Assembly (NCBI GenBank): GCA_019638615.1
Contig: JAHBTL010000028.1
Location: 1-64,000 of the forward strand
DNA from: Chitinophagaceae bacterium
Lineage (GTDB): Bacteria; Bacteroidota; Bacteroidia; Chitinophagales; Chitinophagaceae
Direction of reading: 5' to 3'
Length of the DNA: 64,000 bases
Made by a program: the position numbers and the translations under genes. Below are positions 1 through 64,000 of this stretch, piece by piece; within the stretch, counting starts at the first letter, position 1, and each line of letters opens with the position of its first letter. The notes beneath the pieces were generated by a model. That model did no database searches. It had not been told where the DNA came from and saw only the letters and a list, made by a program, of their open reading frames with translations.

Positions 1-176
1 GGCTTTTCATTTTCATACAAATAGCTTAAAGGGTATATGGACAAATATAGATGAAATATTTATTTAAATTTTCCAGACAAATAATATTATATATTTTTTA
101 GCGTCCTGGGGGAAATTCCCACTTTAACACAGGTAATAAAACGGTACGCCGCCTTAGTTATTGTGCTTTTCTTTCT

Positions 177-2231
177 TTATCTTTTAGTCTCCTGCTCAAT
201 CAGTTGCATCAATTCTTCCGATTTTTGAACCGGGTTTTTGCATGAATAATCGCGGCATAGATAGATATTGGTTTGATTTGCTACATGGCGATTGGCCAGC
301 AAGGGGAAGGTTTCATTATTTGTTAACGAAGACTGTATTACCCTATCAGGCACGTAACATGCCAACACATCTGAAAGAATATCTTTATATCTGTCGCCTA
401 CAATTGCTATTTCATTTTTACCATAATATATCCCCTGTATTACCAAAGCCCACATACCAAAAGAAGTAGGATACCTGCTCACAACCCCCGCTAGCGAACC
501 CACCATCCAACCTGCCCTGTCCCTATAGGCGGAATTATCAAAAATCAACGACAGGTATAACAAATTCCAAGCCATTGTTGCATTACCGGAGGCAGTAGCT
601 CCATCATGTATTTCTTTTATACGAATAATAACATCCTGCTGCTTGTAATGTGTAAAAAAGAACAAACCCGATTCTTTATCCTCAAAATGTTCAAGTACCA
701 GTTCCGTCAGCTCTTTTGCCTTAAGCAGGTAGGCTGCATTCCCTGTAATTTCCTGCAAATGGATCAGCGCCTGTATAAGACAGGCATAATCATCAAGGAA
801 AGCCGGATTGGATGCAACACCATTCTTATAACCATGTTTCCACTCCCTGTTACCTTCATCAAAAAAGTTTTTAAGCAGAAAAGCCATGTTTTTTACTGCA
901 AGCTGCCTGTATCGTTCATTGCCAAAAGCCGCATACGCTTTACTGCAGGCTGTATTCATCAGGGCGTTCCATCCTAATAAAATTTTATCGTCCAATGCCG
1001 GCGGTACCCGCCTGTTTCTTTCAGCGAGTAAAACAGCCGAGCATTTCGATAATGTACGCTCCAGCGCTTCACAGCTCAATCCGCGACCGACAGCGAACCC
1101 ATGGAGAGGCTGCGTTGCTCTTAAGATATTTTTCCCTTCCCAGTTACCGTTTTCGCTGATATCATAATAATCGCAAAACACAGGTGCATCCCCGCCAAGC
1201 AGGCGCGCCACTTCCTGCTTACTCCATATATAATATTTCCCTTCTACTCCCTCGCTATCGGCATCAAGCGCAGAAAAAAAACCACCTTCTTCACTCATTA
1301 GCTCGCGCATTACAAAATCCACGGTATGGGCAACGGTTTTTTGGTACAGTTTATCATGGGTTAACTGCCATGCCTCGCACATAGTTGATACCAGCAGCGC
1401 ATTATCATACAGCATTTTTTCAAAATGCGGCGCCAGCCACTCCCCATCGGTTGAATATCTTGCAAAGCCTCCTCCCAGTTGGTCATAAATGCCTCCATAT
1501 ATCATACTGTCGAGACTTAGCTTTGCCTGCTGAAGCGCCTCCCCGTTATGCGTATAATGAAAATGCCGGAGCAGGAATAAAATAGCAAAAGTCTGCGGGA
1601 ACTTGGGAGCCGATCCAAAACCGCCTCTTACCCTGTCTGCCGCAGCCATAACATGCCGGAAAGTAGTTTCAATATAGTCCTGGTTTATTTGAGGCTGCGC
1701 CTGGCCGGTTATTCCAAAATTTCCCGATTGCACAATTTGTGTTGTGAGGCTCTCTGCCTGCTTTTCCAATTGCTCTCTTTTTTGCAAAAAAGCATTTGCC
1801 ACACCCTGCAATACCTGTTTCCACGAAGGGCGGTTAAATGCAGGTGCAGGCGGATAATAAGTACCTCCGTAAAAGGGTTTTTTTCCGGGTGTAAGAAATA
1901 CGTTCAACGGCCATCCGCCACTACCCGTCATGGTTTGTACGGCACTCATGTAAATATGATCAAGATCAGGTCTTTCTTCGCGATCGATCTTAATGTTGAT
2001 AAAATATTCATTCATCAATGCGGCCGTTTCCCCGTCTTCAAAACTTTCTTTTTCCATTACATGGCACCAATGACAGGCAGCATACCCTATGCTTACGAGT
2101 ATAGGCTTATCTTCCTCTACCGCTTTGGCAAGCGCCACTTCTCCCCACGGATACCATTCCACAGGATTGTGCGCATGTTGCAACAGGTAAGGACTTGTTT
2201 CGCCAGCAAGATGATTGGAATACTCAGCCAT
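177..2231 (-). CDS. Thioredoxin-domain protein, DUF255/YyaL (SPATA20-like) family
   Basis: The 684-residue protein opens with the family's N-terminal signature (N-H-L[16 protein letters not shown]) and has a thioredoxin-like Cys53-His-Trp-Cys56 motif. An (alpha/alpha)-barrel-like region resembling six-hairpin glycosidases fills the rest. Length matches full-length family members. There is no signal peptide, so it is probably cytoplasmic. Biochemical function in bacteria is not established; a redox or N-acylglucosamine-epimerase-like role is inference. It is the last gene of a minus-strand group, its ATG lying 20 bp after the hemD stop. Confidence 0.9.
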
Positions 2232-2251
2232 TGAGCGAAGTTCGGGGATAT

Positions 2252-3031
2252 TTACTTTTTGCCGGAACTGAAATATTTTTCAAGCGCGGCTACCATGGAG
2301 GGAGTCTCAGGAGCTGGCGCTTTTATGTGCAAAGTCAAACCAGCTTCTTCTACCGCCTTTGAAGTGTTATTTCCAAATGCGCCGATTTTGGTTCCATTTT
2401 GCTTGTAGCGGGGAAAATTTTCAAGCAGGCTTTTTACGCCGCTGGGGGTAAAAAAGCATATTACTTCGTATTCGGTCTTGGCTAGTATATGCTTTACATC
2501 ATTGCTGATGGTTTTATACATAAAAGGAGTAGCGAACTCACATTTGTTTGTTTTCAGCCAGTTAATGATCTCATTGTCCTGCTGGTTTTCGGAACACGGG
2601 TAAAGGAATTTCTCGTTTTCCTTATGTTTATTGATCACATCAAATAAGCTTTTGTTACTTCCGTCGGCTCCATAAAATACCTTGCGTTTGCGGTATAATA
2701 TAAATTTTTGCAGGTAAAGCGCCACTGCTTCGGTAATGCAGAAATACTTGGTATCCTGGGAAACAGACACTTTCATTTCCTCACAGGTACGAAAAAAATG
2801 GTCGATCGCATGCCTGCTGGTAAATATAACCGCGGTATACTGAGTAATGTCGATTTTTTGCTTCCGAAACTCTTTTGAAGGAATGCCTTCCAGGCGTATA
2901 AACGGGAAAAACTCAAGTTCAACACTATACTTTCTTGCCAATTCAAAGTACGGCGACTTATCCGAATCTGGTCGAGGTTGGGTAATCAGGACTTTGGAAG
3001 TGGTATAGGAGCTTGCACTGTTTCCTGCCAT
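2252..3031 (-). CDS. hemD: Uroporphyrinogen-III synthase
   Basis: HemD closes and rearranges hydroxymethylbilane to uroporphyrinogen III in haem/sirohaem synthesis. The protein has the two-lobed HemD pattern: an N-terminal L-I-T-Q-P-R-P motif, then the conserved F-T-S-(R)-x-A segment, and a C-terminal F-F-T-P-S-G-V block. The frame is open further upstream to 3100, but that start would overlap the DUF4271 stop and lie upstream of a -7 box (TAACTTTG, 3079-3086). I therefore chose the ATG at 3031, giving 259 residues, the usual size. DUF4271-hemD adjacency is common in Bacteroidota. Confidence 0.9.
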
Positions 3032-3078
3032 TTTATCCGATTTTTCTATATGTTTATCTTTATTTGGCAACGGTTTTG

Positions 3079-3086
3079 CAAAGTTA
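3079..3086 (-). promoter_or_regulatory. -7 box of hemD
   Basis: TAACTTTG on the minus strand fits the Bacteroidota -7 consensus TAnnTTTG. It lies at the 3' end of the DUF4271 gene and would start transcription near 3074, about 43 nt before the chosen hemD ATG. This is the main reason for rejecting the longer hemD start. Confidence 0.5.
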
Positions 3087-4106
3087 CGAACTTCTTTCAA
3101 ACAAATGCAACAAGCCTTTGTAAATCACCATAACTGGAATAATTTCAAACCCCAAAACATATAAAAGCAAGTGTAACCCACTAATCTTTAATTCATTACG
3201 CAAGCTTGAAAAAGAAAGCACGAACCTGTACAACAGCAAAAAAATTACCAGGAGAATGGATGCAGTAAAAGCTACCTGCTGTACGCCGGGGTCGGAAAAG
3301 GCAAGCACCAGGATGAACGGAATGAGCAAAATAGCCATTACTTTATTAATAAGGAACACTATAAATATATACCCGTTTGCCACTTCCTCCTGGTCAAACA
3401 TCCACCCTGCCACTTTTAAAATAAAGTATTTGCAGATGTATAATACTGCTATTCCCACAAAACAAATAAGCAATAAAAGCCATGGCGGGGCAATATTTCC
3501 TTTAACATAGTAAACCAGCAAATAAAGAAAAATAGCCGTACTGCATGCAAAGAAAATATTAAACAGCAGGGTTGTCATACCCGCCTGCTGCAATTGATCC
3601 CGTATCTGCTTTTGCCGGAAAGCGGATCTCCAGAACAAAATAAAAACATCCTGGAAATATTTGGGGAACCCGATCTTTAAAATACCCAGGAAGAACAGAA
3701 CGCCACAAATGCTGTAAAACAACCAGTCTTTATCAGGCGGAGTATACCGGTTTGACGGCATACTGATGGTATCTGAACCTGTAGCCAGCCAGGGATGCCC
3801 GGTAATATATGCCGATACAAAATCACCGTAGGCATCGTTTAAAACGATGGGGGCAACCACACTGTCTTTTTTTGCCACCATAACTTTTGCCGAATCTGCC
3901 ACCGGAACAGGCGCCAGCGTATCGCGCTTAACCTTTTTTATAACCGGCGCAGGCTTTTTTACAGGTACAGGCACGGTATCTGTACTGACCGGCAGCTCAA
4001 CGGACGCCGGATCCTGGCGGTTCAAAGAATCGTCCTGGGCAGCAACAGTACTTACATAACCCAGCATAATCAATAATACAAAAACGATCCTTTTCAAAAC
4101 ATTCAT
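3084..4106 (-). CDS. DUF4271 domain membrane protein
   Basis: The 340-residue protein begins with a signal peptide (about residues 1-24, ending V-A-A-Q) and a Pro/Val/Lys-rich periplasmic linker (about 30-90). About seven hydrophobic segments follow from about residue 125. This is the DUF4271 architecture, found in Bacteroidota beside hemD. Function is unknown. A -7 box (TATTTTTG, 4118-4125) lies 11 bp before the ATG. Confidence 0.85.
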   Translation of the reverse strand: MNVLKRIVFVLLIMLGYVSTVAAQDDSLNRQDPASVELPVSTDTVPVPVKKPAPVIKKVKRDTLAPVPVADSAKVMVAKKDSVVAPIVLNDAYGDFVSAYITGHPWLATGSDTISMPSNRYTPPDKDWLFYSICGVLFFLGILKIGFPKYFQDVFILFWRSAFRQKQIRDQLQQAGMTTLLFNIFFACSTAIFLYLLVYYVKGNIAPPWLLLLICFVGIAVLYICKYFILKVAGWMFDQEEVANGYIFIVFLINKVMAILLIPFILVLAFSDPGVQQVAFTASILLVIFLLLYRFVLSFSSLRNELKISGLHLLLYVLGFEIIPVMVIYKGLLHLFERSS

Positions 4107-4117
4107 TTTAATTGCTG

Positions 4118-4125
4118 CAAAAATA
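4118..4125 (-). promoter_or_regulatory. -7 box of the DUF4271 gene
   Basis: TATTTTTG on the minus strand matches TAnnTTTG, 11 bp before the ATG at 4106. It predicts a very short 5' untranslated region. Confidence 0.4.
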
Positions 4126-4160
4126 TCTGAATCATGTTACACCTTCCAAATACATTACCA

Positions 4161-5972
4161 TTAAAACAAACTCACCAAACCAAAATGTATTTTAGCCTGA
4201 CGGAAATTCAGGGGTATATCATCCCTTTTTCCTACAGCATAACTAAGGTTAAAAATGCCGGCCCTTGTTTCAAATGCCATTCCCAGGCCCACCCCTATGT
4301 AATTATGTGTTTTTGCATTCAACTCACCATAGGATTTATTGCCTGCTAACGCCGCATCAGCAAAACCAAAAAAGTAAGAGTTCAACCCTATGAAAAACCT
4401 GTATTCCGCTGTCAGCACTCCATAACGATCGGTATAGATGCTTTCTTCATCGAACCCACGCAACAGCTTATACCCTCCTACCTGGAACATCTCGTTCCGG
4501 AATACATTGGGTGTAAACAACCAGCCGCTATTGAACGCCATCTTAAACACAGACTGCTTCCCGGTTCTGACATAGTGCGCGCCCGCCAGGCTGCCACGTA
4601 AAACATAGGTTCGTAAATCAATCGTATCATATAACGAAGCATAATCGAAATCGTTGCCTGCAGCGTCTTTTTTTAAATGGGTGATGGCCGTATTCGGTCT
4701 TATTTTGCGAATGCCTGCACTGACAGTAATATTAAGATCGCTTCCCTTCCTGGGGTTGAAACGATAATCGGTATTGTTGAACCTGTAATTCAAGCCCAGG
4801 TTGGTTGTGTTTACATCAATATAAGAAGGTAATTTTTTAGAAGATTTTACCGAAGCCGTATCAATGCCTCCGGGCAATACGTTGGTAAAAAGCGTTTGAA
4901 TAAATACTTTGCCGTTTTGCCTGCCGGAAGTAAGATATTGTATGCCGAATTGCGCATTAAGATTGAGAAAGGAGCTGTCTTTTTTTAACAGGTCAAAATT
5001 AAAATCGATCCCGAAAGGCGTATTGAACAGATAGGGTTGCTCGTACAATAAATGCAGGCGGGGGGATTTAACCTGGATCTGCTGCCAGTTTACGCCAATT
5101 GTTTCGCCGCTGCCCAAGGCATTCTTTAAATTGATATTGGCCTCGCCCGTCAATTGTAATTTGGTTCTGCCCGGCTCGTTGGTGGCCGGAAGAAATCCCA
5201 CCAGCACATCTGCCTGGCTGCTCTTTTTGGGATCTATATACAGGTTGAGTACCGACCCGGTACCTGTCATTGTAATATCCCATTCTTTTGTCTCGCGGAG
5301 ATAAGGCAATTCCAGCAGGCGCCGGCTGACGGAGTTGAGCTTTTCCTTCTTATAAGGCGATCCGTTTTCAATACCCAGGTATCGCTGTAAAAAATAATTG
5401 GAGATTTTGGCCTTGCCATATACCCGTATGCTGTCTATTTTATAGGCAGGTCCTTTATGAACGATAAGACGGGTATAAATTTTATCGTTGTCAATGGTAA
5501 GGCTGTCTAATCCGATTTTTGCGAACGGGTAACCATTGTTTTCGTAATAATTGAGCATACGGTTCTGCCAGTATTCCAGTTTGGCAAAATCAACTCCTTC
5601 CCTCCTTATCATTTTATCATTCCACCCAATAGCATACAGCATCTTATTATCAACACTGTCTGTGTCAAAACCCTCCCATTTGTACAACTGGCCTATATAC
5701 AACCAGACGCTCGCGGAAAGTGAATCGTATTGAACACTATCTACCGATGCCCCGATATATCCTTTCGGCTGCAAATACTTTGGTATTTCTTCCACGTATT
5801 GGCGACAAGCCTGCTGACTATTGAACCCGTTTTGTAAACCTAATGATTGCGGAAGGAAGGTGGTATCTTTGCCGACAAAAAAATATTGGAGCGTATATTT
5901 TTGCTGGGCACTCCCCAATAAAGAAAGCAGCAGCAGAAAAAACAACCCTGTAAAGCAGCGTAGCCGGCTCAT
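4161..5972 (-). CDS. BamA/TamA-family outer-membrane protein
   Basis: About 603 residues from the ATG at 5972. A signal peptide (R-C-F-T-G-L-F-F-L-L-L-L, ending S-A-Q) precedes POTRA-like beta-alpha repeats (about residues 25-230), then a C-terminal beta-barrel of the Omp85 type ending in Phe, as outer-membrane proteins do. The size is smaller than BamA (about 800), so it is more likely an accessory TamA-like or lipoprotein/surface-assembly Omp85 protein than BamA itself. The frame is open to 6032, but those residues would overlap hemW and precede the signal peptide. The -7 box at 5979-5986 also supports 5972. Confidence 0.85.
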   Translation of the reverse strand: MSRLRCFTGLFFLLLLSLLGSAQQKYTLQYFFVGKDTTFLPQSLGLQNGFNSQQACRQYVEEIPKYLQPKGYIGASVDSVQYDSLSASVWLYIGQLYKWEGFDTDSVDNKMLYAIGWNDKMIRREGVDFAKLEYWQNRMLNYYENNGYPFAKIGLDSLTIDNDKIYTRLIVHKGPAYKIDSIRVYGKAKISNYFLQRYLGIENGSPYKKEKLNSVSRRLLELPYLRETKEWDITMTGTGSVLNLYIDPKKSSQADVLVGFLPATNEPGRTKLQLTGEANINLKNALGSGETIGVNWQQIQVKSPRLHLLYEQPYLFNTPFGIDFNFDLLKKDSSFLNLNAQFGIQYLTSGRQNGKVFIQTLFTNVLPGGIDTASVKSSKKLPSYIDVNTTNLGLNYRFNNTDYRFNPRKGSDLNITVSAGIRKIRPNTAITHLKKDAAGNDFDYASLYDTIDLRTYVLRGSLAGAHYVRTGKQSVFKMAFNSGWLFTPNVFRNEMFQVGGYKLLRGFDEESIYTDRYGVLTAEYRFFIGLNSYFFGFADAALAGNKSYGELNAKTHNYIGVGLGMAFETRAGIFNLSYAVGKRDDIPLNFRQAKIHFGLVSLF

Positions 5973-5978
5973 TGTAAA

Positions 5979-5986
5979 CAAATCTA
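5979..5986 (-). promoter_or_regulatory. -7 box of the Omp85 gene
   Basis: TAGATTTG on the minus strand, six bases before the ATG at 5972. Transcription would begin almost at the start codon, so the message may be leaderless or nearly so. Confidence 0.45.
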
Positions 5987-6021
5987 AACGCATAAATCGT
6001 AAATCAAAAATCGTACAGCAT

Positions 6022-7149
6022 TTGGCAGGCATTTACATCCATATTCCTTTCTGCAGGCAGGCTTGCTCATACTGCAATTTTCATTTTTCCACCTCAGTAA
6101 GACTCAAGAACGATTTAATTGGCGCTTTATTGAAAGAAATTGAACTGACCCTTCCTTTTGAGTCCAACGAAATAATTGAAACGGTTTACCTGGGTGGAGG
6201 AACCCCCAGCTTATTAGAAGCAATTGAGCTGGACAGCCTCTTTTCGGTCCTTCAATCCAAATATACGATTGCTCCCGGTGCTGAGATCACCCTGGAATCG
6301 AATCCCGATGATATATCACCATCCCAGCTACACACCTGGAAGCGGACAGGTATTAACCGGCTGAGCATAGGCATACAGTCTTTTTTTGAAGAAGACCTGA
6401 TATGGATGAACCGGGCACATACAGCAAAACAAGCCCTGGATTGTATCCCTATGGCACAGGATGCGGGTTTCAATAACATCAGCATTGATCTTATTTACGG
6501 CACTCCCACCCTGCCCGATGAGCGCTGGCAATGGAATGTGGAAAAGGTAATTGACCTGGGAGTTCCTCATATAAGTTGTTATGCGCTTACCGTTGAGCCC
6601 AAAACCGCTTTGCAGCAATTCATCCATAAACATAAAATGCAGGATATTGACCAGGAACAGCAGGCCAGGCAGTTTTTGCAACTGATAAACTGGCTGAACA
6701 ACGCCGGGTATGAGCATTACGAAATATCCAACTTTTCCCTGGCCGGCAAAAGGAGTCGCCATAATACTTCCTACTGGAAGGGCAAACCCTATTATGGATT
6801 TGGCCCGTCTGCCCATTCTTTTAATGGTACAAATACAAGAAGCTGGAACATTGCCAACAATGCGCTTTACATAAAGTCCGTTAACGAGGGGCTCGTTCCT
6901 GCAGAAAAGGAAATACTAACTGCCACGCAGCAATTGAATGAATATATCATGACTTCGCTGAGAACAATGGAAGGGATCAATATAAGCACTATTGAAAAAA
7001 AGTATGGACAAATAAAAAGCGAACAACTGTTAAAAACAGCCGGGCCTTTTTTAAATGACCGGATTGTGATAGAAGATAACCATCTTAAACTTACCAACCA
7101 GGGGAAATTGTTTGCTGACGGACTCGCAGCCACCTTATTTTTCGATTAA
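6022..7149 (+). CDS. hemW: Radical SAM haem chaperone HemW
   Basis: HemW (formerly annotated as oxygen-independent coproporphyrinogen III oxidase-like) binds haem and a [4Fe-4S] cluster and delivers haem to apoproteins. From the TTG at 6022 the protein is 375 residues, the family length. It begins A-G-I-Y-I-H-I-P-F-C with the HemW-type C-x3-C-x2-C motif at residues 11-18, then G-G-G-T-P-S and E-S-N-P. The frame stays open back to 5821, but those 67 codons lie inside the divergent Omp85 gene and match nothing in the family. TTG is the only start codon that fits the conserved N-terminus. Intergenic space to the Omp85 ATG is only 49 bp. Confidence 0.92.
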   Translation: MAGIYIHIPFCRQACSYCNFHFSTSVRLKNDLIGALLKEIELTLPFESNEIIETVYLGGGTPSLLEAIELDSLFSVLQSKYTIAPGAEITLESNPDDISPSQLHTWKRTGINRLSIGIQSFFEEDLIWMNRAHTAKQALDCIPMAQDAGFNNISIDLIYGTPTLPDERWQWNVEKVIDLGVPHISCYALTVEPKTALQQFIHKHKMQDIDQEQQARQFLQLINWLNNAGYEHYEISNFSLAGKRSRHNTSYWKGKPYYGFGPSAHSFNGTNTRSWNIANNALYIKSVNEGLVPAEKEILTATQQLNEYIMTSLRTMEGINISTIEKKYGQIKSEQLLKTAGPFLNDRIVIEDNHLKLTNQGKLFADGLAATLFFD

Positions 7150-7171
7150 CACACATTGCTTACGAAAATGC

Positions 7172-8080
7172 TTATTGTATGGTGGGCATCATCCCCCTGA
7201 TACCCATATCCACCACCGGCTCACCTTTTAAAGGATCCCACTTCCCGTTGTCTACGATTTCCTCCCATTCAAAGCTTTTATTGGTAGACAGCGATACTTC
7301 TACAATAATATTGGCAGTTTCCTTGCCTGTAATGGTTAGTTTACCCGGTAAAAATGCCGCGGTTACCACACAGGAGCCGGGCGGCACAGGGGAGGTGGCT
7401 GCAATGGGATTTACTACGGTAGTTGCGCCTTCTGGCGCCTGGCCGGAAGTTGTGAAGGTTTCATTGAACCCGTCACCGCTTATCTCTGTTTCAAAGCCCC
7501 AGTAACCCTGGTTTTTATTTTCCTCTACCAGGAGCGACTGGTTTTTTATTTGATAGGAATTGATATAGGTATTGTATCCTATGAAAGAGGCAATAGTGCC
7601 GTCAAAATCCTGGTCAATGGTAATGGTATCGGCAATGGTTGTATCTACGTGGTATTTAACAGAGTAGTTCTGGTAAGCCAGCGAAACGCGCAACCACTCA
7701 TACTCACCCGGATTCACATCTTTCAATCCTATGGCATAAAATACTTCGTTATTGCCTGCCAGCACAGATTTATCAAAATCAATAGCCGTTTCACCTCCGG
7801 TCGTTGTTTCGGCAGCTTTGTATACAATGGTCCCTGCTCCCAGCGCGGTGGTTGCCCCCTGCGCCAGCTCAATATAATGAGCGCTCATTTTATTAAAAAC
7901 AGGACTTAAAGCCGCGTGCCCGGCAGGTACGGTTGAAGGCTCACCGGTATTGTTCAGCCTTGACTGGGTAGAATCAAACTTGAAGCGAAAAATTAACTTA
8001 GGCTCTGCAGGAGGGTCGTTTTGTTTGGAGCAGGAAATACCTGCAACACAAATCATTATACAAAAAAGGGGAAATCTCAT
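7172..8080 (-). CDS. Hypothetical lipoprotein
   Basis: About 302 residues from ATG 8080. A hydrophobic leader (F-P-L-F-C-I-M-I-C-V) ends in a lipobox A-G-I-S-C, so it is probably a lipoprotein. The mature part is beta-rich with many Thr, Gly and Asp residues, and I recognise no domain. An upstream ATG at 8116 would put 12 polar residues before the leader and is rejected. It is convergent with hemW (22 bp gap). An extracytoplasmic binding role is possible but not shown. Confidence 0.7.
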   Translation of the reverse strand: MRFPLFCIMICVAGISCSKQNDPPAEPKLIFRFKFDSTQSRLNNTGEPSTVPAGHAALSPVFNKMSAHYIELAQGATTALGAGTIVYKAAETTTGGETAIDFDKSVLAGNNEVFYAIGLKDVNPGEYEWLRVSLAYQNYSVKYHVDTTIADTITIDQDFDGTIASFIGYNTYINSYQIKNQSLLVEENKNQGYWGFETEISGDGFNETFTTSGQAPEGATTVVNPIAATSPVPPGSCVVTAAFLPGKLTITGKETANIIVEVSLSTNKSFEWEEIVDNGKWDPLKGEPVVDMGIRGMMPTIQ

Positions 8081-8147
8081 GTTATGCCTTTTGAGTGCAA
8101 ACGGGCCGTCCGGCAAAAAATTGCTCGTATATATTTATTCCGGTGTT

Positions 8148-8921
8148 TTAATTATTCAATTTAACAAACCCGCCATCAATCGGGTAATCGCAGCCGGTTA
8201 TAAATGAGGCCTCGTCTGAGCAAAGATATAAAGCAAGGTAGGCGATCTCCTCCGGCTTGGCCATTCTTCCTATTGGTTGTGTTTTAGAAAGTTTCTCAAA
8301 CATTTCTTCCTCTTTACCGGCATAATTTTTTGCAAGAAAGCCATCAACGAACGGCGTATGCACTCTTGCCGGAGAGATAGCATTGCAGCGGATATTGTAT
8401 TTAATATAATCCTTAGCAACAGAAAGCGTCATGGCTGCAACAGCCCCTTTGGCGGTTGAATAAACAAACCTGTCAGGGATACCTACCATTGCCGCGATAG
8501 AGGCCATATTTAAAATGGAACCGCCTTTTTCTTTCATAAAAGGAATGGCCTCATGCAGGCAGTTGTATACCCCTTTGATATTTACTGATACTATGCGGTC
8601 AAAATCTGCTTCACTGGTATTATCTGCCTGTCCTACATGCGCAATGCCGGCATTGTTTACGAGTATATCTACTGAACCGTGTTTTCCTGCGATGTCTCCA
8701 ATTACACTTTTCACATTTTTCTGATCAGCAACATTACATTTATAAAATGCGGCTTTATTGCCGGCATCCACGATTTCCTGTACAGTGGTGCTACCCCCTT
8801 TCTCATCCATATCCAGCACATATACCTGAGCTCCCTGTTTTGCAAAAACTGTTGTAATTGCTTTTCCTATTCCGCTTCCTCCGCCGGTGATGATGGCGGT
8901 TTTGTTGTTGAGTGTGAACAT
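8148..8921 (-). CDS. SDR-family NAD(P)-dependent oxidoreductase
   Basis: Classical short-chain dehydrogenase of 257 residues: nucleotide-binding T-G-G-G-S-G-I-G near residue 11, N-N-A-G, a catalytic Ser in N-M-A-S and Y-S-T-A-K (Tyr-x3-Lys), and a C-terminal D-G-G-F. It lies just downstream of a UxaA-type dehydratase on the same strand. In Bacteroidota such pairs occur in non-phosphorylated sugar-acid routes, for example 2-keto-3-deoxy-L-fuconate dehydrogenase in fucose breakdown. The exact substrate is inference. Confidence 0.88.
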   Translation of the reverse strand: MFTLNNKTAIITGGGSGIGKAITTVFAKQGAQVYVLDMDEKGGSTTVQEIVDAGNKAAFYKCNVADQKNVKSVIGDIAGKHGSVDILVNNAGIAHVGQADNTSEADFDRIVSVNIKGVYNCLHEAIPFMKEKGGSILNMASIAAMVGIPDRFVYSTAKGAVAAMTLSVAKDYIKYNIRCNAISPARVHTPFVDGFLAKNYAGKEEEMFEKLSKTQPIGRMAKPEEIAYLALYLCSDEASFITGCDYPIDGGFVKLNN

Positions 8922-9057
8922 GATCGAAATTGCTGATTGCTGATTTGAGATTTCTGATTTGAGATTGGGTCAGGCTGCAAGTTACCATAAACCGTTAACC
9001 CCAAACCCGAAACTTGTAACATGGAACTCTCCTCTTTATCACTTACTACTTACCACT

Positions 9058-10701
9058 CTACAAAGACACCCCTCTCTTCCACGGGATGAAATCATCCTGG
9101 TTGAGCTGTACCGCTTTTGGAATGACTTCGCCGCTGGCAGCTTTGATACAATATTCCAGGATTTCCTCTCCCATTTGCTCAATGGTTTTTTCTCCTTCAA
9201 TAATGCCGCCGGTATCAATGTCAATAATATCTTTCATTCTTTTTGCCAAAGATGAATTGGTTGCTACTTTAATGGTCGGGCAAACAGGATTGCCTGTTGG
9301 CGTGCCGAGTCCGGTAGTAAACAATATCAATGTAGCACCGGAGGCTGTTTTACCCGTAGTTGCCTCCACATCATTACCGGGAGTGCAAACCAGGCTCAAC
9401 CCCGGTTTTTTCACTTTCTCCGTATAGTCCAGCACATCCACCACAGGTGATGTGCCGCCTTTTTTGGCCGCCCCGGTTGATTTGATAGCGTCAGTGATCA
9501 GCCCGTCTTTTATATTACCAGGGGAAGGATTCATGTGAAATCCCGAACCTACTTTATGCGCCAGCTCATCATAGCCACGCATTAAGGTAATAAATTTCTT
9601 GGCAGTAGCTTCGTCCACCGAACGGTCAATCAACTCCTGTTCTGCCCCGCACAATTCAGGAAATTCAGCCAATAATACTTTAGCACCCAGGCCTGCCAGT
9701 AAGTCCGCACAATAACCCACGGCAGGGTTGGCCGATATACCGCTGAATCCGTCACTGCCACCACATTTTACACCTACACACATTTCAGATAAAGGAGCCG
9801 GCGTACGCTCTATTTTATTCAATTCAACCAACCCTTCAAAGGTTTTGCGTATGGCTTCAGCCACGAGTTGTTCCTCACTTTGCGATTGCTGCTGCTCAAA
9901 AATATATAATGGTTTATCAAACGAAGGATTGCGTTCTTTCAGGTACTTTAAGTAATCCTGTACCTGTAAATTCTGGCAACCCAGGCTTAACACGGTTACC
10001 CCGCCTACATTCGGATGATCTGAATAGGCAGCCAGCAATTTACCCAGCGTTGCAGCATCCTGGCGTGTGCCGCCGCAACCACCCTGGTGATTCAGGAACT
10101 TAATGCCATCAATATTTTTAAAAATCCTGCGTTGTTTGGGATCAGGCTCCAATGCTGATATATCAACTGCACTTAAATCTGCTCCCTCTTTAAATGCATC
10201 AACCAATGATTTGGCATAGGATTTATATTTATCAGTAACAGCATACCCCAGCTCGTTATGCAATGCTTCCCTGATCACATCCAGGTTCCTGTTTTCACAA
10301 AATACAGTGGGGAGAAAGAGCCAGTAGTTGGCTGTACCCACCCGTCCATCGCTACGATGGTATCCATTAAATGTTCTGCCTGCAAACTTTGACACATCCG
10401 GTGCATGCCACTCATATTTTATACCCCGGTAGGCATAAGGATCAGCAGCATGCCTGGTGTTATCAGTAGTCATCCTTCCACCTTTTGGCACGTCAAACTG
10501 AATTTTGCCTACCAGCACTCCGTACATATACACAGAGTCGCCGGCTTTCATATCGGTAATAAAAAATTTATGCTTGGCATCTACATCATCAACCAATGTA
10601 TAACTGTTGCCGCCATGCTCAATTACTTCCCCTTTTTTCAGATTTGTAAGGGCAACCAATACGTTATCTTTTGGATGAATCTTCAGAACTCTTGCTTTCA
10701 T
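9058..10701 (-). CDS. UxaA-family sugar-acid dehydratase (altronate dehydratase-like)
   Basis: 547 residues with an N-terminal SAF-type domain (about residues 1-90), then the UxaA catalytic region. The latter contains R-S-D-G-R-V-G-T-A-N-Y, N-H-Q-G-G-C-G-G and a C-V-G-x-K-C-G-G-S-D-G-F-S-G block. The family dehydrates D-altronate and, in other members, galactarate- or fuconate-type acids. The SDR 136 bp downstream makes a two-gene sugar-acid module plausible. Which acid is used cannot be read from sequence. Confidence 0.88.
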   Translation of the reverse strand: MKARVLKIHPKDNVLVALTNLKKGEVIEHGGNSYTLVDDVDAKHKFFITDMKAGDSVYMYGVLVGKIQFDVPKGGRMTTDNTRHAADPYAYRGIKYEWHAPDVSKFAGRTFNGYHRSDGRVGTANYWLFLPTVFCENRNLDVIREALHNELGYAVTDKYKSYAKSLVDAFKEGADLSAVDISALEPDPKQRRIFKNIDGIKFLNHQGGCGGTRQDAATLGKLLAAYSDHPNVGGVTVLSLGCQNLQVQDYLKYLKERNPSFDKPLYIFEQQQSQSEEQLVAEAIRKTFEGLVELNKIERTPAPLSEMCVGVKCGGSDGFSGISANPAVGYCADLLAGLGAKVLLAEFPELCGAEQELIDRSVDEATAKKFITLMRGYDELAHKVGSGFHMNPSPGNIKDGLITDAIKSTGAAKKGGTSPVVDVLDYTEKVKKPGLSLVCTPGNDVEATTGKTASGATLILFTTGLGTPTGNPVCPTIKVATNSSLAKRMKDIIDIDTGGIIEGEKTIEQMGEEILEYCIKAASGEVIPKAVQLNQDDFIPWKRGVSL

Positions 10702-10880
10702 CTTTCAAACAATTAGTGGAACATTCCTGAGTTTAATTTCTAAATAACCAGCGAAATTATTGAAATGGAAGGGGATAATAAAAAAATGAATTTGGGCAGG
10801 GGTAATGAGTATCTCTTTGCCTTGTCTGTCTCTGCCGGACTTTCAGTTATCTAAAATTAATTTTACTAAATCATATTTTC

Positions 10881-11501
10881 TTAAAAATAAACTACTCCTT
10901 CACGTCCTCCTACCGGCAGCGTATGGTCAAACCTTCCCCTGGTAATTTTAAATGAAGGCAAGGTCGCTTCAAAAATACCTGAAAGCTGGTTATTAATTCC
11001 CACAACATTGCCTGGCATAAGTATTGCCTTATGAAAATAAATACTGCCGGTTCCCTTTTCCGAACGGTTATGATTAACCATAAAATATCCGCTAACTCCA
11101 TCTATTACTAACCGGGTATTGTTAAACTCGTTAAAATCACTATAGGCGAACTCTTTTTTTACAGCCAGCACCACACTCACAGAATAAGGATTGGACGCAT
11201 CTGAATCAGCCTGCCAGTTAATGGTGAGCGTATCGCTGTCGCTTCCGGAATCATCTTTGAACAATTCAATTTCCGGGTAAAGAACACCCCTGCTGAATCC
11301 TCCCTCATACACCCTGTCTCTTGTTCGAAAAGGGTGCCCGTCAATATAGCACGACATTACATTATTGCCCATATCCGAAAACACAGATAAATCTTTAGCA
11401 TCATCATCCTCATAGAATACAGTATAGTTCTTATCACATGAGCAGAGTGATATTGCTACAAGAGAAATTATGATCCATTGTACAGGTATAATCAGTTTCA
11501 T
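10881..11501 (-). CDS. Hypothetical lipoprotein
   Basis: 206 residues. A hydrophobic leader ends in lipobox S-L-C-S-C (about Cys22), followed by an acidic stretch (E-D-D-D-A-K-D). The remainder looks beta-rich, with no recognised domain. Its ATG overlaps the stop of the upstream barrel gene by 4 bp (11498-11501), so the two are translationally coupled. They probably form one envelope unit. Confidence 0.7.
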   Translation of the reverse strand: MKLIIPVQWIIISLVAISLCSCDKNYTVFYEDDDAKDLSVFSDMGNNVMSCYIDGHPFRTRDRVYEGGFSRGVLYPEIELFKDDSGSDSDTLTINWQADSDASNPYSVSVVLAVKKEFAYSDFNEFNNTRLVIDGVSGYFMVNHNRSEKGTGSIYFHKAILMPGNVVGINNQLSGIFEATLPSFKITRGRFDHTLPVGGREGVVYF

Positions 11502-12151
11502 TTATTCCTTTTTTTAAATTCAACAGCATACCCTATGCTTATTGCAAAAGGGACTGGTAATTTATAGCTATAGTTATGAAGGCTGTCTACCAGGGGAGAT
11601 GACAAAAATTCCGCTTGCACGAAAACAGCTCCATTACCGATATCACGTTTATACTGAATTCCTCCTCCTATGCATAGCCCGAACTTTTTCAAGGATCTGT
11701 GGGGGTTAAGTACCGTATATTTTTCCAGGTTATAATCATTATAACCTACAGCTATTTTTTGATAGGTAACACCGGCATTAACAAATGGTGATATGGTATT
11801 TTTATCCGCCCATGATATCAACCTGAACCTGTTGCTGATTACAAACCCGGCAGAATACCATTTAGCTCCATATCCTGTTGCAATGCTCAGGGGCAATGAG
11901 GGATCAGAAGTATAAGCAGCATCTCTGCCTGAATTTTTATTTAAAGGAAGCCCACCCTGAATCCTGATCAGCATGTTGTATACCCGATGGTTGATAACCG
12001 GATATTGCAGCCCGATATTTACCTGGCTATACGAAGGCTTATTGGCAAGGTCAACACTATAACCAATATACGGCTCAACAGCATTTTGCGAACGCAACAA
12101 AAAAGGGATAAGAAATAATAAAGCAAAAATCATGGGCTTAAGTGTATTCAT
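11498..12151 (-). CDS. Outer-membrane beta-barrel-like hypothetical protein
   Basis: 217 residues. A signal peptide (F-A-L-L-F-L-I-P-F-L-L-R-S-Q) is followed by alternating hydrophobic strands with Tyr and Gly-rich turns, typical of a small Bacteroidota barrel of the OmpW/porin-like type. No named domain is recognised. It is coupled to the downstream lipoprotein gene by a 4-bp overlap. Confidence 0.65.
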   Translation of the reverse strand: MNTLKPMIFALLFLIPFLLRSQNAVEPYIGYSVDLANKPSYSQVNIGLQYPVINHRVYNMLIRIQGGLPLNKNSGRDAAYTSDPSLPLSIATGYGAKWYSAGFVISNRFRLISWADKNTISPFVNAGVTYQKIAVGYNDYNLEKYTVLNPHRSLKKFGLCIGGGIQYKRDIGNGAVFVQAEFLSSPLVDSLHNYSYKLPVPFAISIGYAVEFKKRNK

Positions 12152-12230
12152 CTGGCATCATATTGAATGTTGATATAAGTGACAATCAAAATAATGAAAA
12201 CGTTGCCTCCGGTTTTTGTGATATATATTT

Positions 12231-12516
12231 CAATGTCGTTTCCTTAAGAAAGCATAGCATTTTTTAAGATTAAGTTGTTGATTGCCTCAAGCCGGTCCCG
12301 CCACTTGGCGGGATATCCGAAGCGCCCCTGCCTTTTGCTTTGAGGAGACCTGTCAGCTTCATATCATTGTTCACCAATCCCTTTGATCGGCTGTAGTACA
12401 AATCTCACGCAAAAAAAGGCGGCTTATTCGGATACTGGTAACAGTGCGATAAATCTCTGCTTCGCTAACTAATTAAAATTTTTATCATGATTCTTATGCT
12501 AAAGGAAACGACATTG
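12231..12516. mobile_element. Non-autonomous transposable element (MITE-like)
   Basis: The 286-bp element has perfect 15-bp terminal inverted repeats: CAATGTCGTTTCCTT at 12231-12245 and its complement at 12502-12516. They are flanked exactly by a perfect 10-bp direct repeat, ATATATATTT, at 12221-12230 and 12517-12526, which is the target-site duplication. The interior has no substantial ORF, so a transposase must act in trans. The 10-bp duplication suggests an IS4-like family (inference). It lies between the barrel gene and the truncated Crp/Fnr gene. Confidence 0.8.
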
Positions 12517-12627
12517 ATATATATTTATCCAATTTTCTTTATCCATGCAAGCGGGAAAAGCGGTTTTCCATAGCATTCAACCACTTTTGCCGTTTTCTAT
12601 CCGATACGAATTTTACCATACAAAGGT

Positions 12628-13152
12628 TTATCCATTAACGGGTGTAATACCGAGGTAAGATGCAATATAACGCTGGGGCACGCGCTGCAAAATTTCGGGG
12701 CGTTGAGCCAAAAGCTCTTTATATCGCTTCTGAGGATTGTCTTTAATGCGGGAAAGAAAAAGCCGTTGATAAAAAAACAAGCGATGAAATATTTGTTTTT
12801 CAATTTCGCTTTTAATAGCAGGAGAATGACCGGTAATGAATTGGAAATCTTCTTTTGAAATGCTGTGAATGATAGAAGGCTCAATGCTTTCGATAGTAAA
12901 AAGGCTTGGCTGACCGGTCATGAAGCTTTCGACCGAAGAAACCGCCTCCCCTTCAAAGAAAAACTGGAAGGTTATGTCTTTACCGTTATTGTTAAACCAA
13001 CTGCGCATACAGCCCTTTTCAATATAATAACCTGTTTTTGAAATTTGCCCTTCGCGCAGCAATACGGTTCTGGCGGGAATTTCCTGTCGTTTAAAAAGAT
13101 GACTGAATTTTTCCCATTCGCTATTGGGAAGAGAAGCTTTATGCTTGCTCAT
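12628..13152 (-). CDS. Crp/Fnr-family regulator, C-terminally truncated
   Basis: 174 residues: a cyclic-nucleotide-binding-like beta-roll (about residues 15-115) then the dimerisation helix and the start of the winged HTH (Y-I-A-S-Y-L-G-I-T-P-V). Family members of this type continue with S-L-S-R-I-R and run to about 190 residues. Here the frame ends N-G-stop directly after P-V, so the DNA-recognition helix is missing. The protein is probably unable to bind DNA normally; the gene may be a recent pseudogene. The MITE lies 102 bp beyond its 3' end. Confidence 0.8.
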   Translation of the reverse strand: MSKHKASLPNSEWEKFSHLFKRQEIPARTVLLREGQISKTGYYIEKGCMRSWFNNNGKDITFQFFFEGEAVSSVESFMTGQPSLFTIESIEPSIIHSISKEDFQFITGHSPAIKSEIEKQIFHRLFFYQRLFLSRIKDNPQKRYKELLAQRPEILQRVPQRYIASYLGITPVNG

Positions 13153-13315
13153 ACAGTTTATTTTAGAGATATAAAATTAAACATTGAAAGTGACGGCTAC
13201 CATCTTAAATGATAAAGCAGAGATCATAAAAAGTTCATTATACAACAGGCAGCCATATAATGCTTTGATTTCCGAAGCGAAGTAATTAACTTTAACCCTA
13301 TATGATATTTATGCT

Positions 13316-14566
13316 ATGCTAAAACACTTCGTAATTATATTCTCCTTTTTTACAAACTTTTGTGCACAGGGCCAGCATAGGATTAAAGATTATGTTGCAG
13401 ATAAAACAACGCGCATCAATTCCATAGATCCGGATGTTATAAACTATGAAAATCTTGAGCCAATAGGAAACGCTATTGGTGATGCAAGTATAGTAATGCT
13501 CGGTGAGCAGGATCATGGCGATGCTCCCGCTTTCCTTGCTAAAAGGAGATTGATTAAATACTTACATGAGAAAAAGGGATTCAACGTACTGGCATTTGAA
13601 AGTGATTTTTTTGGATTGAATTATGGATGGGATAGGGTGAATAAAACAAAATCTGAAATGCAATCATTTATTGAAAAAAATATTTTCCCTGTCTGGACAA
13701 TGTGCTACACATGCAAAGACCTTTTTTTTGAGTATATACCTTCAACTTATCAAACAGGTAAGCCTCTTCATATCACCGGATTTGATAATCAACTGGAATT
13801 AGATTATTCATCCCAACATCTGGTAGATTATATGGATAGTACAATGCGAAGTTTGGAACTACCTATAACAAAGCAGGAAAACTATTTATCTGCAGTATTA
13901 CCCTCAATAGATTCGGTAAAATATTGGACAATAACAGACAGCAATTTCTTTTTTCGGAGCTACGGGTATTTAAAGGCGATTAAATTACAATCGGCCGGGA
14001 AAATACCGCCGGATAGCTTTTTTGAAATTATAATCAACAACCTGGTAGAAGAAAACAAAATGCATCAATCAGGTATAAAATCAAGCCTGAAGGGAAGGAA
14101 TATCAGAGATCAACAAATGGCTGAAAACTTAAAGTGGATTCAGCTCCATAAATATCCGAACGAAAAAATAATTGTTTGGGCTGCCAATGCACATATTGCT
14201 AATTACATTTACAACGATCCCAAAAAGAATGAAACGAAAATAGCGGCGATGGGTCATTATGTAAAATCAGATAGTACACTGTCCGCTAAAACATATATTC
14301 TCGGATTTACCTCGCACGAAGGAATGGCCGGGCGGCTCGGTTATCCAAAATATAAAATACGCAACCCTCAAAAAAATGGTTTTGAAAATTGGATTAACCC
14401 TTCTTTTAAATATGCCTTTACTGACTTTAAGCAATACAATAAAAGCAAGAGTACAGATTATTTTTATTTAAAAGCTCTGGGACATCAAACCGCATTTAAA
14501 AAAGACTGGAATAATATTTTTGACGGAGTTCTTTTTATAAGAGATATGTACTCCTGCCAGGAATAA
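13316..14566 (+). CDS. Erythromycin-esterase-family protein
   Basis: 416 residues with an N-terminal signal-like segment (F-V-I-I-F-S-F-F-T-N-F-C-A-Q-G). The EreA/EreB-type fold is marked by G-E-Q-D-H-G-D (catalytic-type Glu and His), F-E-S-D and A-N-A-H-I-A-N. Only some relatives hydrolyse macrolides; chromosomal Bacteroidota copies mostly have unknown substrates, so resistance should not be assumed. It is divergent from the Crp/Fnr gene. Confidence 0.82.
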   Translation: MLKHFVIIFSFFTNFCAQGQHRIKDYVADKTTRINSIDPDVINYENLEPIGNAIGDASIVMLGEQDHGDAPAFLAKRRLIKYLHEKKGFNVLAFESDFFGLNYGWDRVNKTKSEMQSFIEKNIFPVWTMCYTCKDLFFEYIPSTYQTGKPLHITGFDNQLELDYSSQHLVDYMDSTMRSLELPITKQENYLSAVLPSIDSVKYWTITDSNFFFRSYGYLKAIKLQSAGKIPPDSFFEIIINNLVEENKMHQSGIKSSLKGRNIRDQQMAENLKWIQLHKYPNEKIIVWAANAHIANYIYNDPKKNETKIAAMGHYVKSDSTLSAKTYILGFTSHEGMAGRLGYPKYKIRNPQKNGFENWINPSFKYAFTDFKQYNKSKSTDYFYLKALGHQTAFKKDWNNIFDGVLFIRDMYSCQE

Positions 14567-14651
14567 CAAATGTATTGTACTCCTTCCTTCGCCTATAAAG
14601 CTTAATGCAGCAATCCTACAGATATTTAATCCTCATTTTCTACCTTAGCCT

Positions 14652-16832
14652 ATGCAACAACTTAAAAAAAATATACTTGCCTGTCTGCAACAGTTAAAAG
14701 GCAGCGGAAAATTTGCAAGTGTTCATACCGCCGGCTTTTTATTTCCAGGATTGGAAGTTGAGGGCGTAGGCGAAATTGCTTACCCCATAAATAAGCCCCA
14801 GGCAAAGGCTTTGATAGAGGCTGCACGTAAAGCTCCTTTCGGCAAAGGCAGCGAAACCATTCTTGACAACAGTGTAAGAAGCGCCTGGGAAATTAACGCT
14901 GACAAGCTTAGCTTCAACAATCCGGAATGGAGTAATTTTTTGAACGAAGCCATCAGCAACATCAAAACCGACCTGGGACTGGAGGGCTATACCGTTGCAG
15001 CGCATCTTTATAAATTGCTTATTTACGAAGAAGGCGATTTTTTTCTGCCGCATAAAGATTCTGAAAAAGAAAAAGGCATGTTCGGCACACTCATAATCGG
15101 CCTGCCCTCGCAATATACCGGCGGCGAACTGGAAATAAGCTTTGAAGGCATCAAAGAAACAGCTGCTTTTGCAAAAGCAAATGCTAACCACAGCATCAAT
15201 TATGCTGCCTTTTATGCGGATTGCGATCACGAAGTAAAGCCGCTTACATCCGGTTACAGGGTTTGCCTGGTGTATAATCTCATTCAGCAAAAAGCAGGTA
15301 AAAAAATCGAGCTGCAATCTTTACAAAATCATGCTGCCAGACTGGCTGAACTATTTGTGAAAGATAAGACCTCTGATAACGGTCGCCCTTATATCATTTT
15401 ACTTGGGCATCAGTATACGCCTGAAAATTTTTCATATGATGCACTAAAGCTGAACGACCGTGCCAAAGCCGAAGCGCTTTTGCTGGCGGCACGGCAGGCT
15501 GGTCATTACGGAAAACTGTGCCTGGTAACATCCTATCTTGCCGGTGCGCCGGCATATAGCGGTTACGAATATGATGAAGATGCCGTAATGGATGAGGTAT
15601 ATAATGAGTCGCTGTATATTGAACATTGGGCAGGTAATGAACCGCCCGATCTTGATAAGGTAGGCTTTGGGGAAAATGAGCTCATCGCGTCCTTTCCGCT
15701 TAATGATGGCGAGCCCATTGTAAAAGAATCAACAGGATACATGGGTAATTATGGTCCCGACCTCATGCACTGGTATCATTACGGCGCCGTAATGATCTGG
15801 TCGCCGCAATTAAATGCGCAACTGCTGCTTTCACAGAGCGCCGATACCCAGCTCAATTGGATTGATTATTTTAACCGTTCACAGCAAATAAACGAAGCCG
15901 AGATTACCACGGTGGAATGCATACTATCAACGGGATTAACCAATAGGGACCGCTATGAAGCTGATCCAAAAGAAAATTTTAATGCGGTGGTGAACTGGCT
16001 GATCAACCGGAAGGATAAAGATTTTTTATTAGCATTAAGCGGGGAGCGCCTGCAATTGTTTTTTAACAGAATAGATGCTGATCACTGGATAAAGCTTTTC
16101 GGGTTCCTGCACGCAGAACTTACAAGCGAAGTGCTTGAAAAGGTTACGGAAGATATTACGGTACCGGTTTTAGAAAAGTTACTGGCAGTAATAAAAGCAA
16201 TGCCTGAAGGCAGCGGGCTGAAAACCGCCGCCAATAAGCAAATGGCGCTGCTGCCTGGTTATTTCAAAGCATTGAATACAAAAACACAGCAACGCATCAA
16301 TGCCGCCGCACTGTCTGCTTTGTCCTGGATAGTGCAAAACCTGTCGCCCGAAAAAGAATGGACAAACGCTATGGGTGAAGCCCTTACCACAAACCTGCAG
16401 CGGAAGTATGTACATACCGTGCTTGTACCGCAATTATTATCTGAAAAAAAACAATCATCGCTTACAGGCATACTGCTCCAACGCTGTCGTGAATACTTAC
16501 AACAACGGGCAGATAACCAGCCCCAGCTCCCTGCCGACTGGAGCCGCAGCCTGCCTGATACGACCGGCTATGAAAAGCAATGGCAAATATTAAAAGCCTT
16601 TCTTGAATCACCGGCTGAAAGGGTATTCGATTACCGGAAAAATCAAAATGAAAGAAATGACCTGGAACGGGCTATCCAAAGGGTGGTGATTGATTTAAAA
16701 ACGGAAACTATTAAAAAAGGATCGCCACACACGCTTCGCATTACTAAAACCATAGACGCACACAAGCGGGAGATGAAGGACTGGCACGAGGATGTGCGGC
16801 TGCTGGAGCGGGTGAAGGAGAAAGGGAAGTAA
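14652..16832 (+). CDS. 2OG-Fe(II) oxygenase-domain protein with large C-terminal region
   Basis: 726 residues. The N-terminal 210 residues form a prolyl-4-hydroxylase-like 2-oxoglutarate/Fe(II) domain: iron ligands His134 and Asp136 (H-K-D), distal His193 (D-C-D-H-E-V) and 2OG-binding Arg203 (G-Y-R-V). The remaining 500 residues are mostly helical, with no domain I recognise. Substrate unknown; protein hydroxylation is the usual activity of this subfamily. A -7-like TACCTTAG sits three bases before the ATG, suggesting a leaderless message. Convergent with the J-domain gene, sharing a terminator. Confidence 0.82.
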   Translation: MQQLKKNILACLQQLKGSGKFASVHTAGFLFPGLEVEGVGEIAYPINKPQAKALIEAARKAPFGKGSETILDNSVRSAWEINADKLSFNNPEWSNFLNEAISNIKTDLGLEGYTVAAHLYKLLIYEEGDFFLPHKDSEKEKGMFGTLIIGLPSQYTGGELEISFEGIKETAAFAKANANHSINYAAFYADCDHEVKPLTSGYRVCLVYNLIQQKAGKKIELQSLQNHAARLAELFVKDKTSDNGRPYIILLGHQYTPENFSYDALKLNDRAKAEALLLAARQAGHYGKLCLVTSYLAGAPAYSGYEYDEDAVMDEVYNESLYIEHWAGNEPPDLDKVGFGENELIASFPLNDGEPIVKESTGYMGNYGPDLMHWYHYGAVMIWSPQLNAQLLLSQSADTQLNWIDYFNRSQQINEAEITTVECILSTGLTNRDRYEADPKENFNAVVNWLINRKDKDFLLALSGERLQLFFNRIDADHWIKLFGFLHAELTSEVLEKVTEDITVPVLEKLLAVIKAMPEGSGLKTAANKQMALLPGYFKALNTKTQQRINAAALSALSWIVQNLSPEKEWTNAMGEALTTNLQRKYVHTVLVPQLLSEKKQSSLTGILLQRCREYLQQRADNQPQLPADWSRSLPDTTGYEKQWQILKAFLESPAERVFDYRKNQNERNDLERAIQRVVIDLKTETIKKGSPHTLRITKTIDAHKREMKDWHEDVRLLERVKEKGK

Positions 16833-16936
16833 GGTGACACTTCTTGTATGTGTGTCACGGAAGCCTTTGTAGTTCGATCAACGCCGACTATTTTTTAACA
16901 GTCCTACATGATCTCAAAAAGTCAGTCCGCGACCAG

Positions 16937-16970
16937 GGTTCCGAACCTTTGAAAAGTTCGGAACCTTTTT
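16937..16970. terminator. Bidirectional intrinsic terminator
   Basis: A GC-rich 10-bp inverted repeat (GGTTCCGAAC at 16937-16946 and GTTCGGAACC at 16956-16965) is followed by a T-run on the plus strand. It lies between two convergent genes. It is also a copy of a dispersed CGACCAGG-type repeat seen again at 19367. Confidence 0.6.
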
Positions 16971-16971
16971 T

Positions 16972-18159
16972 CTAAAATCGCCAGGGACCTTCCTCTAAAA
17001 AGAAATCATCAAAATCATCATCTCTATCGAATGTTAAAAAATCGTCGATGCAATCCAGGATCACATCCCTGCTGTTCGTTTCCCGCAACAGCATCTTATT
17101 GTACTTTGTGTATTTTTTACATGTTGAGATATACGATTTCTTTTCACGATTCAATGCCTGTGTTGCCCAGGTTAAAGGCATACCACACAAATGAAATACA
17201 TTCGAGAATGCCGGATTTTCGCCAACGGCATACAGGTCATCCTCTAAACTTTCTACCTGTTCCTTTAATAAATCATTGTACAATTCCAGGGTTTGTTCCG
17301 GCGTGTCTGCCAATTGATTTTCATGCTTATGTACCCATTGCATTTCCAGCTCCAGTAATTCGGGCAGGCTCCTGTTATTATAAGCAACCGTTACCCGCTT
17401 CATATATTCTTCTTTCTCGGCTTTAGTATTTTCATCCGTCTCCGTATCGGGGTGCAAAATTTTAGCAAGCGACAGGTAGATGCTCCTGATACTTTTCTGC
17501 TTTAATGCTTCTTTTTGTTTTTCCCTTGCTTCCTTATCAATAGTGCGCTGGCTCTTCTTCTTATTGCTCTTCTTTTTATCCGTCCGTGTTTGTTCGTTCA
17601 ATCGTTCTTCTAAATGTGCCTGTATCTTTTCAAGATCAGGGTTTTTATCATTGAGCACAGACGGGTCAATTTTCAGCCCGGTTTGCTGATAAAACATATC
17701 CGCAAGCATTTCAGACATACCTGCCTGCTGGCGCTCCACTTCTTCCTCAAATGAAACATCGTTATATGTATTGAAAAGCGCTTTGTCTTTATCCGAAGGA
17801 GATATAACATGAAAAGCATCATCCAACAGTTCATATATAAGATCATCCAGTTGATTCCTGTCTGCCTTTGCAAGTTTTGCCTTTTTTCTCTTTTCATGTA
17901 GCAAATGCGCCATCTCAATTTTAGCATGACCCAGCTTTATCACTTCGGATCTTACCTCTTTTTCGAATACAATTTGTAAAGTGCGCAGCTTTTCATTCTC
18001 TTCTTCTATTTGTTTCTTCAGGTTAGCGATCTTTTTCGTTAACCTGTTAAATGCCTGCTGGTTTTTACTCAAAGGCTTCCCTTTGGATACTATTTTTGTT
18101 ATACTATTATTAGCCTGAACGGCTTTGTTAGGTTCTATATTGAATAATTTCGTTTGCAT
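16972..18159 (-). CDS. Coiled-coil protein with J-like domain
   Basis: 395 residues from ATG 18159. Residues about 30-100 are a charged coiled coil and about 190-222 a Lys-rich linker. Residues about 223-265 resemble a J-domain: I-Y-L-S-L-A-K-I-L then H236-P-D238, the motif that stimulates DnaK ATPase. The C-terminus is very acidic (R-D-D-D-F-D-D-F-F). It is not DnaJ, as the J-like part is internal and there is no zinc-finger region. It may be a specialised DnaK co-chaperone; clients are unknown. Confidence 0.75.
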   Translation of the reverse strand: MQTKLFNIEPNKAVQANNSITKIVSKGKPLSKNQQAFNRLTKKIANLKKQIEEENEKLRTLQIVFEKEVRSEVIKLGHAKIEMAHLLHEKRKKAKLAKADRNQLDDLIYELLDDAFHVISPSDKDKALFNTYNDVSFEEEVERQQAGMSEMLADMFYQQTGLKIDPSVLNDKNPDLEKIQAHLEERLNEQTRTDKKKSNKKKSQRTIDKEAREKQKEALKQKSIRSIYLSLAKILHPDTETDENTKAEKEEYMKRVTVAYNNRSLPELLELEMQWVHKHENQLADTPEQTLELYNDLLKEQVESLEDDLYAVGENPAFSNVFHLCGMPLTWATQALNREKKSYISTCKKYTKYNKMLLRETNSRDVILDCIDDFLTFDRDDDFDDFFLEEGPWRF

Positions 18160-18176
18160 AAAAATAAAATCAAAAG

Positions 18177-18335
18177 CTAAGAAGTTGTTTAAAAATAACT
18201 TCAGGCATACCCAACACGGAGAATGGAACACTGATAAAACGGATATTCACGGAACGTATCCGTATTTATCAGTATCATCCGTGTATTCCGTGTGCTATTC
18301 TATATTCCAAAAACTAATTTTAAACAGTTTCTAAG
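18177..18335. repeat. MITE-like inverted-repeat element
   Basis: Imperfect terminal repeats (AAGTTGTTTAAAAAT from 18182, and AAACTGTTTAAAATT read inward from 18330; 12 of 15 match) are bracketed by a CTAAG direct repeat (18177-18181, 18331-18335). The interior holds a palindromic 'ACGGAT...ATCCGT' block (about 18215-18295) common in Bacteroidota intergenic DNA. There is no ORF. It sits only about 18 bp before the J-domain gene, so it probably supplies or alters that promoter. Confidence 0.5.
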
Positions 18336-18877
18336 AGGTAAAGTTAGCCACTAATAAAGCGCGTAGCACGTTGAGTTATTAACAAAAGGGGCACTGGTTT
18401 CGCAACCAACATCAGCCAAACAAATCCCTGATTAAATGAAGAGCATATAAAGGTAGATTGGCAGCCACTCTTTAAATTCCCGGAATATCTCATTGCCTTC
18501 TATAAGGGTTTTGCATCCAGATCGCTTATCGCGCCTAATAGGCCTACATCAGCAATGTAGAGTTTAAAAATGCCGGTCTCTCTATACATATTTTCATCTG
18601 ATAAATTGTAATGAATAACACTTTTTCATTAGGTAAAATGTGAAATCAAGCTACTTTTTCTTATGCTATACATGGCGTCCCAGACTGCCGTCAGGCATGT
18701 TCGCCACGCATCACTGTGTTATTGACTCTGGCAACATGCTCACCCGTTAAATATCATCTATTGCAGGAATCACCAGAAGTGATAAAAAGAACGTGCCAAG
18801 CGTTCTCGCTTAGCACAGCGGGTTGGGGCCAATTGATTTATTGATACCTTTTTTATACTTTTATAAAACAGCATACT
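18336..18877. other. Non-coding stretch with short hairpins
   Basis: I see no convincing gene in these 542 bases. Recognisable pieces are an imperfect hairpin around 18798-18819 (TGCCAAGCG/CGCTTAGCA) and AT-rich promoter-like DNA just before the next gene. The rest looks like decayed sequence. Confidence 0.5.
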
Positions 18878-19249
18878 ATGAGTACTAACAAAAAATCAGC
18901 TTCCCTGCTTCCTGAAATATACCTGCTGGACTCAGTAATATTTTATTATATATCAACAGCCTCAATTCTGAATATTGTAGCGATCATATTATTTGTAATA
19001 GTAGCCCAACAATTATATTTCAAAAATGCCCTTGCGGGAATAGTGATAGGCACAATTTTCCTGCTTATAAATTTATATTTGATATTGGCCCTTGTATCTG
19101 AGCTTTCAGAATTTACATCCTTTAATTCCAATGGGTTAAAATTAGCTTTTGTTGGGTTTGTATGGATTGGGCTGAACATAACAATGAGCATTATGATGCT
19201 GAAAAAATACAGCTCATTAAAAAAACCTGATATCTCTCCTTCTATATAA
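18878..19249 (+). CDS. Small hypothetical membrane protein
   Basis: 123 residues with three clear hydrophobic segments (about 30-50, 56-78 and 90-108), a polar N-terminus and a Lys-rich C-terminus. No family is recognised. The gene stands alone between repeat-rich non-coding regions. Membrane topology is the main support that it is real. Confidence 0.55.
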   Translation: MSTNKKSASLLPEIYLLDSVIFYYISTASILNIVAIILFVIVAQQLYFKNALAGIVIGTIFLLINLYLILALVSELSEFTSFNSNGLKLAFVGFVWIGLNITMSIMMLKKYSSLKKPDISPSI

Positions 19250-19289
19250 ATAAAACCAATAAGCGCTCCGCTGTGCGTGGCGCCCCCCG

Positions 19290-19484
19290 CTGTACGAAGT
19301 CTCCGGACTTCGTATTTATTATGTTCTCCGGAGACTATTGTCTCCACAGCAATGCAATTATACCCACGACCAGGTTTCCGAACCCTGGAAGGTTCGAAAA
19401 TTTTTTCAATCACTTGTTCCTGTCGTTTTATCGCTTTGCCTTTGTGTGCTGCTCTCCCTTCCCTTCGGGAAGGGTTGAGGATAG
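19290..19484. repeat. Cluster of short palindromic repeats
   Basis: Several perfect or near-perfect hairpins lie in tandem: ACGAAGTC/GACTTCGT with a 4-base loop near 19300-19320, GGAGAC/GTCTCC near 19330, a second copy of the CGACCAGG...GGTTCG repeat (19367-19396), and CCTTCC/GGGAAGG near 19458. It fills the space between the small membrane protein and metH (convergent) and could terminate transcription both ways. Confidence 0.55.
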
Positions 19485-19487
19485 GCT

Positions 19488-22181
19488 TTACTCCGTTACC
19501 GGCCGCAGCCATCTTTCCAGGTCTTCCCTGCTCATTCCTTTGCGTTGAAAATAATCTTCAAACTGGTCGGGCTGGATTTTGCCCACACCAAAATACTGGC
19601 TTTGCGGGTGACTGAAATACCAGCCGCATATAGAAGCAGCAGGATACATGGCAAGAGACTCGGTAAGATGGATGCCGGTAACTTCTTCGCCGCCTAACAG
19701 CTCGAACAATTTATATTTTTCCGTATGATCCGGACAGGCAGGATAACCCGGCGCAGGCCTTATGCCCTGGTATTTTTCTTTGATGAGGTCTTCGTTAGAC
19801 AAATGCTCTTCTTTTACATAGCCCCAAAATTCTTTGCGCACTCTTTCGTGCAAACACTCGGCAAATGCTTCTGCTAAACGATCGCATAAGGACTGCAGCA
19901 TGATCTTATTATAATCATCGTGATCTTTAATGAACCGTTCAAGGTGTGGCTCAATGCCTTTAATGGTTACCGAGAAAGCTCCAATTTGGTCTTGTTTACC
20001 TGTAGCTAAGGGAGCGATGAAATCAGTTAAGGAAAGGTTCGGTTGCCCCGGCGCTTTCTTTATCTGCTGACGCAGCGATTCAAGATATATTTCTTCTCCA
20101 TTATTGTCTACCACAATAGTATCCTTTCCATCACTGTTGGCCCGCCAAAAGCCAATAACACCCTGTGCTGTCAGCCATTTTTCATTGATGATGCTATCAA
20201 GTAATTTATTGGCATCGTTGTATAGTTTGGTCGCTTCTGTTCCAACCAGTTCATCCGTTAATATAGCCGGGAAATTGCCATGCAGCTCCCATGAAATAAA
20301 AAACGGCTTCCAGTCTATATAGTTGCGAAGCTCCGCCAGGCTATAATCATCAAAAACTTTTGTGCCGGTAAATGTTGGTACAGGCGGCGTATAATTATCC
20401 CAATCAATTGCTGTTTTATTAGCCTGCGCATCTGCAAAAGAGAGATATTGCTTAACCGGTTTCTTGTTTTCAAAATCCTGCTTCAGCTTTTGATATTCAG
20501 AACGGGTCTTATTTAAAAACCCTTCTTTCTGGTCGGCATTCAGCAAAGAGCCGGCTACCGTTACGCTCCTGCTTGCATCAAGCACATGCACAACACCGTT
20601 ATCGTATTGTGGCGCAATTTTTACAGCCGTATGCATACGCGATGTGGTTGCACCACCAATCAGCAATGGCTTGTTCATGCCTCTTCTTTTCATTTCATGC
20701 GCAACGTTTACCATTTCATCCAGTGATGGTGTGATCAGCCCGCTTACACCAATGATGTCGGCATTTTCTTTTTCGGCAGTATCCAATATTTTATCAGTAG
20801 GCACCATTACACCCAGGTCAATAATATCATACCCGTTACAGCCCAATACCACCCCTACAATATTTTTACCAATGTCATGCACATCGCCTTTTACCGTTGC
20901 CAGTAAAATTTTAGGAGCATTACCATTCTGTGCTACAGGATTATTCTTTTTCTCTTCTTCAATAAACGGGGTAAGCCAGGCTACGGATTTTTTCATCACT
21001 CTCGCAGACTTCACCACCTGCGGTAAAAACATTTTGCCTGCTCCAAACAGATCCCCTACCACACTCATACCATCCATAAGGGGTCCTTCAATTACATCCA
21101 AAGGTTTAGGATATTTTAATCTTGCCTCTTCCGTATCGGCATCTATATAGTCTGTAATACCGTTGACCAATGAATGTTTCAGTCTTTCTTCCACACCTTC
21201 TTTTCTCCAGCCTTCATCCTTTACTTCAACCTTTCCTTTTGCCTTAACTGTTTCAGCAAAAGCGATCAGCTTTTCTGTGGCTTCATTATTGTCATTATTG
21301 CGATTCAATATCACATCTTCGCATAAGTCACGAAGCGCCGGCTCTATCTCATCATATACCACCAGTTGCCCGGCATTCACGATACCCATATTCATGCCTG
21401 CTTTAATGGCATAATATAAAAACACGGAATGCATGGCCTCTCGCACCGGCTCATTACCGCGAAATGAAAAGGAAAGATTGCTTACACCACCGCTTACTCC
21501 TGTTAACGGCATGAGGCGTTTTATTTCCTGTGTGGCTTCAATAAAATCAACGCCATAGTTATTATGCTCTTCTAACCCGGTGGCTATGGCAAAAATGTTA
21601 GGATCAAAAATAATATCCTGCGGATCATAGCCTACCTGTTCGGTAAGGATTTTGTATGCCCTGTGGCAGATATCAATTTTACGCTGTTTGGTATCTGCCT
21701 GCCCCGCTTCATCAAAAGCCATTACTATTGCCGCTGCGCCATAGCTTTGACAAATAATTGCCTGTTCAATAAACTTTTCTTCTCCTTCTTTCATGGAGAT
21801 GGAATTCACAATGCATTTACCCTGCACGCATTTCAATCCCGCTTCAATGATCTCGAACTTGGAGCTATCGATCATGATCGGGATTTTGGCAATATCCGGC
21901 TCGCTTTGCACCAGGTTGATAAAGGTGGTCATTGCCTTTACGCCATCCAGCAAGGCATCATCCATATTGATATCCAGTACCTGCGCGCCGTTTTCTACCT
22001 GCTGACGGGCAACACTCAACGCTTCCTCGTATTTGTTTTCCTTAATAAGGCGTGCAAACTTTTTAGAACCGGTTACATTGGTTCGTTCTCCTATATTAAT
22101 AAAGTTGGTTTCAGGGCGAACCACCAGCGGTTCCAAACCTGACAAACGGAGATACGGTTTTATAATTATTGGTTCAGACAT
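19488..22181 (-). CDS. metH: Methionine synthase, cobalamin-dependent, C-terminal subunit
   Basis: 897 residues covering the folate-binding (pterin) domain (about 20-290), the cap and cobalamin domain with D433-V-H435-D-I-G438 (His435 being the cobalt ligand motif), and the AdoMet reactivation domain (about 590-890). The homocysteine-binding domain is absent here and is encoded separately at 22944-23948. Together they would perform the full methyltransferase cycle from 5-methyl-THF to homocysteine. Split MetH occurs in several Bacteroidota. A disrupted ORF6N gene lies between the halves. Confidence 0.93.
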
Positions 22182-22326
22182 AATTTTTAGCTATGGGCTT
22201 TGGGCAATCAGCAGTCAGCTATCAGCTTTCAGAGGCTTTGCATTCCCGCATTTTTCACATTTCCATATTCTCAAATTCAGCCTCATTTTCAAATTGGTTA
22301 ATTTTCAAATTATCTATATAAGCAAA

Positions 22327-22863
22327 TCATTTCTTACCGGGAATTTTGAACCCTATGGGTTCCCTCGGCCTTTCTTCTTTTACCAGTAAACTTTTCAACA
22401 CTTTAAAAATCGCCTGTACTTCTTCGTCTTTCTTTGTCAATGCCTGCTCTATCTTTTCAATTTTTAACCAAAGGTCTTTATTGTCTACGAGCAACTGCCG
22501 CATCCTGGTATATACCCTCACAATCTGTATATTCACTTGTATCGCTCTTTCAGACCGTAGAACCGAGGAAAGCATGGCAACTCCCTGCTCGGTAAACGCA
22601 AAAGGCATTTTCCTGGTGCCACCCCAACTTGATGTCACAAAATGTGATATCAAGTTTTTAAATTCATCTTCCGTCAATTGGAACATAAAATCAAACGGAA
22701 AACGTGAAAGGTTTCTTTGAACAGCCTGATTTAACACTCTTGTTTCCACCCCATACATTTCTGCCAGATCTTTATCCAACATGACCTTCATGCCTCATAC
22801 AACATAAATTTTCTCTACAATCTCACTGGTTGTTACAACCATTGCTTGTTTTGGTGCTTTCAT
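22327..22863 (-). pseudogene. ORF6N-domain (KilA-N-like) gene with an in-frame stop
   Basis: Reading from ATG 22863, 22 codons (ending V-E-K-I-Y-V-V) run into TGA at 22795-22797. The same frame then continues G-M-K-V-M-L-D-K-D-L-A-E-M-Y-G-V for 154 more residues. In ORF6N relatives this joint reads I-Y-x-x-R-G-x-K-V-M-L-D, so the TGA replaces an Arg codon; one C-to-T change (CGA to TGA) explains it. The protein would be about 178 residues with a C-terminal coiled coil. Restart at ATG 22789-22791 is possible. ORF6N is a phage-associated DNA-binding domain. Confidence 0.8.
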
Positions 22864-22943
22864 ATATGTAATTTTTGATTAGCGATTCTTCTCCTCATAC
22901 CTCTTCTATACCTCCATTCTCAAATTTTCAAATTGATACATTT

Positions 22944-23948
22944 TCAAATTAACTCCCCCTCCACAACCGGCAGCTCCCTCGGTTTTATATTTTTTACAGC
23001 ATCTGCAATATGCTTTATATGATCCGGCGTTGTGCCGCAGCAGCCGCCTACTATATTTACAAAACCTTCCTTAGCCCAGTCTTCCAAAAAATGGGCGGTT
23101 TGATGTGGTTCTTCATCATACTCCCCCATTGCGTTGGGCAAGCCTGCATTGGGATATGCCGACACATAACAGGAAGCAATATGCGACAGCTCCGCTATAT
23201 GCGGACGCATTTCACTGGCGCCTAATGCGCAATTCAACCCAACACTTAAGGGTTTGGCATGGGCAATGGATGTATAAAATGCTTCCAGGGTTTGCCCGCT
23301 CAGTGTTCTGCCTGATGCATCGGTAATGGTACCGCTGATCATGATCTCTTTTTTGGGCGCATCCGGGTTTTCGCGGTAGAATTTTTTGATGGCGAAGATT
23401 GCCGCCTTGGCATTGAGCGTATCAAAAATGGTTTCTATTAAAAAGATATCAACGCCGCCGTCAACCAGGCCGCGTACCTGTTCGTAATAAGCTGCAACTA
23501 CTTCATCAAAAGTTACGGCGCGGTAACCGGGATTATTTACATCGGGCGAAAGCGATAATGTTTTATTTAACGGACCGATAGCGCCAGCCACCCATGCAGG
23601 TCTGCCGGATTGCTTTATAGCCTCCCTTGCACATTGGGCTGAAGCAACATTCAATTCATACGCCAGCGACTGCATATCATAATCTGCCATGGCAATGCTG
23701 GTACTGCTGAAGGTATTGGTTTCAATAATGTCAGCGCCTGCATTAAGATATTGCTTGTGTATATCAATGATGATCTGAGGTTGGGTAATGCTCAGCAGGT
23801 CATTATTGCCTTTTACATCGCTATGCCAGTCTTTAAAGCGCTCACCACGGTAATCGGCTTCGCCTAATTTATAGCGCTGTATCATAGTACCCATAGCGCC
23901 GTCTATTACCAGGATGCGTTCTTTTAATGCGTCTCGTATGCTGCCCAT
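22944..23948 (-). CDS. Homocysteine S-methyltransferase (MetH N-terminal subunit)
   Basis: 334 residues forming the homocysteine-binding TIM barrel of MetH: D-G-A-M-G-T near residue 16, and zinc ligands Cys240 (L-N-C) with Cys303-Cys304 (G-G-C-C-G-T). It ends where MetH's folate domain would begin; that part is encoded at 19488-22181. It is almost certainly expressed with it, although 760 bp and a broken ORF6N gene intervene. The gene has a long leader (see 23949-24192). Confidence 0.92.
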
Positions 23949-24192
23949 GAATGATCCTTTATTTCAGTTCAGAATATGAGGCAGATTTATTACGGTTCGC
24001 CTGCCAGCATCGCATCAGCCGCCCGGAGCGATACAGCACAAGAGTGCGACGCAACGGAAGCATAATAGCGGTATTAAGCTGGCTACCTAAAAAATACCTG
24101 AACTATAAACGCCGGGGAACTTTGTGAAGTTTGTACGTTTATTAGTTCTATTGAAAGGCCGAACAATAAACAAATCCGCCTGTATTGCGGTG
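23949..24192 (-). other. Long 5' leader of the methionine synthase genes
   Basis: Between the -7 box at 24193-24200 and the ATG at 23948 are about 240 bases. This is far longer than other leaders in the window. It contains GC-rich stretches able to fold (for example around 23998-24060). I looked for the SAM-I core (GATGAAACC...GGCAACC) and the cobalamin box (GCCACTG) and saw neither. It could be an unrecognised regulatory RNA or simply inserted repeat DNA. Confidence 0.4.
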
Positions 24193-24200
24193 CAAAGGTA
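24193..24200 (-). promoter_or_regulatory. -7 box of the methionine synthase genes
   Basis: TACCTTTG on the minus strand is a perfect TAnnTTTG match. It is the only good box I saw upstream of the homocysteine methyltransferase gene. Confidence 0.5.
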
Positions 24201-24225
24201 GGGAATGAAATGGAAAGAAAAAAAG

Positions 24226-24337
24226 CTGAAAGCTGTCAGCAGTCAGGTATCAGGTATCAGCATCCCAAACCTGCTGACAGCCACGGGCTTCGGCTGACCG
24301 CTGATAGCTGACGGCTGATAGCTAATACCTGACAGCT
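24226..24337. repeat. Low-complexity GCTGAT/AGCTG tract
   Basis: About 110 bases built from permuted words such as AGCTGAAAGCTG, CAGGTATCAGGTATCAG and GCTGATAGCTGACGG. Similar tracts occur near 22206-22240, 30755-30777 and 54036-54080. It is non-coding and separates recR from the methionine synthase promoter. Confidence 0.55.
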
Positions 24338-24955
24338 CTAATGCGATACATACTTCTCCACAGGCATGCGGTTTTGCAGGCTGCGGCCGAGGGTAAGCTC
24401 ATCCGCATATTCCAGCTCGCCGCCAAAAGAAATACCGCGGGCTATAGTGGTGATGGTTACATTATAAGGTTGCAGCTTTTTCTGAATATAATAAATGGTC
24501 GTATCGCCCTGAATATTGGGACTGAGCGCAAATATGATTTCGGTTACGTCTCCCTGCTGTACGCGATTCACCAGTGTTTCAATATTCAACTGGTCGGGTC
24601 CCACGCCATCAAGCGGGGATATGATACCGCCTAACACATGATAGAGCCCACTGAATTGTTGTGTGCTTTCAATAGCGATCACATCGCGAATACTCTCCAC
24701 CACACAAATCGTTTCTTTTTTGCGCGAAGGATTGCCGCAGATATTGCATACTGCACTATCGGATATGTTGTGGCATACCGTACAGAATACAATCTCCTTT
24801 TTCATTTTATCTATTGTCTCACTGAAACGTTGTACTTCTTCAGGATTTTGTTTAATGAGATGAAGCACCAGCCTGAGCGCTGTTTTTTTACCGATACCCG
24901 GCAGGCGGGCAAATTCGTTCACCGCGTTTTCTAACAGAGAGGAGGATATTTGCAT
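24338..24955 (-). CDS. recR: Recombination mediator RecR
   Basis: RecR acts with RecO/RecF to load RecA on gapped DNA. The 205 residues show the N-terminal helix-hairpin-helix (L-P-G-I-G-K-K-T-A), a four-Cys zinc finger (C-x2-C...C-x2-C, about residues 58-75) and the Toprim domain with a conserved E-S near residue 87. Length is typical (about 200). A perfect -7 box (TACTTTTG, 24960-24967) ends four bases before the ATG. Confidence 0.95.
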   Translation of the reverse strand: MQISSSLLENAVNEFARLPGIGKKTALRLVLHLIKQNPEEVQRFSETIDKMKKEIVFCTVCHNISDSAVCNICGNPSRKKETICVVESIRDVIAIESTQQFSGLYHVLGGIISPLDGVGPDQLNIETLVNRVQQGDVTEIIFALSPNIQGDTTIYYIQKKLQPYNVTITTIARGISFGGELEYADELTLGRSLQNRMPVEKYVSH

Positions 24956-24959
24956 TGGG

Positions 24960-24967
24960 CAAAAGTA
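24960..24967 (-). promoter_or_regulatory. -7 box of recR
   Basis: TACTTTTG on the minus strand matches TAnnTTTG and leaves only four bases before the recR ATG at 24955. Transcription would start at or within one or two bases of the ATG. Confidence 0.45.
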
Positions 24968-25025
24968 GAGAAAGTATGTAAGTCACGAATAGGTGAATAA
25001 TAAATAAAGTAGTTCACAAATGAAT

Positions 25026-26474
25026 TTACTTCATAACATCCGCCGGGGGCGATACGGGCAGCTCAATGGTAATTTCATTATCCCAGTTTGCCCTGATGGT
25101 ATATTTTTTTGAAGTAGAAATCACTTTTTCAGGCTGTAGCCTTTCCCAGTAGTTGCCGGTATCCCATTTCCCGTTTTGGTTGCGATCATACAGAATGCGG
25201 ATCTCATAATCACCGGTGTGGAACAAATCAAAATTCAGCTCTTTACTTGTAACAGGGTAAGCTTTGTCTACTTTATCGCCTTTTAGAAAAAGAAATACGA
25301 TGTGCTGTGATGTATCAAGATTCGCCGTTCTTATTTTCAATGTGCCATAATCGGCCTTCTTTTTTGTTTTAAAGCTGATGGTATCCGCCTTTGCCAGTTC
25401 CAGTCCTGCGGAATCTTTCACAATGTCTTTCTCCAGTATTATTTTAAATTCCTGTCCCTCCTGCCAGGGATATTGCATGCGAATGACCTTACCTGTAGTA
25501 TCGCCCGACAGCGTGTACCCGCTAACAGGGTTAAAAAGCGTATCGCTAAAGTGGAATTTATTCTCATCGAACGCTACCAGTGAATCGCTGAAAGTAAATA
25601 TCATGTCAGACAACAGATCCTGTTGACCAGCCTCAAGGTTGGTAGCATAGCTCAGTTTTTTTTCTTTTTTAGGAGCATTTGATTTAGCCGAAGGAGCCGC
25701 CCTGCCGCTACTGCCTGATTTTTTTTCTTCCGGTTCTTCAGCAAAAGCGAACAATACGGGACGGATAGCCTCCGCACCGGCGCCTACTGTAATAACACTG
25801 TCATAAAATGCGAACAGGTCGCTTCCCCGCATATACATTTTTTGACCGCCGGCATCTTTCAATGCAAACAGATGGTATTTGCCGGGAGCGATATTTTTAA
25901 ATGCAAATCTGCCCAAACTGTCGAGCCGGGCATAATACCGGGGCTTTTCCTTAGCAACTGCCGAGTCCTCGAAATTCCCGTGCAACATAGCAATCAAAGT
26001 AGAATCCACCTTGCCTGTTTCAGCAAGTGTAACTTTTCCGGAAAGGCTCCCGCTGTCTATATAACTTCCGGTGGAGAATATATAGGTAAAATTTCTAAAA
26101 GGATTGCCTTCATTCAGATCTTTCAGAGATCTTCCAAAATCAATGCTGTAGGTAGTATTTTCTTCCAGTGTATCTTTTATCAAAATAGATACTTCACGCA
26201 ACCTGGCCTCAATAACCGGCATTACTTTGGGTACCGGCGACACAATTATTTCCTCCTGCGCTTTCTCTAACTGAACATACTCATCAAAAGCAAGAATAAT
26301 TTTCTTTGCCGAAAACCCGGTAGTAGAGTCTTTAGGCACAGCGCCCAGCAATACCGGCGGAAGTGAGTCGCGCGGGCCGCCTGTTGGCGGTATTATTTGG
26401 GCGCAACCCGCAGTAAGCACCACCATTTTATATACAACCAGAAGCGCCGTTAATAAATAAAGAATTCTTTTCAT
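25026..26474 (-). CDS. Ig-like-domain lipoprotein (SbsA-Ig type)
   Basis: 482 residues. A signal segment ends in T-A-G-C (lipobox), then the Bacteroidota-typical I-P-P-T-G-G-P-R-D-S-L-P-P-V start of a bacterial Ig-like domain (about residues 35-135). A carboxypeptidase-regulatory-like middle region and a Lys-rich linker (about 250-275) follow, then further beta domains. It is probably a surface or periplasmic lipoprotein; function is unknown. A -7 box lies at 26503-26510. Confidence 0.8.
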   Translation of the reverse strand: MKRILYLLTALLVVYKMVVLTAGCAQIIPPTGGPRDSLPPVLLGAVPKDSTTGFSAKKIILAFDEYVQLEKAQEEIIVSPVPKVMPVIEARLREVSILIKDTLEENTTYSIDFGRSLKDLNEGNPFRNFTYIFSTGSYIDSGSLSGKVTLAETGKVDSTLIAMLHGNFEDSAVAKEKPRYYARLDSLGRFAFKNIAPGKYHLFALKDAGGQKMYMRGSDLFAFYDSVITVGAGAEAIRPVLFAFAEEPEEKKSGSSGRAAPSAKSNAPKKEKKLSYATNLEAGQQDLLSDMIFTFSDSLVAFDENKFHFSDTLFNPVSGYTLSGDTTGKVIRMQYPWQEGQEFKIILEKDIVKDSAGLELAKADTISFKTKKKADYGTLKIRTANLDTSQHIVFLFLKGDKVDKAYPVTSKELNFDLFHTGDYEIRILYDRNQNGKWDTGNYWERLQPEKVISTSKKYTIRANWDNEITIELPVSPPADVMK

Positions 26475-26502
26475 GCTTTGCTGTATCCGCTTGAATAAGC
26501 GG

Positions 26503-26510
26503 CAAACTTA
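26503..26510 (-). promoter_or_regulatory. -7 box of the Ig-like lipoprotein gene
   Basis: TAAGTTTG on the minus strand fits TAnnTTTG, giving a leader of about 25 nt before the ATG at 26474. Confidence 0.45.
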
Positions 26511-26561
26511 AACGCTTTCGGTTAATTCGCCTGCTTTCAATTGTCAATAATCTTGTAAATA

Positions 26562-29500
26562 TCAAACATCCCCCTCCTCTTCTGCCGGGTGCAACGTAAC
26601 TGCCAGTTGATTGGTTTTTACAAAATTGCACCAGTCGCACTCAGGCCTGCCACAACCGGTTTTAAATTCCCTGTTCTGTATTTTTTGCCAGGTCGTAATA
26701 ATTTGTTGCGTTACCGTTGTAATATCAGCGTCGGTTACTTCCACCAACTCGGTTTTGTATTCTTCTCCCACCGGTTCAATAAAATCAAATTCGGTGCTTA
26801 CCACTTTCCAGTCGTGTGTTTTATCATTATCCATCAAAATTTTGTAAAAAACAGCCTGGCGCCAGTAATCGCCTCCATTGGGGTCTTTATCATTGGGGCG
26901 AACCAGTTTCTTTTTGGCATTTTCATATTTACCGGTTTTATAATCCACCACATTTACCAGCTTGCCCTTAAACTCCAGCTTGTCGAGCTTACCGTTCAGC
27001 GGCACATTCTGTAACGTAACGTTCCGAACGGGTTTTTCTACCACAATAATTTTATTCCATTTATCAATATAATAATCATAGTAGGCGGGCAATATCTTTT
27101 CGCCGTACGCTGTTTTCAATTTAAACGCTTCGGGGGTAAAGGCTTCACGGTTGTTTTTCATATACCAGTAAAAATCCGCCAGCAGATCTTCTTTGGGAAG
27201 AAATACGTTCCCGTTTTCTTTCATCTTTATAAAAAGCCGTTCGATACACCAATGAATGGCGCTGCCAAAGGCCATGCTTTCGTTTTTGGCGGCAGGTACG
27301 CGGATCAGATTCTGGTAATAAAATTTCAAAGGACAATTCAGGTAATTATTGAGATGCGTAACGCTCATGGTATAGCGTTTCAATATCTCGTCTATATAGG
27401 TGGCTTCTACCAGTTCAATCTCCGGTTTTGCTTTTTCTTTAAAGCGTTGCTGTAAGTAATCTGCCAGCAGCACATCGGGCACAGCCTGGTTAACAAGCTG
27501 TAATGAACCGTCTTCCAGTAGTTCGGTAATAAAAGTGCTCCTGGTTTGCTCTTTATCTTTTTCATCTTTTACCGCATACGATATATGTAAATGTGTTTTT
27601 GCGCGGGTAAGCGCCACATAAAACAATCGCCTGTTTTCTTCAATGCCGGGTGGCGTTGTGCTGTTACTTACCAGGTTATCGGGCATCTTGTAGGATCGGT
27701 TTCCCTGCCTGTTGTTATCATCCCATATCTTTTGTGTACAGCCAATTACAAATACATGCGCATATTCCGAACCTTTAGCGCCATGTGCGGTTACCATGTT
27801 TACGCCCTCATCGTTCGCCGTAATCTTATACAATGGTATCGGCAGCCGGTTGGTCTTCATCATTTCTATATTATCCAGCCATTCTTTCAGCGCTATATCC
27901 GGGTTGCGGCGACTTTCTTCTTTCAGATGATCAAATAAGGCATTCAGCACCTGCATCAGCCAGGGCTTTTCGGCACTCTGCATAATGTAAGAAAGCACGC
28001 CCGCTTTTTGAATGACAAGCTCCAGCAATTGCTGTACTGTATTGTTTTGCGAAGCTTTCAATAAAGCTTCGAGCACCCTACTGACCTCCCCTACAGATTG
28101 TCCGTCAGGCTGATTAAACAAATCTGCTTTAGGCGGAGCTGTTTCGGCCATCATACGACGCAGAGAAAACACATCGTCTTTAGATGCCTTATTTTTTACG
28201 TTCACTGCTATTGTCAGCTTTGCAATTTCAAGCGGGGACAGCTTAAAGAAATCGCTGTGCAGGAGCAGGAACAAAATATCGTCGGCGCTATAGGGAATAT
28301 ACCGTTCTCTTTCAATCCATTGCAATATCAACAGCAGGTTCTGAATAAAAGGCAATTCCAGTATATCAATCTTCTTCTTCGCGTTAACCGGTATATTTTT
28401 GCCCTCAAGCATTGAGCTGATCGTTTCAACCTGTGCATGATTGCGATAAATTACCGCTATCTCCTTACCGCTTACCCCCTGCTCCAAAAGCTTTTCTATT
28501 TGCATGGTAACATCAATTGCTTCCTGACCGGTATTGGCATATTCAGCAATGACGGGCTCTACCGCTATATCTTTTATTGCAGGATTAGACGCCACCAGGG
28601 GTTTATCATTTTCAGGGTTTTCGGCACGACCGGTATTATGTGTTATAAGACTATATGCTGCATTTAATACAGGAGGGGCAGACCGGTAATTATTGATAAG
28701 CTTGATTTCTGTCAGTTTGCCGGCGTACCTGTCTTTCAAGGCGTGAATATTCTGGACATTCGCATCCTGGAAAGAAAAAATACCCTGGTCAGGGTCGCCT
28801 ACCACAAAAAGATTAGGCACATCCCAATAACCCGTAAGATATTGAAGCAATAAGTTTTGAGAACGGCTGGTATCCTGGAACTCATCAACCAGGAAATACA
28901 GGAACCGCTCCTGGTAATCAAGCAAAAGATTTTTATTTTTTTCAAAAGCATCCAGCACCCACAATATCATATCGTCAAAATTATACCGGTCTGCCTCCTT
29001 CATCATTTCATTATAACGCGGGTAAAGGCTTACCGCCGCACGCAGGATCTCCATTTTTTCCGTTTCATCGGCAATGGCTGCTTCCTTCGGGTCTCCGGCT
29101 TCAAAATCTTTGTATTTTCTCTTATAAAAGAACCCTTCTTTGGTTGGCAGCTCTTTTATATAAGCATCTATTCTTTCATTCAAATGCTCAACCGTCCATG
29201 CTTCTTTCTTCATTAAGCTGTACAATGATTTCAGCCTGTCTTTTTCATAATATATATCGCCGCGGAAACGCTTCAATTTATTATCGGCAGGAATGGAATC
29301 TATTAGCTTGTAAAACAGGTCAATCTCTTCCAGGTCTCCGACGGGTGAAAGATTGAGCTTACCGAAATAGGTGAGATTATCCTGTATCACTTCATTACAA
29401 AAAGAATGGAAAGTATGTATGCGAATGCCATATGCGGCGCTGCCTGTGATGCGCAGCAACCGGTTGCGCATTTCCACTGCACCATTGTCGGTGTAGGTAA

Positions 29501-29705
29501 GGCAGAGTATATTATTGGGATTGGTATCGGTTTGTTTCAGGATATTTCCTATACGCAGTGCAAGGATTTGTGTTTTACCGGTACCGGGACCAGCGTTCAC
29601 CATCACAGGACCTTCAATGCTGTCAACAGCTTTACGCTGCTGGTCATTCAGCCGGCCATATTCTTCAGCGAATTTTATATTGAACCTTTCTTTCAATAAT
29701 GACAT
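26562..29705 (-). CDS. UvrD/AddB-like ATP-dependent helicase with C-terminal PD-(D/E)XK nuclease
   Basis: 1047 residues. The N-terminal superfamily-1A helicase has a Q-motif (L-N-D-Q-Q), Walker A A-G-P-G-T-G-K-T (38-45), Walker B V-D-E-F-Q-D-T and V-G-D-P-D-Q. The C-terminus is a RecB/AddB-type nuclease with D-K-L-E...V-V-D-Y-K-T-G. Cys in L-N-C-P and Cys1018, Cys1023 and Cys1026 probably hold a [4Fe-4S] cluster, as in AddB. It is probably a DNA-end-processing or repair enzyme. The ordinary RecBCD/AddAB partner is not seen nearby. Confidence 0.9.
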   Translation of the reverse strand: MSLLKERFNIKFAEEYGRLNDQQRKAVDSIEGPVMVNAGPGTGKTQILALRIGNILKQTDTNPNNILCLTYTDNGAVEMRNRLLRITGSAAYGIRIHTFHSFCNEVIQDNLTYFGKLNLSPVGDLEEIDLFYKLIDSIPADNKLKRFRGDIYYEKDRLKSLYSLMKKEAWTVEHLNERIDAYIKELPTKEGFFYKRKYKDFEAGDPKEAAIADETEKMEILRAAVSLYPRYNEMMKEADRYNFDDMILWVLDAFEKNKNLLLDYQERFLYFLVDEFQDTSRSQNLLLQYLTGYWDVPNLFVVGDPDQGIFSFQDANVQNIHALKDRYAGKLTEIKLINNYRSAPPVLNAAYSLITHNTGRAENPENDKPLVASNPAIKDIAVEPVIAEYANTGQEAIDVTMQIEKLLEQGVSGKEIAVIYRNHAQVETISSMLEGKNIPVNAKKKIDILELPFIQNLLLILQWIERERYIPYSADDILFLLLHSDFFKLSPLEIAKLTIAVNVKNKASKDDVFSLRRMMAETAPPKADLFNQPDGQSVGEVSRVLEALLKASQNNTVQQLLELVIQKAGVLSYIMQSAEKPWLMQVLNALFDHLKEESRRNPDIALKEWLDNIEMMKTNRLPIPLYKITANDEGVNMVTAHGAKGSEYAHVFVIGCTQKIWDDNNRQGNRSYKMPDNLVSNSTTPPGIEENRRLFYVALTRAKTHLHISYAVKDEKDKEQTRSTFITELLEDGSLQLVNQAVPDVLLADYLQQRFKEKAKPEIELVEATYIDEILKRYTMSVTHLNNYLNCPLKFYYQNLIRVPAAKNESMAFGSAIHWCIERLFIKMKENGNVFLPKEDLLADFYWYMKNNREAFTPEAFKLKTAYGEKILPAYYDYYIDKWNKIIVVEKPVRNVTLQNVPLNGKLDKLEFKGKLVNVVDYKTGKYENAKKKLVRPNDKDPNGGDYWRQAVFYKILMDNDKTHDWKVVSTEFDFIEPVGEEYKTELVEVTDADITTVTQQIITTWQKIQNREFKTGCGRPECDWCNFVKTNQLAVTLHPAEEEGDV

Positions 29706-29942
29706 TATTCCAATTTAATGTAATGCAATGAAAACGTATAACGAATAACAGCTCATTAGCGCCCAGCCTTCCATAACCACTTTGTAGTATTGCCCGGTAA
29801 GTTACACTATAATACTTTTATGACGTTGAAGCCTGTGTGTTAAACTTACAGCCGTTGAAACCATTGAAACAGCACAGTTAACCTGTATAGCAGGTTCTTT
29901 ATATACCTGCAGGTTTTTGTCTCCTCAGCGCAGATTGGTTCT

Positions 29943-29970
29943 AAAAAAAGCCGCACGTAGATTGCGGCTT
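29943..29970 (-). terminator. Intrinsic terminator of the TPR gene
   Basis: A 7-bp stem (AAGCCGC 29948-29954, GCGGCTT 29964-29970) with a 9-base loop is followed on the minus strand by a T-run. T-runs lie on both sides, so it may work both ways. Confidence 0.7.
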
Positions 29971-29993
29971 CTTTTTTTTGAATATCATATTCT

Positions 29994-30644
29994 TTAGCCG
30001 GGCATGCGGGTAATGTATTTTTCTATCTGTTTTATCTGGTCTACCACCTGGGGAGTAGTTGGCTTCTGTTCCTTAGCCCTGCGGAAATAATCTTTTGCAG
30101 CCCTGAACTCACGTTTATTAATAAATATCTGGCACATTTGCAGGTAAGCGGCAGCGGTATTCTCTTTATCGGGCAAACCGGCGCGGATGGCTTTGCGGAT
30201 GTATTCTTCCGCCTGTCGCAGGTTGCTTTTTTGCATGGCAATGGTACCCAGTTGAAAATACGCCGCCCCTTCCGTTTCCTTCATAGGCATACCCAGGCTC
30301 AGGCTTTTTTTCATCATTGTTTCCGCGCCATCAAAATCCTGTTTGAACATAGCCAGATTCGACTTTAAAAAATAATATACGCTGCGAACAGGTTTTATCA
30401 GCAACCCGGGAAAACGAATGGAATCGAGCACTTTTTGGGCTCCTTCAATATCCCCATCTTCCATATAGCCCTGTATTAACCGCATGGGGCCCAGTAAAAA
30501 ATGACTTACAACGGCTATTAATGCTAGGAGATACAATGCAAAAGCAGGCCAAAAACCAGAGTAAATATTTACCGCTATAGCCAGTGCCAGCGCCAGGAAC
30601 CCCAATTGCAACCTGTATTTTATGAGGAAAAGGTAAAACTTCAT
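29994..30644 (-). CDS. TPR-repeat membrane protein
   Basis: 216 residues. Two adjacent hydrophobic segments (about 12-30 and 31-52) anchor it. Three or four tetratricopeptide repeats follow (about 58-205), with A-A-Y-F-Q-L-G-T and A-A-Y-L-Q-M-C-Q helices. It is probably a scaffold with the repeats in the cytoplasm; partner unknown. A -7 box precedes it at 30663-30670 and a terminator follows, so it is monocistronic. Confidence 0.78.
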   Translation of the reverse strand: MKFYLFLIKYRLQLGFLALALAIAVNIYSGFWPAFALYLLALIAVVSHFLLGPMRLIQGYMEDGDIEGAQKVLDSIRFPGLLIKPVRSVYYFLKSNLAMFKQDFDGAETMMKKSLSLGMPMKETEGAAYFQLGTIAMQKSNLRQAEEYIRKAIRAGLPDKENTAAAYLQMCQIFINKREFRAAKDYFRRAKEQKPTTPQVVDQIKQIEKYITRMPG

Positions 30645-30662
30645 ATGCTGTTTTTAGGGCTG

Positions 30663-30670
30663 CAAAGATA
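30663..30670 (-). promoter_or_regulatory. -7 box of the TPR gene
   Basis: TATCTTTG on the minus strand matches TAnnTTTG with 18 bases to the ATG at 30644. Confidence 0.5.
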
Positions 30671-30781
30671 GGAAACGCGAGTGTATAGTGAGGGGAAATG
30701 TTGGGGGAAGGGCGAGGAGTAAGTAGTGAGTAGTAAGTGTCTTGTCCTGATAGCCGAAAGCTGAAGGCTGATAGCTATATA

Positions 30782-31234
30782 TTATTCTTTCGCGTCATTG
30801 ATCTCCAGCCAGTACCCGTCGGGATCCTGCAGCCATATCTGCTTCACCCCGTCTACCCGGTTGGTAATACCCATTTTTTTACCGTTCACATCTTCCCACG
30901 GAATAGCATGTTTTTTTAATGTTTCGGTAAATGCCTGCACCGAAGGCACAGTAAAGCAGGTATGATTGTTTTTGTAATACTCTTTTTTTGCAGTGGCGCC
31001 TTCAATAATGTGCATGGTACTGCCGGGGCCAATGCGCAGCCATATATGCTTACCATCGTGAAAAGGTTCGGGAACGCTGTCTAAACCAATAATATTCATA
31101 TAAAAATCGCCTGATTTTTTTACGTCCATTACATAGATCGCCACATGATTGATGCGCGCTTTTGGCGCCTGGGCAAAAGCCGGTCTGCTGAAAGCGATCA
31201 AAAGAATCAATAAAAGCCGTGTTCCTGTATTCAT
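30782..31234 (-). CDS. Secreted VOC-family (glyoxalase-like) protein
   Basis: 150 residues with a cleavable signal peptide (L-L-L-I-L-L-I-A-F-S-R-P-A-F-A-Q) and one vicinal-oxygen-chelate unit. The latter is built of two beta-alpha-beta3 modules: I-N-H-V-A-I-Y-V at the start and D-P-D-G-Y-W-L-E-I at the end, with His and Glu in metal-ligand positions. Enzymes of this fold act as glyoxalase I or dioxygenases, but a periplasmic form has no assigned substrate. Confidence 0.8.
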   Translation of the reverse strand: MNTGTRLLLILLIAFSRPAFAQAPKARINHVAIYVMDVKKSGDFYMNIIGLDSVPEPFHDGKHIWLRIGPGSTMHIIEGATAKKEYYKNNHTCFTVPSVQAFTETLKKHAIPWEDVNGKKMGITNRVDGVKQIWLQDPDGYWLEINDAKE

Positions 31235-31319
31235 TATTATATTTTAAGGTGTTGAAAGTACTGAAATTTAGAGATGGAAAATCTGCGGAAACCATTATTT
31301 TTGCAGCCCGTTATTATTT

Positions 31320-31391
31320 GGTCCCGTAGTTCAATGGATAGAATAGAAGTTTCCTAAACTTTAGATACAAGTTCGATTCTTGTCGGGACTA
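31320..31391 (+). tRNA. tRNA-Arg (anticodon CCU)
   Basis: Cloverleaf: acceptor GGTCCCG pairs with CGGGACT (31384-31390, first pair G-U), discriminator A. D-stem GTTC/GAAT, anticodon stem GAAGT/ACTTT with loop TTCCTAA (anticodon CCT at the centre), and T-stem ACAAG/CTTGT with loop TTCGATT. It decodes AGG. CCA is not encoded. A terminator follows at once. Confidence 0.93.
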
Positions 31392-31394
31392 CCC

Positions 31395-31436
31395 AACCGG
31401 AAAGGCATACATTCTTGTTGCTTTTCCGGTTTTTTA
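31395..31436 (+). terminator. tRNA-Arg terminator
   Basis: The stem AACCGGAAA (31395-31403) pairs with TTTCCGGTT (about 31423-31431), followed by a T-run. It lies directly after the tRNA. Confidence 0.75.
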
Positions 31437-31657
31437 TTTCCTGCCATATTCCGGTAATGAATGCATACAGGATTTAACCGGTATTTTCATGTAAGAGGTG
31501 TTTTTATGCTTCATTATGCAGACAGATAAAATAATAACTATTACATAAAATCAAACACAATTGATACTCATTCCCACAATCTGGCAAACCGAGGTATAGG
31601 TATTTATATATTTTTTACTTTCATTCCATTAATTATTACAGAAAATCCTAACAATCA

Positions 31658-31945
31658 ATGACAAAGTTGGGAATGTATCTGGCTCAAAAGTCAGTGAACA
31701 AATCTGAAGTAGCCCGCAAAACAGGTATTTCCAGGGCCCGGATCAACGAGCTCACACTCAGTGAGCGCAGCCATTTAAGGGCGGAAGAATTATATCTCAT
31801 CGCCCTCGCAATTGACGTATTACCTGCCGACCTGCTGGAATATCTCTGCGGTGATCTTACACTTGCCACACACTTAAGCATGGCTGCAGAAGATGCGGCG
31901 CCTTTCAAAAAAGAGAGGAAGAAAAAATTATCAGACAAAAAGTAA
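31658..31945 (+). CDS. Small XRE-family HTH protein
   Basis: 95 residues. A Cro/C1-type helix-turn-helix spans about residues 3-62 (K-S-E-V-A-R-K-T-G-I-S-R-A-R-I-N-E-L), followed by a Lys-rich tail (K-K-E-R-K-K-K). Short single-domain XRE proteins often regulate adjacent toxin, phage or accessory genes. Downstream is a decayed AlbA/ATPase gene, so it may be the surviving regulator of a lost module (inference). Confidence 0.78.
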   Translation: MTKLGMYLAQKSVNKSEVARKTGISRARINELTLSERSHLRAEELYLIALAIDVLPADLLEYLCGDLTLATHLSMAAEDAAPFKKERKKKLSDKK

Positions 31946-32087
31946 ACACTTTGACAACAAGAAATGAAGATGTATGCAATCCGCCTTCAGCGGCCGGATG
32001 GCAAGGGCAATGCCATGAAAAAACTAAAGCCGGTACCCGTATATAGAATCGTTTAAACAGCTTATAAGTTGAGTATTTCTTTTTCCG

Positions 32088-33264
32088 CAGATATATGATG
32101 TTAATGGCCGCAAGGTGATCCATATACAGGTGCCTGCAAGCTCGCAGGTACATAAAACCGGGAAGATCATTTACGACCGCAGCAATGACGGTGATTTTAA
32201 AGTAGAGCAGCCTCACCGTATTGCAGAAATCGCCAACCGTAAGCGCAATCATTATACAGAAGGCATTATTTATCCTGCTTTGCGAGTGGAAGATTTTAAG
32301 CAGGAGCTTTTTCCTAAAGTGCGCAACCTTATCCGCAGTAATAACCCGGCTCATCCCTGGCTTGCATTGGATGACAACCAGATGATGGAAATTTCCGGAC
32401 TATGGAAAAAGGACTACCTGAGTGGCCAGGAAGGGTTTACGCTGACGGCTGCCTTATTGCTGGGTAAGGATGAAGTTATTCAGCAGATTATACCGCATTA
32501 TAAGATTGATGCGCTGGTAAGAATAAACAATACAGATCGCTATGATGACCGGGCATATATACAGACCAACCTTATTGAAGCGTATGAATTATTGATGGAT
32601 TTTGTGAACCGCCACCTGCCGGATAAATTTTACCTGCAGGGTGATCAACGTATAAGCCTTCGTACCACCATATTCCGGGAAATTGCCGCCAATCTCATCA
32701 TTCACCGGGAATACACCAATGCGGCGCACGCCACTTTTGTTATTTACGCAGACCGGGTTGAAACAGAAAATGCCAATAACCCGCATGGCGAAGGCCCGAT
32801 TGATCCTGCCAATTTTGTTCCTTTCCCTAAAAATCCACTGATTGCAAAATTCTTTATCCAGTTGGGACGGGTGGAGGAGCTCGGTTCCGGTATATTAATC
32901 ACTACCCGTTTAATGAAAGAATATGCGGGTAAAAGTAAGGCAGTATTTATAGAAGGAGGGACCTTTAAAACCATTGTTCCCTTGCCCGATGGGAAAGCCG
33001 TTGTGATAAATGATACAGTAAAGGATGACGAGCGTTATACAGGAATTGATTAAGCAGCCCGGCCTCAAATCGAAAGACCTGGCGAAGCTGACAGGGGTAT
33101 CAGAGGTTTCGATACGCAGAGATATGCAAAAACTTACGCAACTGGTAGAATTCAGGGGCGCTCCTAAAACAGGAGGGTATTTTCTAACCGATTATATGCT
33201 GTTAAAGCTGGATAAAAAAGATAAACTAAAAACAAATTACTGGTTTGTCAGAGCCAGGCATTGA
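32088..33264 (+). pseudogene. Decayed AlbA_2/divergent ATPase (RecG-C-like) transcriptional regulator
   Basis: From 32088 one frame encodes the end of an AlbA_2 (Schlafen-like) domain (Q-I-Y-D-V-N-G-R-K...S-S-Q-V-H-K), then a GHKL-like ATPase part with E-I-A-A-N-L-I-I-H-R-E-Y and R-V-E-E-L-G-S-G-I. The first 90 or so residues of AlbA_2 are missing. Near 33025-33053 the frame shifts. The C-terminal winged helix (K-D-L-A-K-L-T-G-V-S-E-V-S-I-R-R-D) continues in the next frame to 33264. Both ends are damaged, so it is called a pseudogene; the longest intact stretch is 32115-33053 (GTG). Confidence 0.75.
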
Positions 33265-33589
33265 TAACAAAATACAGCTATTCCGTTCGCTCTTCAACAG
33301 GTTCCATTGAAGACGATCCTGACCTGACAGATAAAAAATTTCCGGGTAACCCACTCAATCGTATCGTTCAACACAGCCATTCAGGATTGTAGGAGAAGCT
33401 ACAATCTGGCAGGGTCATTCAAACGAACAACTGAAAGCAATGAAAGACGGGTTAGCCCGGCTTAAAGCACAGGGAATTGAATCATTGAACAGCCATTAAA
33501 TTCAATCGAAAGAAAAAACAGCGAATCGCCGGCACCTGATGCAGAAAGTCATTAAAGTGCTGTGATACCTTCCCAATCCCTACCAACCC
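33265..33589. other. Probable decayed coding DNA
   Basis: There is no intact gene. One frame (33350-33499) is open and ends in 43 residues of protein-like composition (G-E-A-T-I-W-Q-G-H-S-N-E-Q-L-K-A-M-K) before a TAA. I cannot assign it to a family. It follows the AlbA pseudogene and is likely a remnant of the same accessory block. Confidence 0.4.
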
Positions 33590-34840
33590 TCACATCTTTC
33601 CTGTCATCATTTTATTCCAGTACAGCCACGGCAGTCCGTATTTTTTAAGAAGCCACATACTGTATTGCTCTTTGGTAGTATCCATGAATTTGCTGAGCAG
33701 GGGGTCGCTGTCGCGTACATTCCCATATTTGAATTCTGCCAGCAGCATTTTACCATAACCGGTTACCAGGGGACAGGAAGAATATCCATTATATTGTTTA
33801 GTACCGGAATGATGGTTGATCGCCGCCAGCAGTTGGTCTACCACCACGGGCGCCTGCTTGCGGATGGCAGCGCCGGTTTTGGCTGTAGGCAGGGCGGCAA
33901 CATCGCCCAGCGCATATACATTGCCGTATACCTTGTGCTGTAATGTATAATGATCTACCTCGATCCAGCCTTTATTGGCTCCTTCTTTCGCAGACAACGG
34001 GGAGGACTGTATAAACGCCGGGGCAGCCTGCGGCGGCGCCAGGTGCAGCATATCATAAGGCATTGCTACAAGCCCGTCATCACCCATTACTTCACTTATT
34101 GCCTGTTCTGCCTGCCAGGGCTGGTCTTTTTTATACTGGTAATAAATCATTCTTTTCTGCGCATCTATTTTTACAGGAGTATAAAACAGCTTCAGGATCA
34201 CCTGTTTCCGTTCTATTACTTTATGAAGTGTGTCTGCAAATTCTTTCGTGCCAAATAGCACAGTGCCCGGCGTGGCGAATACTACATTCGTTTTACCTCT
34301 CACTTTATTTTTCCTGAAGTAATCATCGGCCAGGTACATTATTTTTTGAGGAGCGCCGCCGCATTTAATCGGCGTAGCAGGCTGTGTAAATACCGCGTTG
34401 CCTCCTTTGAATGATTGCAGCACTTTCCAGGTTTTATCCGGATCTATGTAGTTGCTGCATACCACCTCTGTTTCCATGGCTTCTTTCAGTCCCGGCAAGG
34501 CTTCCATATCCATAACCAGGCCCGGGCATACTACCAGGTAATCATAAGTAAACGCACCTGAACCTGCCGTTGCAACGGTGTTTTGATCCGGGTTGATCTT
34601 CACAGCTTTATCCCGTATCCACTCCACACCCTGTGGAATGAGGGAAGATTCATCTCTCCGGGTTTTGGCAAAATCAAACGTTCCGGCCCCCACCAAAGTC
34701 CAGGCGGGTTGATACCAGTGGTTGCCCGATGGCTCAATAATACCAACGGAAATACCAGGCTGCTTTCTTTTCAATTGCGCGGCCACCATGATCCCGGCTG
34801 TACCGCCACCAATAATTAGTACCTGAAAATGTACACTCAT
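33590..34840 (-). CDS. sqr: Sulfide:quinone oxidoreductase-like flavoprotein
   Basis: The 416-residue protein of the type II (SQOR-like) branch oxidises sulfide and reduces quinone at the inner face of the membrane. Visible features: FAD-binding G-G-G-T-A-G (11-16), redox cysteines Cys160 (I-K-C-G-G-A-P-Q-K) and Cys356 (S-S-C-P-L-V-T), an additional Cys128, and a second dinucleotide block L-G-D-V-A (311-315). A C-terminal amphipathic region ends W-L-Y-W-N-K-M-M. It is separated by 75 bp from the rest of the sulfur operon, with its own Crp/Fnr site. Family known; in vivo role inferred. Confidence 0.9.
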   Translation of the reverse strand: MSVHFQVLIIGGGTAGIMVAAQLKRKQPGISVGIIEPSGNHWYQPAWTLVGAGTFDFAKTRRDESSLIPQGVEWIRDKAVKINPDQNTVATAGSGAFTYDYLVVCPGLVMDMEALPGLKEAMETEVVCSNYIDPDKTWKVLQSFKGGNAVFTQPATPIKCGGAPQKIMYLADDYFRKNKVRGKTNVVFATPGTVLFGTKEFADTLHKVIERKQVILKLFYTPVKIDAQKRMIYYQYKKDQPWQAEQAISEVMGDDGLVAMPYDMLHLAPPQAAPAFIQSSPLSAKEGANKGWIEVDHYTLQHKVYGNVYALGDVAALPTAKTGAAIRKQAPVVVDQLLAAINHHSGTKQYNGYSSCPLVTGYGKMLLAEFKYGNVRDSDPLLSKFMDTTKEQYSMWLLKKYGLPWLYWNKMMTGKM

Positions 34841-34885
34841 ACGGCAATGATTTATGCAAATTTCCGGTTACGCATCGTGATCAAG

Positions 34886-34901
34886 TGTGACCTTGATCAC
34901 A
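34886..34901 (-). promoter_or_regulatory. Crp/Fnr-type site upstream of sqr
   Basis: A perfect TGTGA-N6-TCACA palindrome, nested in a 9-bp inverted repeat (GTGATCAAG 34877-34885, CTTGATCAC 34892-34900). A -7-like GAAATTTG (34857-34864, minus strand) follows, its G 36.5 bp from the site centre. This places the site near -41.5 relative to the expected start. Confidence 0.65.
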
Positions 34902-34915
34902 TGAAACGAATTATT

Positions 34916-35134
34916 TTATTCTGATTTTCTCTCGCTGCTTTTTACTTCTTTTTTATTGCTGCTAAACAGTGAGAACAGCAGTCCGCCCATCAACGCTCCG
35001 TATAAAGTACTGTTAACCGGGCGGGAAGTGATGGCGCAGGTTCCCGAATGACAACCAATGAAATGGTAATACAGGTAACCGCCCGCAGCTCCTGCAAGCA
35101 CGCCTGCCACAATGAGTATTGTATTCTTTTTCAC
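34916..35134 (-). CDS. DUF6132-family small membrane protein
   Basis: 72 residues with an N-terminal transmembrane segment (I-L-I-V-A-G-V-L-A-G-A-A-G-G-Y-L-Y-Y), a Cys-x4-Cys pair (C-H-S-G-T-C), a second hydrophobic segment (about 46-62) and a charged tail. DUF6132 members occur with YedE and rhodanese genes in Bacteroidota. The paired cysteines may handle sulfur (inference). It overlaps the upstream DUF2490 stop by 4 bp. Confidence 0.8.
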   Translation of the reverse strand: MKKNTILIVAGVLAGAAGGYLYYHFIGCHSGTCAITSRPVNSTLYGALMGGLLFSLFSSNKKEVKSSERKSE

Positions 35135-35865
35135 GAAGAAGTTTTTATATTTCTTTTAAAATCAATTATCATGTTCAGGAACAGAATGTGTTCCCTCCGG
35201 ATAAAGGAATCGCCGGGCAGCAGCCGGCTTATATAAATATATCCGAGCTCCACATTATAGTGCTTACCGAACTGCTTATTGACAGATGCCGAAAGCCGGC
35301 TATGATCAAATATATGACCGGGAGTTGTGCCGCTCATATTCAACAATTCTTCTCCTTGTAAAGTTATCTTATAATGTTTGTTAATTTCATAGTCTGCGCT
35401 TAACCGCGCTCTGCCACGCACGATGTCGTTACCAACGCTAAAGTTCCTGTATTCCGTCATTATGCGACTACCGATAGCAAGCTTTTTAGTAACAGGTTGC
35501 TTAAAACTAACACCCAGGGTTGAACGAAATTCAGACTGTGGTTTTTTTCCGGCATCTTCTTTATTTTTTATTACACTGTACAAAGAGTAATACGCTATGG
35601 GAGATGCATCTATCCTTATGTTTTGATTGAAAGAATAATATACCCAGGGGCGTACGGAATTCAACAGCTCATTATGAAAAGGATTGTTACTGCTGTACCC
35701 CTGCTGCCGGCGATGCTGCCATTCTATATCTGTCATCCATTTTTCAGAGAAATAATACCTGCCGGTCATGCGAAACCATGTGTTTATATGCGTCTGGGCA
35801 TTCAACCGCACAGGCATATATATGCCCGATAATACAACAACAGCAATACGCAACCTGTTTCTCAT
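35131..35865 (-). CDS. DUF2490 outer-membrane barrel protein
   Basis: 244 residues with a signal peptide (V-V-L-S-G-I-Y-M-P-V-R-L-N-A-Q) and the DUF2490 pattern: W-F-R-M-T-G-R-Y, E-W-Q-H-R-R-Q-Q, R-P-W-V-Y-Y. It probably forms a small outer-membrane barrel. Its position inside the sulfur operon suggests a porin for a sulfur compound, which is inference only. It is coupled to DUF6132 by an ATGA overlap. Confidence 0.8.
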   Translation of the reverse strand: MRNRLRIAVVVLSGIYMPVRLNAQTHINTWFRMTGRYYFSEKWMTDIEWQHRRQQGYSSNNPFHNELLNSVRPWVYYSFNQNIRIDASPIAYYSLYSVIKNKEDAGKKPQSEFRSTLGVSFKQPVTKKLAIGSRIMTEYRNFSVGNDIVRGRARLSADYEINKHYKITLQGEELLNMSGTTPGHIFDHSRLSASVNKQFGKHYNVELGYIYISRLLPGDSFIRREHILFLNMIIDFKRNIKTSS

Positions 35866-35909
35866 TCATCTGTGTTTTGCCTTTGAACCTTTTTGTACAA
35901 CACGCATCT

Positions 35910-36512
35910 TCATTCAGGCTCAGCCCCTGCAGCGGTGATCTTCCATAATCCCCTTAACATACCCGCAGTATAGTTCAGGGCTTTGTCATCGGGGTATATC
36001 TCTTTCAGCTTTTTAAGCGTACCGGCTTCTATATCTTTATCCGGGTCTCCATGACATTTTAAACAGGTAGGCATACCAATAACAATAGGCTTGTAATAAG
36101 CCAATGCCCCTTTTGCTTCTGTTCCTGTAATGCCGGGCGGAATAGAATCTTTTTTTGCCATCGCCTGTTCAAAGCGCTGCCATACCGCGGAATCCATCGC
36201 CGTTTTCAGAACGTTTGCTGCATTGCGGGGTTTATTGGTAATACGCGTTATAACAAGATCATGCGCTTTAGACACGGAATCGGTTAATGCCAGGGCTTTC
36301 TGACTGCAAAACTCAACAGCATACTCAGTACCCCCTTTTTGTATGGCCGCCGATACTTCTTTTAAAAGCGCCTGCTGGGCAATGCCCGACAGTTGGGCGG
36401 CCGTTTCAGTGAATTGCTGCAGGTCTTTTTCCTGCTTTACAGGTTCAACCTGGTTATTGCAGCTTATTGCTACAAGCAACAGCCACGCATAATACCTGGT
36501 ATACTTTGGCAT
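35910..36512 (-). CDS. DUF3365 (Tll0287-like) haem lipoprotein
   Basis: 200 residues: leader ending in lipobox V-A-I-S-Cys18, then a helical sensor-like DUF3365 domain with a single haem c motif Cys150-L-K-Cys153-His154. Tll0287-like proteins bind haem and are proposed redox sensors or electron carriers. As a membrane-anchored periplasmic cytochrome in a sulfide operon it could accept electrons from sulfur oxidation or sense redox state (inference). Confidence 0.83.
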   Translation of the reverse strand: MPKYTRYYAWLLLVAISCNNQVEPVKQEKDLQQFTETAAQLSGIAQQALLKEVSAAIQKGGTEYAVEFCSQKALALTDSVSKAHDLVITRITNKPRNAANVLKTAMDSAVWQRFEQAMAKKDSIPPGITGTEAKGALAYYKPIVIGMPTCLKCHGDPDKDIEAGTLKKLKEIYPDDKALNYTAGMLRGLWKITAAGAEPE

Positions 36513-36522
36513 ATATTATAAT

Positions 36523-37041
36523 TTAGTGTGGCAATTTCTCCCTTAATTTACCATACACCCAGGTGCCGGCAACGGCACTCAGCAATACTGCTATTACTAC
36601 CGTGGCGCCCATACCAATCTGCGCAAATAACGGTCCCGGACAAGCGCCTGTTAATCCCCAGCCCAATCCAAAAATCAGGCCTCCATAAATCTGTCCTTTA
36701 TTAAACTTTTTAGAAGTAAATGCAATGGGTTCGCCATACATTGTTTTTATGTTGAGCTTTTTTATTAACCATACAGACAAAATACCAACCGCCATGGCCG
36801 ACCCGATAATGCCATACATATGAAAAGACTGCAGCCGGAACATTTCCTGTATACGAAACCAACTGATCACTTCCGCTTTTACAAATACGATCCCGAATAA
36901 TATACCTACTATAAGATATTTGATATTATGATACCACTTGTGTTCGAGCCCTGACTCATTGACACAAACTGTATCCTGCGCCCGTACCTCAAAATCCGTA
37001 TCCTGTGCTTTTAATTTTCTTGTATTGTTCTCTCTTACCAT
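36523..37041 (-). CDS. YeeE/YedE half-transporter (DUF6691 type)
   Basis: 172 residues with four hydrophobic segments and the family signature G-W-G-L-T-G-A-C-P-G-P, whose Cys is thought to pass thiosulfate-type sulfur through the membrane. An unusual polar N-terminal 35 residues precede the first helix. It pairs with the half at 37051-37611 (gap 9 bp). Together they match one full TsuA-like thiosulfate importer. Confidence 0.87.
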   Translation of the reverse strand: MVRENNTRKLKAQDTDFEVRAQDTVCVNESGLEHKWYHNIKYLIVGILFGIVFVKAEVISWFRIQEMFRLQSFHMYGIIGSAMAVGILSVWLIKKLNIKTMYGEPIAFTSKKFNKGQIYGGLIFGLGWGLTGACPGPLFAQIGMGATVVIAVLLSAVAGTWVYGKLREKLPH

Positions 37042-37050
37042 GTTTTGTGT

Positions 37051-37611
37051 TTATTGAAGTATAACGGGCAGTATCAGGTTTGCCATAATAAATCCACCTG
37101 CCATAAAACAAATGGTTGCCACCAGCGACGGCCATTGCAGGGTGCTCAGTCCCATGATAGCGTGCCCGCTTGTACAACCGCCGGCATAGCGCGATCCGAA
37201 GCCGACAAGGAACCCTCCGCCCACCATCATGGCCAGTCCTTTGCCTGTAAGCAGGTTTTCCCAACTGTACAATTGCACAGGTACCATATTGCTGTAGTCG
37301 TTAATGCCATATCCTTCCAGTTCTTTTACCAGGTTAGGATTTACTACCACAGGGCCAGGATGGTTGAATAACCAGAAAGTAAGTATTCCGCCCAGGAAAA
37401 TACCTGCTACAAAAAACAGGTTCCATATCTCTTTTTTATAATCATATTTAAAAAAAGGAATATTGGCCGGGAAGCAGGTAGCGCATGCATGACGGAGATT
37501 GGCTGAAATCCCAAAATGTTTATTCCCTAAAATAAGCAATGCCGGAACCGTAAGCCCTATCAATGGGCCCGCTATATACCAGGGCCAGGGTTGCATTAAA
37601 AATTCAGCCAT
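37051..37611 (-). CDS. YeeE/YedE half-transporter
   Basis: 186 residues with five or so hydrophobic segments and the motif F-G-S-R-Y-A-G-G-C-T-S-G-H, the second conserved Cys site of YeeE/YedE. An extra C-A-T-C pair lies near residue 43. The gene begins 3 bp after the rhodanese stop, so the two are co-transcribed. Imports thiosulfate or a related sulfur species by family knowledge; the actual species is unproven. Confidence 0.87.
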   Translation of the reverse strand: MAEFLMQPWPWYIAGPLIGLTVPALLILGNKHFGISANLRHACATCFPANIPFFKYDYKKEIWNLFFVAGIFLGGILTFWLFNHPGPVVVNPNLVKELEGYGINDYSNMVPVQLYSWENLLTGKGLAMMVGGGFLVGFGSRYAGGCTSGHAIMGLSTLQWPSLVATICFMAGGFIMANLILPVILQ

Positions 37612-37614
37612 TCG

Positions 37615-37926
37615 TTACAGTATTTTTTTGTTTAATGAATTCCATGCTCCCCCGTTAAATGTAATAAGCCCATGCTCCGATAAAACATTCTTTGCCGCCC
37701 CGCTCCTGTTACCGCTTCTGCAGCAGGTGATGATTTTTTTATTTTTGCTTTTCAGGCTGGCAATATGGCGTTGCATTTCGTCAAGAGGAATATTAATGCT
37801 TCCTTCTATATGCCCGCCTGCAAATTCTGCCGGAGAACGCACATCTATAATGAGCGCCCCTTCTTTAATCAACGATTTAAAATCTTCCGGGCTTTTTTTC
37901 CCGAATAATGCTGATAGAATACCCAT
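37615..37926 (-). CDS. Rhodanese-domain protein
   Basis: 103 residues making a single rhodanese domain: I-I-D-V-R-S-P-A-E-F, G-H-I-E-G-S-I-N-I-P, and active-site loop Cys69-R-S-G-N-R. The Cys carries persulfide. Cytoplasmic, no signal peptide. First gene of the sulfur operon; a Crp/Fnr site lies 51-66 bp before its ATG. Confidence 0.9.
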   Translation of the reverse strand: MGILSALFGKKSPEDFKSLIKEGALIIDVRSPAEFAGGHIEGSINIPLDEMQRHIASLKSKNKKIITCCRSGNRSGAAKNVLSEHGLITFNGGAWNSLNKKIL

Positions 37927-37976
37927 GAGTGTTTATTTATTCTTTTGCAAAGATGATGGAGGAAAAAAAGACCAGG

Positions 37977-37992
37977 AGTGACTTATATCACA
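37977..37992 (-). promoter_or_regulatory. Crp/Fnr-type site upstream of the sulfur operon
   Basis: TGTGA-N6-TCACT on the minus strand, one mismatch from the symmetric consensus. A -7-like CATCTTTG (37948-37955) lies with its G 36.5 bp from the centre, the same spacing as at sqr. Confidence 0.55.
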
Positions 37993-38105
37993 CCCCTGCA
38001 AACTTCCCGGTTCTCACTTTTTATGCGGCTTTGAACGCTAAGCCTGACGTGTATATACCCCTGCATGTAGAAAACGCCGGCTACAAAAACAAAACACGCT
38101 TGCGC

Positions 38106-38424
38106 CGTCATTGCGGTCCCGACCACCCCGACTTTCGGGGGGAGAAGCAGCCCCCGCAGTGGGCAACTGCTTTCTTTCCGCGAGGATTGCTTCGCCGCTG
38201 TGAAAGCAATTGATGGTTTAATTTTTGATTCGGCGACTCGCAAAGACGTTCACGTGGTTGAGTAAAACCCAGGCTTTTCCTGAGTGCTGTCAGTAAAAAA
38301 GAAACCGCTTACGCGTCCCTGCGAGACCGCTTGTATGAACCTTTGAATTGAACGAATGTTTCGGCGGGCGAAGCAGCCCTCGCAGCAGGAAAAATGCAGC
38401 CCAACGAAGATGGCTTCTCCCGCC
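38106..38424. repeat. Two palindromic intergenic repeats
   Basis: The first unit runs from CGTCATTGCG (38106-38115) to CGCAAAGACG (38239-38248), nearly perfect inverted ends. The second is GGCGGGCGAAGCA (38363-38375) against GGCTTCTCCCGCC (38412-38424). Both share the internal word GAAGCAGCCCYCGCAG, so they belong to one dispersed family. They account for most of the 719-bp gap before the endonuclease Q gene; I see no gene there. Confidence 0.55.
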
Positions 38425-38553
38425 AGAGCATTGATCTAACTTCAACTTGAATAAAAGCGGGATCGCCATGACGGGTAAAAGGTTGATGATTCTGTAACTT
38501 TCACGATCATTCAGGGTTAGAAATGATCCATTTTCCCGCCAGGGGCCGCCCAA

Positions 38554-38606
38554 AAACCTATGAGGTTTGCCGCACGGCTTTTCTTTCCTGCAAACCTCGT
38601 AGATTT
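38554..38606. repeat. AAACCTATGAGGTTTGC inverted repeat
   Basis: Arms at 38554-38570 and 38590-38606 match at 15 of 17 positions around a 19-base loop. Such repeats recur in Bacteroidota intergenic DNA. It ends 39 bp before the endonuclease Q ATG and may affect that promoter. Confidence 0.6.
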
Positions 38607-38645
38607 AGCATATGGAAAAGCTAATAATTTTAGTAATTTCGTGCC

Positions 38646-39914
38646 ATGTTGTATATTGCCGATCTTCATACACACTCTCACTATGCCGCGGCTACGAGTA
38701 AATTCCTTTGCCTCGAGACCATGTACCAGTGGGCGTTAATAAAAGGGATTGATGTGGTGAGCACGGGCGACTTCACCCATCCCGCATGGATACGGGAGCT
38801 GGAGGAAAAGCTGCAACCCGCCGGTAACGGGTTTTACACATTAAAGCATACTCCTGAATTGAAGGAATTGCCGGGAGCCACTCCGGCCGGCAGAACGGTT
38901 TATTTTTGTTTGTCTACAGAGGTGAGTTGCGAATACATTATTAAAGGCAAACAATACAAAAATCATCACCTCATCTATGCACCCGACTTCGAAACTGCGC
39001 GTCTTGTTAACAAAGCGCTGAGTCCGTATGGCGATCTGTCGCTGGACGGCAGGCCTACCCTACACCTGCAGGCACATGAATTACTGAAGATCGTATTGGC
39101 GGTGTCACCCCATGTGCGTTTTATCCCGGCACATATCTGGACCCCGTGGTATTCGGCGCTGGGCGGTATGAACGGGCACGACTCCCTGCAGGATTGCTTT
39201 AAGGATGTTACGGGTGAATTGTTTGCGGTAGAAACCAGCCTGTCTGCCGATCCGCGTATGTGCCGCAGGTACACGGAGCTTGACCATCTTACATTGGTCT
39301 CTAATTCGGATGCCCATTCTGCATGGAAGCTCGGGCGCGAAGTAAACCTCTTTAATGCCGAACTGGGTTACGATGCCCTATTCCATGCGATTAAAACAAA
39401 GCAGGGCTTTTCCGGCACCTGGGAGTATTACCCGCAGCGTGGTAAGTATTATAACGACGGGCACAGGAACTGTAAAATTTCGGTAAGCGCAAAAGAAGCA
39501 AATGCCGGCATTTGTCCCGTGTGTAGCAGACCCTTAACCATTGGCGTGGCGCACAGGGTAGAGCAGCTTTCCAACCGCACGGAGCCGGAAACAGAAGGCA
39601 ATTTTCAATCTTTCCAATATGTACTGCCCTTACCGGAAATACTGGGCGAGATCATGGGCTTTAGTGAAACCAGCAAAGCGGTTGAAAAGAAATACGCACA
39701 GGCAATCTCTTATTTCGGAAATGAGTTCGATTTGTTAATGCATACACCTGTTGAAGATATCCGCCGGTTTCATCCCACGCTCGCCATTGCCATAGAGCGG
39801 CTTCGCAAGGATGAAAAACGTTTCACCCCGGGATATGACGGCGAGCATGGCCGGATCTGGTTCTTTAACGAGGGTGAGCTGAAAAGAAAACCGGAGCAGG
39901 CAACGTTGTTTTGA
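38646..39914 (+). CDS. Endonuclease Q-family PHP-domain protein
   Basis: 422 residues. The PHP metal-site motifs are D6-L-H8-T-H10 and S-N-S-D-A-H (219-224). A zinc-finger segment (H273, Cys276, Cys290, Cys293) and a helical C-terminal part follow. This matches EndoQ, which nicks 5' of deaminated bases (uracil, hypoxanthine) and abasic sites. EndoQ was described in Thermococcales archaea and occurs in scattered bacteria. A -7-like TAATTTCG ends four bases before the ATG. Confidence 0.85.
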   Translation: MLYIADLHTHSHYAAATSKFLCLETMYQWALIKGIDVVSTGDFTHPAWIRELEEKLQPAGNGFYTLKHTPELKELPGATPAGRTVYFCLSTEVSCEYIIKGKQYKNHHLIYAPDFETARLVNKALSPYGDLSLDGRPTLHLQAHELLKIVLAVSPHVRFIPAHIWTPWYSALGGMNGHDSLQDCFKDVTGELFAVETSLSADPRMCRRYTELDHLTLVSNSDAHSAWKLGREVNLFNAELGYDALFHAIKTKQGFSGTWEYYPQRGKYYNDGHRNCKISVSAKEANAGICPVCSRPLTIGVAHRVEQLSNRTEPETEGNFQSFQYVLPLPEILGEIMGFSETSKAVEKKYAQAISYFGNEFDLLMHTPVEDIRRFHPTLAIAIERLRKDEKRFTPGYDGEHGRIWFFNEGELKRKPEQATLF

Positions 39915-39980
39915 TGCCGGTCGCACATCTGCCAAACGCAATGTTATGCGTTCGTACCTGTTATCAGCACTCATTAATTT

Positions 39981-41489
39981 TTATTTTTTCAACAACTCCT
40001 CTAAGAAGTTTTTTCCGTTTTCATTGTCCGGATTTAGTTTAACAGATTTACGATACATAAAAATAGCTTCATTTTTCTTTCCTGTTTTTGCCAATGCCTC
40101 GCCATAGCTATCATAACTATTAAAGCTATTGGGAAATAATAAGATGTTTTGTTTCAAGACTTCTAAAGCAAGTTCACTATGTCCGTTGAATGTCGCCGCA
40201 TAAAGAAGCTGCAAGCCTAAATCATTCATATCCTCTTCATTTAGATAATAATGAGAAGTATCGTCTTTCAATTCCTGAAATTTGATAAAGGCGATGTCAA
40301 CTCCTTTCTCAACTAAAGTACTACCGTAAATTTTCGTCAACGATTGTTTTGAAATAGATACAGGCTTGTTGTTAAGAATATTCATTGCATTTAAACCATT
40401 TTGATGAAGGCTTCTGTTAAATGTGTTATCAAAGAGAATAACCGTTTGTTTTTTGTCAATGTTTCGCACTAAAATGCTCAACGCACCGGGAACACCCCCT
40501 GTATGCCCGACAATTTTTCCTTTTGAACTGTCTGATGCAATAAACCAGCCTAAGCCATAAGATGCTTTTTCTCCTCCAAAAACCGTTTGCGTTAGTTGTC
40601 CATTATTTAATTTGTTAGGTGCGAATGCTTCATTCAACGATGCTTGTTTAATTAATCTTCCTGTGTAAAGCGCCTGGTCAAATTTCAACATATCGCCGGT
40701 AGTTGATATAATATTGCCATTACCAACGAAGCCACTTAAACTCAACATTCTTACCCTGTATCTTTTTATGCTATCAACGTTTTCTAATTCGGTAGAAAAA
40801 AGAAAAGGGTAATCATAATCAACTACGCGATTTTTGTTTTCCATTTGTGTAATGTCATTTTGAAAATAGGTACTTGTCATTTTTGCGGGACTAAAGATGT
40901 TTTTTTGTAAATATTCTTGAAAAGTAAGACCGGAAACTTTTTCTACAAGTAATGCTAATAAAATGTAATTAGCATTAGTGTACTGATATTTGTCATTTGG
41001 CTTAAAGGCTAAAGGCTGGTTTATTTTTTTTAAGGTGGGCAAAAAGTCCTTATTTGTAAAAACTTTATTTGGATTCTCTTTTACCTGTTGCCTGAAAATT
41101 TCTATTTCGGGTAAGCCGGATGTATGGGTAAGCAAATGCCGGATAGTAATTTCAATATAGGGGAAATCCGGGAAATATTTAGCTACAAAGTCATCTAATC
41201 TTAATTTTCCCTTTTCCTTAAGTTGTAAAATGGCGGTTGATGTAAATATTTTTGAAACCGAAGCCAGAGAAAAACCTGAGTATTCATTATTAGGCATCCT
41301 GGTTTTAAAATTTGAATAACCAAATGACTTTTGATAAACCGGTTGTCCGTTTTCCGCAACAAGAACATTCCCGTTTATCTGCCCATAAGTATGAAGCGAA
41401 TTAAAGAAACTGTCTAATTTTTGGGCATTGGTTTGGGCATATGCTATTGTGCCAATAAGTAAAAAAAGGAACAGAAATGTCAGTTTCAT
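39981..41489 (-). CDS. Serine hydrolase (class C beta-lactamase/PBP-like) with TPR tail
   Basis: 502 residues: signal peptide ending A-Y-A-Q, catalytic Ser77-V-S-Lys80, Tyr-x-Asn in K-Y-Q-Y-T-N, and H-T-G-G. The last 90 residues form TPR-like helices (L-A-L-E-V-L-K-Q-N...A-L-A-K-T-G-K-K-N-E-A). It is a secreted peptidase or esterase of the AmpC-like fold; antibiotic hydrolysis cannot be claimed. Divergent from the membrane-bound regulator at 41627. Convergent with the EndoQ gene. Confidence 0.85.
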   Translation of the reverse strand: MKLTFLFLFLLIGTIAYAQTNAQKLDSFFNSLHTYGQINGNVLVAENGQPVYQKSFGYSNFKTRMPNNEYSGFSLASVSKIFTSTAILQLKEKGKLRLDDFVAKYFPDFPYIEITIRHLLTHTSGLPEIEIFRQQVKENPNKVFTNKDFLPTLKKINQPLAFKPNDKYQYTNANYILLALLVEKVSGLTFQEYLQKNIFSPAKMTSTYFQNDITQMENKNRVVDYDYPFLFSTELENVDSIKRYRVRMLSLSGFVGNGNIISTTGDMLKFDQALYTGRLIKQASLNEAFAPNKLNNGQLTQTVFGGEKASYGLGWFIASDSSKGKIVGHTGGVPGALSILVRNIDKKQTVILFDNTFNRSLHQNGLNAMNILNNKPVSISKQSLTKIYGSTLVEKGVDIAFIKFQELKDDTSHYYLNEEDMNDLGLQLLYAATFNGHSELALEVLKQNILLFPNSFNSYDSYGEALAKTGKKNEAIFMYRKSVKLNPDNENGKNFLEELLKK

Positions 41490-41626
41490 ATTAAAATTTA
41501 TTTAAGCTATTAATTTGAGCCCCAAAACTACCTACTACTTAGAGTCTTATTTCTATAGAAAACCTTTTGTTTAGCTATAGATATCTCAAAAGCTTTCCTT
41601 ATTCAGTAGTTTCGCTAAAAATTGCT

Positions 41627-42301
41627 ATGGAGCGTATTTTTTTTGTCTTAAATAATTGTTTTTTGGTTGATGGTTCGGTCAACCTCCTCACTAATCTTGA
41701 AACTGGATTGCAGACTAAGCTGGAACCCAGGTTAATAGAAATATTAGACATTCTTGTAAAAAATGAAGGAAAACTGGTTAGCAGAGAAATGCTCATTTCG
41801 AAAATATGGAACAATTATGGAGGTGCAGATGATGGTCTAAATCAAGGAATTTCAATTCTGCGAAAATCGCTTGCCGACACCAATAAACAAATAATTGAAA
41901 CCGTTCCAAAGAAAGGTTATATACTTCACGCTACCGTTACCAATGATCTAAATGTTAAAGAAGAGTGGCCTCAAAGTGAAAAAGCTATAAAAAAGCAACC
42001 GGTTTTTTTAGCAATATTTTTAGGGGGTGCATTTATTTTGATATTCCTGTTTCTGTTTAATTTAGGAAAAAACAAAATCTCCGATAGATTAGAAAAGCAA
42101 CCAGATTTTCTTTTAAAATCAGGTTCTACAGTATCAAAAAATTGGCATGGAAAAAATTACAAACTTGCATTTGGCAAAGACGAAAAAATTATTCTTTTTG
42201 AGAACAACATTCAAATAGCAGACAGTAATCTTATAAACTATGAAATAGTTATTCAAGAACTTAAAGACAAACTTACTAGTGAACAAGATGCAAATAGATA
42301 A
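41627..42301 (+). CDS. ToxR-like membrane-bound winged-helix regulator
   Basis: 224 residues from ATG 41627. An OmpR/PhoB-type DNA-binding domain covers about 1-105 (L-V-S-R-E-M-L-I-S-K-I-W, V-P-K-K-G-Y-I-L). One transmembrane helix follows (about 125-147) and a short periplasmic domain. The ToxR/CadC layout suggests signal sensing through the membrane. A TTG at 41567 extends the frame but adds no family residues. Adjacent to and divergent from the serine hydrolase, its likely target. Confidence 0.82.
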   Translation: MERIFFVLNNCFLVDGSVNLLTNLETGLQTKLEPRLIEILDILVKNEGKLVSREMLISKIWNNYGGADDGLNQGISILRKSLADTNKQIIETVPKKGYILHATVTNDLNVKEEWPQSEKAIKKQPVFLAIFLGGAFILIFLFLFNLGKNKISDRLEKQPDFLLKSGSTVSKNWHGKNYKLAFGKDEKIILFENNIQIADSNLINYEIVIQELKDKLTSEQDANR

Positions 42302-42355
42302 TGGTGTGATTATTTAAGATCATCCCCAAAATATGGAAGTTGTTCCACTATAATG

Positions 42356-42667
42356 TTATATTAATGTTGCATTGTTTTGTAATAAAGGGTATACTCCTAT
42401 AAGCTGATCACCGTTCAAATGCTTTATAAGCTGGTCATCCGTAAGCGGTAAATATTTTTTGTCAGTGTATGATTGAAAAGTACCACCTTTCATCTTATGG
42501 GCCTTGTATCGGTAAGGGTCATACAAATAAGCAGGCATATACCCGCTCTTTCCTTCCCCGCCCGGAGAACCGGTGGGTATTTCCCAACGAGTTGCAAATA
42601 CGTCTTCCCGGCCTTTGAAAAGGGAGCGGAATAGCTGTAACCTTCTATCAATGGCTGGTTCCGGCAA
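42356..42667 (-). pseudogene. Fragment of a TOTE conflict-system primase (AEP) gene
   Basis: About 100 residues match the start of the archaeo-eukaryotic primase domain of TOTE proteins: L-F-R-S-L-F-K-G-R-E-D-V-F-A-T-R-W, then G-K-S-G-Y-M-P-A-Y, L-P-L-T-D-D-Q-L-I-K-H-L-N-G and L-I-G-V-Y-P-L-L. The frame stops right after, where W-F-(I/L)-A-x-D-F-D should follow, so catalytic and helicase parts are gone. The leftmost codon is TTG, and the frame is open upstream to about 42760. It abuts a truncated norE, so both look cut by one deletion. Confidence 0.72.
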
Positions 42668-42753
42668 ATCGGTAATTCGTTTTTAACCTTTCTACTTTTA
42701 TTCGTTTAAAAGAAACCGAAAGCCAATTCATCAAAGGCTTAACCTGGCACATA

Positions 42754-42981
42754 TCAGATCATCACAACATCAGCTTCTTTTAGCAATAAAAACACGGTGT
42801 TAACAGCGGCGATTGTTTTGTTCAGCGACTGGCTGTCGCTGTGAAACTGCGCTCTTTCCGCCATTCCGTAATAACCCAAAGCGATCATGGCGGCGCCAAA
42901 TGTGATCAGCTCCAGGTAAATGACGATCCAGATCAGAATGCCGCCGGGGGGATAAAAGATGGATTTGTAATTTATTTCCAC
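42754..42981 (-). pseudogene. norE: norE-like gene (cytochrome oxidase subunit III family), truncated
   Basis: From GTG 42981, ten bases after the norD stop and behind GGAG, the sequence reads F-Y-P-P-G-G-I-L-I-W-I-V-I-Y-L-E-L-I-T-F-G and later N-T-V-F-L-L. This is the first helix of NorE/cytochrome-oxidase-III-like proteins. After L-L the match stops and the frame ends within ten codons. Full proteins are about 190-200 residues with five or more helices. The remainder is missing, not shifted into another frame that I can see. Confidence 0.72.
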
Positions 42982-42991
42982 TCCAACAGTT

Positions 42992-44758
42992 TTACTGGTA
43001 TTTAATTTTCTCGTACAGCTTTGCCAGCGATTGCAGCAATGCTTCGGGCGATGTCAGTATCTGGTAATGATGTTGCCCGAACATTTGCGGCAGATAATAT
43101 TTGGCCTGTGCTTCAATAGCCAACGCATAGGAGTTGATCCTGCGTTCGTTCAACTCCCTCAATGCCTGCTTGATATCCTGTATGCCGTGCTGTCCTTCGT
43201 ATTTATCGTAATCATTGGGCTTGCCATCGGATAATACAATGATCCATTTGTTCCTGGCGGGCTGCCTGTCCATACGTGCCCCCGCGTGACGCAGGGCCGG
43301 GCCGATCCTGGTATACCCGCCGGGCTCTGCCGCACCGATCCGTAATTTGGCTGTGTCCCAGCTTTCGTTAAAATCTTTCAGCGTAAGGTAAGTGGTATAG
43401 TTCCTGGTTTTGGAATAGAATCCGTCAATGGCAAAATCAATATCAAATTCATGCAGTATTTCACTAAACAAAATTGATACTTCCTTTTCCACATCTATCA
43501 CGCGGTTCCCGGCAGCATAGCCGTCGCTTGACAGGCTGATATCGAGTAAGACCAGTATTGCGATATCCTTTTCTTTTTTCCGTTGGGAAAAATAGATCCT
43601 TTCATCGGGCGATACCCCGGAATGAATGTCGGTATACATGTCCGTGAGCGCATCCAGGTCAAATGTTTCGCCCTGCAATTGCCTTCTCTGCTGCAACAGC
43701 CTGTTATTCACACTGGTCAGCATTTTCCGCAAACCATTTAAAACAGTTTTATACTTTGCGATGGTATGATTGTAATAAGATGCCTGCGTTGTTAGCTGCG
43801 TTTTAGGGTACACTTTGCAGAAGCCGGGCAGGTAAGCCCGTTTTTTAAAATCCCATTCATCGTATTTCAGGTGAAAGCCTTTTTCATCCACTTCGGCACT
43901 CTCCGCAAGAGATGTGTTCTCTACAAAATCCGCCTGGTAAACAGAGTGCACCGTATTATCAACCCTTACCGTAAACCGCATGTCCATTCCCTCCAGGGCT
44001 TCCTGGTGACTTTCCAGCTCATCTTTCCCGTCAAAGTCCCGCCAGTTACCGTTAAACGACTCGGCTGTTTCTATTTTTTCAAAGCTGTGCATCAGCACAT
44101 AGTCTTCCTGCTGCTTTTTATCAATGGTCAACGATGCTATTTCCTCCACTGCTTTTGCCTGCAAGGTCGTTTTGGCTTCTATTTTGTTTTGAAGCGTGGG
44201 AGTAGTATCGTCAAAGTTTTTCAGGTTGTCTGTATGCTCTACGCCGGAAGCATTTTTCATCCATTTGCCATACAGCCAACTGTAGTCCGGGGTTGCATCT
44301 TTTTTATGGAGCGGCAACCGGGGTATTGCTGCTGAATGCCATTCCTGCAGGGAAGGATATTCCGTGAACATTTTTTTCAATACCAGCGGGGCCGTTTCTT
44401 TTGCTTTCTGTAAAGATTGCTCAGAAGTATATGCTTCCTCCTGCCAGTTGAGGTGCAGTTGTTGCTGAATGCATAAATAAACCGTTCTGAAAATATAGAA
44501 TCGCAGGTTTTCTTCTTTACTGCGGAAGAGGGAGCAATGAGCGGGAAGGAAAAAATTACGATCCTTATACCCGCCTTCCCTTTCGGCGGGAAAAATGTCG
44601 ACAGGTGCGGCACAAATTGCCCGTGCGAGCAAGGTCAGCCTGGGCTTGATATCCGACAGGCTTACCTGGCGGCTTAATACATCGGCATTGTTAAGTCGTC
44701 TTTTCTTAAAATATTTTAAAACCTTCGCGTATAGCAGCTCATCTAATTCTACACCCAT
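42992..44758 (-). CDS. norD: NorD, nitric-oxide reductase activation protein
   Basis: 588 residues. The C-terminal von Willebrand A domain has the MIDAS L-D-I-S-L-S-S near residue 395 and V-L-S-D-G-K. NorD works with the ATPase NorQ to insert or mature cofactors of NorB. Ten bases separate it from norQ upstream. Length and position are typical. Confidence 0.88.
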   Translation of the reverse strand: MGVELDELLYAKVLKYFKKRRLNNADVLSRQVSLSDIKPRLTLLARAICAAPVDIFPAEREGGYKDRNFFLPAHCSLFRSKEENLRFYIFRTVYLCIQQQLHLNWQEEAYTSEQSLQKAKETAPLVLKKMFTEYPSLQEWHSAAIPRLPLHKKDATPDYSWLYGKWMKNASGVEHTDNLKNFDDTTPTLQNKIEAKTTLQAKAVEEIASLTIDKKQQEDYVLMHSFEKIETAESFNGNWRDFDGKDELESHQEALEGMDMRFTVRVDNTVHSVYQADFVENTSLAESAEVDEKGFHLKYDEWDFKKRAYLPGFCKVYPKTQLTTQASYYNHTIAKYKTVLNGLRKMLTSVNNRLLQQRRQLQGETFDLDALTDMYTDIHSGVSPDERIYFSQRKKEKDIAILVLLDISLSSDGYAAGNRVIDVEKEVSILFSEILHEFDIDFAIDGFYSKTRNYTTYLTLKDFNESWDTAKLRIGAAEPGGYTRIGPALRHAGARMDRQPARNKWIIVLSDGKPNDYDKYEGQHGIQDIKQALRELNERRINSYALAIEAQAKYYLPQMFGQHHYQILTSPEALLQSLAKLYEKIKYQ

Positions 44759-44768
44759 TACTCCCGTT

Positions 44769-45554
44769 TTATATCATCAGATCGCAGAGGTCTTTTAAAG
44801 CCCGGATGGTTTCCTCCTCATCCGTTAAAGGCTCCACTACCGCTACGTGCACCGCCAGGCGTTTGGGCAAACCGCTATGGATCAGTTTGGCCGCATCTAC
44901 CAGCAACCTGGTGGAAACGGTTTCCGTCAGTCCCAGCTCGGTAAGGTTCCTGATCTTATTACCGATGGCAACCAGCTTTTGGGCTACCTCTTTTTGCACA
45001 CCTGTTTCGGCTACCAGTATTTCCGCTTCCACTTTCGGTGGCGGATAACCGAAAGACAAGGCCACAAAACGTTGCCGGGTGGAAGGCTTCAGCTCTTTAA
45101 ACCCTTTTTGATACCCGGGGTTGAAGGAGGCTACCAGCAAAAAATCGGGGTGCGCCCGGACAGTCTCTCCCAATTTATCAATAAAAAGCTCCCTGCGGTG
45201 ATCGGTAAGCGAATGAATGGCGACGATCACATCGGGGCGGGCTTCTGCTATTTCATCGAGGTATAAAATATATCCATGTTTAACAGCCATTGTAAGCGGC
45301 CCGTCTATCCAGATGGTTTCAGCGCCTTTGATAATAAACCGTCCGATGAGGTCGGTAGAGGAGGTTTCCTCGTGACAGCTTACCGTTATCAGCTTTTTGT
45401 CGAGCTCATTAGCCATATATTCCACAAAGCGGGATTTGCCCGACCCGGTGGGGCCTTTGAGCAATAAGGGTAGCTTCAATTCATTTACATGGTTAAAAAC
45501 TTCTACCTCCGTGCCGATGGCTTTATAAAAAACAGTATGTTCTGCTACTATCAT
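44769..45554 (-). CDS. norQ: NorQ, MoxR-type AAA+ ATPase
   Basis: 261 residues of the CbbQ/NirQ/NorQ family: Walker A G-P-T-G-S-G-K-S (34-41), Walker B L-Y-L-D-E-I-A, and S-T-R-Q-R-F sensor region. Needed for assembly of active nitric-oxide reductase. A terminator-like hairpin lies between norB and norQ, so it may be expressed at a lower level than norCB. Confidence 0.9.
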   Translation of the reverse strand: MIVAEHTVFYKAIGTEVEVFNHVNELKLPLLLKGPTGSGKSRFVEYMANELDKKLITVSCHEETSSTDLIGRFIIKGAETIWIDGPLTMAVKHGYILYLDEIAEARPDVIVAIHSLTDHRRELFIDKLGETVRAHPDFLLVASFNPGYQKGFKELKPSTRQRFVALSFGYPPPKVEAEILVAETGVQKEVAQKLVAIGNKIRNLTELGLTETVSTRLLVDAAKLIHSGLPKRLAVHVAVVEPLTDEEETIRALKDLCDLMI

Positions 45555-45570
45555 ATTGATCTGTTTATTT

Positions 45571-45618
45571 TAAAAAAAACCGGAACCGAATGTAGGCTGA
45601 AGAACTTCCGGCTCCGGT
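45571..45618 (-). terminator. Terminator between norB and norQ
   Basis: On the minus strand a 10-bp stem with one mismatch (arms at 45609-45618 and 45579-45588) is followed by eight T residues (complement of the A-run 45572-45579). It should end or attenuate transcription after norB. Confidence 0.6.
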
Positions 45619-45647
45619 AGTTATTGATATTAGCTGCCATGTTAAGA

Positions 45648-46988
45648 TCAATAACTTTTTACCTCCAACGCTTCATCTGTAGGTCTTCCATATTTAATAA
45701 ATTCCAGTATATACAGCAGGATGCCTGTAGCAAAAAGAGTAGCGCAGAGCAGCAATACCACAAAGTGAATGCTGATCTCGTTCTGCACTTCCATGAACTC
45801 CATTTTCATTTTACGTTCCATATACACCTGCGCAACGCCTGCCACGCCAAATGCCACCGTCATGCCCAGCATGCCGATATTAGAAAGCCAGAAGGCCATA
45901 TGACCGCTCGTTTTATCATAACGTTTCCTGCCGGTTACATTGGGTAAAGCATAACTTATGATGGCCAACACAATCATGGCGTATGCACCCCAAAAAGCAT
46001 AGTGACCATGCATAGCAGTTACCAGTGTGCCGTGCGTGTAAATATTGGTTTGCGGCAGCGTATGCGCAAAACCCAGCAAACCGGCGCCGATAAAGGAAAC
46101 AATGGAAGCGCCGATGGTCCAGAACAGTGCTATCTTATTGGGATGGGATTTCTCTCCTTTGCGATACATATATACCGCGAATAACGCCATACCTAAAAAA
46201 GCCAGGGGTTCCAGGGCAGAAAAGATCCCGCCGACGATCAGCCATATCTTATTCACGCCTATATAATAATAGTGGTGCCCTGTGCCCAGCAGGCCAGACA
46301 GGAACGTTAAGCCTACGATTACATACAACCATTTTTCTATCACTTCACGGTCTACCCCGGTCAGCTTGATCAGTAAGTAAGAGAGGATGCCACCCATGAT
46401 CAGCTCCCACACGCCTTCTACCCACAGGTGCACCACCCACCAGCGGAAAAAGGAATCCATCACCTGGCTGTCGAACCAGATCATGCCGGGCAGGTAAAGC
46501 AGGGCCGCGAATACCAGTCCCATCGTTAACACCAGGGCGGTAGTGGTTTTTCTTTTCCCTTTAAAAAGCGTGGCTAAAATGAGCCCGAGGAACAGCAGCA
46601 CATTTACTACCACCAGGTAATCCAGCTCTCTCGGGATCTCGAGGAATTTTCTTCCTTCCCAATGATTAAAATGATACCCGACAATTGCCGCCACGCCCAC
46701 CAATGCAAGCGATATCAGCTGTACATAGGCCAGCTTTACACTCACCAGCTCCCGCTGCGCTTCTTCCGGGATAATATAATAGGCAGCGCCCATAAAGCCG
46801 GTAAGCAGCCACACCACCAGTAAATTGGTATGTACCGCTCTTGCCGTATTAAAAGGAATAACATTGTGAAGGCCATCCCACCCAATGCGGGCAAAGCCCA
46901 TGATAAAGCCATACACGATTTGCAGGGCAAACAATAGCATACACAATCCAAAGAACCAGTACGCTACTTTTTGTGATTTGTATTTCAT
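45648..46988 (-). CDS. norB: Nitric-oxide reductase subunit B
   Basis: 446 residues with about twelve transmembrane helices of the haem-copper oxidase superfamily: A-R-A-V-H-T-N-L-L-V-V-W, W-W-V-V-H-L-W-V-E-G-V-W-E, and H-G-H-Y-A-F-W-G-A-Y. The Glu-rich active-site pattern and shorter length fit cNorB rather than qNor, which agrees with a separate NorC. Reduces NO to N2O. Start is 18 bp after norC. Confidence 0.93.
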   Translation of the reverse strand: MKYKSQKVAYWFFGLCMLLFALQIVYGFIMGFARIGWDGLHNVIPFNTARAVHTNLLVVWLLTGFMGAAYYIIPEEAQRELVSVKLAYVQLISLALVGVAAIVGYHFNHWEGRKFLEIPRELDYLVVVNVLLFLGLILATLFKGKRKTTTALVLTMGLVFAALLYLPGMIWFDSQVMDSFFRWWVVHLWVEGVWELIMGGILSYLLIKLTGVDREVIEKWLYVIVGLTFLSGLLGTGHHYYYIGVNKIWLIVGGIFSALEPLAFLGMALFAVYMYRKGEKSHPNKIALFWTIGASIVSFIGAGLLGFAHTLPQTNIYTHGTLVTAMHGHYAFWGAYAMIVLAIISYALPNVTGRKRYDKTSGHMAFWLSNIGMLGMTVAFGVAGVAQVYMERKMKMEFMEVQNEISIHFVVLLLCATLFATGILLYILEFIKYGRPTDEALEVKSY

Positions 46989-47006
46989 ATTTTTAAAAGA
47001 TTGAGA

Positions 47007-47441
47007 TTATTCTTTGTCTTTTGCCAACGGTGAAACAACACGTTCAAAGCCATTGAGGTCAATATTGCCGATCCATTTGAGATAGGCGATAACGGCTTCC
47101 GTATCTTCATCGTTCATTTCATATTTCACCATTTTCCGCCCTCTTGGTCCCCAGGGAATAGGCGACTGCAGTACCGCTTTTACGTAGCCTTCCCCCCTTC
47201 TTTCTATTACCTTGGTAAGCTCCGGCGCATAGTACCCCCCTTCTCCCAATATGGTATGACAGCCCATACAGTTATTGGCTTCCCATATCTGTTTTCCCCT
47301 AATCACATTCGCATCAATCTGATGGTGGTTTGTTTGATCGTTCTTCGGCTGGAACGAGTAAATCGTAAGCCCGATAAATATTAAAAATGTTACTACAGTA
47401 CCCCCCAGAAAGAAAGCCCTTGCCTGCGATTTAGATAACAT
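47007..47441 (-). CDS. norC: Nitric-oxide reductase subunit C (cytochrome c)
   Basis: 144 residues. One N-terminal membrane anchor (about 10-30) and a haem c motif Cys58-M-G-Cys61-His62, with Met ligand likely in the K-M-V-K-Y segment. Passes electrons to NorB. First gene of the operon, preceded by a Crp/Fnr-type site. Confidence 0.93.
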   Translation of the reverse strand: MLSKSQARAFFLGGTVVTFLIFIGLTIYSFQPKNDQTNHHQIDANVIRGKQIWEANNCMGCHTILGEGGYYAPELTKVIERRGEGYVKAVLQSPIPWGPRGRKMVKYEMNDEDTEAVIAYLKWIGNIDLNGFERVVSPLAKDKE

Positions 47442-47757
47442 AATTGTGAAGTTTAGTTAGTTTATTAAATGGATTGCAACACAGAAAGAACAAAGTAGTT
47501 TCCGGGAGCAAAGTAATTGCAGGAAGAACACCAACGGTTATGACCGAAGTCACACAATAAAAAGTAATAATTAACTATTGCGGGATTCTTTGAAAGGATA
47601 TCTGCGGAGCGGAATTGTTCAGCAAGTCTTTATTAATAACTTGTTCGGTTACCAGCCGCCCGGGAGTGTCTCTTATCAAATTATGTATTCCTGCACAAAT
47701 ACCCCATCATGGAGTTTTAAAGCCCCGGGGTTGTACAATATAAGTTAAAGCATTGAC
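47442..47757 (-). other. norC upstream region
   Basis: 316 bases without a gene. The norC promoter occupies 47509-47554 (Crp/Fnr site plus -7-like TTACTTTG at 47509-47516). The far part (about 47600-47757) shows nothing recognisable beyond a GC-rich patch after the M56 gene that may act as its terminator region. Confidence 0.45.
47539..47554 (-). promoter_or_regulatory. Crp/Fnr-type site upstream of norC
   Basis: TGTGA-N6-TCATA on the minus strand, one mismatch from consensus. Its centre is 37.5 bp from the G of the -7-like box at 47509. Activation of nor genes by Fnr/Dnr-family regulators is established in other bacteria. Confidence 0.6.
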
Positions 47758-49359
47758 TTACGGTTTAACCGTTACCGCTTTAATTGAATGGGGTTTATTG
47801 TCTGCTACAAATAACAACATCATAAATTCTCCTTCTCCGTTTTTAACAGCTTCATTATAATTTTTTAGTGCCTCATTGTATTGCTTCGTAAAATAGCTAT
47901 TGGTGGAAAGATCTGCCTGGTGCGTATATGATCTCCCTTTTTTTGCCGCGCCGTACAGCTTACTAACCCAGTAACGGGAAAAGTCGCCTGCTGTATATTT
48001 ATCAAGCGCTGTATTGGGCATTTTCTTACCATCTATCCATATTCCATATACAGCCGCATTTTTAAAGCCTTCAAACTGTTTTTCTGATAATTTCATCCGT
48101 TGAGAAGAAGGTTTTGTTGGCTTTACGATGGCTATAGATAAACTGCTTTGTTGCTGAAGGCTCATTTGTTTATATATTTCCTCCAGTTGCTTTTTATCCT
48201 CATTTGACATTTTGCCCTTGTAAAACCCTCTAACCTCACCGGTATCACTATTATATTGAGATAATATCCGGCGAAACCGATTAAGTTCTTCTTCCGATAC
48301 GCCTTCTTCCGTAAAACCAAGCGACCGTTCTTTTAAGTTTATGAATGGCTTTGGAGTTGTATCGTAAGGCAATGCTTTTTTAAGTGTGCCGGATGTTTCG
48401 GCTTTTACCATTTCACCAACATTCTGTAGTATTACCTTGTCTGCATCAGTAAAGCTGAATAACAAAACAGCTATCAGTACCCCAACTGATACCATACTTT
48501 TTTTAAAGAAGGCTTTAGCGGTTGACGTTTTTTGTGTTATCATTTTTATGCGCTTTTTGGTGATGAGGTAATGAAATGAATGAGAAAATACGTTGAGCTT
48601 ATTTATTAATGCGGGAGCCGATATCAGCATATATAAATAGTCTTCCTCATTACCAGCCTTTTCCTTACCTTCTTCATCTGCAAGAAACTCGTGGTTCAAC
48701 TGCATGGTTCTTTTAAACCCATATAAAAAAGGATTGAAAAAGAAGAAGGCAGTTACAGCCTCTATAAAAATAATATCAAGGCTATGCTTTTGGCGTACAT
48801 GAGCAAATTCATGCGCTAATATAGCCGGATTAATCTGTTGTTTTTGGTATTGCTCTCTGCAAAGAAAAATATACTGCATAAATGAAAAGGGCAACATAGG
48901 TTTATCAACCAGTACCAGCTTCACATTCTTATTATGTACAACAGTGGAATGCTTTATCTTATGGAGCAAGTAATAAATATTCCTTATGCTCCTGAATAGC
49001 AGGGCAGTAACAATACAAGCGTATAATAGGATAATCCATAATTGAAAAGAAAAAAAGTTGCGGGAAGATGGAGATATTGAGGATGGCTTGTCCGTTTGCT
49101 TTGCGTTGCCTGAAGGTTGATTTATATAGCTCCGTTCTATATTTCCCATGGCTTCATTTGCTGTTGAAATCACTTGAACAATTGTATTGTTTTTGGTGCT
49201 AACAGGTATAGATATTAACGGTATTGTCAAAGCCAAAACAACAGCAAACAGAAGATATGTTCTCTTAAAAACATGCAATTTTTCTTTTTCCAGGAATATT
49301 TTATAAAGCAATAGAAATATTCCCGAGCAAACGACTGATTTAATGATATATGTAATCAT
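47758..49359 (-). CDS. M56 (BlaR1-like) membrane metallopeptidase
   Basis: 533 residues. Four transmembrane helices near the N-terminus flank the zinc motif H-E-F-A-H and E-F-L-A-D-E. A fifth helix (about 285-305) leads to a periplasmic part. It overlaps the BlaI-type gene by 4 bp. In this pair the peptidase senses a periplasmic signal and triggers loss of the repressor. The periplasmic part is not a penicillin-binding domain, so the signal need not be beta-lactam. Confidence 0.88.
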   Translation of the reverse strand: MITYIIKSVVCSGIFLLLYKIFLEKEKLHVFKRTYLLFAVVLALTIPLISIPVSTKNNTIVQVISTANEAMGNIERSYINQPSGNAKQTDKPSSISPSSRNFFSFQLWIILLYACIVTALLFRSIRNIYYLLHKIKHSTVVHNKNVKLVLVDKPMLPFSFMQYIFLCREQYQKQQINPAILAHEFAHVRQKHSLDIIFIEAVTAFFFFNPFLYGFKRTMQLNHEFLADEEGKEKAGNEEDYLYMLISAPALINKLNVFSHSFHYLITKKRIKMITQKTSTAKAFFKKSMVSVGVLIAVLLFSFTDADKVILQNVGEMVKAETSGTLKKALPYDTTPKPFINLKERSLGFTEEGVSEEELNRFRRILSQYNSDTGEVRGFYKGKMSNEDKKQLEEIYKQMSLQQQSSLSIAIVKPTKPSSQRMKLSEKQFEGFKNAAVYGIWIDGKKMPNTALDKYTAGDFSRYWVSKLYGAAKKGRSYTHQADLSTNSYFTKQYNEALKNYNEAVKNGEGEFMMLLFVADNKPHSIKAVTVKP

Positions 49360-49727
49360 TTTTGCTTCTTTTTTATCCGCTGATCAATAAGTTGCCTTAA
49401 CGCTTCCAGCTCTTTCTTTGATAGCCTTGTTGCATTTGTAAAAAAAGAGGCAAACTGCAAGGCCGAGTTATCAAAATGCTGCTCAATCATCTCATTTACC
49501 TGTCTGGAAAAATAATCCTCTCTTTTTACAAGCGGGTAATACTCCCTCGAGTTGCCATAGAGTGTATAACCGATACATTTTTTTTTCTGCATACGGGTTA
49601 ATAAGGTAGCCAGCGTAGTAGGCGCCGGCTTGGGTTCAGGCAATTCTTCCAGTAATGTCTTGAAAAAAACCTTGCCTTTTTTCCAGATCACCTCCATTAT
49701 AATTTCTTCAGCTTTACTTAAGCTCAT
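49356..49727 (-). CDS. BlaI/MecI/CopY-family repressor
   Basis: 123 residues with the winged-helix signature: L-S-K-A-E-E-I-I-M-E-V-I-W at the start, P-A-P-T-T-L-A-T-L-L-T-R-M in the recognition helix, then a C-terminal dimerisation helix. Represses itself and the co-transcribed M56 gene, consistent with the operator at 49746-49765. Confidence 0.92.
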   Translation of the reverse strand: MSLSKAEEIIMEVIWKKGKVFFKTLLEELPEPKPAPTTLATLLTRMQKKKCIGYTLYGNSREYYPLVKREDYFSRQVNEMIEQHFDNSALQFASFFTNATRLSKKELEALRQLIDQRIKKKQK

Positions 49728-49745
49728 TTCTACAATTTGTTATTA

Positions 49746-49771
49746 TGTTCTATAAATGTAGAACAAAAATA
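49746..49771 (-). promoter_or_regulatory. BlaI operator and -7 box
   Basis: A perfect inverted repeat TGTTCTA-N6-TAGAACA (49746-49765) abuts and overlaps the -7 box TATTTTTG (49764-49771, minus strand). A TTG lies 20 bases upstream of the box as a -33 element. The geometry fits autorepression by the BlaI-type protein. Confidence 0.65.
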
Positions 49772-49835
49772 TTACAAAGCAAATTTTAATACAAGAATTA
49801 CCAAATTTTCAGATTAACATTAATATTGCATATGG

Positions 49836-50453
49836 TTATTGACCCAGTACAAACACACTCACTCCTGTTTCTTTGGCATTCAGCAATATTCCACAATTCC
49901 ATTGCTGTGTGCAATAAGGCAGCAGGCTGTTAATAAATGGTTTGGCTACCAGGCGCTGGGGGGTACTTATAATAATCGTTACTTTATTGTGCAGGAAATA
50001 TTCAAGTACAGCCAGCAACTTATCAAATACTGCCGGTTCATAATTTACATCGCTTAATAATAAAACACCCGGTAAAGAAGCCTGCATCGCATCTTTCCAA
50101 TCCATTACGACAGCATGGGTGTTCTTCAATTGTAAATGTGCGATAGATTGCTGCATACACGCTACCGCCTGTTCTTCCCTATCGGTAATGATTACCTGTT
50201 TTGCCGTGCCGGCTGCATATAAACCCGGTAAGCCTAACCCTGCCGCCAGTTCCAGTATGTTCTTCCCCTCAATATATTGCGGATGCTCCTGCAGAAAATT
50301 GCATAAACCGATTGACGCCGGCCATACCTGCGCCCAGTAAGCAGCGCCTTTATTATTGCTGTATATTTTTTGTACAGCTTCTGCATCGGGAATATATATT
50401 TCCAGTGAAGTATTGGCAATAGGAAATGTTTGGAGGTGGAGAGGAAGTGACAT
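49836..50453 (-). CDS. Class I SAM-dependent methyltransferase (METTL21/NNMT-like)
   Basis: 205 residues. Motif I is L-E-L-A-A-G-L-G-L-P-G-L, then I-T-D-R-E-E, and a D-V-N-Y motif in the position of (D/N)xxY. The fold belongs to the lysine/nicotinamide-methyltransferase-like group. Target unknown. A -7-like CATCTTTG ends five bases before the ATG. Confidence 0.8.
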   Translation of the reverse strand: MSLPLHLQTFPIANTSLEIYIPDAEAVQKIYSNNKGAAYWAQVWPASIGLCNFLQEHPQYIEGKNILELAAGLGLPGLYAAGTAKQVIITDREEQAVACMQQSIAHLQLKNTHAVVMDWKDAMQASLPGVLLLSDVNYEPAVFDKLLAVLEYFLHNKVTIIISTPQRLVAKPFINSLLPYCTQQWNCGILLNAKETGVSVFVLGQ

Positions 50454-50458
50454 GGGTG

Positions 50459-50466
50459 CAAAGATG
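50459..50466 (-). promoter_or_regulatory. -7-like box of the methyltransferase gene
   Basis: CATCTTTG on the minus strand (one mismatch to TAnnTTTG), five bases before the ATG at 50453. Suggests a near-leaderless message. Confidence 0.35.
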
Positions 50467-50527
50467 AGGAGTTAGTACTAATAGTTATTCATCTTCCTTT
50501 ATTCTACGCATTTCCATCATAGCCAGC

Positions 50528-51028
50528 TTATCTGCACCAGACTTTAAGCCTTTGTTCGCATTCTGCTATAGGGAGTCTTTTATTTATTGAAATTAATTCC
50601 TTCAAAAATGAACATGCATCTGCAGGCGACAGTATACCATGATCCACTAATTGATCTATTAACCAGAATATACCATGAACTGTTATTTGTTTTGATGTGG
50701 CATCAATTCTCAAAGGTTTATCACCTGATAGTAAGATCGCTTCTTTTTGCCGGGCATAAAAAACCGCTGACCAATCCTGTTCTGACAACCGCGTATCTTC
50801 CCGGCTCAGCGCCCGGATTTCTATCAGTTCAACTGCCGAAATGCTGATCACCGTAAACTTACCCGAATTAATATGCGGTTGGATCAGTGCAACTTGTTCC
50901 TCATATAATTCAGCAAGAATGATCTCTGTAGTTGTAAATTCATATTACAGCGCCAGGCAATGATCAAACAATCCTGTCTTAACAAGGTCTATCAGGATGT
51001 TCGCATCTTGTATGGCAATTCTTTTCAT
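50528..51028 (-). pseudogene. PIN-domain (DUF3368-like) gene with a nonsense mutation
   Basis: From ATG 51028 the frame reads I-A-I-Q-D-A-N-I-L-I-D-L (the PIN acidic start) to L-A-L, hits TAA at 50945-50947, then continues in the same frame Y-E-F-T-T-T-E-I-I-L-A-E-L and on to A-I-L-L-S-G-D-K-P-L-R and V-H-G-I-F-W-L-I-D. The whole is 166 codons, PIN size. A single change from CAA, GAA or AAA gives TAA. It begins 18 bp after an HTH-ImmA/IrrE gene, so the pair resembles a toxin-antitoxin-like unit with the PIN nuclease inactivated. Confidence 0.8.
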
Positions 51029-51046
51029 CATTAGCAACACTGCTTT

Positions 51047-52078
51047 TTAAGCATTGGCATCTAATTGCTCCCTGAATGTCGCCAGTTTTACGCCCGCAAG
51101 ATTGGCAGCTTTGCTCAGGCTTACCATTTCTTCAGCAGCCAATCTGAAAACAAGATGCTCAAAACGATAACTTTTTTCCTTACCAGCGAAATTACCTAAT
51201 CCTTCCTCTTTTTTATTGGCTGCTATTGATTTCCAGAACCGGGCTGCTGCATTTTTACTTATTATGCCTTTCAATTGAGCCCGCATCATAATAGCCTGTA
51301 CAGAAATACCAAATTGCTCCTTAATACTCACCAGTTCGCCCATAGCAATATTGTTCCTGGTAGTGCCTATCAGTTTTTCCAGGCAATCATCCGGCAGCAA
51401 TAACGCCCCTGCAAATGCATGACAAATTCTCTCTTTATCCGCTCCCTTCTCAATATTAAGCACAAGATGACCGAGCTCATGCAAAGCAGTAAAACGCTTT
51501 CTTTCCACACTATAATTTTTATTGATAACCACCACCGGAATATCGCCTACAAAAGTACTCAACCCGTCAAACGCATCAGGCGCATCCATTTCAATTACTC
51601 TTACCTCATTGTTTTCCAGCATTTCTATTACATTCGGTATAGGGTCAAATCCCAGGTTCCAGTCTTTGATGAGCTTTAAGGCTGCTTTTTCTACCTGTTC
51701 AACTTCCGCTATCTGTATATTTTTTACAGGATTACTAAACCTGCTTTTGATGTCCAGTAATCGCTCTACTTCCAGGTATCGTTCCAGGTGGTCTTTTACT
51801 TTTTCTTTAATGCTCTCAATCTGTTTTACAGACAATGCTGAACTTTTCCGGAATTCTACAGCACCAAGCTGTACAGGGTCACGAAGGAAATAATCCGGTT
51901 TTACATCCAGGGCTTTCGCCAGGGCTATCAATACTTCACCGGTAGGTTTCATGATACCCTGCTCGTATTTATTCAATGCCTGCTTGCTGATAGTAACTGC
52001 AGTATTGTTGGACAGGTCCTGGAGCGACCAGCCCTTCATTTTTCGGGCAGATTTGAGACGTTCGGCGAATGCTTCCAT
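51047..52078 (-). CDS. XRE-HTH / ImmA-IrrE metallopeptidase regulator
   Basis: 343 residues from ATG 52078. An XRE helix-turn-helix spans about 5-60, with zinc-protease motif H200-E-L-G-H204 in the ImmA/IrrE domain (about 150-290). Frame upstream of 52078 is open but crosses the promoter and is rejected. Such fusions act as repressors that are cleaved or cleave partners, often paired with toxins. The partner here (PIN) is broken. Autoregulation is strongly suggested by the operator at 52107-52142. Confidence 0.87.
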   Translation of the reverse strand: MEAFAERLKSARKMKGWSLQDLSNNTAVTISKQALNKYEQGIMKPTGEVLIALAKALDVKPDYFLRDPVQLGAVEFRKSSALSVKQIESIKEKVKDHLERYLEVERLLDIKSRFSNPVKNIQIAEVEQVEKAALKLIKDWNLGFDPIPNVIEMLENNEVRVIEMDAPDAFDGLSTFVGDIPVVVINKNYSVERKRFTALHELGHLVLNIEKGADKERICHAFAGALLLPDDCLEKLIGTTRNNIAMGELVSIKEQFGISVQAIMMRAQLKGIISKNAAARFWKSIAANKKEEGLGNFAGKEKSYRFEHLVFRLAAEEMVSLSKAANLAGVKLATFREQLDANA

Positions 52079-52106
52079 AACAGTGGTTTTTAAGCAGAAA
52101 GAGAAA

Positions 52107-52142
52107 GTTGACAAAATTATAAAATATTTTTGTTTTGTCAAC
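52107..52142 (-). promoter_or_regulatory. Operator and promoter of the HTH-ImmA/IrrE gene
   Basis: Perfect 10-bp inverted repeat GTTGACAAAA/TTTTGTCAAC with a 16-bp centre. On the minus strand the distal arm contains TTG (-33) and the proximal arm overlaps TAATTTTG (-7, 52112-52119); the two are exactly 19 bp apart, the Bacteroidota spacing. A dimer or tetramer bound to both arms would cover the whole promoter. Confidence 0.75.
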
Positions 52143-52355
52143 CTAATTAGTAAATTTGTGACAGTTATTTGATAAGCGGTAAATAAGAGACCGTGGCACC
52201 GGAACAGCGCCACGGCTATTAAGGAATAATACTTTGGGGAAAACGCTTATTCTGTTTCCTGCTTCTGGTATTCTTAAATTATCGCATATCTCTGACCATT
52301 CGGGTATTGCGATACGTATGCATAGTAAAACATATCTTTATCCAAACTTCCCTTT

Positions 52356-54035
52356 ATGCACGTGCTCGTCAAATGCCTTCTCTTCCTGTTGTTGGGCTGT
52401 ACCATTCATCCTGCCAATGCACAGCCCATCCCCGATTCGGTGGCGCAGCGTATTGACAAAATTTTCAGCCAGTGGAACAATACCAGTACTCCGGGCGTTG
52501 CCATTGGCGTGGTGCGGAATGATTCGCTGATCTATGCCAAAGGGTATGGTATGTCTAACCTGGAGTATGGCGTTCCCATAACACCGGAAACCGTTTTTCA
52601 CATGGCGTCGGTATCGAAACAGTTCGCTGCATACAGCGTTGTGCTGCTGGCAAGCCAGGGTAAACTGAAGCTGGACGATGATGTGCGCCAATACCTGCCC
52701 TGGTTCCCCGACCTGAAAGTAAAGATCACGATCCGGCATTTGCTGAACCATACCAGCGGCATTCGCGACCAGTGGCAACTGCTGGCTATTTCGGGTACAA
52801 GGCTGGATGATGTGATCACACAAGAACACATTGTAAAAATTTTAAGCAAACAGCAGGCACTGAATTTTAAGCCGGGAGAGAAATATTTTTATAGCAATAG
52901 CGGGTATACCATGCTGGCGGAGATCGTACAATTGGTTACGGGCAAAACCCTGCGGCAGTTTACCGACTCGGCCATTTTTAAACCGCTGGGCATGCGCAGC
53001 ACACATTTCCACGACGATTATACGGAAATTGAAAAGAACCGCGCTTATTCCTATTACCGCAAAAGCCTTTTTACATTCAGCAATAGTATATTGAGCTATT
53101 CGGTTGCGGGCGCCACGAGTTTGTTTACCAACATCAACGACCTGGCTAAATGGGCTACGAATTTTTACAAACCCGTGGCAGGAACGGCGGCAGATATACA
53201 GCAACTGGTGCAGAACGGCAGGCTGAACGATGGCACAGAGATCGGTTATGCATTGGGTATAGTAAATGACAGGTACAAGGGTTACCGGCAATACTCGCAT
53301 TCGGGCGGCGACGCTGGGTTCAGGACTTATTTCACGGTATTTCCCGAACTGAAAATGGGCTTCATGGTGTTCAGCAACCTTGGTGAAGTGAACACCTACG
53401 AAAAGGCCTATCAACTGGTGGATATTTTTATCACCGATACTACTACTGAAAAGCCCGTCACCAATACACTGTTAGACAGCAGCAAAGCAATCATAGCCGA
53501 TACGGCGAAGGTCAAAAAATGGACAGGCGATTTTGTATCGGATGAAGGAGTTTTGTTCAGCTTCGCTTTGAAAAATAACAAGCTGTACTGGCAACGATAT
53601 GGTAATTCGGACCTGCTATATCCTATAACAAACGACAGCTTTGCAGTGGCGGGATCACCGGAAGTACAGTTTGCATTTAAAACAGCAGCGGATAAACGCA
53701 TTTCGGTTCTCCAAACCTGGCCGGGTAATAAGCGGGTACTCGACATATATACAGCCGACACATCGTTCACCGATCAGCAGTTGCAGGCGTATGCAGGGGT
53801 ATATCATTGTCCCGAGCTGGATGTGAAATATTCCATTGAAGTAAAGAATCGTGCGCTGGTGCTGACCCACAACAAATACAGCGACAGCAAGCTGAAGCTG
53901 ACAGGCAGGGAACACCTGTTCACCGACCACTGGTGGATGCGACATTTGAAAATGATCACCGATAAAAAGAAAAAGATCATTGGCTTTGAGGTGAACGACG
54001 GCAGGGTAATGTACCTGAGGTTTAATAAACTATAG
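52356..54035 (+). CDS. Serine hydrolase (class C beta-lactamase/PBP-like)
   Basis: 559 residues. A signal peptide (C-L-L-F-L-L-L-G-C-T...A-N-A-Q) precedes catalytic Ser85-V-S-Lys88, Tyr-Ser-Asn (Y-F-Y-S-N-S-G-Y) and H-S-G-G. A C-terminal lipocalin-like beta region covers about 360-559. It is a secreted peptidase/esterase of AmpC fold. It resembles the protein at 39981-41489 in its first 350 residues but differs in its tail. Confidence 0.87.
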   Translation: MHVLVKCLLFLLLGCTIHPANAQPIPDSVAQRIDKIFSQWNNTSTPGVAIGVVRNDSLIYAKGYGMSNLEYGVPITPETVFHMASVSKQFAAYSVVLLASQGKLKLDDDVRQYLPWFPDLKVKITIRHLLNHTSGIRDQWQLLAISGTRLDDVITQEHIVKILSKQQALNFKPGEKYFYSNSGYTMLAEIVQLVTGKTLRQFTDSAIFKPLGMRSTHFHDDYTEIEKNRAYSYYRKSLFTFSNSILSYSVAGATSLFTNINDLAKWATNFYKPVAGTAADIQQLVQNGRLNDGTEIGYALGIVNDRYKGYRQYSHSGGDAGFRTYFTVFPELKMGFMVFSNLGEVNTYEKAYQLVDIFITDTTTEKPVTNTLLDSSKAIIADTAKVKKWTGDFVSDEGVLFSFALKNNKLYWQRYGNSDLLYPITNDSFAVAGSPEVQFAFKTAADKRISVLQTWPGNKRVLDIYTADTSFTDQQLQAYAGVYHCPELDVKYSIEVKNRALVLTHNKYSDSKLKLTGREHLFTDHWWMRHLKMITDKKKKIIGFEVNDGRVMYLRFNKL

Positions 54036-54090
54036 CGGTCAGCCGTCAGCAATAAGCTGTCAGCTATAGGCTGTGGGCTGTGAGTTAGGT
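54036..54090. repeat. Low-complexity AGCTGTCAGC tract
   Basis: Words such as GGTCAGCCGTCAGC and AAGCTGTCAGCTATAGGCTG, akin to the tract at 24226-24337. Non-coding, between the hydrolase and the GH88 gene. Confidence 0.45.
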
Positions 54091-54252
54091 GTCGGTTGCG
54101 AAAATTTATACTTTTTTCACTGGTAATAAATAGGCTCCGCTAAAAACATTTCCTATCGAAAAAAAATTTATCTTAAACGCCTCAAAACTTATGAGTTTAT
54201 TTACGGGAACTCCTCTTAGAAATAACAATGGATTTAAATCATAGAAAAAGCA

Positions 54253-55629
54253 ATGATACAAATTAAAACGGGCTTACAGGCACCTGACTTAACTGCGAAA
54301 CTGAAAAGATTCTGGGATATCTCTGCCAAAAAGATCTTTCTTATTGAAAAAAACTACGACCACAGCAAAGGCTCCCCGGTATTTACAGCCGCGGGAAAAT
54401 ATACTACAAGGGGCTGGACGGAATGGACGCAGGGCTTTGAATACGGCGCCGCTATTTTGCAATACGATGCAACCGGCGATAAAGCATCGCTTGAAACAGG
54501 GCGAAAGCACACCGTTGAAGTGATGGCGCCGCATATCAGCCATATCGGCGTACACGATCACGGGTTTAATAATGTGAGCACCTACGGCAACCTGCTGCGC
54601 CTGATGCACGAAGGAAAGATTCCCTATAATGAATGGGAAAAACAATTTTATATACTGGCATTAAAAATTACAGGAGCTGTACAAGCCAGCCGCTGGACGG
54701 GTATTAAAGACGGCGGCTTTATTCATTCCTTCAACGGCCCGCATTCGTTGTTTGTAGATACCATCCGATCCGTGCGTGCGCTTATTGTTTCGCATAGCCT
54801 CGGGCATTTTTTGCAGGCGGAAGGCGATGTAAAGATCAACCTGCTGGAACGGGCGGTACAGCACCTTGCAGCCACTGCAAAGTATTCCGTTTTTTATAAT
54901 GAAGGCCGCGATATATATGATGCATGGGGCCGCACGGCGCATGAGTCGGTGTTTAATGTGAAAGATGGCAATTTCCGTTGTCCCAACTCGCAGCAGGGCT
55001 ATACCGGTTTCAGCACCTGGACAAGAGGATTGGCCTGGGCAATGTGCGGCTTTGCAGAGCAACTGGAATGGTTTGATCGCCTGCCGGATGATGCTGCCAT
55101 TCCCGGAGGAAAAAAGGCTGTAACGGATATGATGCTGAAAGCGGCAAAAGCCACCTGCGATTTTTATATTGAACATACACCTGCTGACGGTATACCTTAC
55201 TGGGATACCGGGGCGCCGCAACTGCACCGGCTTGGAGATTATCTCAACAGGCCCGCTGATCCCTATAATGATTTTGAGCCGGTAGACAGTTCTGCAGCAG
55301 CCATTGCATCGCAGGGACTGTTGCGGCTGGGCTGGTTCTTGCAGCAGAAAGGAGATAAAGAGAACGGGGATCGCTACCGGCAGGCAGGGCTAACGGTATT
55401 GGATACCCTGCTCGACGAGCCATACCTGAGCACAAAGGAAGATCACGAAGGGCTGATACTGCATTCTATCTATCATCGCCCCAATGGCTGGGACTATGTA
55501 CCTGAAGGCAGTAAAATACCCAACGGGGAATCGAGCATGTGGGGTGATTATCATGCGAGAGAAGCGGCATTATACCTGCAGCGTATTATCAACAACGAAA
55601 CCTATTATACTTTCTTCAATATTCAATAG
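54253..55629 (+). CDS. Glycoside hydrolase family 88-like protein
   Basis: 458 residues of an (alpha/alpha)6 barrel with unsaturated glucuronyl hydrolase features: a D-H-G-F-N region near residue 98, S-T-W-T-R-G-L-A-W-A-M-C-G-F-A (about 256-270), and a conserved Asp in F-V-D-T-I-R. GH88 removes unsaturated uronic acid from lyase products. No signal peptide, so it acts inside the cell on imported oligosaccharides. First gene of a plus-strand sugar run. Confidence 0.82.
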   Translation: MIQIKTGLQAPDLTAKLKRFWDISAKKIFLIEKNYDHSKGSPVFTAAGKYTTRGWTEWTQGFEYGAAILQYDATGDKASLETGRKHTVEVMAPHISHIGVHDHGFNNVSTYGNLLRLMHEGKIPYNEWEKQFYILALKITGAVQASRWTGIKDGGFIHSFNGPHSLFVDTIRSVRALIVSHSLGHFLQAEGDVKINLLERAVQHLAATAKYSVFYNEGRDIYDAWGRTAHESVFNVKDGNFRCPNSQQGYTGFSTWTRGLAWAMCGFAEQLEWFDRLPDDAAIPGGKKAVTDMMLKAAKATCDFYIEHTPADGIPYWDTGAPQLHRLGDYLNRPADPYNDFEPVDSSAAAIASQGLLRLGWFLQQKGDKENGDRYRQAGLTVLDTLLDEPYLSTKEDHEGLILHSIYHRPNGWDYVPEGSKIPNGESSMWGDYHAREAALYLQRIINNETYYTFFNIQ

Positions 55630-55664
55630 CTGCAAGATTGCTACGGAATATTAAAACAACAACA

Positions 55665-56498
55665 ATGAGCATAGCGCCATATACAGACCTCTCCCGTTTA
55701 TGCATACACACCATCACCACCAAACCCTGGAACATTGAAACCGCAGCCCGCAGGTTCGCGGCAGCAGGCGTAAAAGGCATTACTGTCTGGCGCGACGCTT
55801 TGGAGGGTCGTGATATACGGCAAACCGGCAATATGCTGAGGGATGAAGGGCTAAGCGTAGTATCACTTTGCAGGGGTGGGTTCTTTCCAAACGCGGACAA
55901 AAACAAAAGGCAGCTTGCTATTGATGACAACAGGAAAGCGATAGAAGACGCCGCAGCATTGGGAACATCATTGATCGTGCTGGTTTGCGGCGCCGACCCA
56001 GTGCAAAGCCTGGAAGATTCAAGAAAACAGATACAGGATGGCATTCAAGCCGTACTGCCTGAAGCATCCGCTGCAGGTGTAAGGCTTGCGATTGAACCCC
56101 TGCACCCGATGTATGCTGATACACGCTCTGCCATCAATACTTTAGCCCAGGCAAATGATATGGCAGAAGCCATAAGCTCTCCCTGGGTGGGAGTAGCCGT
56201 AGATGTATATCATCTCTGGTGGGATCCTGCATTGGAGCAGGAGATCAAACGCTGCGGAGAAAATGATCACCTGTTTGCGTTTCATGTCTGCGACTGGAAA
56301 TCGCCTACCACAGATATGTTGCTCGACCGGGGATTGATGGGTGAAGGGTGTATCCCTGTCCGTAAAATCCGCTCGTGGGTGGAAGCCACGGGGTTTAATG
56401 GCTTTAATGAAGTGGAAATATTTTCAACGCAATACTGGAAAGAAGATCAACAGGTATTTTTAGAAAAAATAATTAAAGCATATAAGGAGCATGTATAG
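55665..56498 (+). CDS. Sugar phosphate isomerase/epimerase-family TIM-barrel protein
   Basis: 277 residues from ATG 55665. Xylose-isomerase-like barrel with likely metal ligands in A-I-E-P-L-H (Glu), V-A-V-D-V-Y-H (Asp), F-A-F-H-V-C-D-W (His) and N-E-V-E-I-F (Glu). Follows the GH88 gene by 35 bp. Probably isomerises a keto-sugar in the same pathway; substrate not readable. Confidence 0.83.
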   Translation: MSIAPYTDLSRLCIHTITTKPWNIETAARRFAAAGVKGITVWRDALEGRDIRQTGNMLRDEGLSVVSLCRGGFFPNADKNKRQLAIDDNRKAIEDAAALGTSLIVLVCGADPVQSLEDSRKQIQDGIQAVLPEASAAGVRLAIEPLHPMYADTRSAINTLAQANDMAEAISSPWVGVAVDVYHLWWDPALEQEIKRCGENDHLFAFHVCDWKSPTTDMLLDRGLMGEGCIPVRKIRSWVEATGFNGFNEVEIFSTQYWKEDQQVFLEKIIKAYKEHV

Positions 56499-56557
56499 TA
56501 CGGCGTACGTGCATAACTGTTAGTGCATAATAACAATCACACATAAACAATATATTG

Positions 56558-57712
56558 ATGCAGGAACACAAGATAGGTATCATTATGAACGGCGTTACGG
56601 GTCGCATGGGCACCAACCAGCACCTGCTGCGCTCTATTGCAGAGATCATTAAGCAGGGCGGCGTAAAAATAGGCCCGGGCGAAACGATCATGCCCGATCC
56701 GGTATTGGTTGGCCGCGATGAAAACAAGCTGCAAAAGCTTTGTGCATTATCTGGCGTAAGCAAAATGACCACTAAGCTCGATGAAGTAATGGGTGATCCT
56801 TATTATACCATTTATTTTGATGCACAAACCACTACAAGGCGCGCCGATGCCATACGCAAGGCTGTGGCAGCAGGTAAACATATCTATTGCGAAAAGCCTA
56901 TTGCTATAGATACCAGGGAAGCGATGGAGCTTTACAAATTATGTAAAGATGCCGGTGTTAAAAACGGGGTGGTGCAGGATAAGCTCTGGCTGCCGGGCAT
57001 CCTCAAATTAAAACGCCTGATACAGCTGGGCTTTTTTGGCAGGATATTATCTGTGCGCGGTGAGTTTGGCTATTGGGTTTTTGAAGGAGATTCCATCCCG
57101 GCGCAACGCCCTTCATGGAACTATCGCAAAGAAGACGGCGGGGGAATCATCATTGATATGCTCTGCCACTGGCGCTATGTGCTCGATAATGTATTTGGAA
57201 AGGTAAAGGCAGTATCCTGTCTTGGCGCTACGCATATACCGGAAAGAACAGATGAGCAGGGTAAGCCCTATCATTGTACTGCCGATGACGCCGCTTATGC
57301 TACGTTTGAGCTGGAGAATGGGATCATCGCGCATTTCAATTCTTCGTGGACGGTGAGGGTAAGAAGAGACGACCTGCTGACATTGCAGGTTGATGGCACC
57401 AAAGGCTCTGCTGTTGCGGGTTTGCGGGAATGTTATATACAGCATTACGGCAATACACCCAAGCCGGTCTGGAACCCTGATATAACCCAACCCATTAATT
57501 TCTTTGAAGGCTGGAGCAAAGTACCTGAGCAGGAACAATATGACAATGCTTTTAAAGTACAATGGGAACTGTTTCTGAAACATGTTGTAAAAGGCGATTC
57601 GTTTCCCTGGGATTTATATGAGGGCGTAAAAGGTGTGCAACTGGCAGAAAAGGGACTGGAGAGCTGGGAAAAGAGGTGTTGGGTAGATTTGAAGGAGGAG
57701 GGTATAGGGTAA
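56558..57712 (+). CDS. Gfo/Idh/MocA-family oxidoreductase
   Basis: 384 residues from ATG 56558 (an adjacent TTG is less likely). Rossmann start I-G-I-I-M-N-G-V-T-G-R-M-G and the family's E-K-P motif (Y-C-E-K-P-I-A) near residue 110. NAD(P)-dependent dehydrogenase of sugars or inositols. Sits with isomerase and SDR genes in the sugar run. Confidence 0.87.
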   Translation: MQEHKIGIIMNGVTGRMGTNQHLLRSIAEIIKQGGVKIGPGETIMPDPVLVGRDENKLQKLCALSGVSKMTTKLDEVMGDPYYTIYFDAQTTTRRADAIRKAVAAGKHIYCEKPIAIDTREAMELYKLCKDAGVKNGVVQDKLWLPGILKLKRLIQLGFFGRILSVRGEFGYWVFEGDSIPAQRPSWNYRKEDGGGIIIDMLCHWRYVLDNVFGKVKAVSCLGATHIPERTDEQGKPYHCTADDAAYATFELENGIIAHFNSSWTVRVRRDDLLTLQVDGTKGSAVAGLRECYIQHYGNTPKPVWNPDITQPINFFEGWSKVPEQEQYDNAFKVQWELFLKHVVKGDSFPWDLYEGVKGVQLAEKGLESWEKRCWVDLKEEGIG

Positions 57713-57840
57713 AAGGAGAAGGGTAGAAGGTAAAGGGTGAGGGGTTAAAGATGGAGCGTAGGAGGTGGGAGGTGAATGCACATGATTATCGTTTGATTTT
57801 TTGCATTCCACTTTTTACGAAATAAAAACAATAAACAAAG

Positions 57841-58611
57841 ATGAAAAGAGTAGCATTGATCACCGGTGGAACAAGGGGGATAGGTTTTGGTATTGCCACG
57901 CAATTGGCAAAGGAAGGCTTCAACCTTGCTGTGAATGGAACGCGGCCGGAGGAAGCGGTACAAACTGCGGTTGAGGAACTGAAAGCATTGGGCGCGGAGG
58001 TGATGTACTGCAGGGGCAGCATTGCATCCTCAGCCGACAGGAAGAATATGATCAGCAATATCAGGAAGCATTACGACGCTTTGCATATACTGGTAAACAA
58101 TGCAGGGATCGCCCCGCGTGAACGTAAGGATATTCTTGAAGCTACCGAAGAAAGCTATGATGAAGTGATGACGACAAACCTTAAAGGTTGTTATTTTCTT
58201 ACGCAACTGGCTGCCAACTGGATGATTGAACAAAAGCAAAAAGACACGGGCTTTAGCGGCTGCATTATTAATGTGAGCTCAATATCCGCAACAGTAGCTT
58301 CGGTAAATCGTGGGGAATATTGTTTATCAAAAGCCGGGCTGAGCATGGCAACGCAGCTATTCGCGGTAAGGCTGGGTGAATTTAATATACCGGTATATGA
58401 AGTGCGCCCGGGCGTTATACGCACGGATATGACGGCAGGTGTAAAGGAAAAATATGATAAGCTGATAGGCGAAGGATTATGCGTGCAGCAACGCTGGGGT
58501 GAGCCGGCAGATGTAGGCAAAGTGGTTGCCGCGCTTGCAAAGGGTGATTTTTTATACTCAACCGGTCAGGTGGTTATGGTAGATGGAGGCATGACGATAC
58601 CGAGGCTGTGA
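57841..58611 (+). CDS. SDR-family oxidoreductase (FabG-like)
   Basis: 256 residues: T-G-G-T-R-G-I-G-F-G near residue 8, N-N-A-G, catalytic Ser in N-V-S-S and Y-C-L-S-K. Belongs to the classical SDR group that also reduces keto-sugars or their acids. Flanked on both sides by AGGTAAAGGG-type low-complexity tracts, which separate it slightly from the rest of the sugar genes. Confidence 0.87.
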   Translation: MKRVALITGGTRGIGFGIATQLAKEGFNLAVNGTRPEEAVQTAVEELKALGAEVMYCRGSIASSADRKNMISNIRKHYDALHILVNNAGIAPRERKDILEATEESYDEVMTTNLKGCYFLTQLAANWMIEQKQKDTGFSGCIINVSSISATVASVNRGEYCLSKAGLSMATQLFAVRLGEFNIPVYEVRPGVIRTDMTAGVKEKYDKLIGEGLCVQQRWGEPADVGKVVAALAKGDFLYSTGQVVMVDGGMTIPRL

Positions 58612-58714
58612 AAAGGGGAAAGGTTGAAGGTAAAGGGCAAAAGGTGGCAAGAGTGTCCACATTACTAACGATAATACACAAACGACATTTAATAACAACT
58701 ATACAATATTGCAT

Positions 58715-59956
58715 ATGCAAACAGTTTCCTCCCGGTCTACAGTAAGTCATCTCATGCGGCTACCGGTATTGGTCGCGGCATTGGGTTATATGGTCGATAT
58801 GTACGACCTGTTCCTTTTCAGCATTGTTCGGGTGCCAAGCCTTGCATCCCTGGGGCTTTCGCAGGAAAAGATCATGGAAGACGGGCTGATGCTGCTGAAC
58901 CTGCAAATGGCGGGCATGCTGATCGGCGGTATTGTTTGGGGCATTATGGGAGACAGGAGGGGCCGGCTGTCGGTACTGTTCGGCTCTATTTTAATTTATT
59001 CGCTGGCTAATATCGGGAATGGGCTGGTGCATTCCGTAGGTGCATATGCCGTGCTGCGTTTTATTGCAGGCTTCGGACTGGCCGGCGAGCTGGGAGCCGG
59101 CATCACGCTGGTATCGGAAATTTTACCGGCCAGGATAAGAGGGTATGGGGCAACGTTAGTAGCAACCATGGGTGTGCTCGGCGCATTGCTGGCCTACCTG
59201 GTATCTTACATCTTCGACTGGCGCATATCGTATTTTATCGGCGGCGGGTTGGGCCTGCTGTTGCTTATACTACGGTTCCGTGTTTTTGAATCAGGCATTT
59301 TTGTACAGCTCAAAGAGCAAAAAGTAAAACGCGGCAATATAAGGATGCTATTCAGCAACCGGAAACGGTTTTTCAAATACCTGAACGGTATCATTATCGG
59401 AATGCCAATTTGGTTTGTAGTAGGTGTCCTGATCACTTTCTCTCCTGAATTCAGCACTGCATTAGGCTTAGATAAACCCATCAATGCAGGAAAAGCTGTG
59501 ATGCTTGCATTTTCCGGGCAGGTAGCAGGCAACCTGGTAAGTGGCTTTTTAAGCCAGTATTTACAAAGCAGGAAAAAAGCCATACTGGTATTTATACTCC
59601 TGTCTGTTTCGCTGGTGCTGGTTTACCTGCTGGCGCCAATCAGCTCTGCTACAATGTTGTATGTGGTATGTGCCTGCCTCGGGTTTTCCAGCGGTTACTG
59701 GACGCTGTTCATTACCGTAGCAGCAGAGCTTTTTGGCTCTAACCTGAGGGCAACGGTAGCTACCACCATTCCTAATTTTGTAAGGGCAACGGTTATTCCG
59801 CTTACGGCGCTTTTTTTATTGCTGAAGCCTCATTCCGGTATTATTTACAGCGCCTTGATCACAGGACTGATCGCTTACCTGCTGGCATTTATAGCACTGT
59901 TCTTTCTGGAAGAAACATTTAAAAAGGAGATGGATTATACGGAAGAAGAAAAATGA
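58715..59956 (+). CDS. MFS transporter
   Basis: 413 residues from ATG 58715, with about twelve transmembrane helices. Loop 2-3 carries the MFS signature G-D-R-R-G-R-L. Another conserved G-F-G-L-A-G-E-L-G-A-G region lies in helix 4-5. It resembles sugar-acid/organic-acid symporters and is probably the uptake system of this cluster. Confidence 0.87.
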   Translation: MQTVSSRSTVSHLMRLPVLVAALGYMVDMYDLFLFSIVRVPSLASLGLSQEKIMEDGLMLLNLQMAGMLIGGIVWGIMGDRRGRLSVLFGSILIYSLANIGNGLVHSVGAYAVLRFIAGFGLAGELGAGITLVSEILPARIRGYGATLVATMGVLGALLAYLVSYIFDWRISYFIGGGLGLLLLILRFRVFESGIFVQLKEQKVKRGNIRMLFSNRKRFFKYLNGIIIGMPIWFVVGVLITFSPEFSTALGLDKPINAGKAVMLAFSGQVAGNLVSGFLSQYLQSRKKAILVFILLSVSLVLVYLLAPISSATMLYVVCACLGFSSGYWTLFITVAAELFGSNLRATVATTIPNFVRATVIPLTALFLLLKPHSGIIYSALITGLIAYLLAFIALFFLEETFKKEMDYTEEEK

Positions 59957-59976
59957 CTTAGGGTCTTTATTTTAAC

Positions 59977-60831
59977 ATGCAAACGGCAAATGTCACATTA
60001 AGAATATTACAGCCTGATGATATTGACGGGGCAATGCAGTTATCAATTGACGCAGGCTGGAACCAGACAGCAAATGACTGGCGATTTTTGATTGAGGACT
60101 CTCGCAATATTTGTGTAGCTGCCGTACACGATAATAAAATCACAGGTACCACCATTGTACTGGATTACGTCGGAAAGCTTGGCTGGATAGGTATGGTGCT
60201 GGTAGATAAGCAATACAGGGGAAAAGGCATCAGCAAATTAATGCTGAACTATGTTTTTCAGCACTATACGGCTGTTACCAAGCTGGATGCTACAGCGTTC
60301 GGAGAGCCAGTATACAAGCAGTTTGGATTTTTACCTGAGTATACGATCGCGAGAATGGTAAATGTAATGACTTCAGGCACTCCCGTCAATCATTCCCGGT
60401 TATTGCAACAGGCTTCGTCCAAACATATTTCGCAGATCACAGCACTGGATAAAATAGCGTTTGGCATTGAAAGGAAGAAGCTGATAGAATATTACATACA
60501 ACAGTATCCCCGCAAAGCCTGGGTGCTGGAAGATAACAACCGCCTCGAAGGATTTGCGCTGGGCAGGGATGGATATCGTTATCATCATATCGGTCCGGTA
60601 GTAGCTGCCACCCCTGATCAAGCCGTGATACTGATAATACAGGCACTTGAAAAACTCTCCAGCCAACGGGTTGTTATAGATGTGCCATCCGATAAAAAAG
60701 AGATGATACAACTGCTCCAAAGCTTAGGATTCAGCGAACAACGCCGGTTCGTGAGAATGTATAAAGAACAAAATCCATTTACCGGTGATACAAGCCGATT
60801 ATTTGCCATCGCAGGACCAGAATTAGGGTAG
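59977..60831 (+). CDS. GNAT-family acetyltransferase with C-terminal YitH/HolE-like domain
   Basis: 284 residues. The N-terminal GNAT has the acetyl-CoA loop Q-Y-R-G-K-G-I (about 80-86) and F-G-E-P-V-Y-K-Q-F-G-F. The second half matches the Acetyltransf_18 type fold (R-Y-H-H-I-G-P-V-V-A). Only 20 bp after the MFS gene, but a functional link to sugars is not obvious. Confidence 0.83.
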   Translation: MQTANVTLRILQPDDIDGAMQLSIDAGWNQTANDWRFLIEDSRNICVAAVHDNKITGTTIVLDYVGKLGWIGMVLVDKQYRGKGISKLMLNYVFQHYTAVTKLDATAFGEPVYKQFGFLPEYTIARMVNVMTSGTPVNHSRLLQQASSKHISQITALDKIAFGIERKKLIEYYIQQYPRKAWVLEDNNRLEGFALGRDGYRYHHIGPVVAATPDQAVILIIQALEKLSSQRVVIDVPSDKKEMIQLLQSLGFSEQRRFVRMYKEQNPFTGDTSRLFAIAGPELG

Positions 60832-60900
60832 TTAGGATTGCATGTGCAGGCAGTGAAACATTTATAGTGTCGTTTAGCCGGTTGTCGTTTTAAGCTGACC

Positions 60901-60933
60901 TGTATTTCGTCAACAGCTTGTTGACGAAATACA
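60901..60933. repeat. 33-bp perfect palindrome with CGTCAACA-GCT-TGTTGACG core
   Basis: Fifteen-base arms (TGTATTTCGTCAACA and its complement) around GCT. Lies 12 bp beyond the 3' end of the DUF1016 pseudogene. The same core is present inside that gene at 61733-61763. Confidence 0.7.
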
Positions 60934-60945
60934 CAATAACGAAAA

Positions 60946-62039
60946 TTATTTCCCCTTATGTTTCAATCCCTTTTCAATCTGTTGAATGCTTGGCAGCTTA
61001 CCTTTCATTTTTGCAGGTATTGATTCTGTTAATTTGTACTCACTAACACCAATAGGTGTACCAATGTTTTTCAGCGAGTATTCAACAATGAGTTTGCCTG
61101 CTTTTTTACAAAGCAATAATCCAATAGAAGGTTGATCCTGCGATAGTTTTAATTGAGCATCAACAGCCGCTAAGTAAAAATTCAACTTACCGGCATATTC
61201 AGGCTTAAAATGATCCATCTTAAGTTCCACTATAACATAGCAATGCAGCCTGGTATGATAAAACAGCAGGTCAATAAAAAAATCTTCTCCATCGACTACC
61301 AGTAACTGCTGCCTGTTGATATAGGCAAATCCGGCTCCGAGTTCAAGAAGAAATTTTACCAACTGATCGGTAAGCGCTGTTTCAAGATCTTTTTCCGTAA
61401 CTTTTTCTCCCAGTTGCAGGAAATCAAAATGATATGGGTTTTTTAATAACTCGTTAGCCAAATTGCTTTGTACTTTAGGTAAAGTATATTTAAAGTTTGT
61501 AAGCGCTTTACCTTTCCGCCGATACAATCCGCTTTCCATCTGGTGCACCAGCACGCTTCGGCTCCAGTTATACTGTGTGGTTTGTCTAATGTAAACAGGG
61601 CTTCTTTAACGTCTTTACACTTGGTTATGATCTGCAGGTGATGCCCCCAGGGAATTGTAGTAAGTATAGAAGGAATTGGGTCAACAGGCTGCTGACCTTT
61701 TGTGCGAATTGACTTCTTTTTGGGATGTCCTCTCAATTCGTCAACAGCTTGTTGACGAATTGAAAATTCGTAAAAACTCACCCACAACCTTATGTATTTG
61801 ATATTGGTAAGAGAAAACCCTTTTACATCAGGAAAAGTTTTCTGAAGGTCCTGAGATAACTTTGGTAAGAGTCCTGTTCCCCAGCCGGCATTCTTCTCTT
61901 TTTCAAGAACTTCTGCTCCTATATCCCAATAAAGACTTAACAATTCTGCATTTACTTTTAGTGCAACTTTTATTTGTGCAGACCGCACACGAATCTTCAA
62001 TTGCTTCAGCCATTGTGCATAGCCTTTGGTGAGTTTCAT
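60946..62039 (-). pseudogene. DUF1016 (YhcG-type PDDEXK nuclease) gene with a frameshift
   Basis: Starting at ATG 62039, the DUF1016 N-terminal domain is clear (I-R-S/V-R-S-A-Q-I-K-V-A-L-K-V-N, S-L-T-N-I-K-Y-I-R). At 61593-61595 one base is missing from an A-run. The frame then changes, and the C-terminal PD-(D/E)XK nuclease (D-F-F-I-D-L-L-F-Y-H...V-E-L-K, Y-A-G-K-L-N-F-Y-L) continues in another frame to 60946. Restoring one base gives about 364 residues, the family size. Either a real frameshift or a homopolymer sequencing error. Contains an in-frame palindrome. Confidence 0.83.
61733..61763. repeat. Palindrome inside the DUF1016 gene
   Basis: Fourteen-base arms TCAATTCGTCAACA and complement around GCT, same core as 60901-60933. 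In the gene's frame it encodes part of the variable linker S-I-R-Q-Q-A-V-D-E-L. An in-frame insertion is likely. Confidence 0.7.
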
Positions 62040-62155
62040 AATTGGTTAATAAAGTGTTCTCAATAATGTTATTGAATGTAAAATAAGAAAAATAAGTAGT
62101 TTTTCGCCACGTGCAAATGATAAATCCTGATAAAATTTATCTTATCCAGTCAATG

Positions 62156-62196
62156 GCTCCGGTAACATTTTGTTTGAACGGATTTTAATCCGTTGA
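62156..62196. repeat. REP-like repeat, upstream copy
   Basis: GGCTC(C)GGTAACATTTTG... followed by hairpin AACGGATT/AATCCGTT (62177-62194). Matches the copy at 63066-63106. It runs up to the -7 box of map. Confidence 0.65.
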
Positions 62197-62201
62197 AGTT
62201 T

Positions 62202-62209
62202 TACCTTTG
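62202..62209 (+). promoter_or_regulatory. -7 box of map
   Basis: TACCTTTG is a perfect TAnnTTTG, 16 bases before ATG 62226. It rules out the TTG at 62193, which would lie upstream of the transcription start. Confidence 0.6.
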
Positions 62210-62225
62210 CATCTCAATATTATTT

Positions 62226-62990
62226 ATGTCAATTACCACTCAGGCAGAAATGACCGGAATGAAAAGAATCAGCGAAATAGTGGGCATCACTTTAAAAAAG
62301 ATGCGCGATCATGCGCGTCCCGGAATGAGCACGAAAGAGCTGGATGATTTTGGTGGAAACATACTGAATAGCTTTGGTGCAAAATCGGCTCCCCGGCTTA
62401 CCTATGGTTTCCCGGGCTGGACCTGCATCAGCGTAAACAACGAAATCGCTCACGGCATACCTTCTCAAAACAAAATATTGCGGGAAGGGGATATGGTCAA
62501 TATTGATGTTTCAGCAGAGCTGGATGGATTCTGGTCGGATAACGGAGGCTCCTTTGTTTTAGGCAACGACGTTTATGAGCACCAGCGCCTGGTAGATACT
62601 TCCAAAAGAATTTTATACAATGCCATTACGCAGATAAAAGGCGGAGTGAAAATTGCCGATATCGGGCGACTGATAGAAACACAGGCAAAGAAAGCGGGAT
62701 ATAAGGTAATTAAGAATCTTACCGGTCATGGCGTTGGCAGAAGCCTGCACGAGGAACCGCACGAAATTGCCTGCTATTACGACCGGCTCAACCTGAAAAG
62801 GTTCAGGAAAAATTCCGTAGTGGCGATCGAAACATTCATTTCCACGCGTTCTACCACAGCGGTGGAGCAAAGCGATGGCTGGACTTTTTTAGGACAGCAT
62901 GGCGGCTTTACGGCGCAGCATGAACACACAATTGTTGTAACAGATGATCAACCCATTATACTAACAGCCGCCAATAAAATATGGGATTAA
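62226..62990 (+). CDS. map: Methionine aminopeptidase type I
   Basis: 254 residues from ATG 62226. Removes N-terminal Met from new proteins. Metal ligands are visible in I-D-V-S-A-E-L-D-G-F-W-S-D (Asp pair), G-H-G-V-G-R (His), A-I-E-T-F (Glu) and H-E-H-T (Glu). Standalone catalytic domain without N-terminal zinc finger. Lies between two direct copies of a REP-like repeat. May be a second map copy rather than the one usually found in ribosomal-protein operons. Confidence 0.93.
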   Translation: MSITTQAEMTGMKRISEIVGITLKKMRDHARPGMSTKELDDFGGNILNSFGAKSAPRLTYGFPGWTCISVNNEIAHGIPSQNKILREGDMVNIDVSAELDGFWSDNGGSFVLGNDVYEHQRLVDTSKRILYNAITQIKGGVKIADIGRLIETQAKKAGYKVIKNLTGHGVGRSLHEEPHEIACYYDRLNLKRFRKNSVVAIETFISTRSTTAVEQSDGWTFLGQHGGFTAQHEHTIVVTDDQPIILTAANKIWD

Positions 62991-63106
62991 TTTCTGTATG
63001 GGATTAAAATCCCACGCAGATACATGAAATCGAGCCTACAGCTCTTCTCTTTCACCAGAACCGTAGGCTCGGTAACATTTTGTTTGAACGGATTTCAATC
63101 CGTTGA
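62981..63106. repeat. REP-like repeat, downstream composite copy
   Basis: Three hairpins in row: TGGGATT/AATCCCA (62999-63014), CGAGCCTAC/GTAGGCTCG (63031-63039 and 63063-63071) and AACGGATT/AATCCGTT (63087-63104). The last repeats the upstream copy almost base for base. It reaches into the stop codons of map and of the convergent hydrolase. Confidence 0.65.
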
Positions 63107-64000
63107 CATCTCCTTTATGCTTACCGGGACTGTAAGACCTGATGGCAACAGTGGCGAATCTTTTTTATAATGTTTGTATGTAGTAAATGTAAACCTGCCG
63201 CTGGTTCTCGCTTTACCCTGCTGCAGCCATTCGGGCCACTGACCGTTCTTTACCCCGTCATCCGGTAACTGTTCATCTCCTATTAAGCGGTTGGACCATA
63301 AGTTGACTACTGCTATTTCCAACTGGTTGTCCTTTTCTTTTACAATGCCCGTGATATCCACCTGCCAGGGAGCGGTCCATATCACGCCCAGGTCTTTTCC
63401 GTTCAACTTTACCTGTGCCATGTTGTTCACCTCGCCCAAGTCAAGGAAAAGCCGCCGGCCTTTATTATTGATATCTGTTCCGGGAAGGTCAAAGCTTTGC
63501 CTGTAAACAGCCGTACCTGAATAGTATTTTATTCCTTCTTCGGGACGGGTTGTCCAGTCCTGCAACTGGTCAAATACTACTTTTTCAGGACCTCCCCATT
63601 GAGGATCAAAAGACACTGTCCATGCGCCCTCCAACGTTGCTAGATTGTTATACCCTGGAAAATTCTCTTTAGCAGGAACTGGTGTAGCTTTTGCTCCTTT
63701 TCTGAAAACAATAAAAAAGCTTTGGTTCGGCTGAAACTGTAAGGGGATAGCGGTCTGTCCGTCTTGTTGCGTAAATGCGGGCAGTGATCTCATTTCTCCC
63801 GTAACAGGATCCCAAAGCTCAGGACTGCCACTATCGCAGCGGAATATGGCATCCGCGTTCAAAGGCTCAGTAGTTTTATTTGCTACAAAATATATATCCC
63901 AGCCGGGAGCAGTGCGATGTGTATAGCGCAAATCACCGGCCCATTCAAAATCCTCGGGCACACCCATATTCTTTAATATACCGGCAGTTATACTGTATAG
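63095..64000 (-). CDS. Glycosyl hydrolase (GH106/alpha-L-rhamnosidase-like), C-terminal part
   Basis: At least 301 residues; the frame is open through the window edge, so the N-terminus is missing. The visible part has a beta-domain with E-L-W-D-P-V-T-G-E, then a galactose-binding-like domain with R-R-L-F-L-D-L-G-E-V, L-N-G-K-D-L-G-V-I-W-T-A-P-W and A-V-V-N-L-W-S-N-R-L-I-G-D. This C-terminal pattern is typical of large Bacteroidota glycosyl hydrolases of the GH106 type. Confidence 0.8.
   Translation of the reverse strand, partial: LYSITAGILKNMGVPEDFEWAGDLRYTHRTAPGWDIYFVANKTTEPLNADAIFRCDSGSPELWDPVTGEMRSLPAFTQQDGQTAIPLQFQPNQSFFIVFRKGAKATPVPAKENFPGYNNLATLEGAWTVSFDPQWGGPEKVVFDQLQDWTTRPEEGIKYYSGTAVYRQSFDLPGTDINNKGRRLFLDLGEVNNMAQVKLNGKDLGVIWTAPWQVDITGIVKEKDNQLEIAVVNLWSNRLIGDEQLPDDGVKNGQWPEWLQQGKARTSGRFTFTTYKHYKKDSPLLPSGLTVPVSIKEMSTD

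Follow-up and report, generated by a model that had tools for sequence, protein, structure and literature searches.

Crp/Fnr-type operators of sulfur genes and norC in a Chitinophagaceae bacterium probably belong to two regulons

Genes and operators in the window

The window analysed here is a stretch of 64,000 nucleotides from a Chitinophagaceae bacterium, and the genes and sites described in this section all lie on its minus strand. An sqr-like gene (33590..34840) encodes a protein similar to type III sulfide:quinone reductase (SQR) that scores below the NCBIfam cut-off. The rhodanese operon starts with a single-domain rhodanese (37615..37926, PF00581) and continues with two half transporters, one of the Sulf_transp (YeeE/TsuA-like) type (37051..37611) and one of the Sulf_transp/DUF6691 type (36523..37041), a Tll0287-like protein (35910..36512, PF11845) and a DUF2490 protein (35131..35865, PF10677). 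The third gene run comprises a norC-like gene for the cytochrome c subunit of NO reductase (47007..47441, PF00034), which precedes norB in 80 of 80 loci, a norB-like gene for the catalytic subunit (45648..46988, PF00115), a norQ-like AAA protein (CbbQ/NirQ/NorQ; 44769..45554) and a norD-like VWA protein (42992..44758). The assignment of norB as an NO reductase follows from the gene order norCBQD. A sulfide-driven denitrification was inferred in the first-pass annotation; a search returned no Cu nitrite reductase over the cut-off.

Each of the three promoters carries a palindrome followed by a -7-like element with one mismatch to TAnnTTTG. In gene direction the sqr operator reads TGTGATCAAGGTCACA (34886..34901), and the last base of its -7-like element GAAATTTG (34857..34864) lies 36.5 bp from the operator centre, a conserved spacing. 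The operator of the rhodanese operon, TGTGATATAAGTCACT (37977..37992), has its -7-like element CATCTTTG (37948..37955) at the same distance, while the norC operator, TGTGACTTCGGTCATA (47539..47554), is spaced by 37.5 bp from TTACTTTG (47509..47516). Positions and spacings are exactly those claimed in the first-pass annotation. The -7 elements are of the Bacteroidota type. In class II activation by CRP the operator lies near -41.5, and the three sites are Crp/Fnr-type operators positioned as for activation from about there, with the 36.5 bp spacing recurring in relatives. The idea of one operator shared by all three promoters holds only in part: sqr and the rhodanese/transporter operon have the same, sulfur-type box and likely form one regulon, but norC has a hybrid site, with a sulfur-type upstream half (GTGAC) and an NO-type downstream half (GTCAT).

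Chance is almost certainly not the origin of these palindromes. Loose patterns would allow it, since the window has 19 cases of TGTGA-N6-TCACA at up to 2 mismatches where 22.7 are expected, and the genome has 103 at up to 1 mismatch where the reversed control gives 92. As these counts show no clear excess, finer cores and conservation were used instead. The operator recurs upstream of norC and of sqr in relatives, and in shuffles the matches averaged 0.35 or fewer for each box class and set. The conserved cores and spacings exceed the controls, and it is conservation across species, not loose-pattern frequency, on which we take the sites as real.

Box classes in relatives

We compared promoters for which 150 bp or more of upstream sequence was available and the match began no later than residue 12, counting distinct sequences only (160 of 164 for sulfur genes and 78 of 79 for norC). 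The nor set comprised 80 loci, with L092 left out for want of a norC start; the transporter, SQR and CrpS loci were the best 30 matches per search, a non-random choice from 173, 171 and 262 matched genomes out of 294. The sulfur-gene promoters carry GTGAY-N4-RTCAC in 61 of 160 cases and ATGAY-N4-RTCAT in 2, whereas the norC promoters carry ATGAY-N4-RTCAT in 50 of 78 and the pure GTGAY form in none. The difference between the GG and AA classes gives a Fisher p of about 4e-30, which is indicative only, given the relatedness of the rows and the different taxa behind the two sets. The class TTGAY-N4-RTCAA, the operator of FNR/DNR, is absent from all 78 norC promoters. A sulfur-type box lies upstream of sqr in 19 of 30 loci, and the spacing of 36.5 bp between the box centre and the final base of a TAnnTTTG-like -7 element is found for 42 of 65 sulfur boxes and 44 of 51 norC boxes. 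According to PMC1274295, R180 of Crp/Fnr proteins reads G3 of the half-site, and the sulfur and nor boxes differ at the base read by this residue. Two of the observations that count against a division into two regulons come from this set: 82 of the 160 sulfur and 18 of the 78 norC promoters lack a core match, and four family members with a more divergent norC have no ATGAY box (L023 carries two sites having one CTGAC and one ATGAC half; none is present in L024-L026).

In the genome of the window we find 20 GTGAY-N4-RTCAC boxes against 10 in the control. Five of them stand no more than about 52 bp ahead of a start codon, namely those of sqr, the rhodanese operon, TauE, MBL-rhodanese and the Crp/Fnr gene termed CrpS here; 13 others are inside ORFs and 2 far from genes. 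The other box, ATGAY-N4-RTCAT, precedes the nos operon and nrdD. At nos and nrdD the -7-like elements stand at 37.5, as at norC. For CrpS and MBL-rhodanese of this genome no -7 element within 1 mismatch occurs at 36.5, which weakens the case for two regulons. In an unbiased search across 294 genomes, sulfur box plus promoter was matched 106 times, in 75 genomes, against 4 times in the reversed control. These 106 places hold 104 distinct boxes, and for 5 of these no ORF of 55 aa begins between 3 and 150 bp past the -7 element; none of the 99 remaining downstream ORFs matched a nor or nosZ query. In L316, however, sulfur box and promoter precede a COX2-domain ORF, a respiratory target that speaks against two separate regulons. 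It starts 169 bp after the box, beyond the 150-bp limit, matched the nosZ query and is probably a cytochrome-oxidase gene.

Candidate regulators

CrpS (C78:62807-63451) is one of six Crp/Fnr genes of this genome. Its matches to PF00027 (cNMP_binding) and PF13545 (Crp HTH), both over cut-off, place it in the CRP/FNR superfamily. In the best 30 matches, all loci retain the recognition helix R-E-xxx-R (R180, E181, R185), the type that goes with a GTGA half-site, as well as the pair Cys79 and Cys85 in a Cys-x5-Cys arrangement, and in 27 of these 30 the gene is followed by TauE, MBL-rhodanese or rhodanese. Both cysteines are present in none of 10 nor-linked Crps and none of the 5 other Crps of this genome; the same Cys-x5-Cys is carried by 3dv8_A. 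Since a CRP-type reading helix is combined with a conserved cysteine pair, CrpS is probably a reactive-sulfur-responsive activator. Like thiol-based sulfane-sulfur sensors it has two cysteines, and Cys79 and Cys85 would take the sensing role. Against its assignment to a separate sulfur regulon, only 4 of 31 crpS promoters have a sulfur box of their own, and two Flavobacterium nor loci (L052, L056) have a partial CrpS-like Crp (34-35% identity) at their far edge.

With E. coli CRP, CrpS shares the cNMP-binding and HTH_Crp_2 domains and the R180/E181/R185-type helix, and the sulfur promoters share the TGTGA-N6-TCACA operator at a position suited to activation near -41.5. It differs in its linkage to sulfur-gene targets, the two invariant sensor-domain cysteines and the Bacteroidota-type -7 elements. 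HcpR is also a Crp/Fnr protein with sites wTGTGAnnnnnnTCACAw, and its Desulfovibrio regulon includes hcp-frdX and sulfate-reduction genes (Rodionov 2005, PMC1274295); HcpR is linked to hcp there, whereas the genes linked to CrpS are TauE, MBL-rhodanese, rhodanese and those of sulfur transport. Sulfane-sulfur sensors such as SoxR/sHdrR, SqrR/BigR (ArsR family), CstR and FisR control sulfide/thiosulfate oxidation genes, as CrpS would, and likewise have conserved cysteines. However, these sensors are from other protein families, and sHdrR/SoxR are repressors, while CrpS is a Crp/Fnr protein with an activator-like operator position. According to PMC12423496, Hyphomicrobium sHdrR/SoxR also affects denitrification.

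For the NO-type box the likely reader is the Crp/Fnr protein C56. Its gene adjoins nos in the genome of the window, and C56-type genes lie near nor in five loci, including some of Flavobacterium; in L067, L099, L109 and L117 no more than about 9 kb separates the gene and that of a 405-aa partner from norC or norD, and three of these four have an ATGAY box on the upstream side of the C56-type Crp gene. The partner's sole Pfam match, to MFS_1, is weak. Linkage to nor and nos and a common box before both are features of DNR, NnrR and FNR regulators, and the C56 helix R-V-E-T-V-I-R resembles V-E-T-I-S-R of FNR. The box itself, ATGAY-N4-RTCAT, differs from the TTGAY/TTGAT operator of FNR, DNR and NnrR. 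This genome holds three candidate NO regulators (C22, C23 and C56), and one ATGAY box precedes the C22 gene, a point against the proposed pairing of C56 with the NO box.

Two regulons and the hybrid norC site

We consider it probable that the sqr and rhodanese sites on the one hand and the norC site on the other belong to two Crp/Fnr regulons, with a hybrid norC operator in this lineage. We base this on the sites, their spacing and conservation, the box classes, the gene linkage and the residues described above; binding, activation, signals and the pairing of proteins with boxes are what we infer. At sqr and the rhodanese operon CrpS would bind the GTGAY-N4-RTCAC box close to the -7 element, on its upstream side. 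It would thereby switch on genes that oxidise sulfide, handle persulfide and transport sulfur, and probably crpS too, with its Cys-x5-Cys pair as the likely reactive-sulfur sensor. By descent the norC site would belong to a distinct NO/anaerobic regulon, whose ATGAY-N4-RTCAT box stands before the nos operon and nrdD as well in this genome, and its reader would most likely be an FNR/DNR-like Crp/Fnr protein of the type encoded beside nos.

The first-pass annotation had instead proposed a single Crp/Fnr regulator joining sulfur metabolism to NO reduction. The common architecture, the nearly equal spacing at the three promoters and the GTGAC half at norC would fit, but we regard this as unlikely: the GTGAY and ATGAY classes are oppositely distributed, different Crp/Fnr genes are linked to sulfur genes and to nor, and the 99 ORFs behind sulfur box and promoter include no nor gene. 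Likewise, the six sulfur-cluster proteins have no tblastn match in the flanks (up to 10 kb) of the 80 nor loci, and a conserved sulfur-nor gene neighbourhood was rejected on this ground. That a cAMP-CRP-like carbon regulator reads all sites, with sulfur genes and nor among many targets, appears very improbable to us. The sulfur box does equal the core of the E. coli CRP consensus, yet all five promoter-placed pure boxes of this genome precede sulfur genes or CrpS, and CrpS has two invariant cysteines and lies in sulfur gene runs.

Since one norC half is sulfur-type in this lineage, CrpS may also read the norC operator. Both regulators might then bind it, and norCB would receive sulfide and NO signals; we hold this to be possible, without expecting it. 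L060 and the window have identical hybrid half-sites around spacers that differ at 3 of 4 bases, and hybrids are present in 4 of the 7 nor loci whose titles name Chitinophagales or Chitinophagaceae against 0 of 72 others, with 3 changes needed on the norB tree and at least 2 forced by well-supported branches. Among the 160 sulfur promoters 14 likewise have a hybrid of the norC kind, 9 of these before MBL-rhodanese, which blurs the two regulons; GTGA is upstream as at norC in 12 of the 14, and the spacing is 36.5 in 8, so that the orientation speaks for dual control. On the other side, the norC spacing of 37.5 is that of nos and nrdD in this genome, while sqr, rhodanese and TauE have 36.5. A single A/G change is easily made, four loci are few, L086 additionally carries a pure ATGAY box, and hybrids in this genome number 27 against 33 in the control, no excess. 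A bolder version, in which Chitinophagales evolved by one half-site change a nor operator joining two Crp/Fnr paralogues, CrpS as cysteine-pair sensor of reactive sulfur and an NO regulator, so that sulfide controls NO reduction and CrpS founds a family of persulfide-sensing Crp/Fnr activators, we regard as doubtful.

Among the matches listed in open-licence PMC there was no study of a CrpS sulfur regulon or of a Bacteroidota NO-regulon box. For sulfide and persulfide handling in a large bacterial family, the analysis provides a defined operator, the likely gene of its cognate regulator and the set of genes concerned, and for the Bacteroidota an NO-regulon box that is conserved. Thanks to the hybrid norC site, a link between sulfide and denitrification can be tested directly on one operator, and if the cysteine pair of CrpS senses reactive sulfur, the Crp/Fnr family would join the persulfide sensors.

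Two probable regulons with a common promoter architecture

The sulfur and nor promoters are best read, from their sequences, as members of two regulons that use a common promoter architecture. The first-pass annotation had described TGTGA-N6-TCAxx palindromes before sqr (34886-34901), the rhodanese operon (37977-37992) and norC (47539-47554), and had proposed one regulator joining sulfur metabolism and NO reduction. The palindromes stand exactly there and the shared architecture holds, but the single regulon is not supported: the sulfur box, GTGAY-N4-RTCAC, is found in 0/78 distinct norC promoters of relatives, and queries with norB, norC, norD, norQ and nosZ match 0/99 open reading frames (ORFs) downstream of sulfur boxes.

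The window, contig C21 of the own genome G000 (7.18 Mb, 87 contigs), carries on its minus strand norC-norB-norQ-norD (47441-42992), genes for a rhodanese, two Sulf_transp half transporters, a Tll0287-like protein and a DUF2490 protein (37926-35131), and an SQR-like gene (34840-33590) with similarity to type III SQR (3.6e-66, under the curated cut-off); functions are assigned by homology. One Sulf_transp half transporter recurs in a second copy (68% identical) at G000:C22:20996-21550. Loose CRP palindromes are not in excess in the window, with 19 where 22.7 are expected, and genome-wide the difference is small (103 versus 92 in a reversed control). Because these counts are near chance, support for the sites must rest on conservation.

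A norB search retained 80 Bacteroidota nor loci, and most norC promoters contain a TGAY-N4-RTCA core palindrome, mostly 80-150 bp upstream of norC. In the last 160 bp of the 78 promoters, the NO box, ATGAY-N4-RTCAT, occurs in 50, an A/G hybrid with one half of each type in 4 and classes containing C in 7; 18 are without any core match, and the promoter of locus L086 alone carries two classes. Shuffled promoters gave a mean of at most 0.1 match per class. Over the whole 80 loci (1.51 Mb) there are 136 ATGAY versus 4 GTGAY boxes.

On the sulfur side, the 30 best-matching loci per search were taken from 294 family genomes for the transporter, for SQR and for the Crp/Fnr protein CrpS (C78:62807-63451). 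The sulfur box precedes sqr in 19/30 distinct promoters, TauE in 17/20, MBL-rhodanese in 13/28 (with a hybrid in 9 more), the transporter in 5/33, rhodanese in 3/18 and CrpS in 4/31. All 160 distinct sulfur promoters hold 61 sulfur boxes, 14 hybrids and 2 NO boxes, and many of the 82 without a core match probably belong to operon-internal genes. Part of the difference between sulfur and nor boxes could be one of lineage, a Chitinophagaceae-like family versus mostly Flavobacteriaceae and Cyclobacteriaceae; the main control for this effect is the own genome, because both box types stand there at their own genes.

The common architecture lies in the distance from the box centre to the last base of a TAnnTTTG-like -7 element, counted with up to 1 mismatch. 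This distance is 36.5 bp for 42/65 sulfur boxes and 44/51 nor boxes, and every other distance is represented by at most 2 sulfur and 8 nor boxes. The spacings of the window sites (36.5 bp for sqr and the rhodanese operon, 37.5 bp for norC) are as first reported, and the peak in the relatives strongly confirms the argument built on them. Transcription in Bacteroidota starts 4-5 bases past the -7 element; with such a predicted start the box centre would lie near -40.5 to -41.5, the position of a class II activator. In the own genome the sqr, rhodanese and TauE promoters have the element at 36.5 within 1 mismatch and MBL-rhodanese has it there with 2, and the CrpS promoter shows none at 36.5. The own nos and nrdD elements lie at 37.5, the same as for norC.

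CrpS as the likely regulator of the sulfur genes

The own genome has 20 sulfur boxes, against a reversed-control count of 10. Five of them stand no more than about 52 bp ahead of a start, before sqr, the rhodanese operon (where the box overlaps a 94-aa ORF judged spurious), CrpS, TauE/SafE and MBL-rhodanese, the last three being consecutive at C78:62.7-64.4 kb; 13 others are within ORFs and 2 distant from any start. Thus, the promoter-placed pure sulfur boxes found across 7.18 Mb mark five sulfur-linked promoters, one belonging to a regulator. A likely sulfur regulon is thereby newly delineated, with CrpS as its probable regulator.

The 215-aa CrpS combines a cNMP-binding domain with a Crp HTH domain. 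In 27/30 family loci TauE, MBL-rhodanese or rhodanese comes after its gene (exceptions L257, L268, L278). Its SSREVISR-like recognition helix keeps R-E-xxx-R in 30/30 loci. Cys79 and Cys85 are likewise present in 30/30 relatives, and the pair occurs in 0/10 nor-linked Crps and 0/5 other own Crps; 3dv8_A, the highest-ranking relative of solved structure in the sequence comparison, has the same Cys-x5-Cys in the alignment. According to Rodionov et al. 2005 (PMC1274295), Arg at residue 180 pairs with G at half-site position 3, and Ser or Pro with T. The residue is Y in the own Crp of contig C22, V in that of C56 and P, S, A or I in nor-linked Crps, so that the rule agrees with GTGA half-sites for CrpS and with another base for the remaining Crps; however, the NO box has A where this rule gives T with Ser or Pro. 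Many family genomes hold several CrpS-like paralogues, and hence CrpS need not be the reader of every sulfur box.

The NO side and the hybrid norC operator

NO boxes number 40 in the own genome versus 26 in the control, the majority inside ORFs. Among those near starts, one lies 54 bp ahead of a gene run of cytochrome c, nosZ, nosL and nosD, one 75 bp ahead of nrdD and one 87 bp ahead of the Crp gene of C22, the last within a long antisense ORF and with no -7 element near 36.5. In the nos stretch (G000:C56:1-19999) an ABC protein also belongs to this run, and the C56 Crp/Fnr gene and two bacterial-globin-like genes lie together with it. At G000:C23:50000-69999 another Crp/Fnr gene adjoins a nitrite/sulfite-reductase-type gene, a formate/nitrite transporter and a tetrapyrrole methylase, and this stretch has no exact ATGAY or GTGAY box. 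A nirK over the cut-off was not found in the own genome. A C56-type Crp and its 405-aa membrane-protein neighbour share a 21-kb stretch with nor in L067, L099, L109 and L117 (in L061 the Crp occurs without this neighbour). In L099, L109 and L117 the conserved part of this Crp has an ATGAY box no more than about 110 bp upstream. A different Crp/Fnr adjoins norC in ten other loci (by title nine Cyclobacteriaceae, one Cryomorphaceae), and L052 and L056 have a partial CrpS-like Crp at the locus edge, about 9 kb from norC. For Flavobacteriales and Saprospiraceae, the sections of PMC8510549 used here predict Crp/Fnr proteins of a carbon-sensing, MalR-like kind; these sections do not report control of denitrification by such proteins.

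The window norC box is itself a hybrid, GTGAC-TTCG-GTCAT, and L060, with a norB 100% identical to that of the window, has GTGAC-CCCC-GTCAT. The norC hybrids (L060, L086, L105, L115) make up 4/7 loci titled Chitinophagales/Chitinophagaceae versus 0/72 others (Fisher p 2e-5, indicative only, as the rows are related); on the norB tree the hybrid needs 3 changes, 2 of them forced by starred branches. Hybrids at 14 sulfur promoters argue against an operator read by the NO regulator alone; 12 of the 14 have GTGA on the upstream side, like norC, and 8 of the 14 show the 36.5 spacing. Hence CrpS may tolerate ATGA on the downstream half, and it may also read the norC operator, beside NO-type control. 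Against such cross-talk, norC retains the 37.5 spacing of the own nos and nrdD promoters, and the hybrid pattern is not enriched in the own genome (27 versus 33 in the control).

Targets of the sulfur box across the family

The pattern GTGAY-N4-RTCAC-N22-TAnnTTTG gave 106 matches in 75/294 family genomes versus 4 in the reversed control; no mismatch-free match lies in the own genome. The surroundings of all 106 were examined (104 distinct boxes), and for 99/104 an ORF at least 55 aa long begins 3-150 bp past the -7 element. These ORFs were grouped by similarity cluster, with one or two representatives per named cluster checked by Pfam: outer-membrane efflux (19), thioredoxin (13), YgaP-like TM, DUF983-type and SQR (7 each), alpha/beta hydrolase (5), MBL/rhodanese and an exported protein of unknown family (4 each), OMPP1/FadL (3), and transporter, OsmC, ArsR-type and ferritin-like (2 each), the rest being double or single. 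Efflux and thioredoxin, the commonest targets, are absent among the own genome's promoter-placed boxes. The exported protein begins 31-34 bp past the -7 element in four genomes (L317, L319, L320, L384), L317 without a Pfam match and L384 with a weak sorting-domain match. The DUF983-type proteins carry a CPRCR motif (L327, L328, L330, L332, L376, L393, L413); L327 matches PF06170 and L332 has no Pfam match. Among the 5 boxes outside the 99, L316 (G235:C1:964411) has a short ORF and then a COX2-domain gene 169 bp downstream, so that a respiratory oxidase, perhaps a heme-copper oxidase cluster, is a possible target. Taken family-wide, the target set looks like one for reactive-sulfur and thiol homeostasis.
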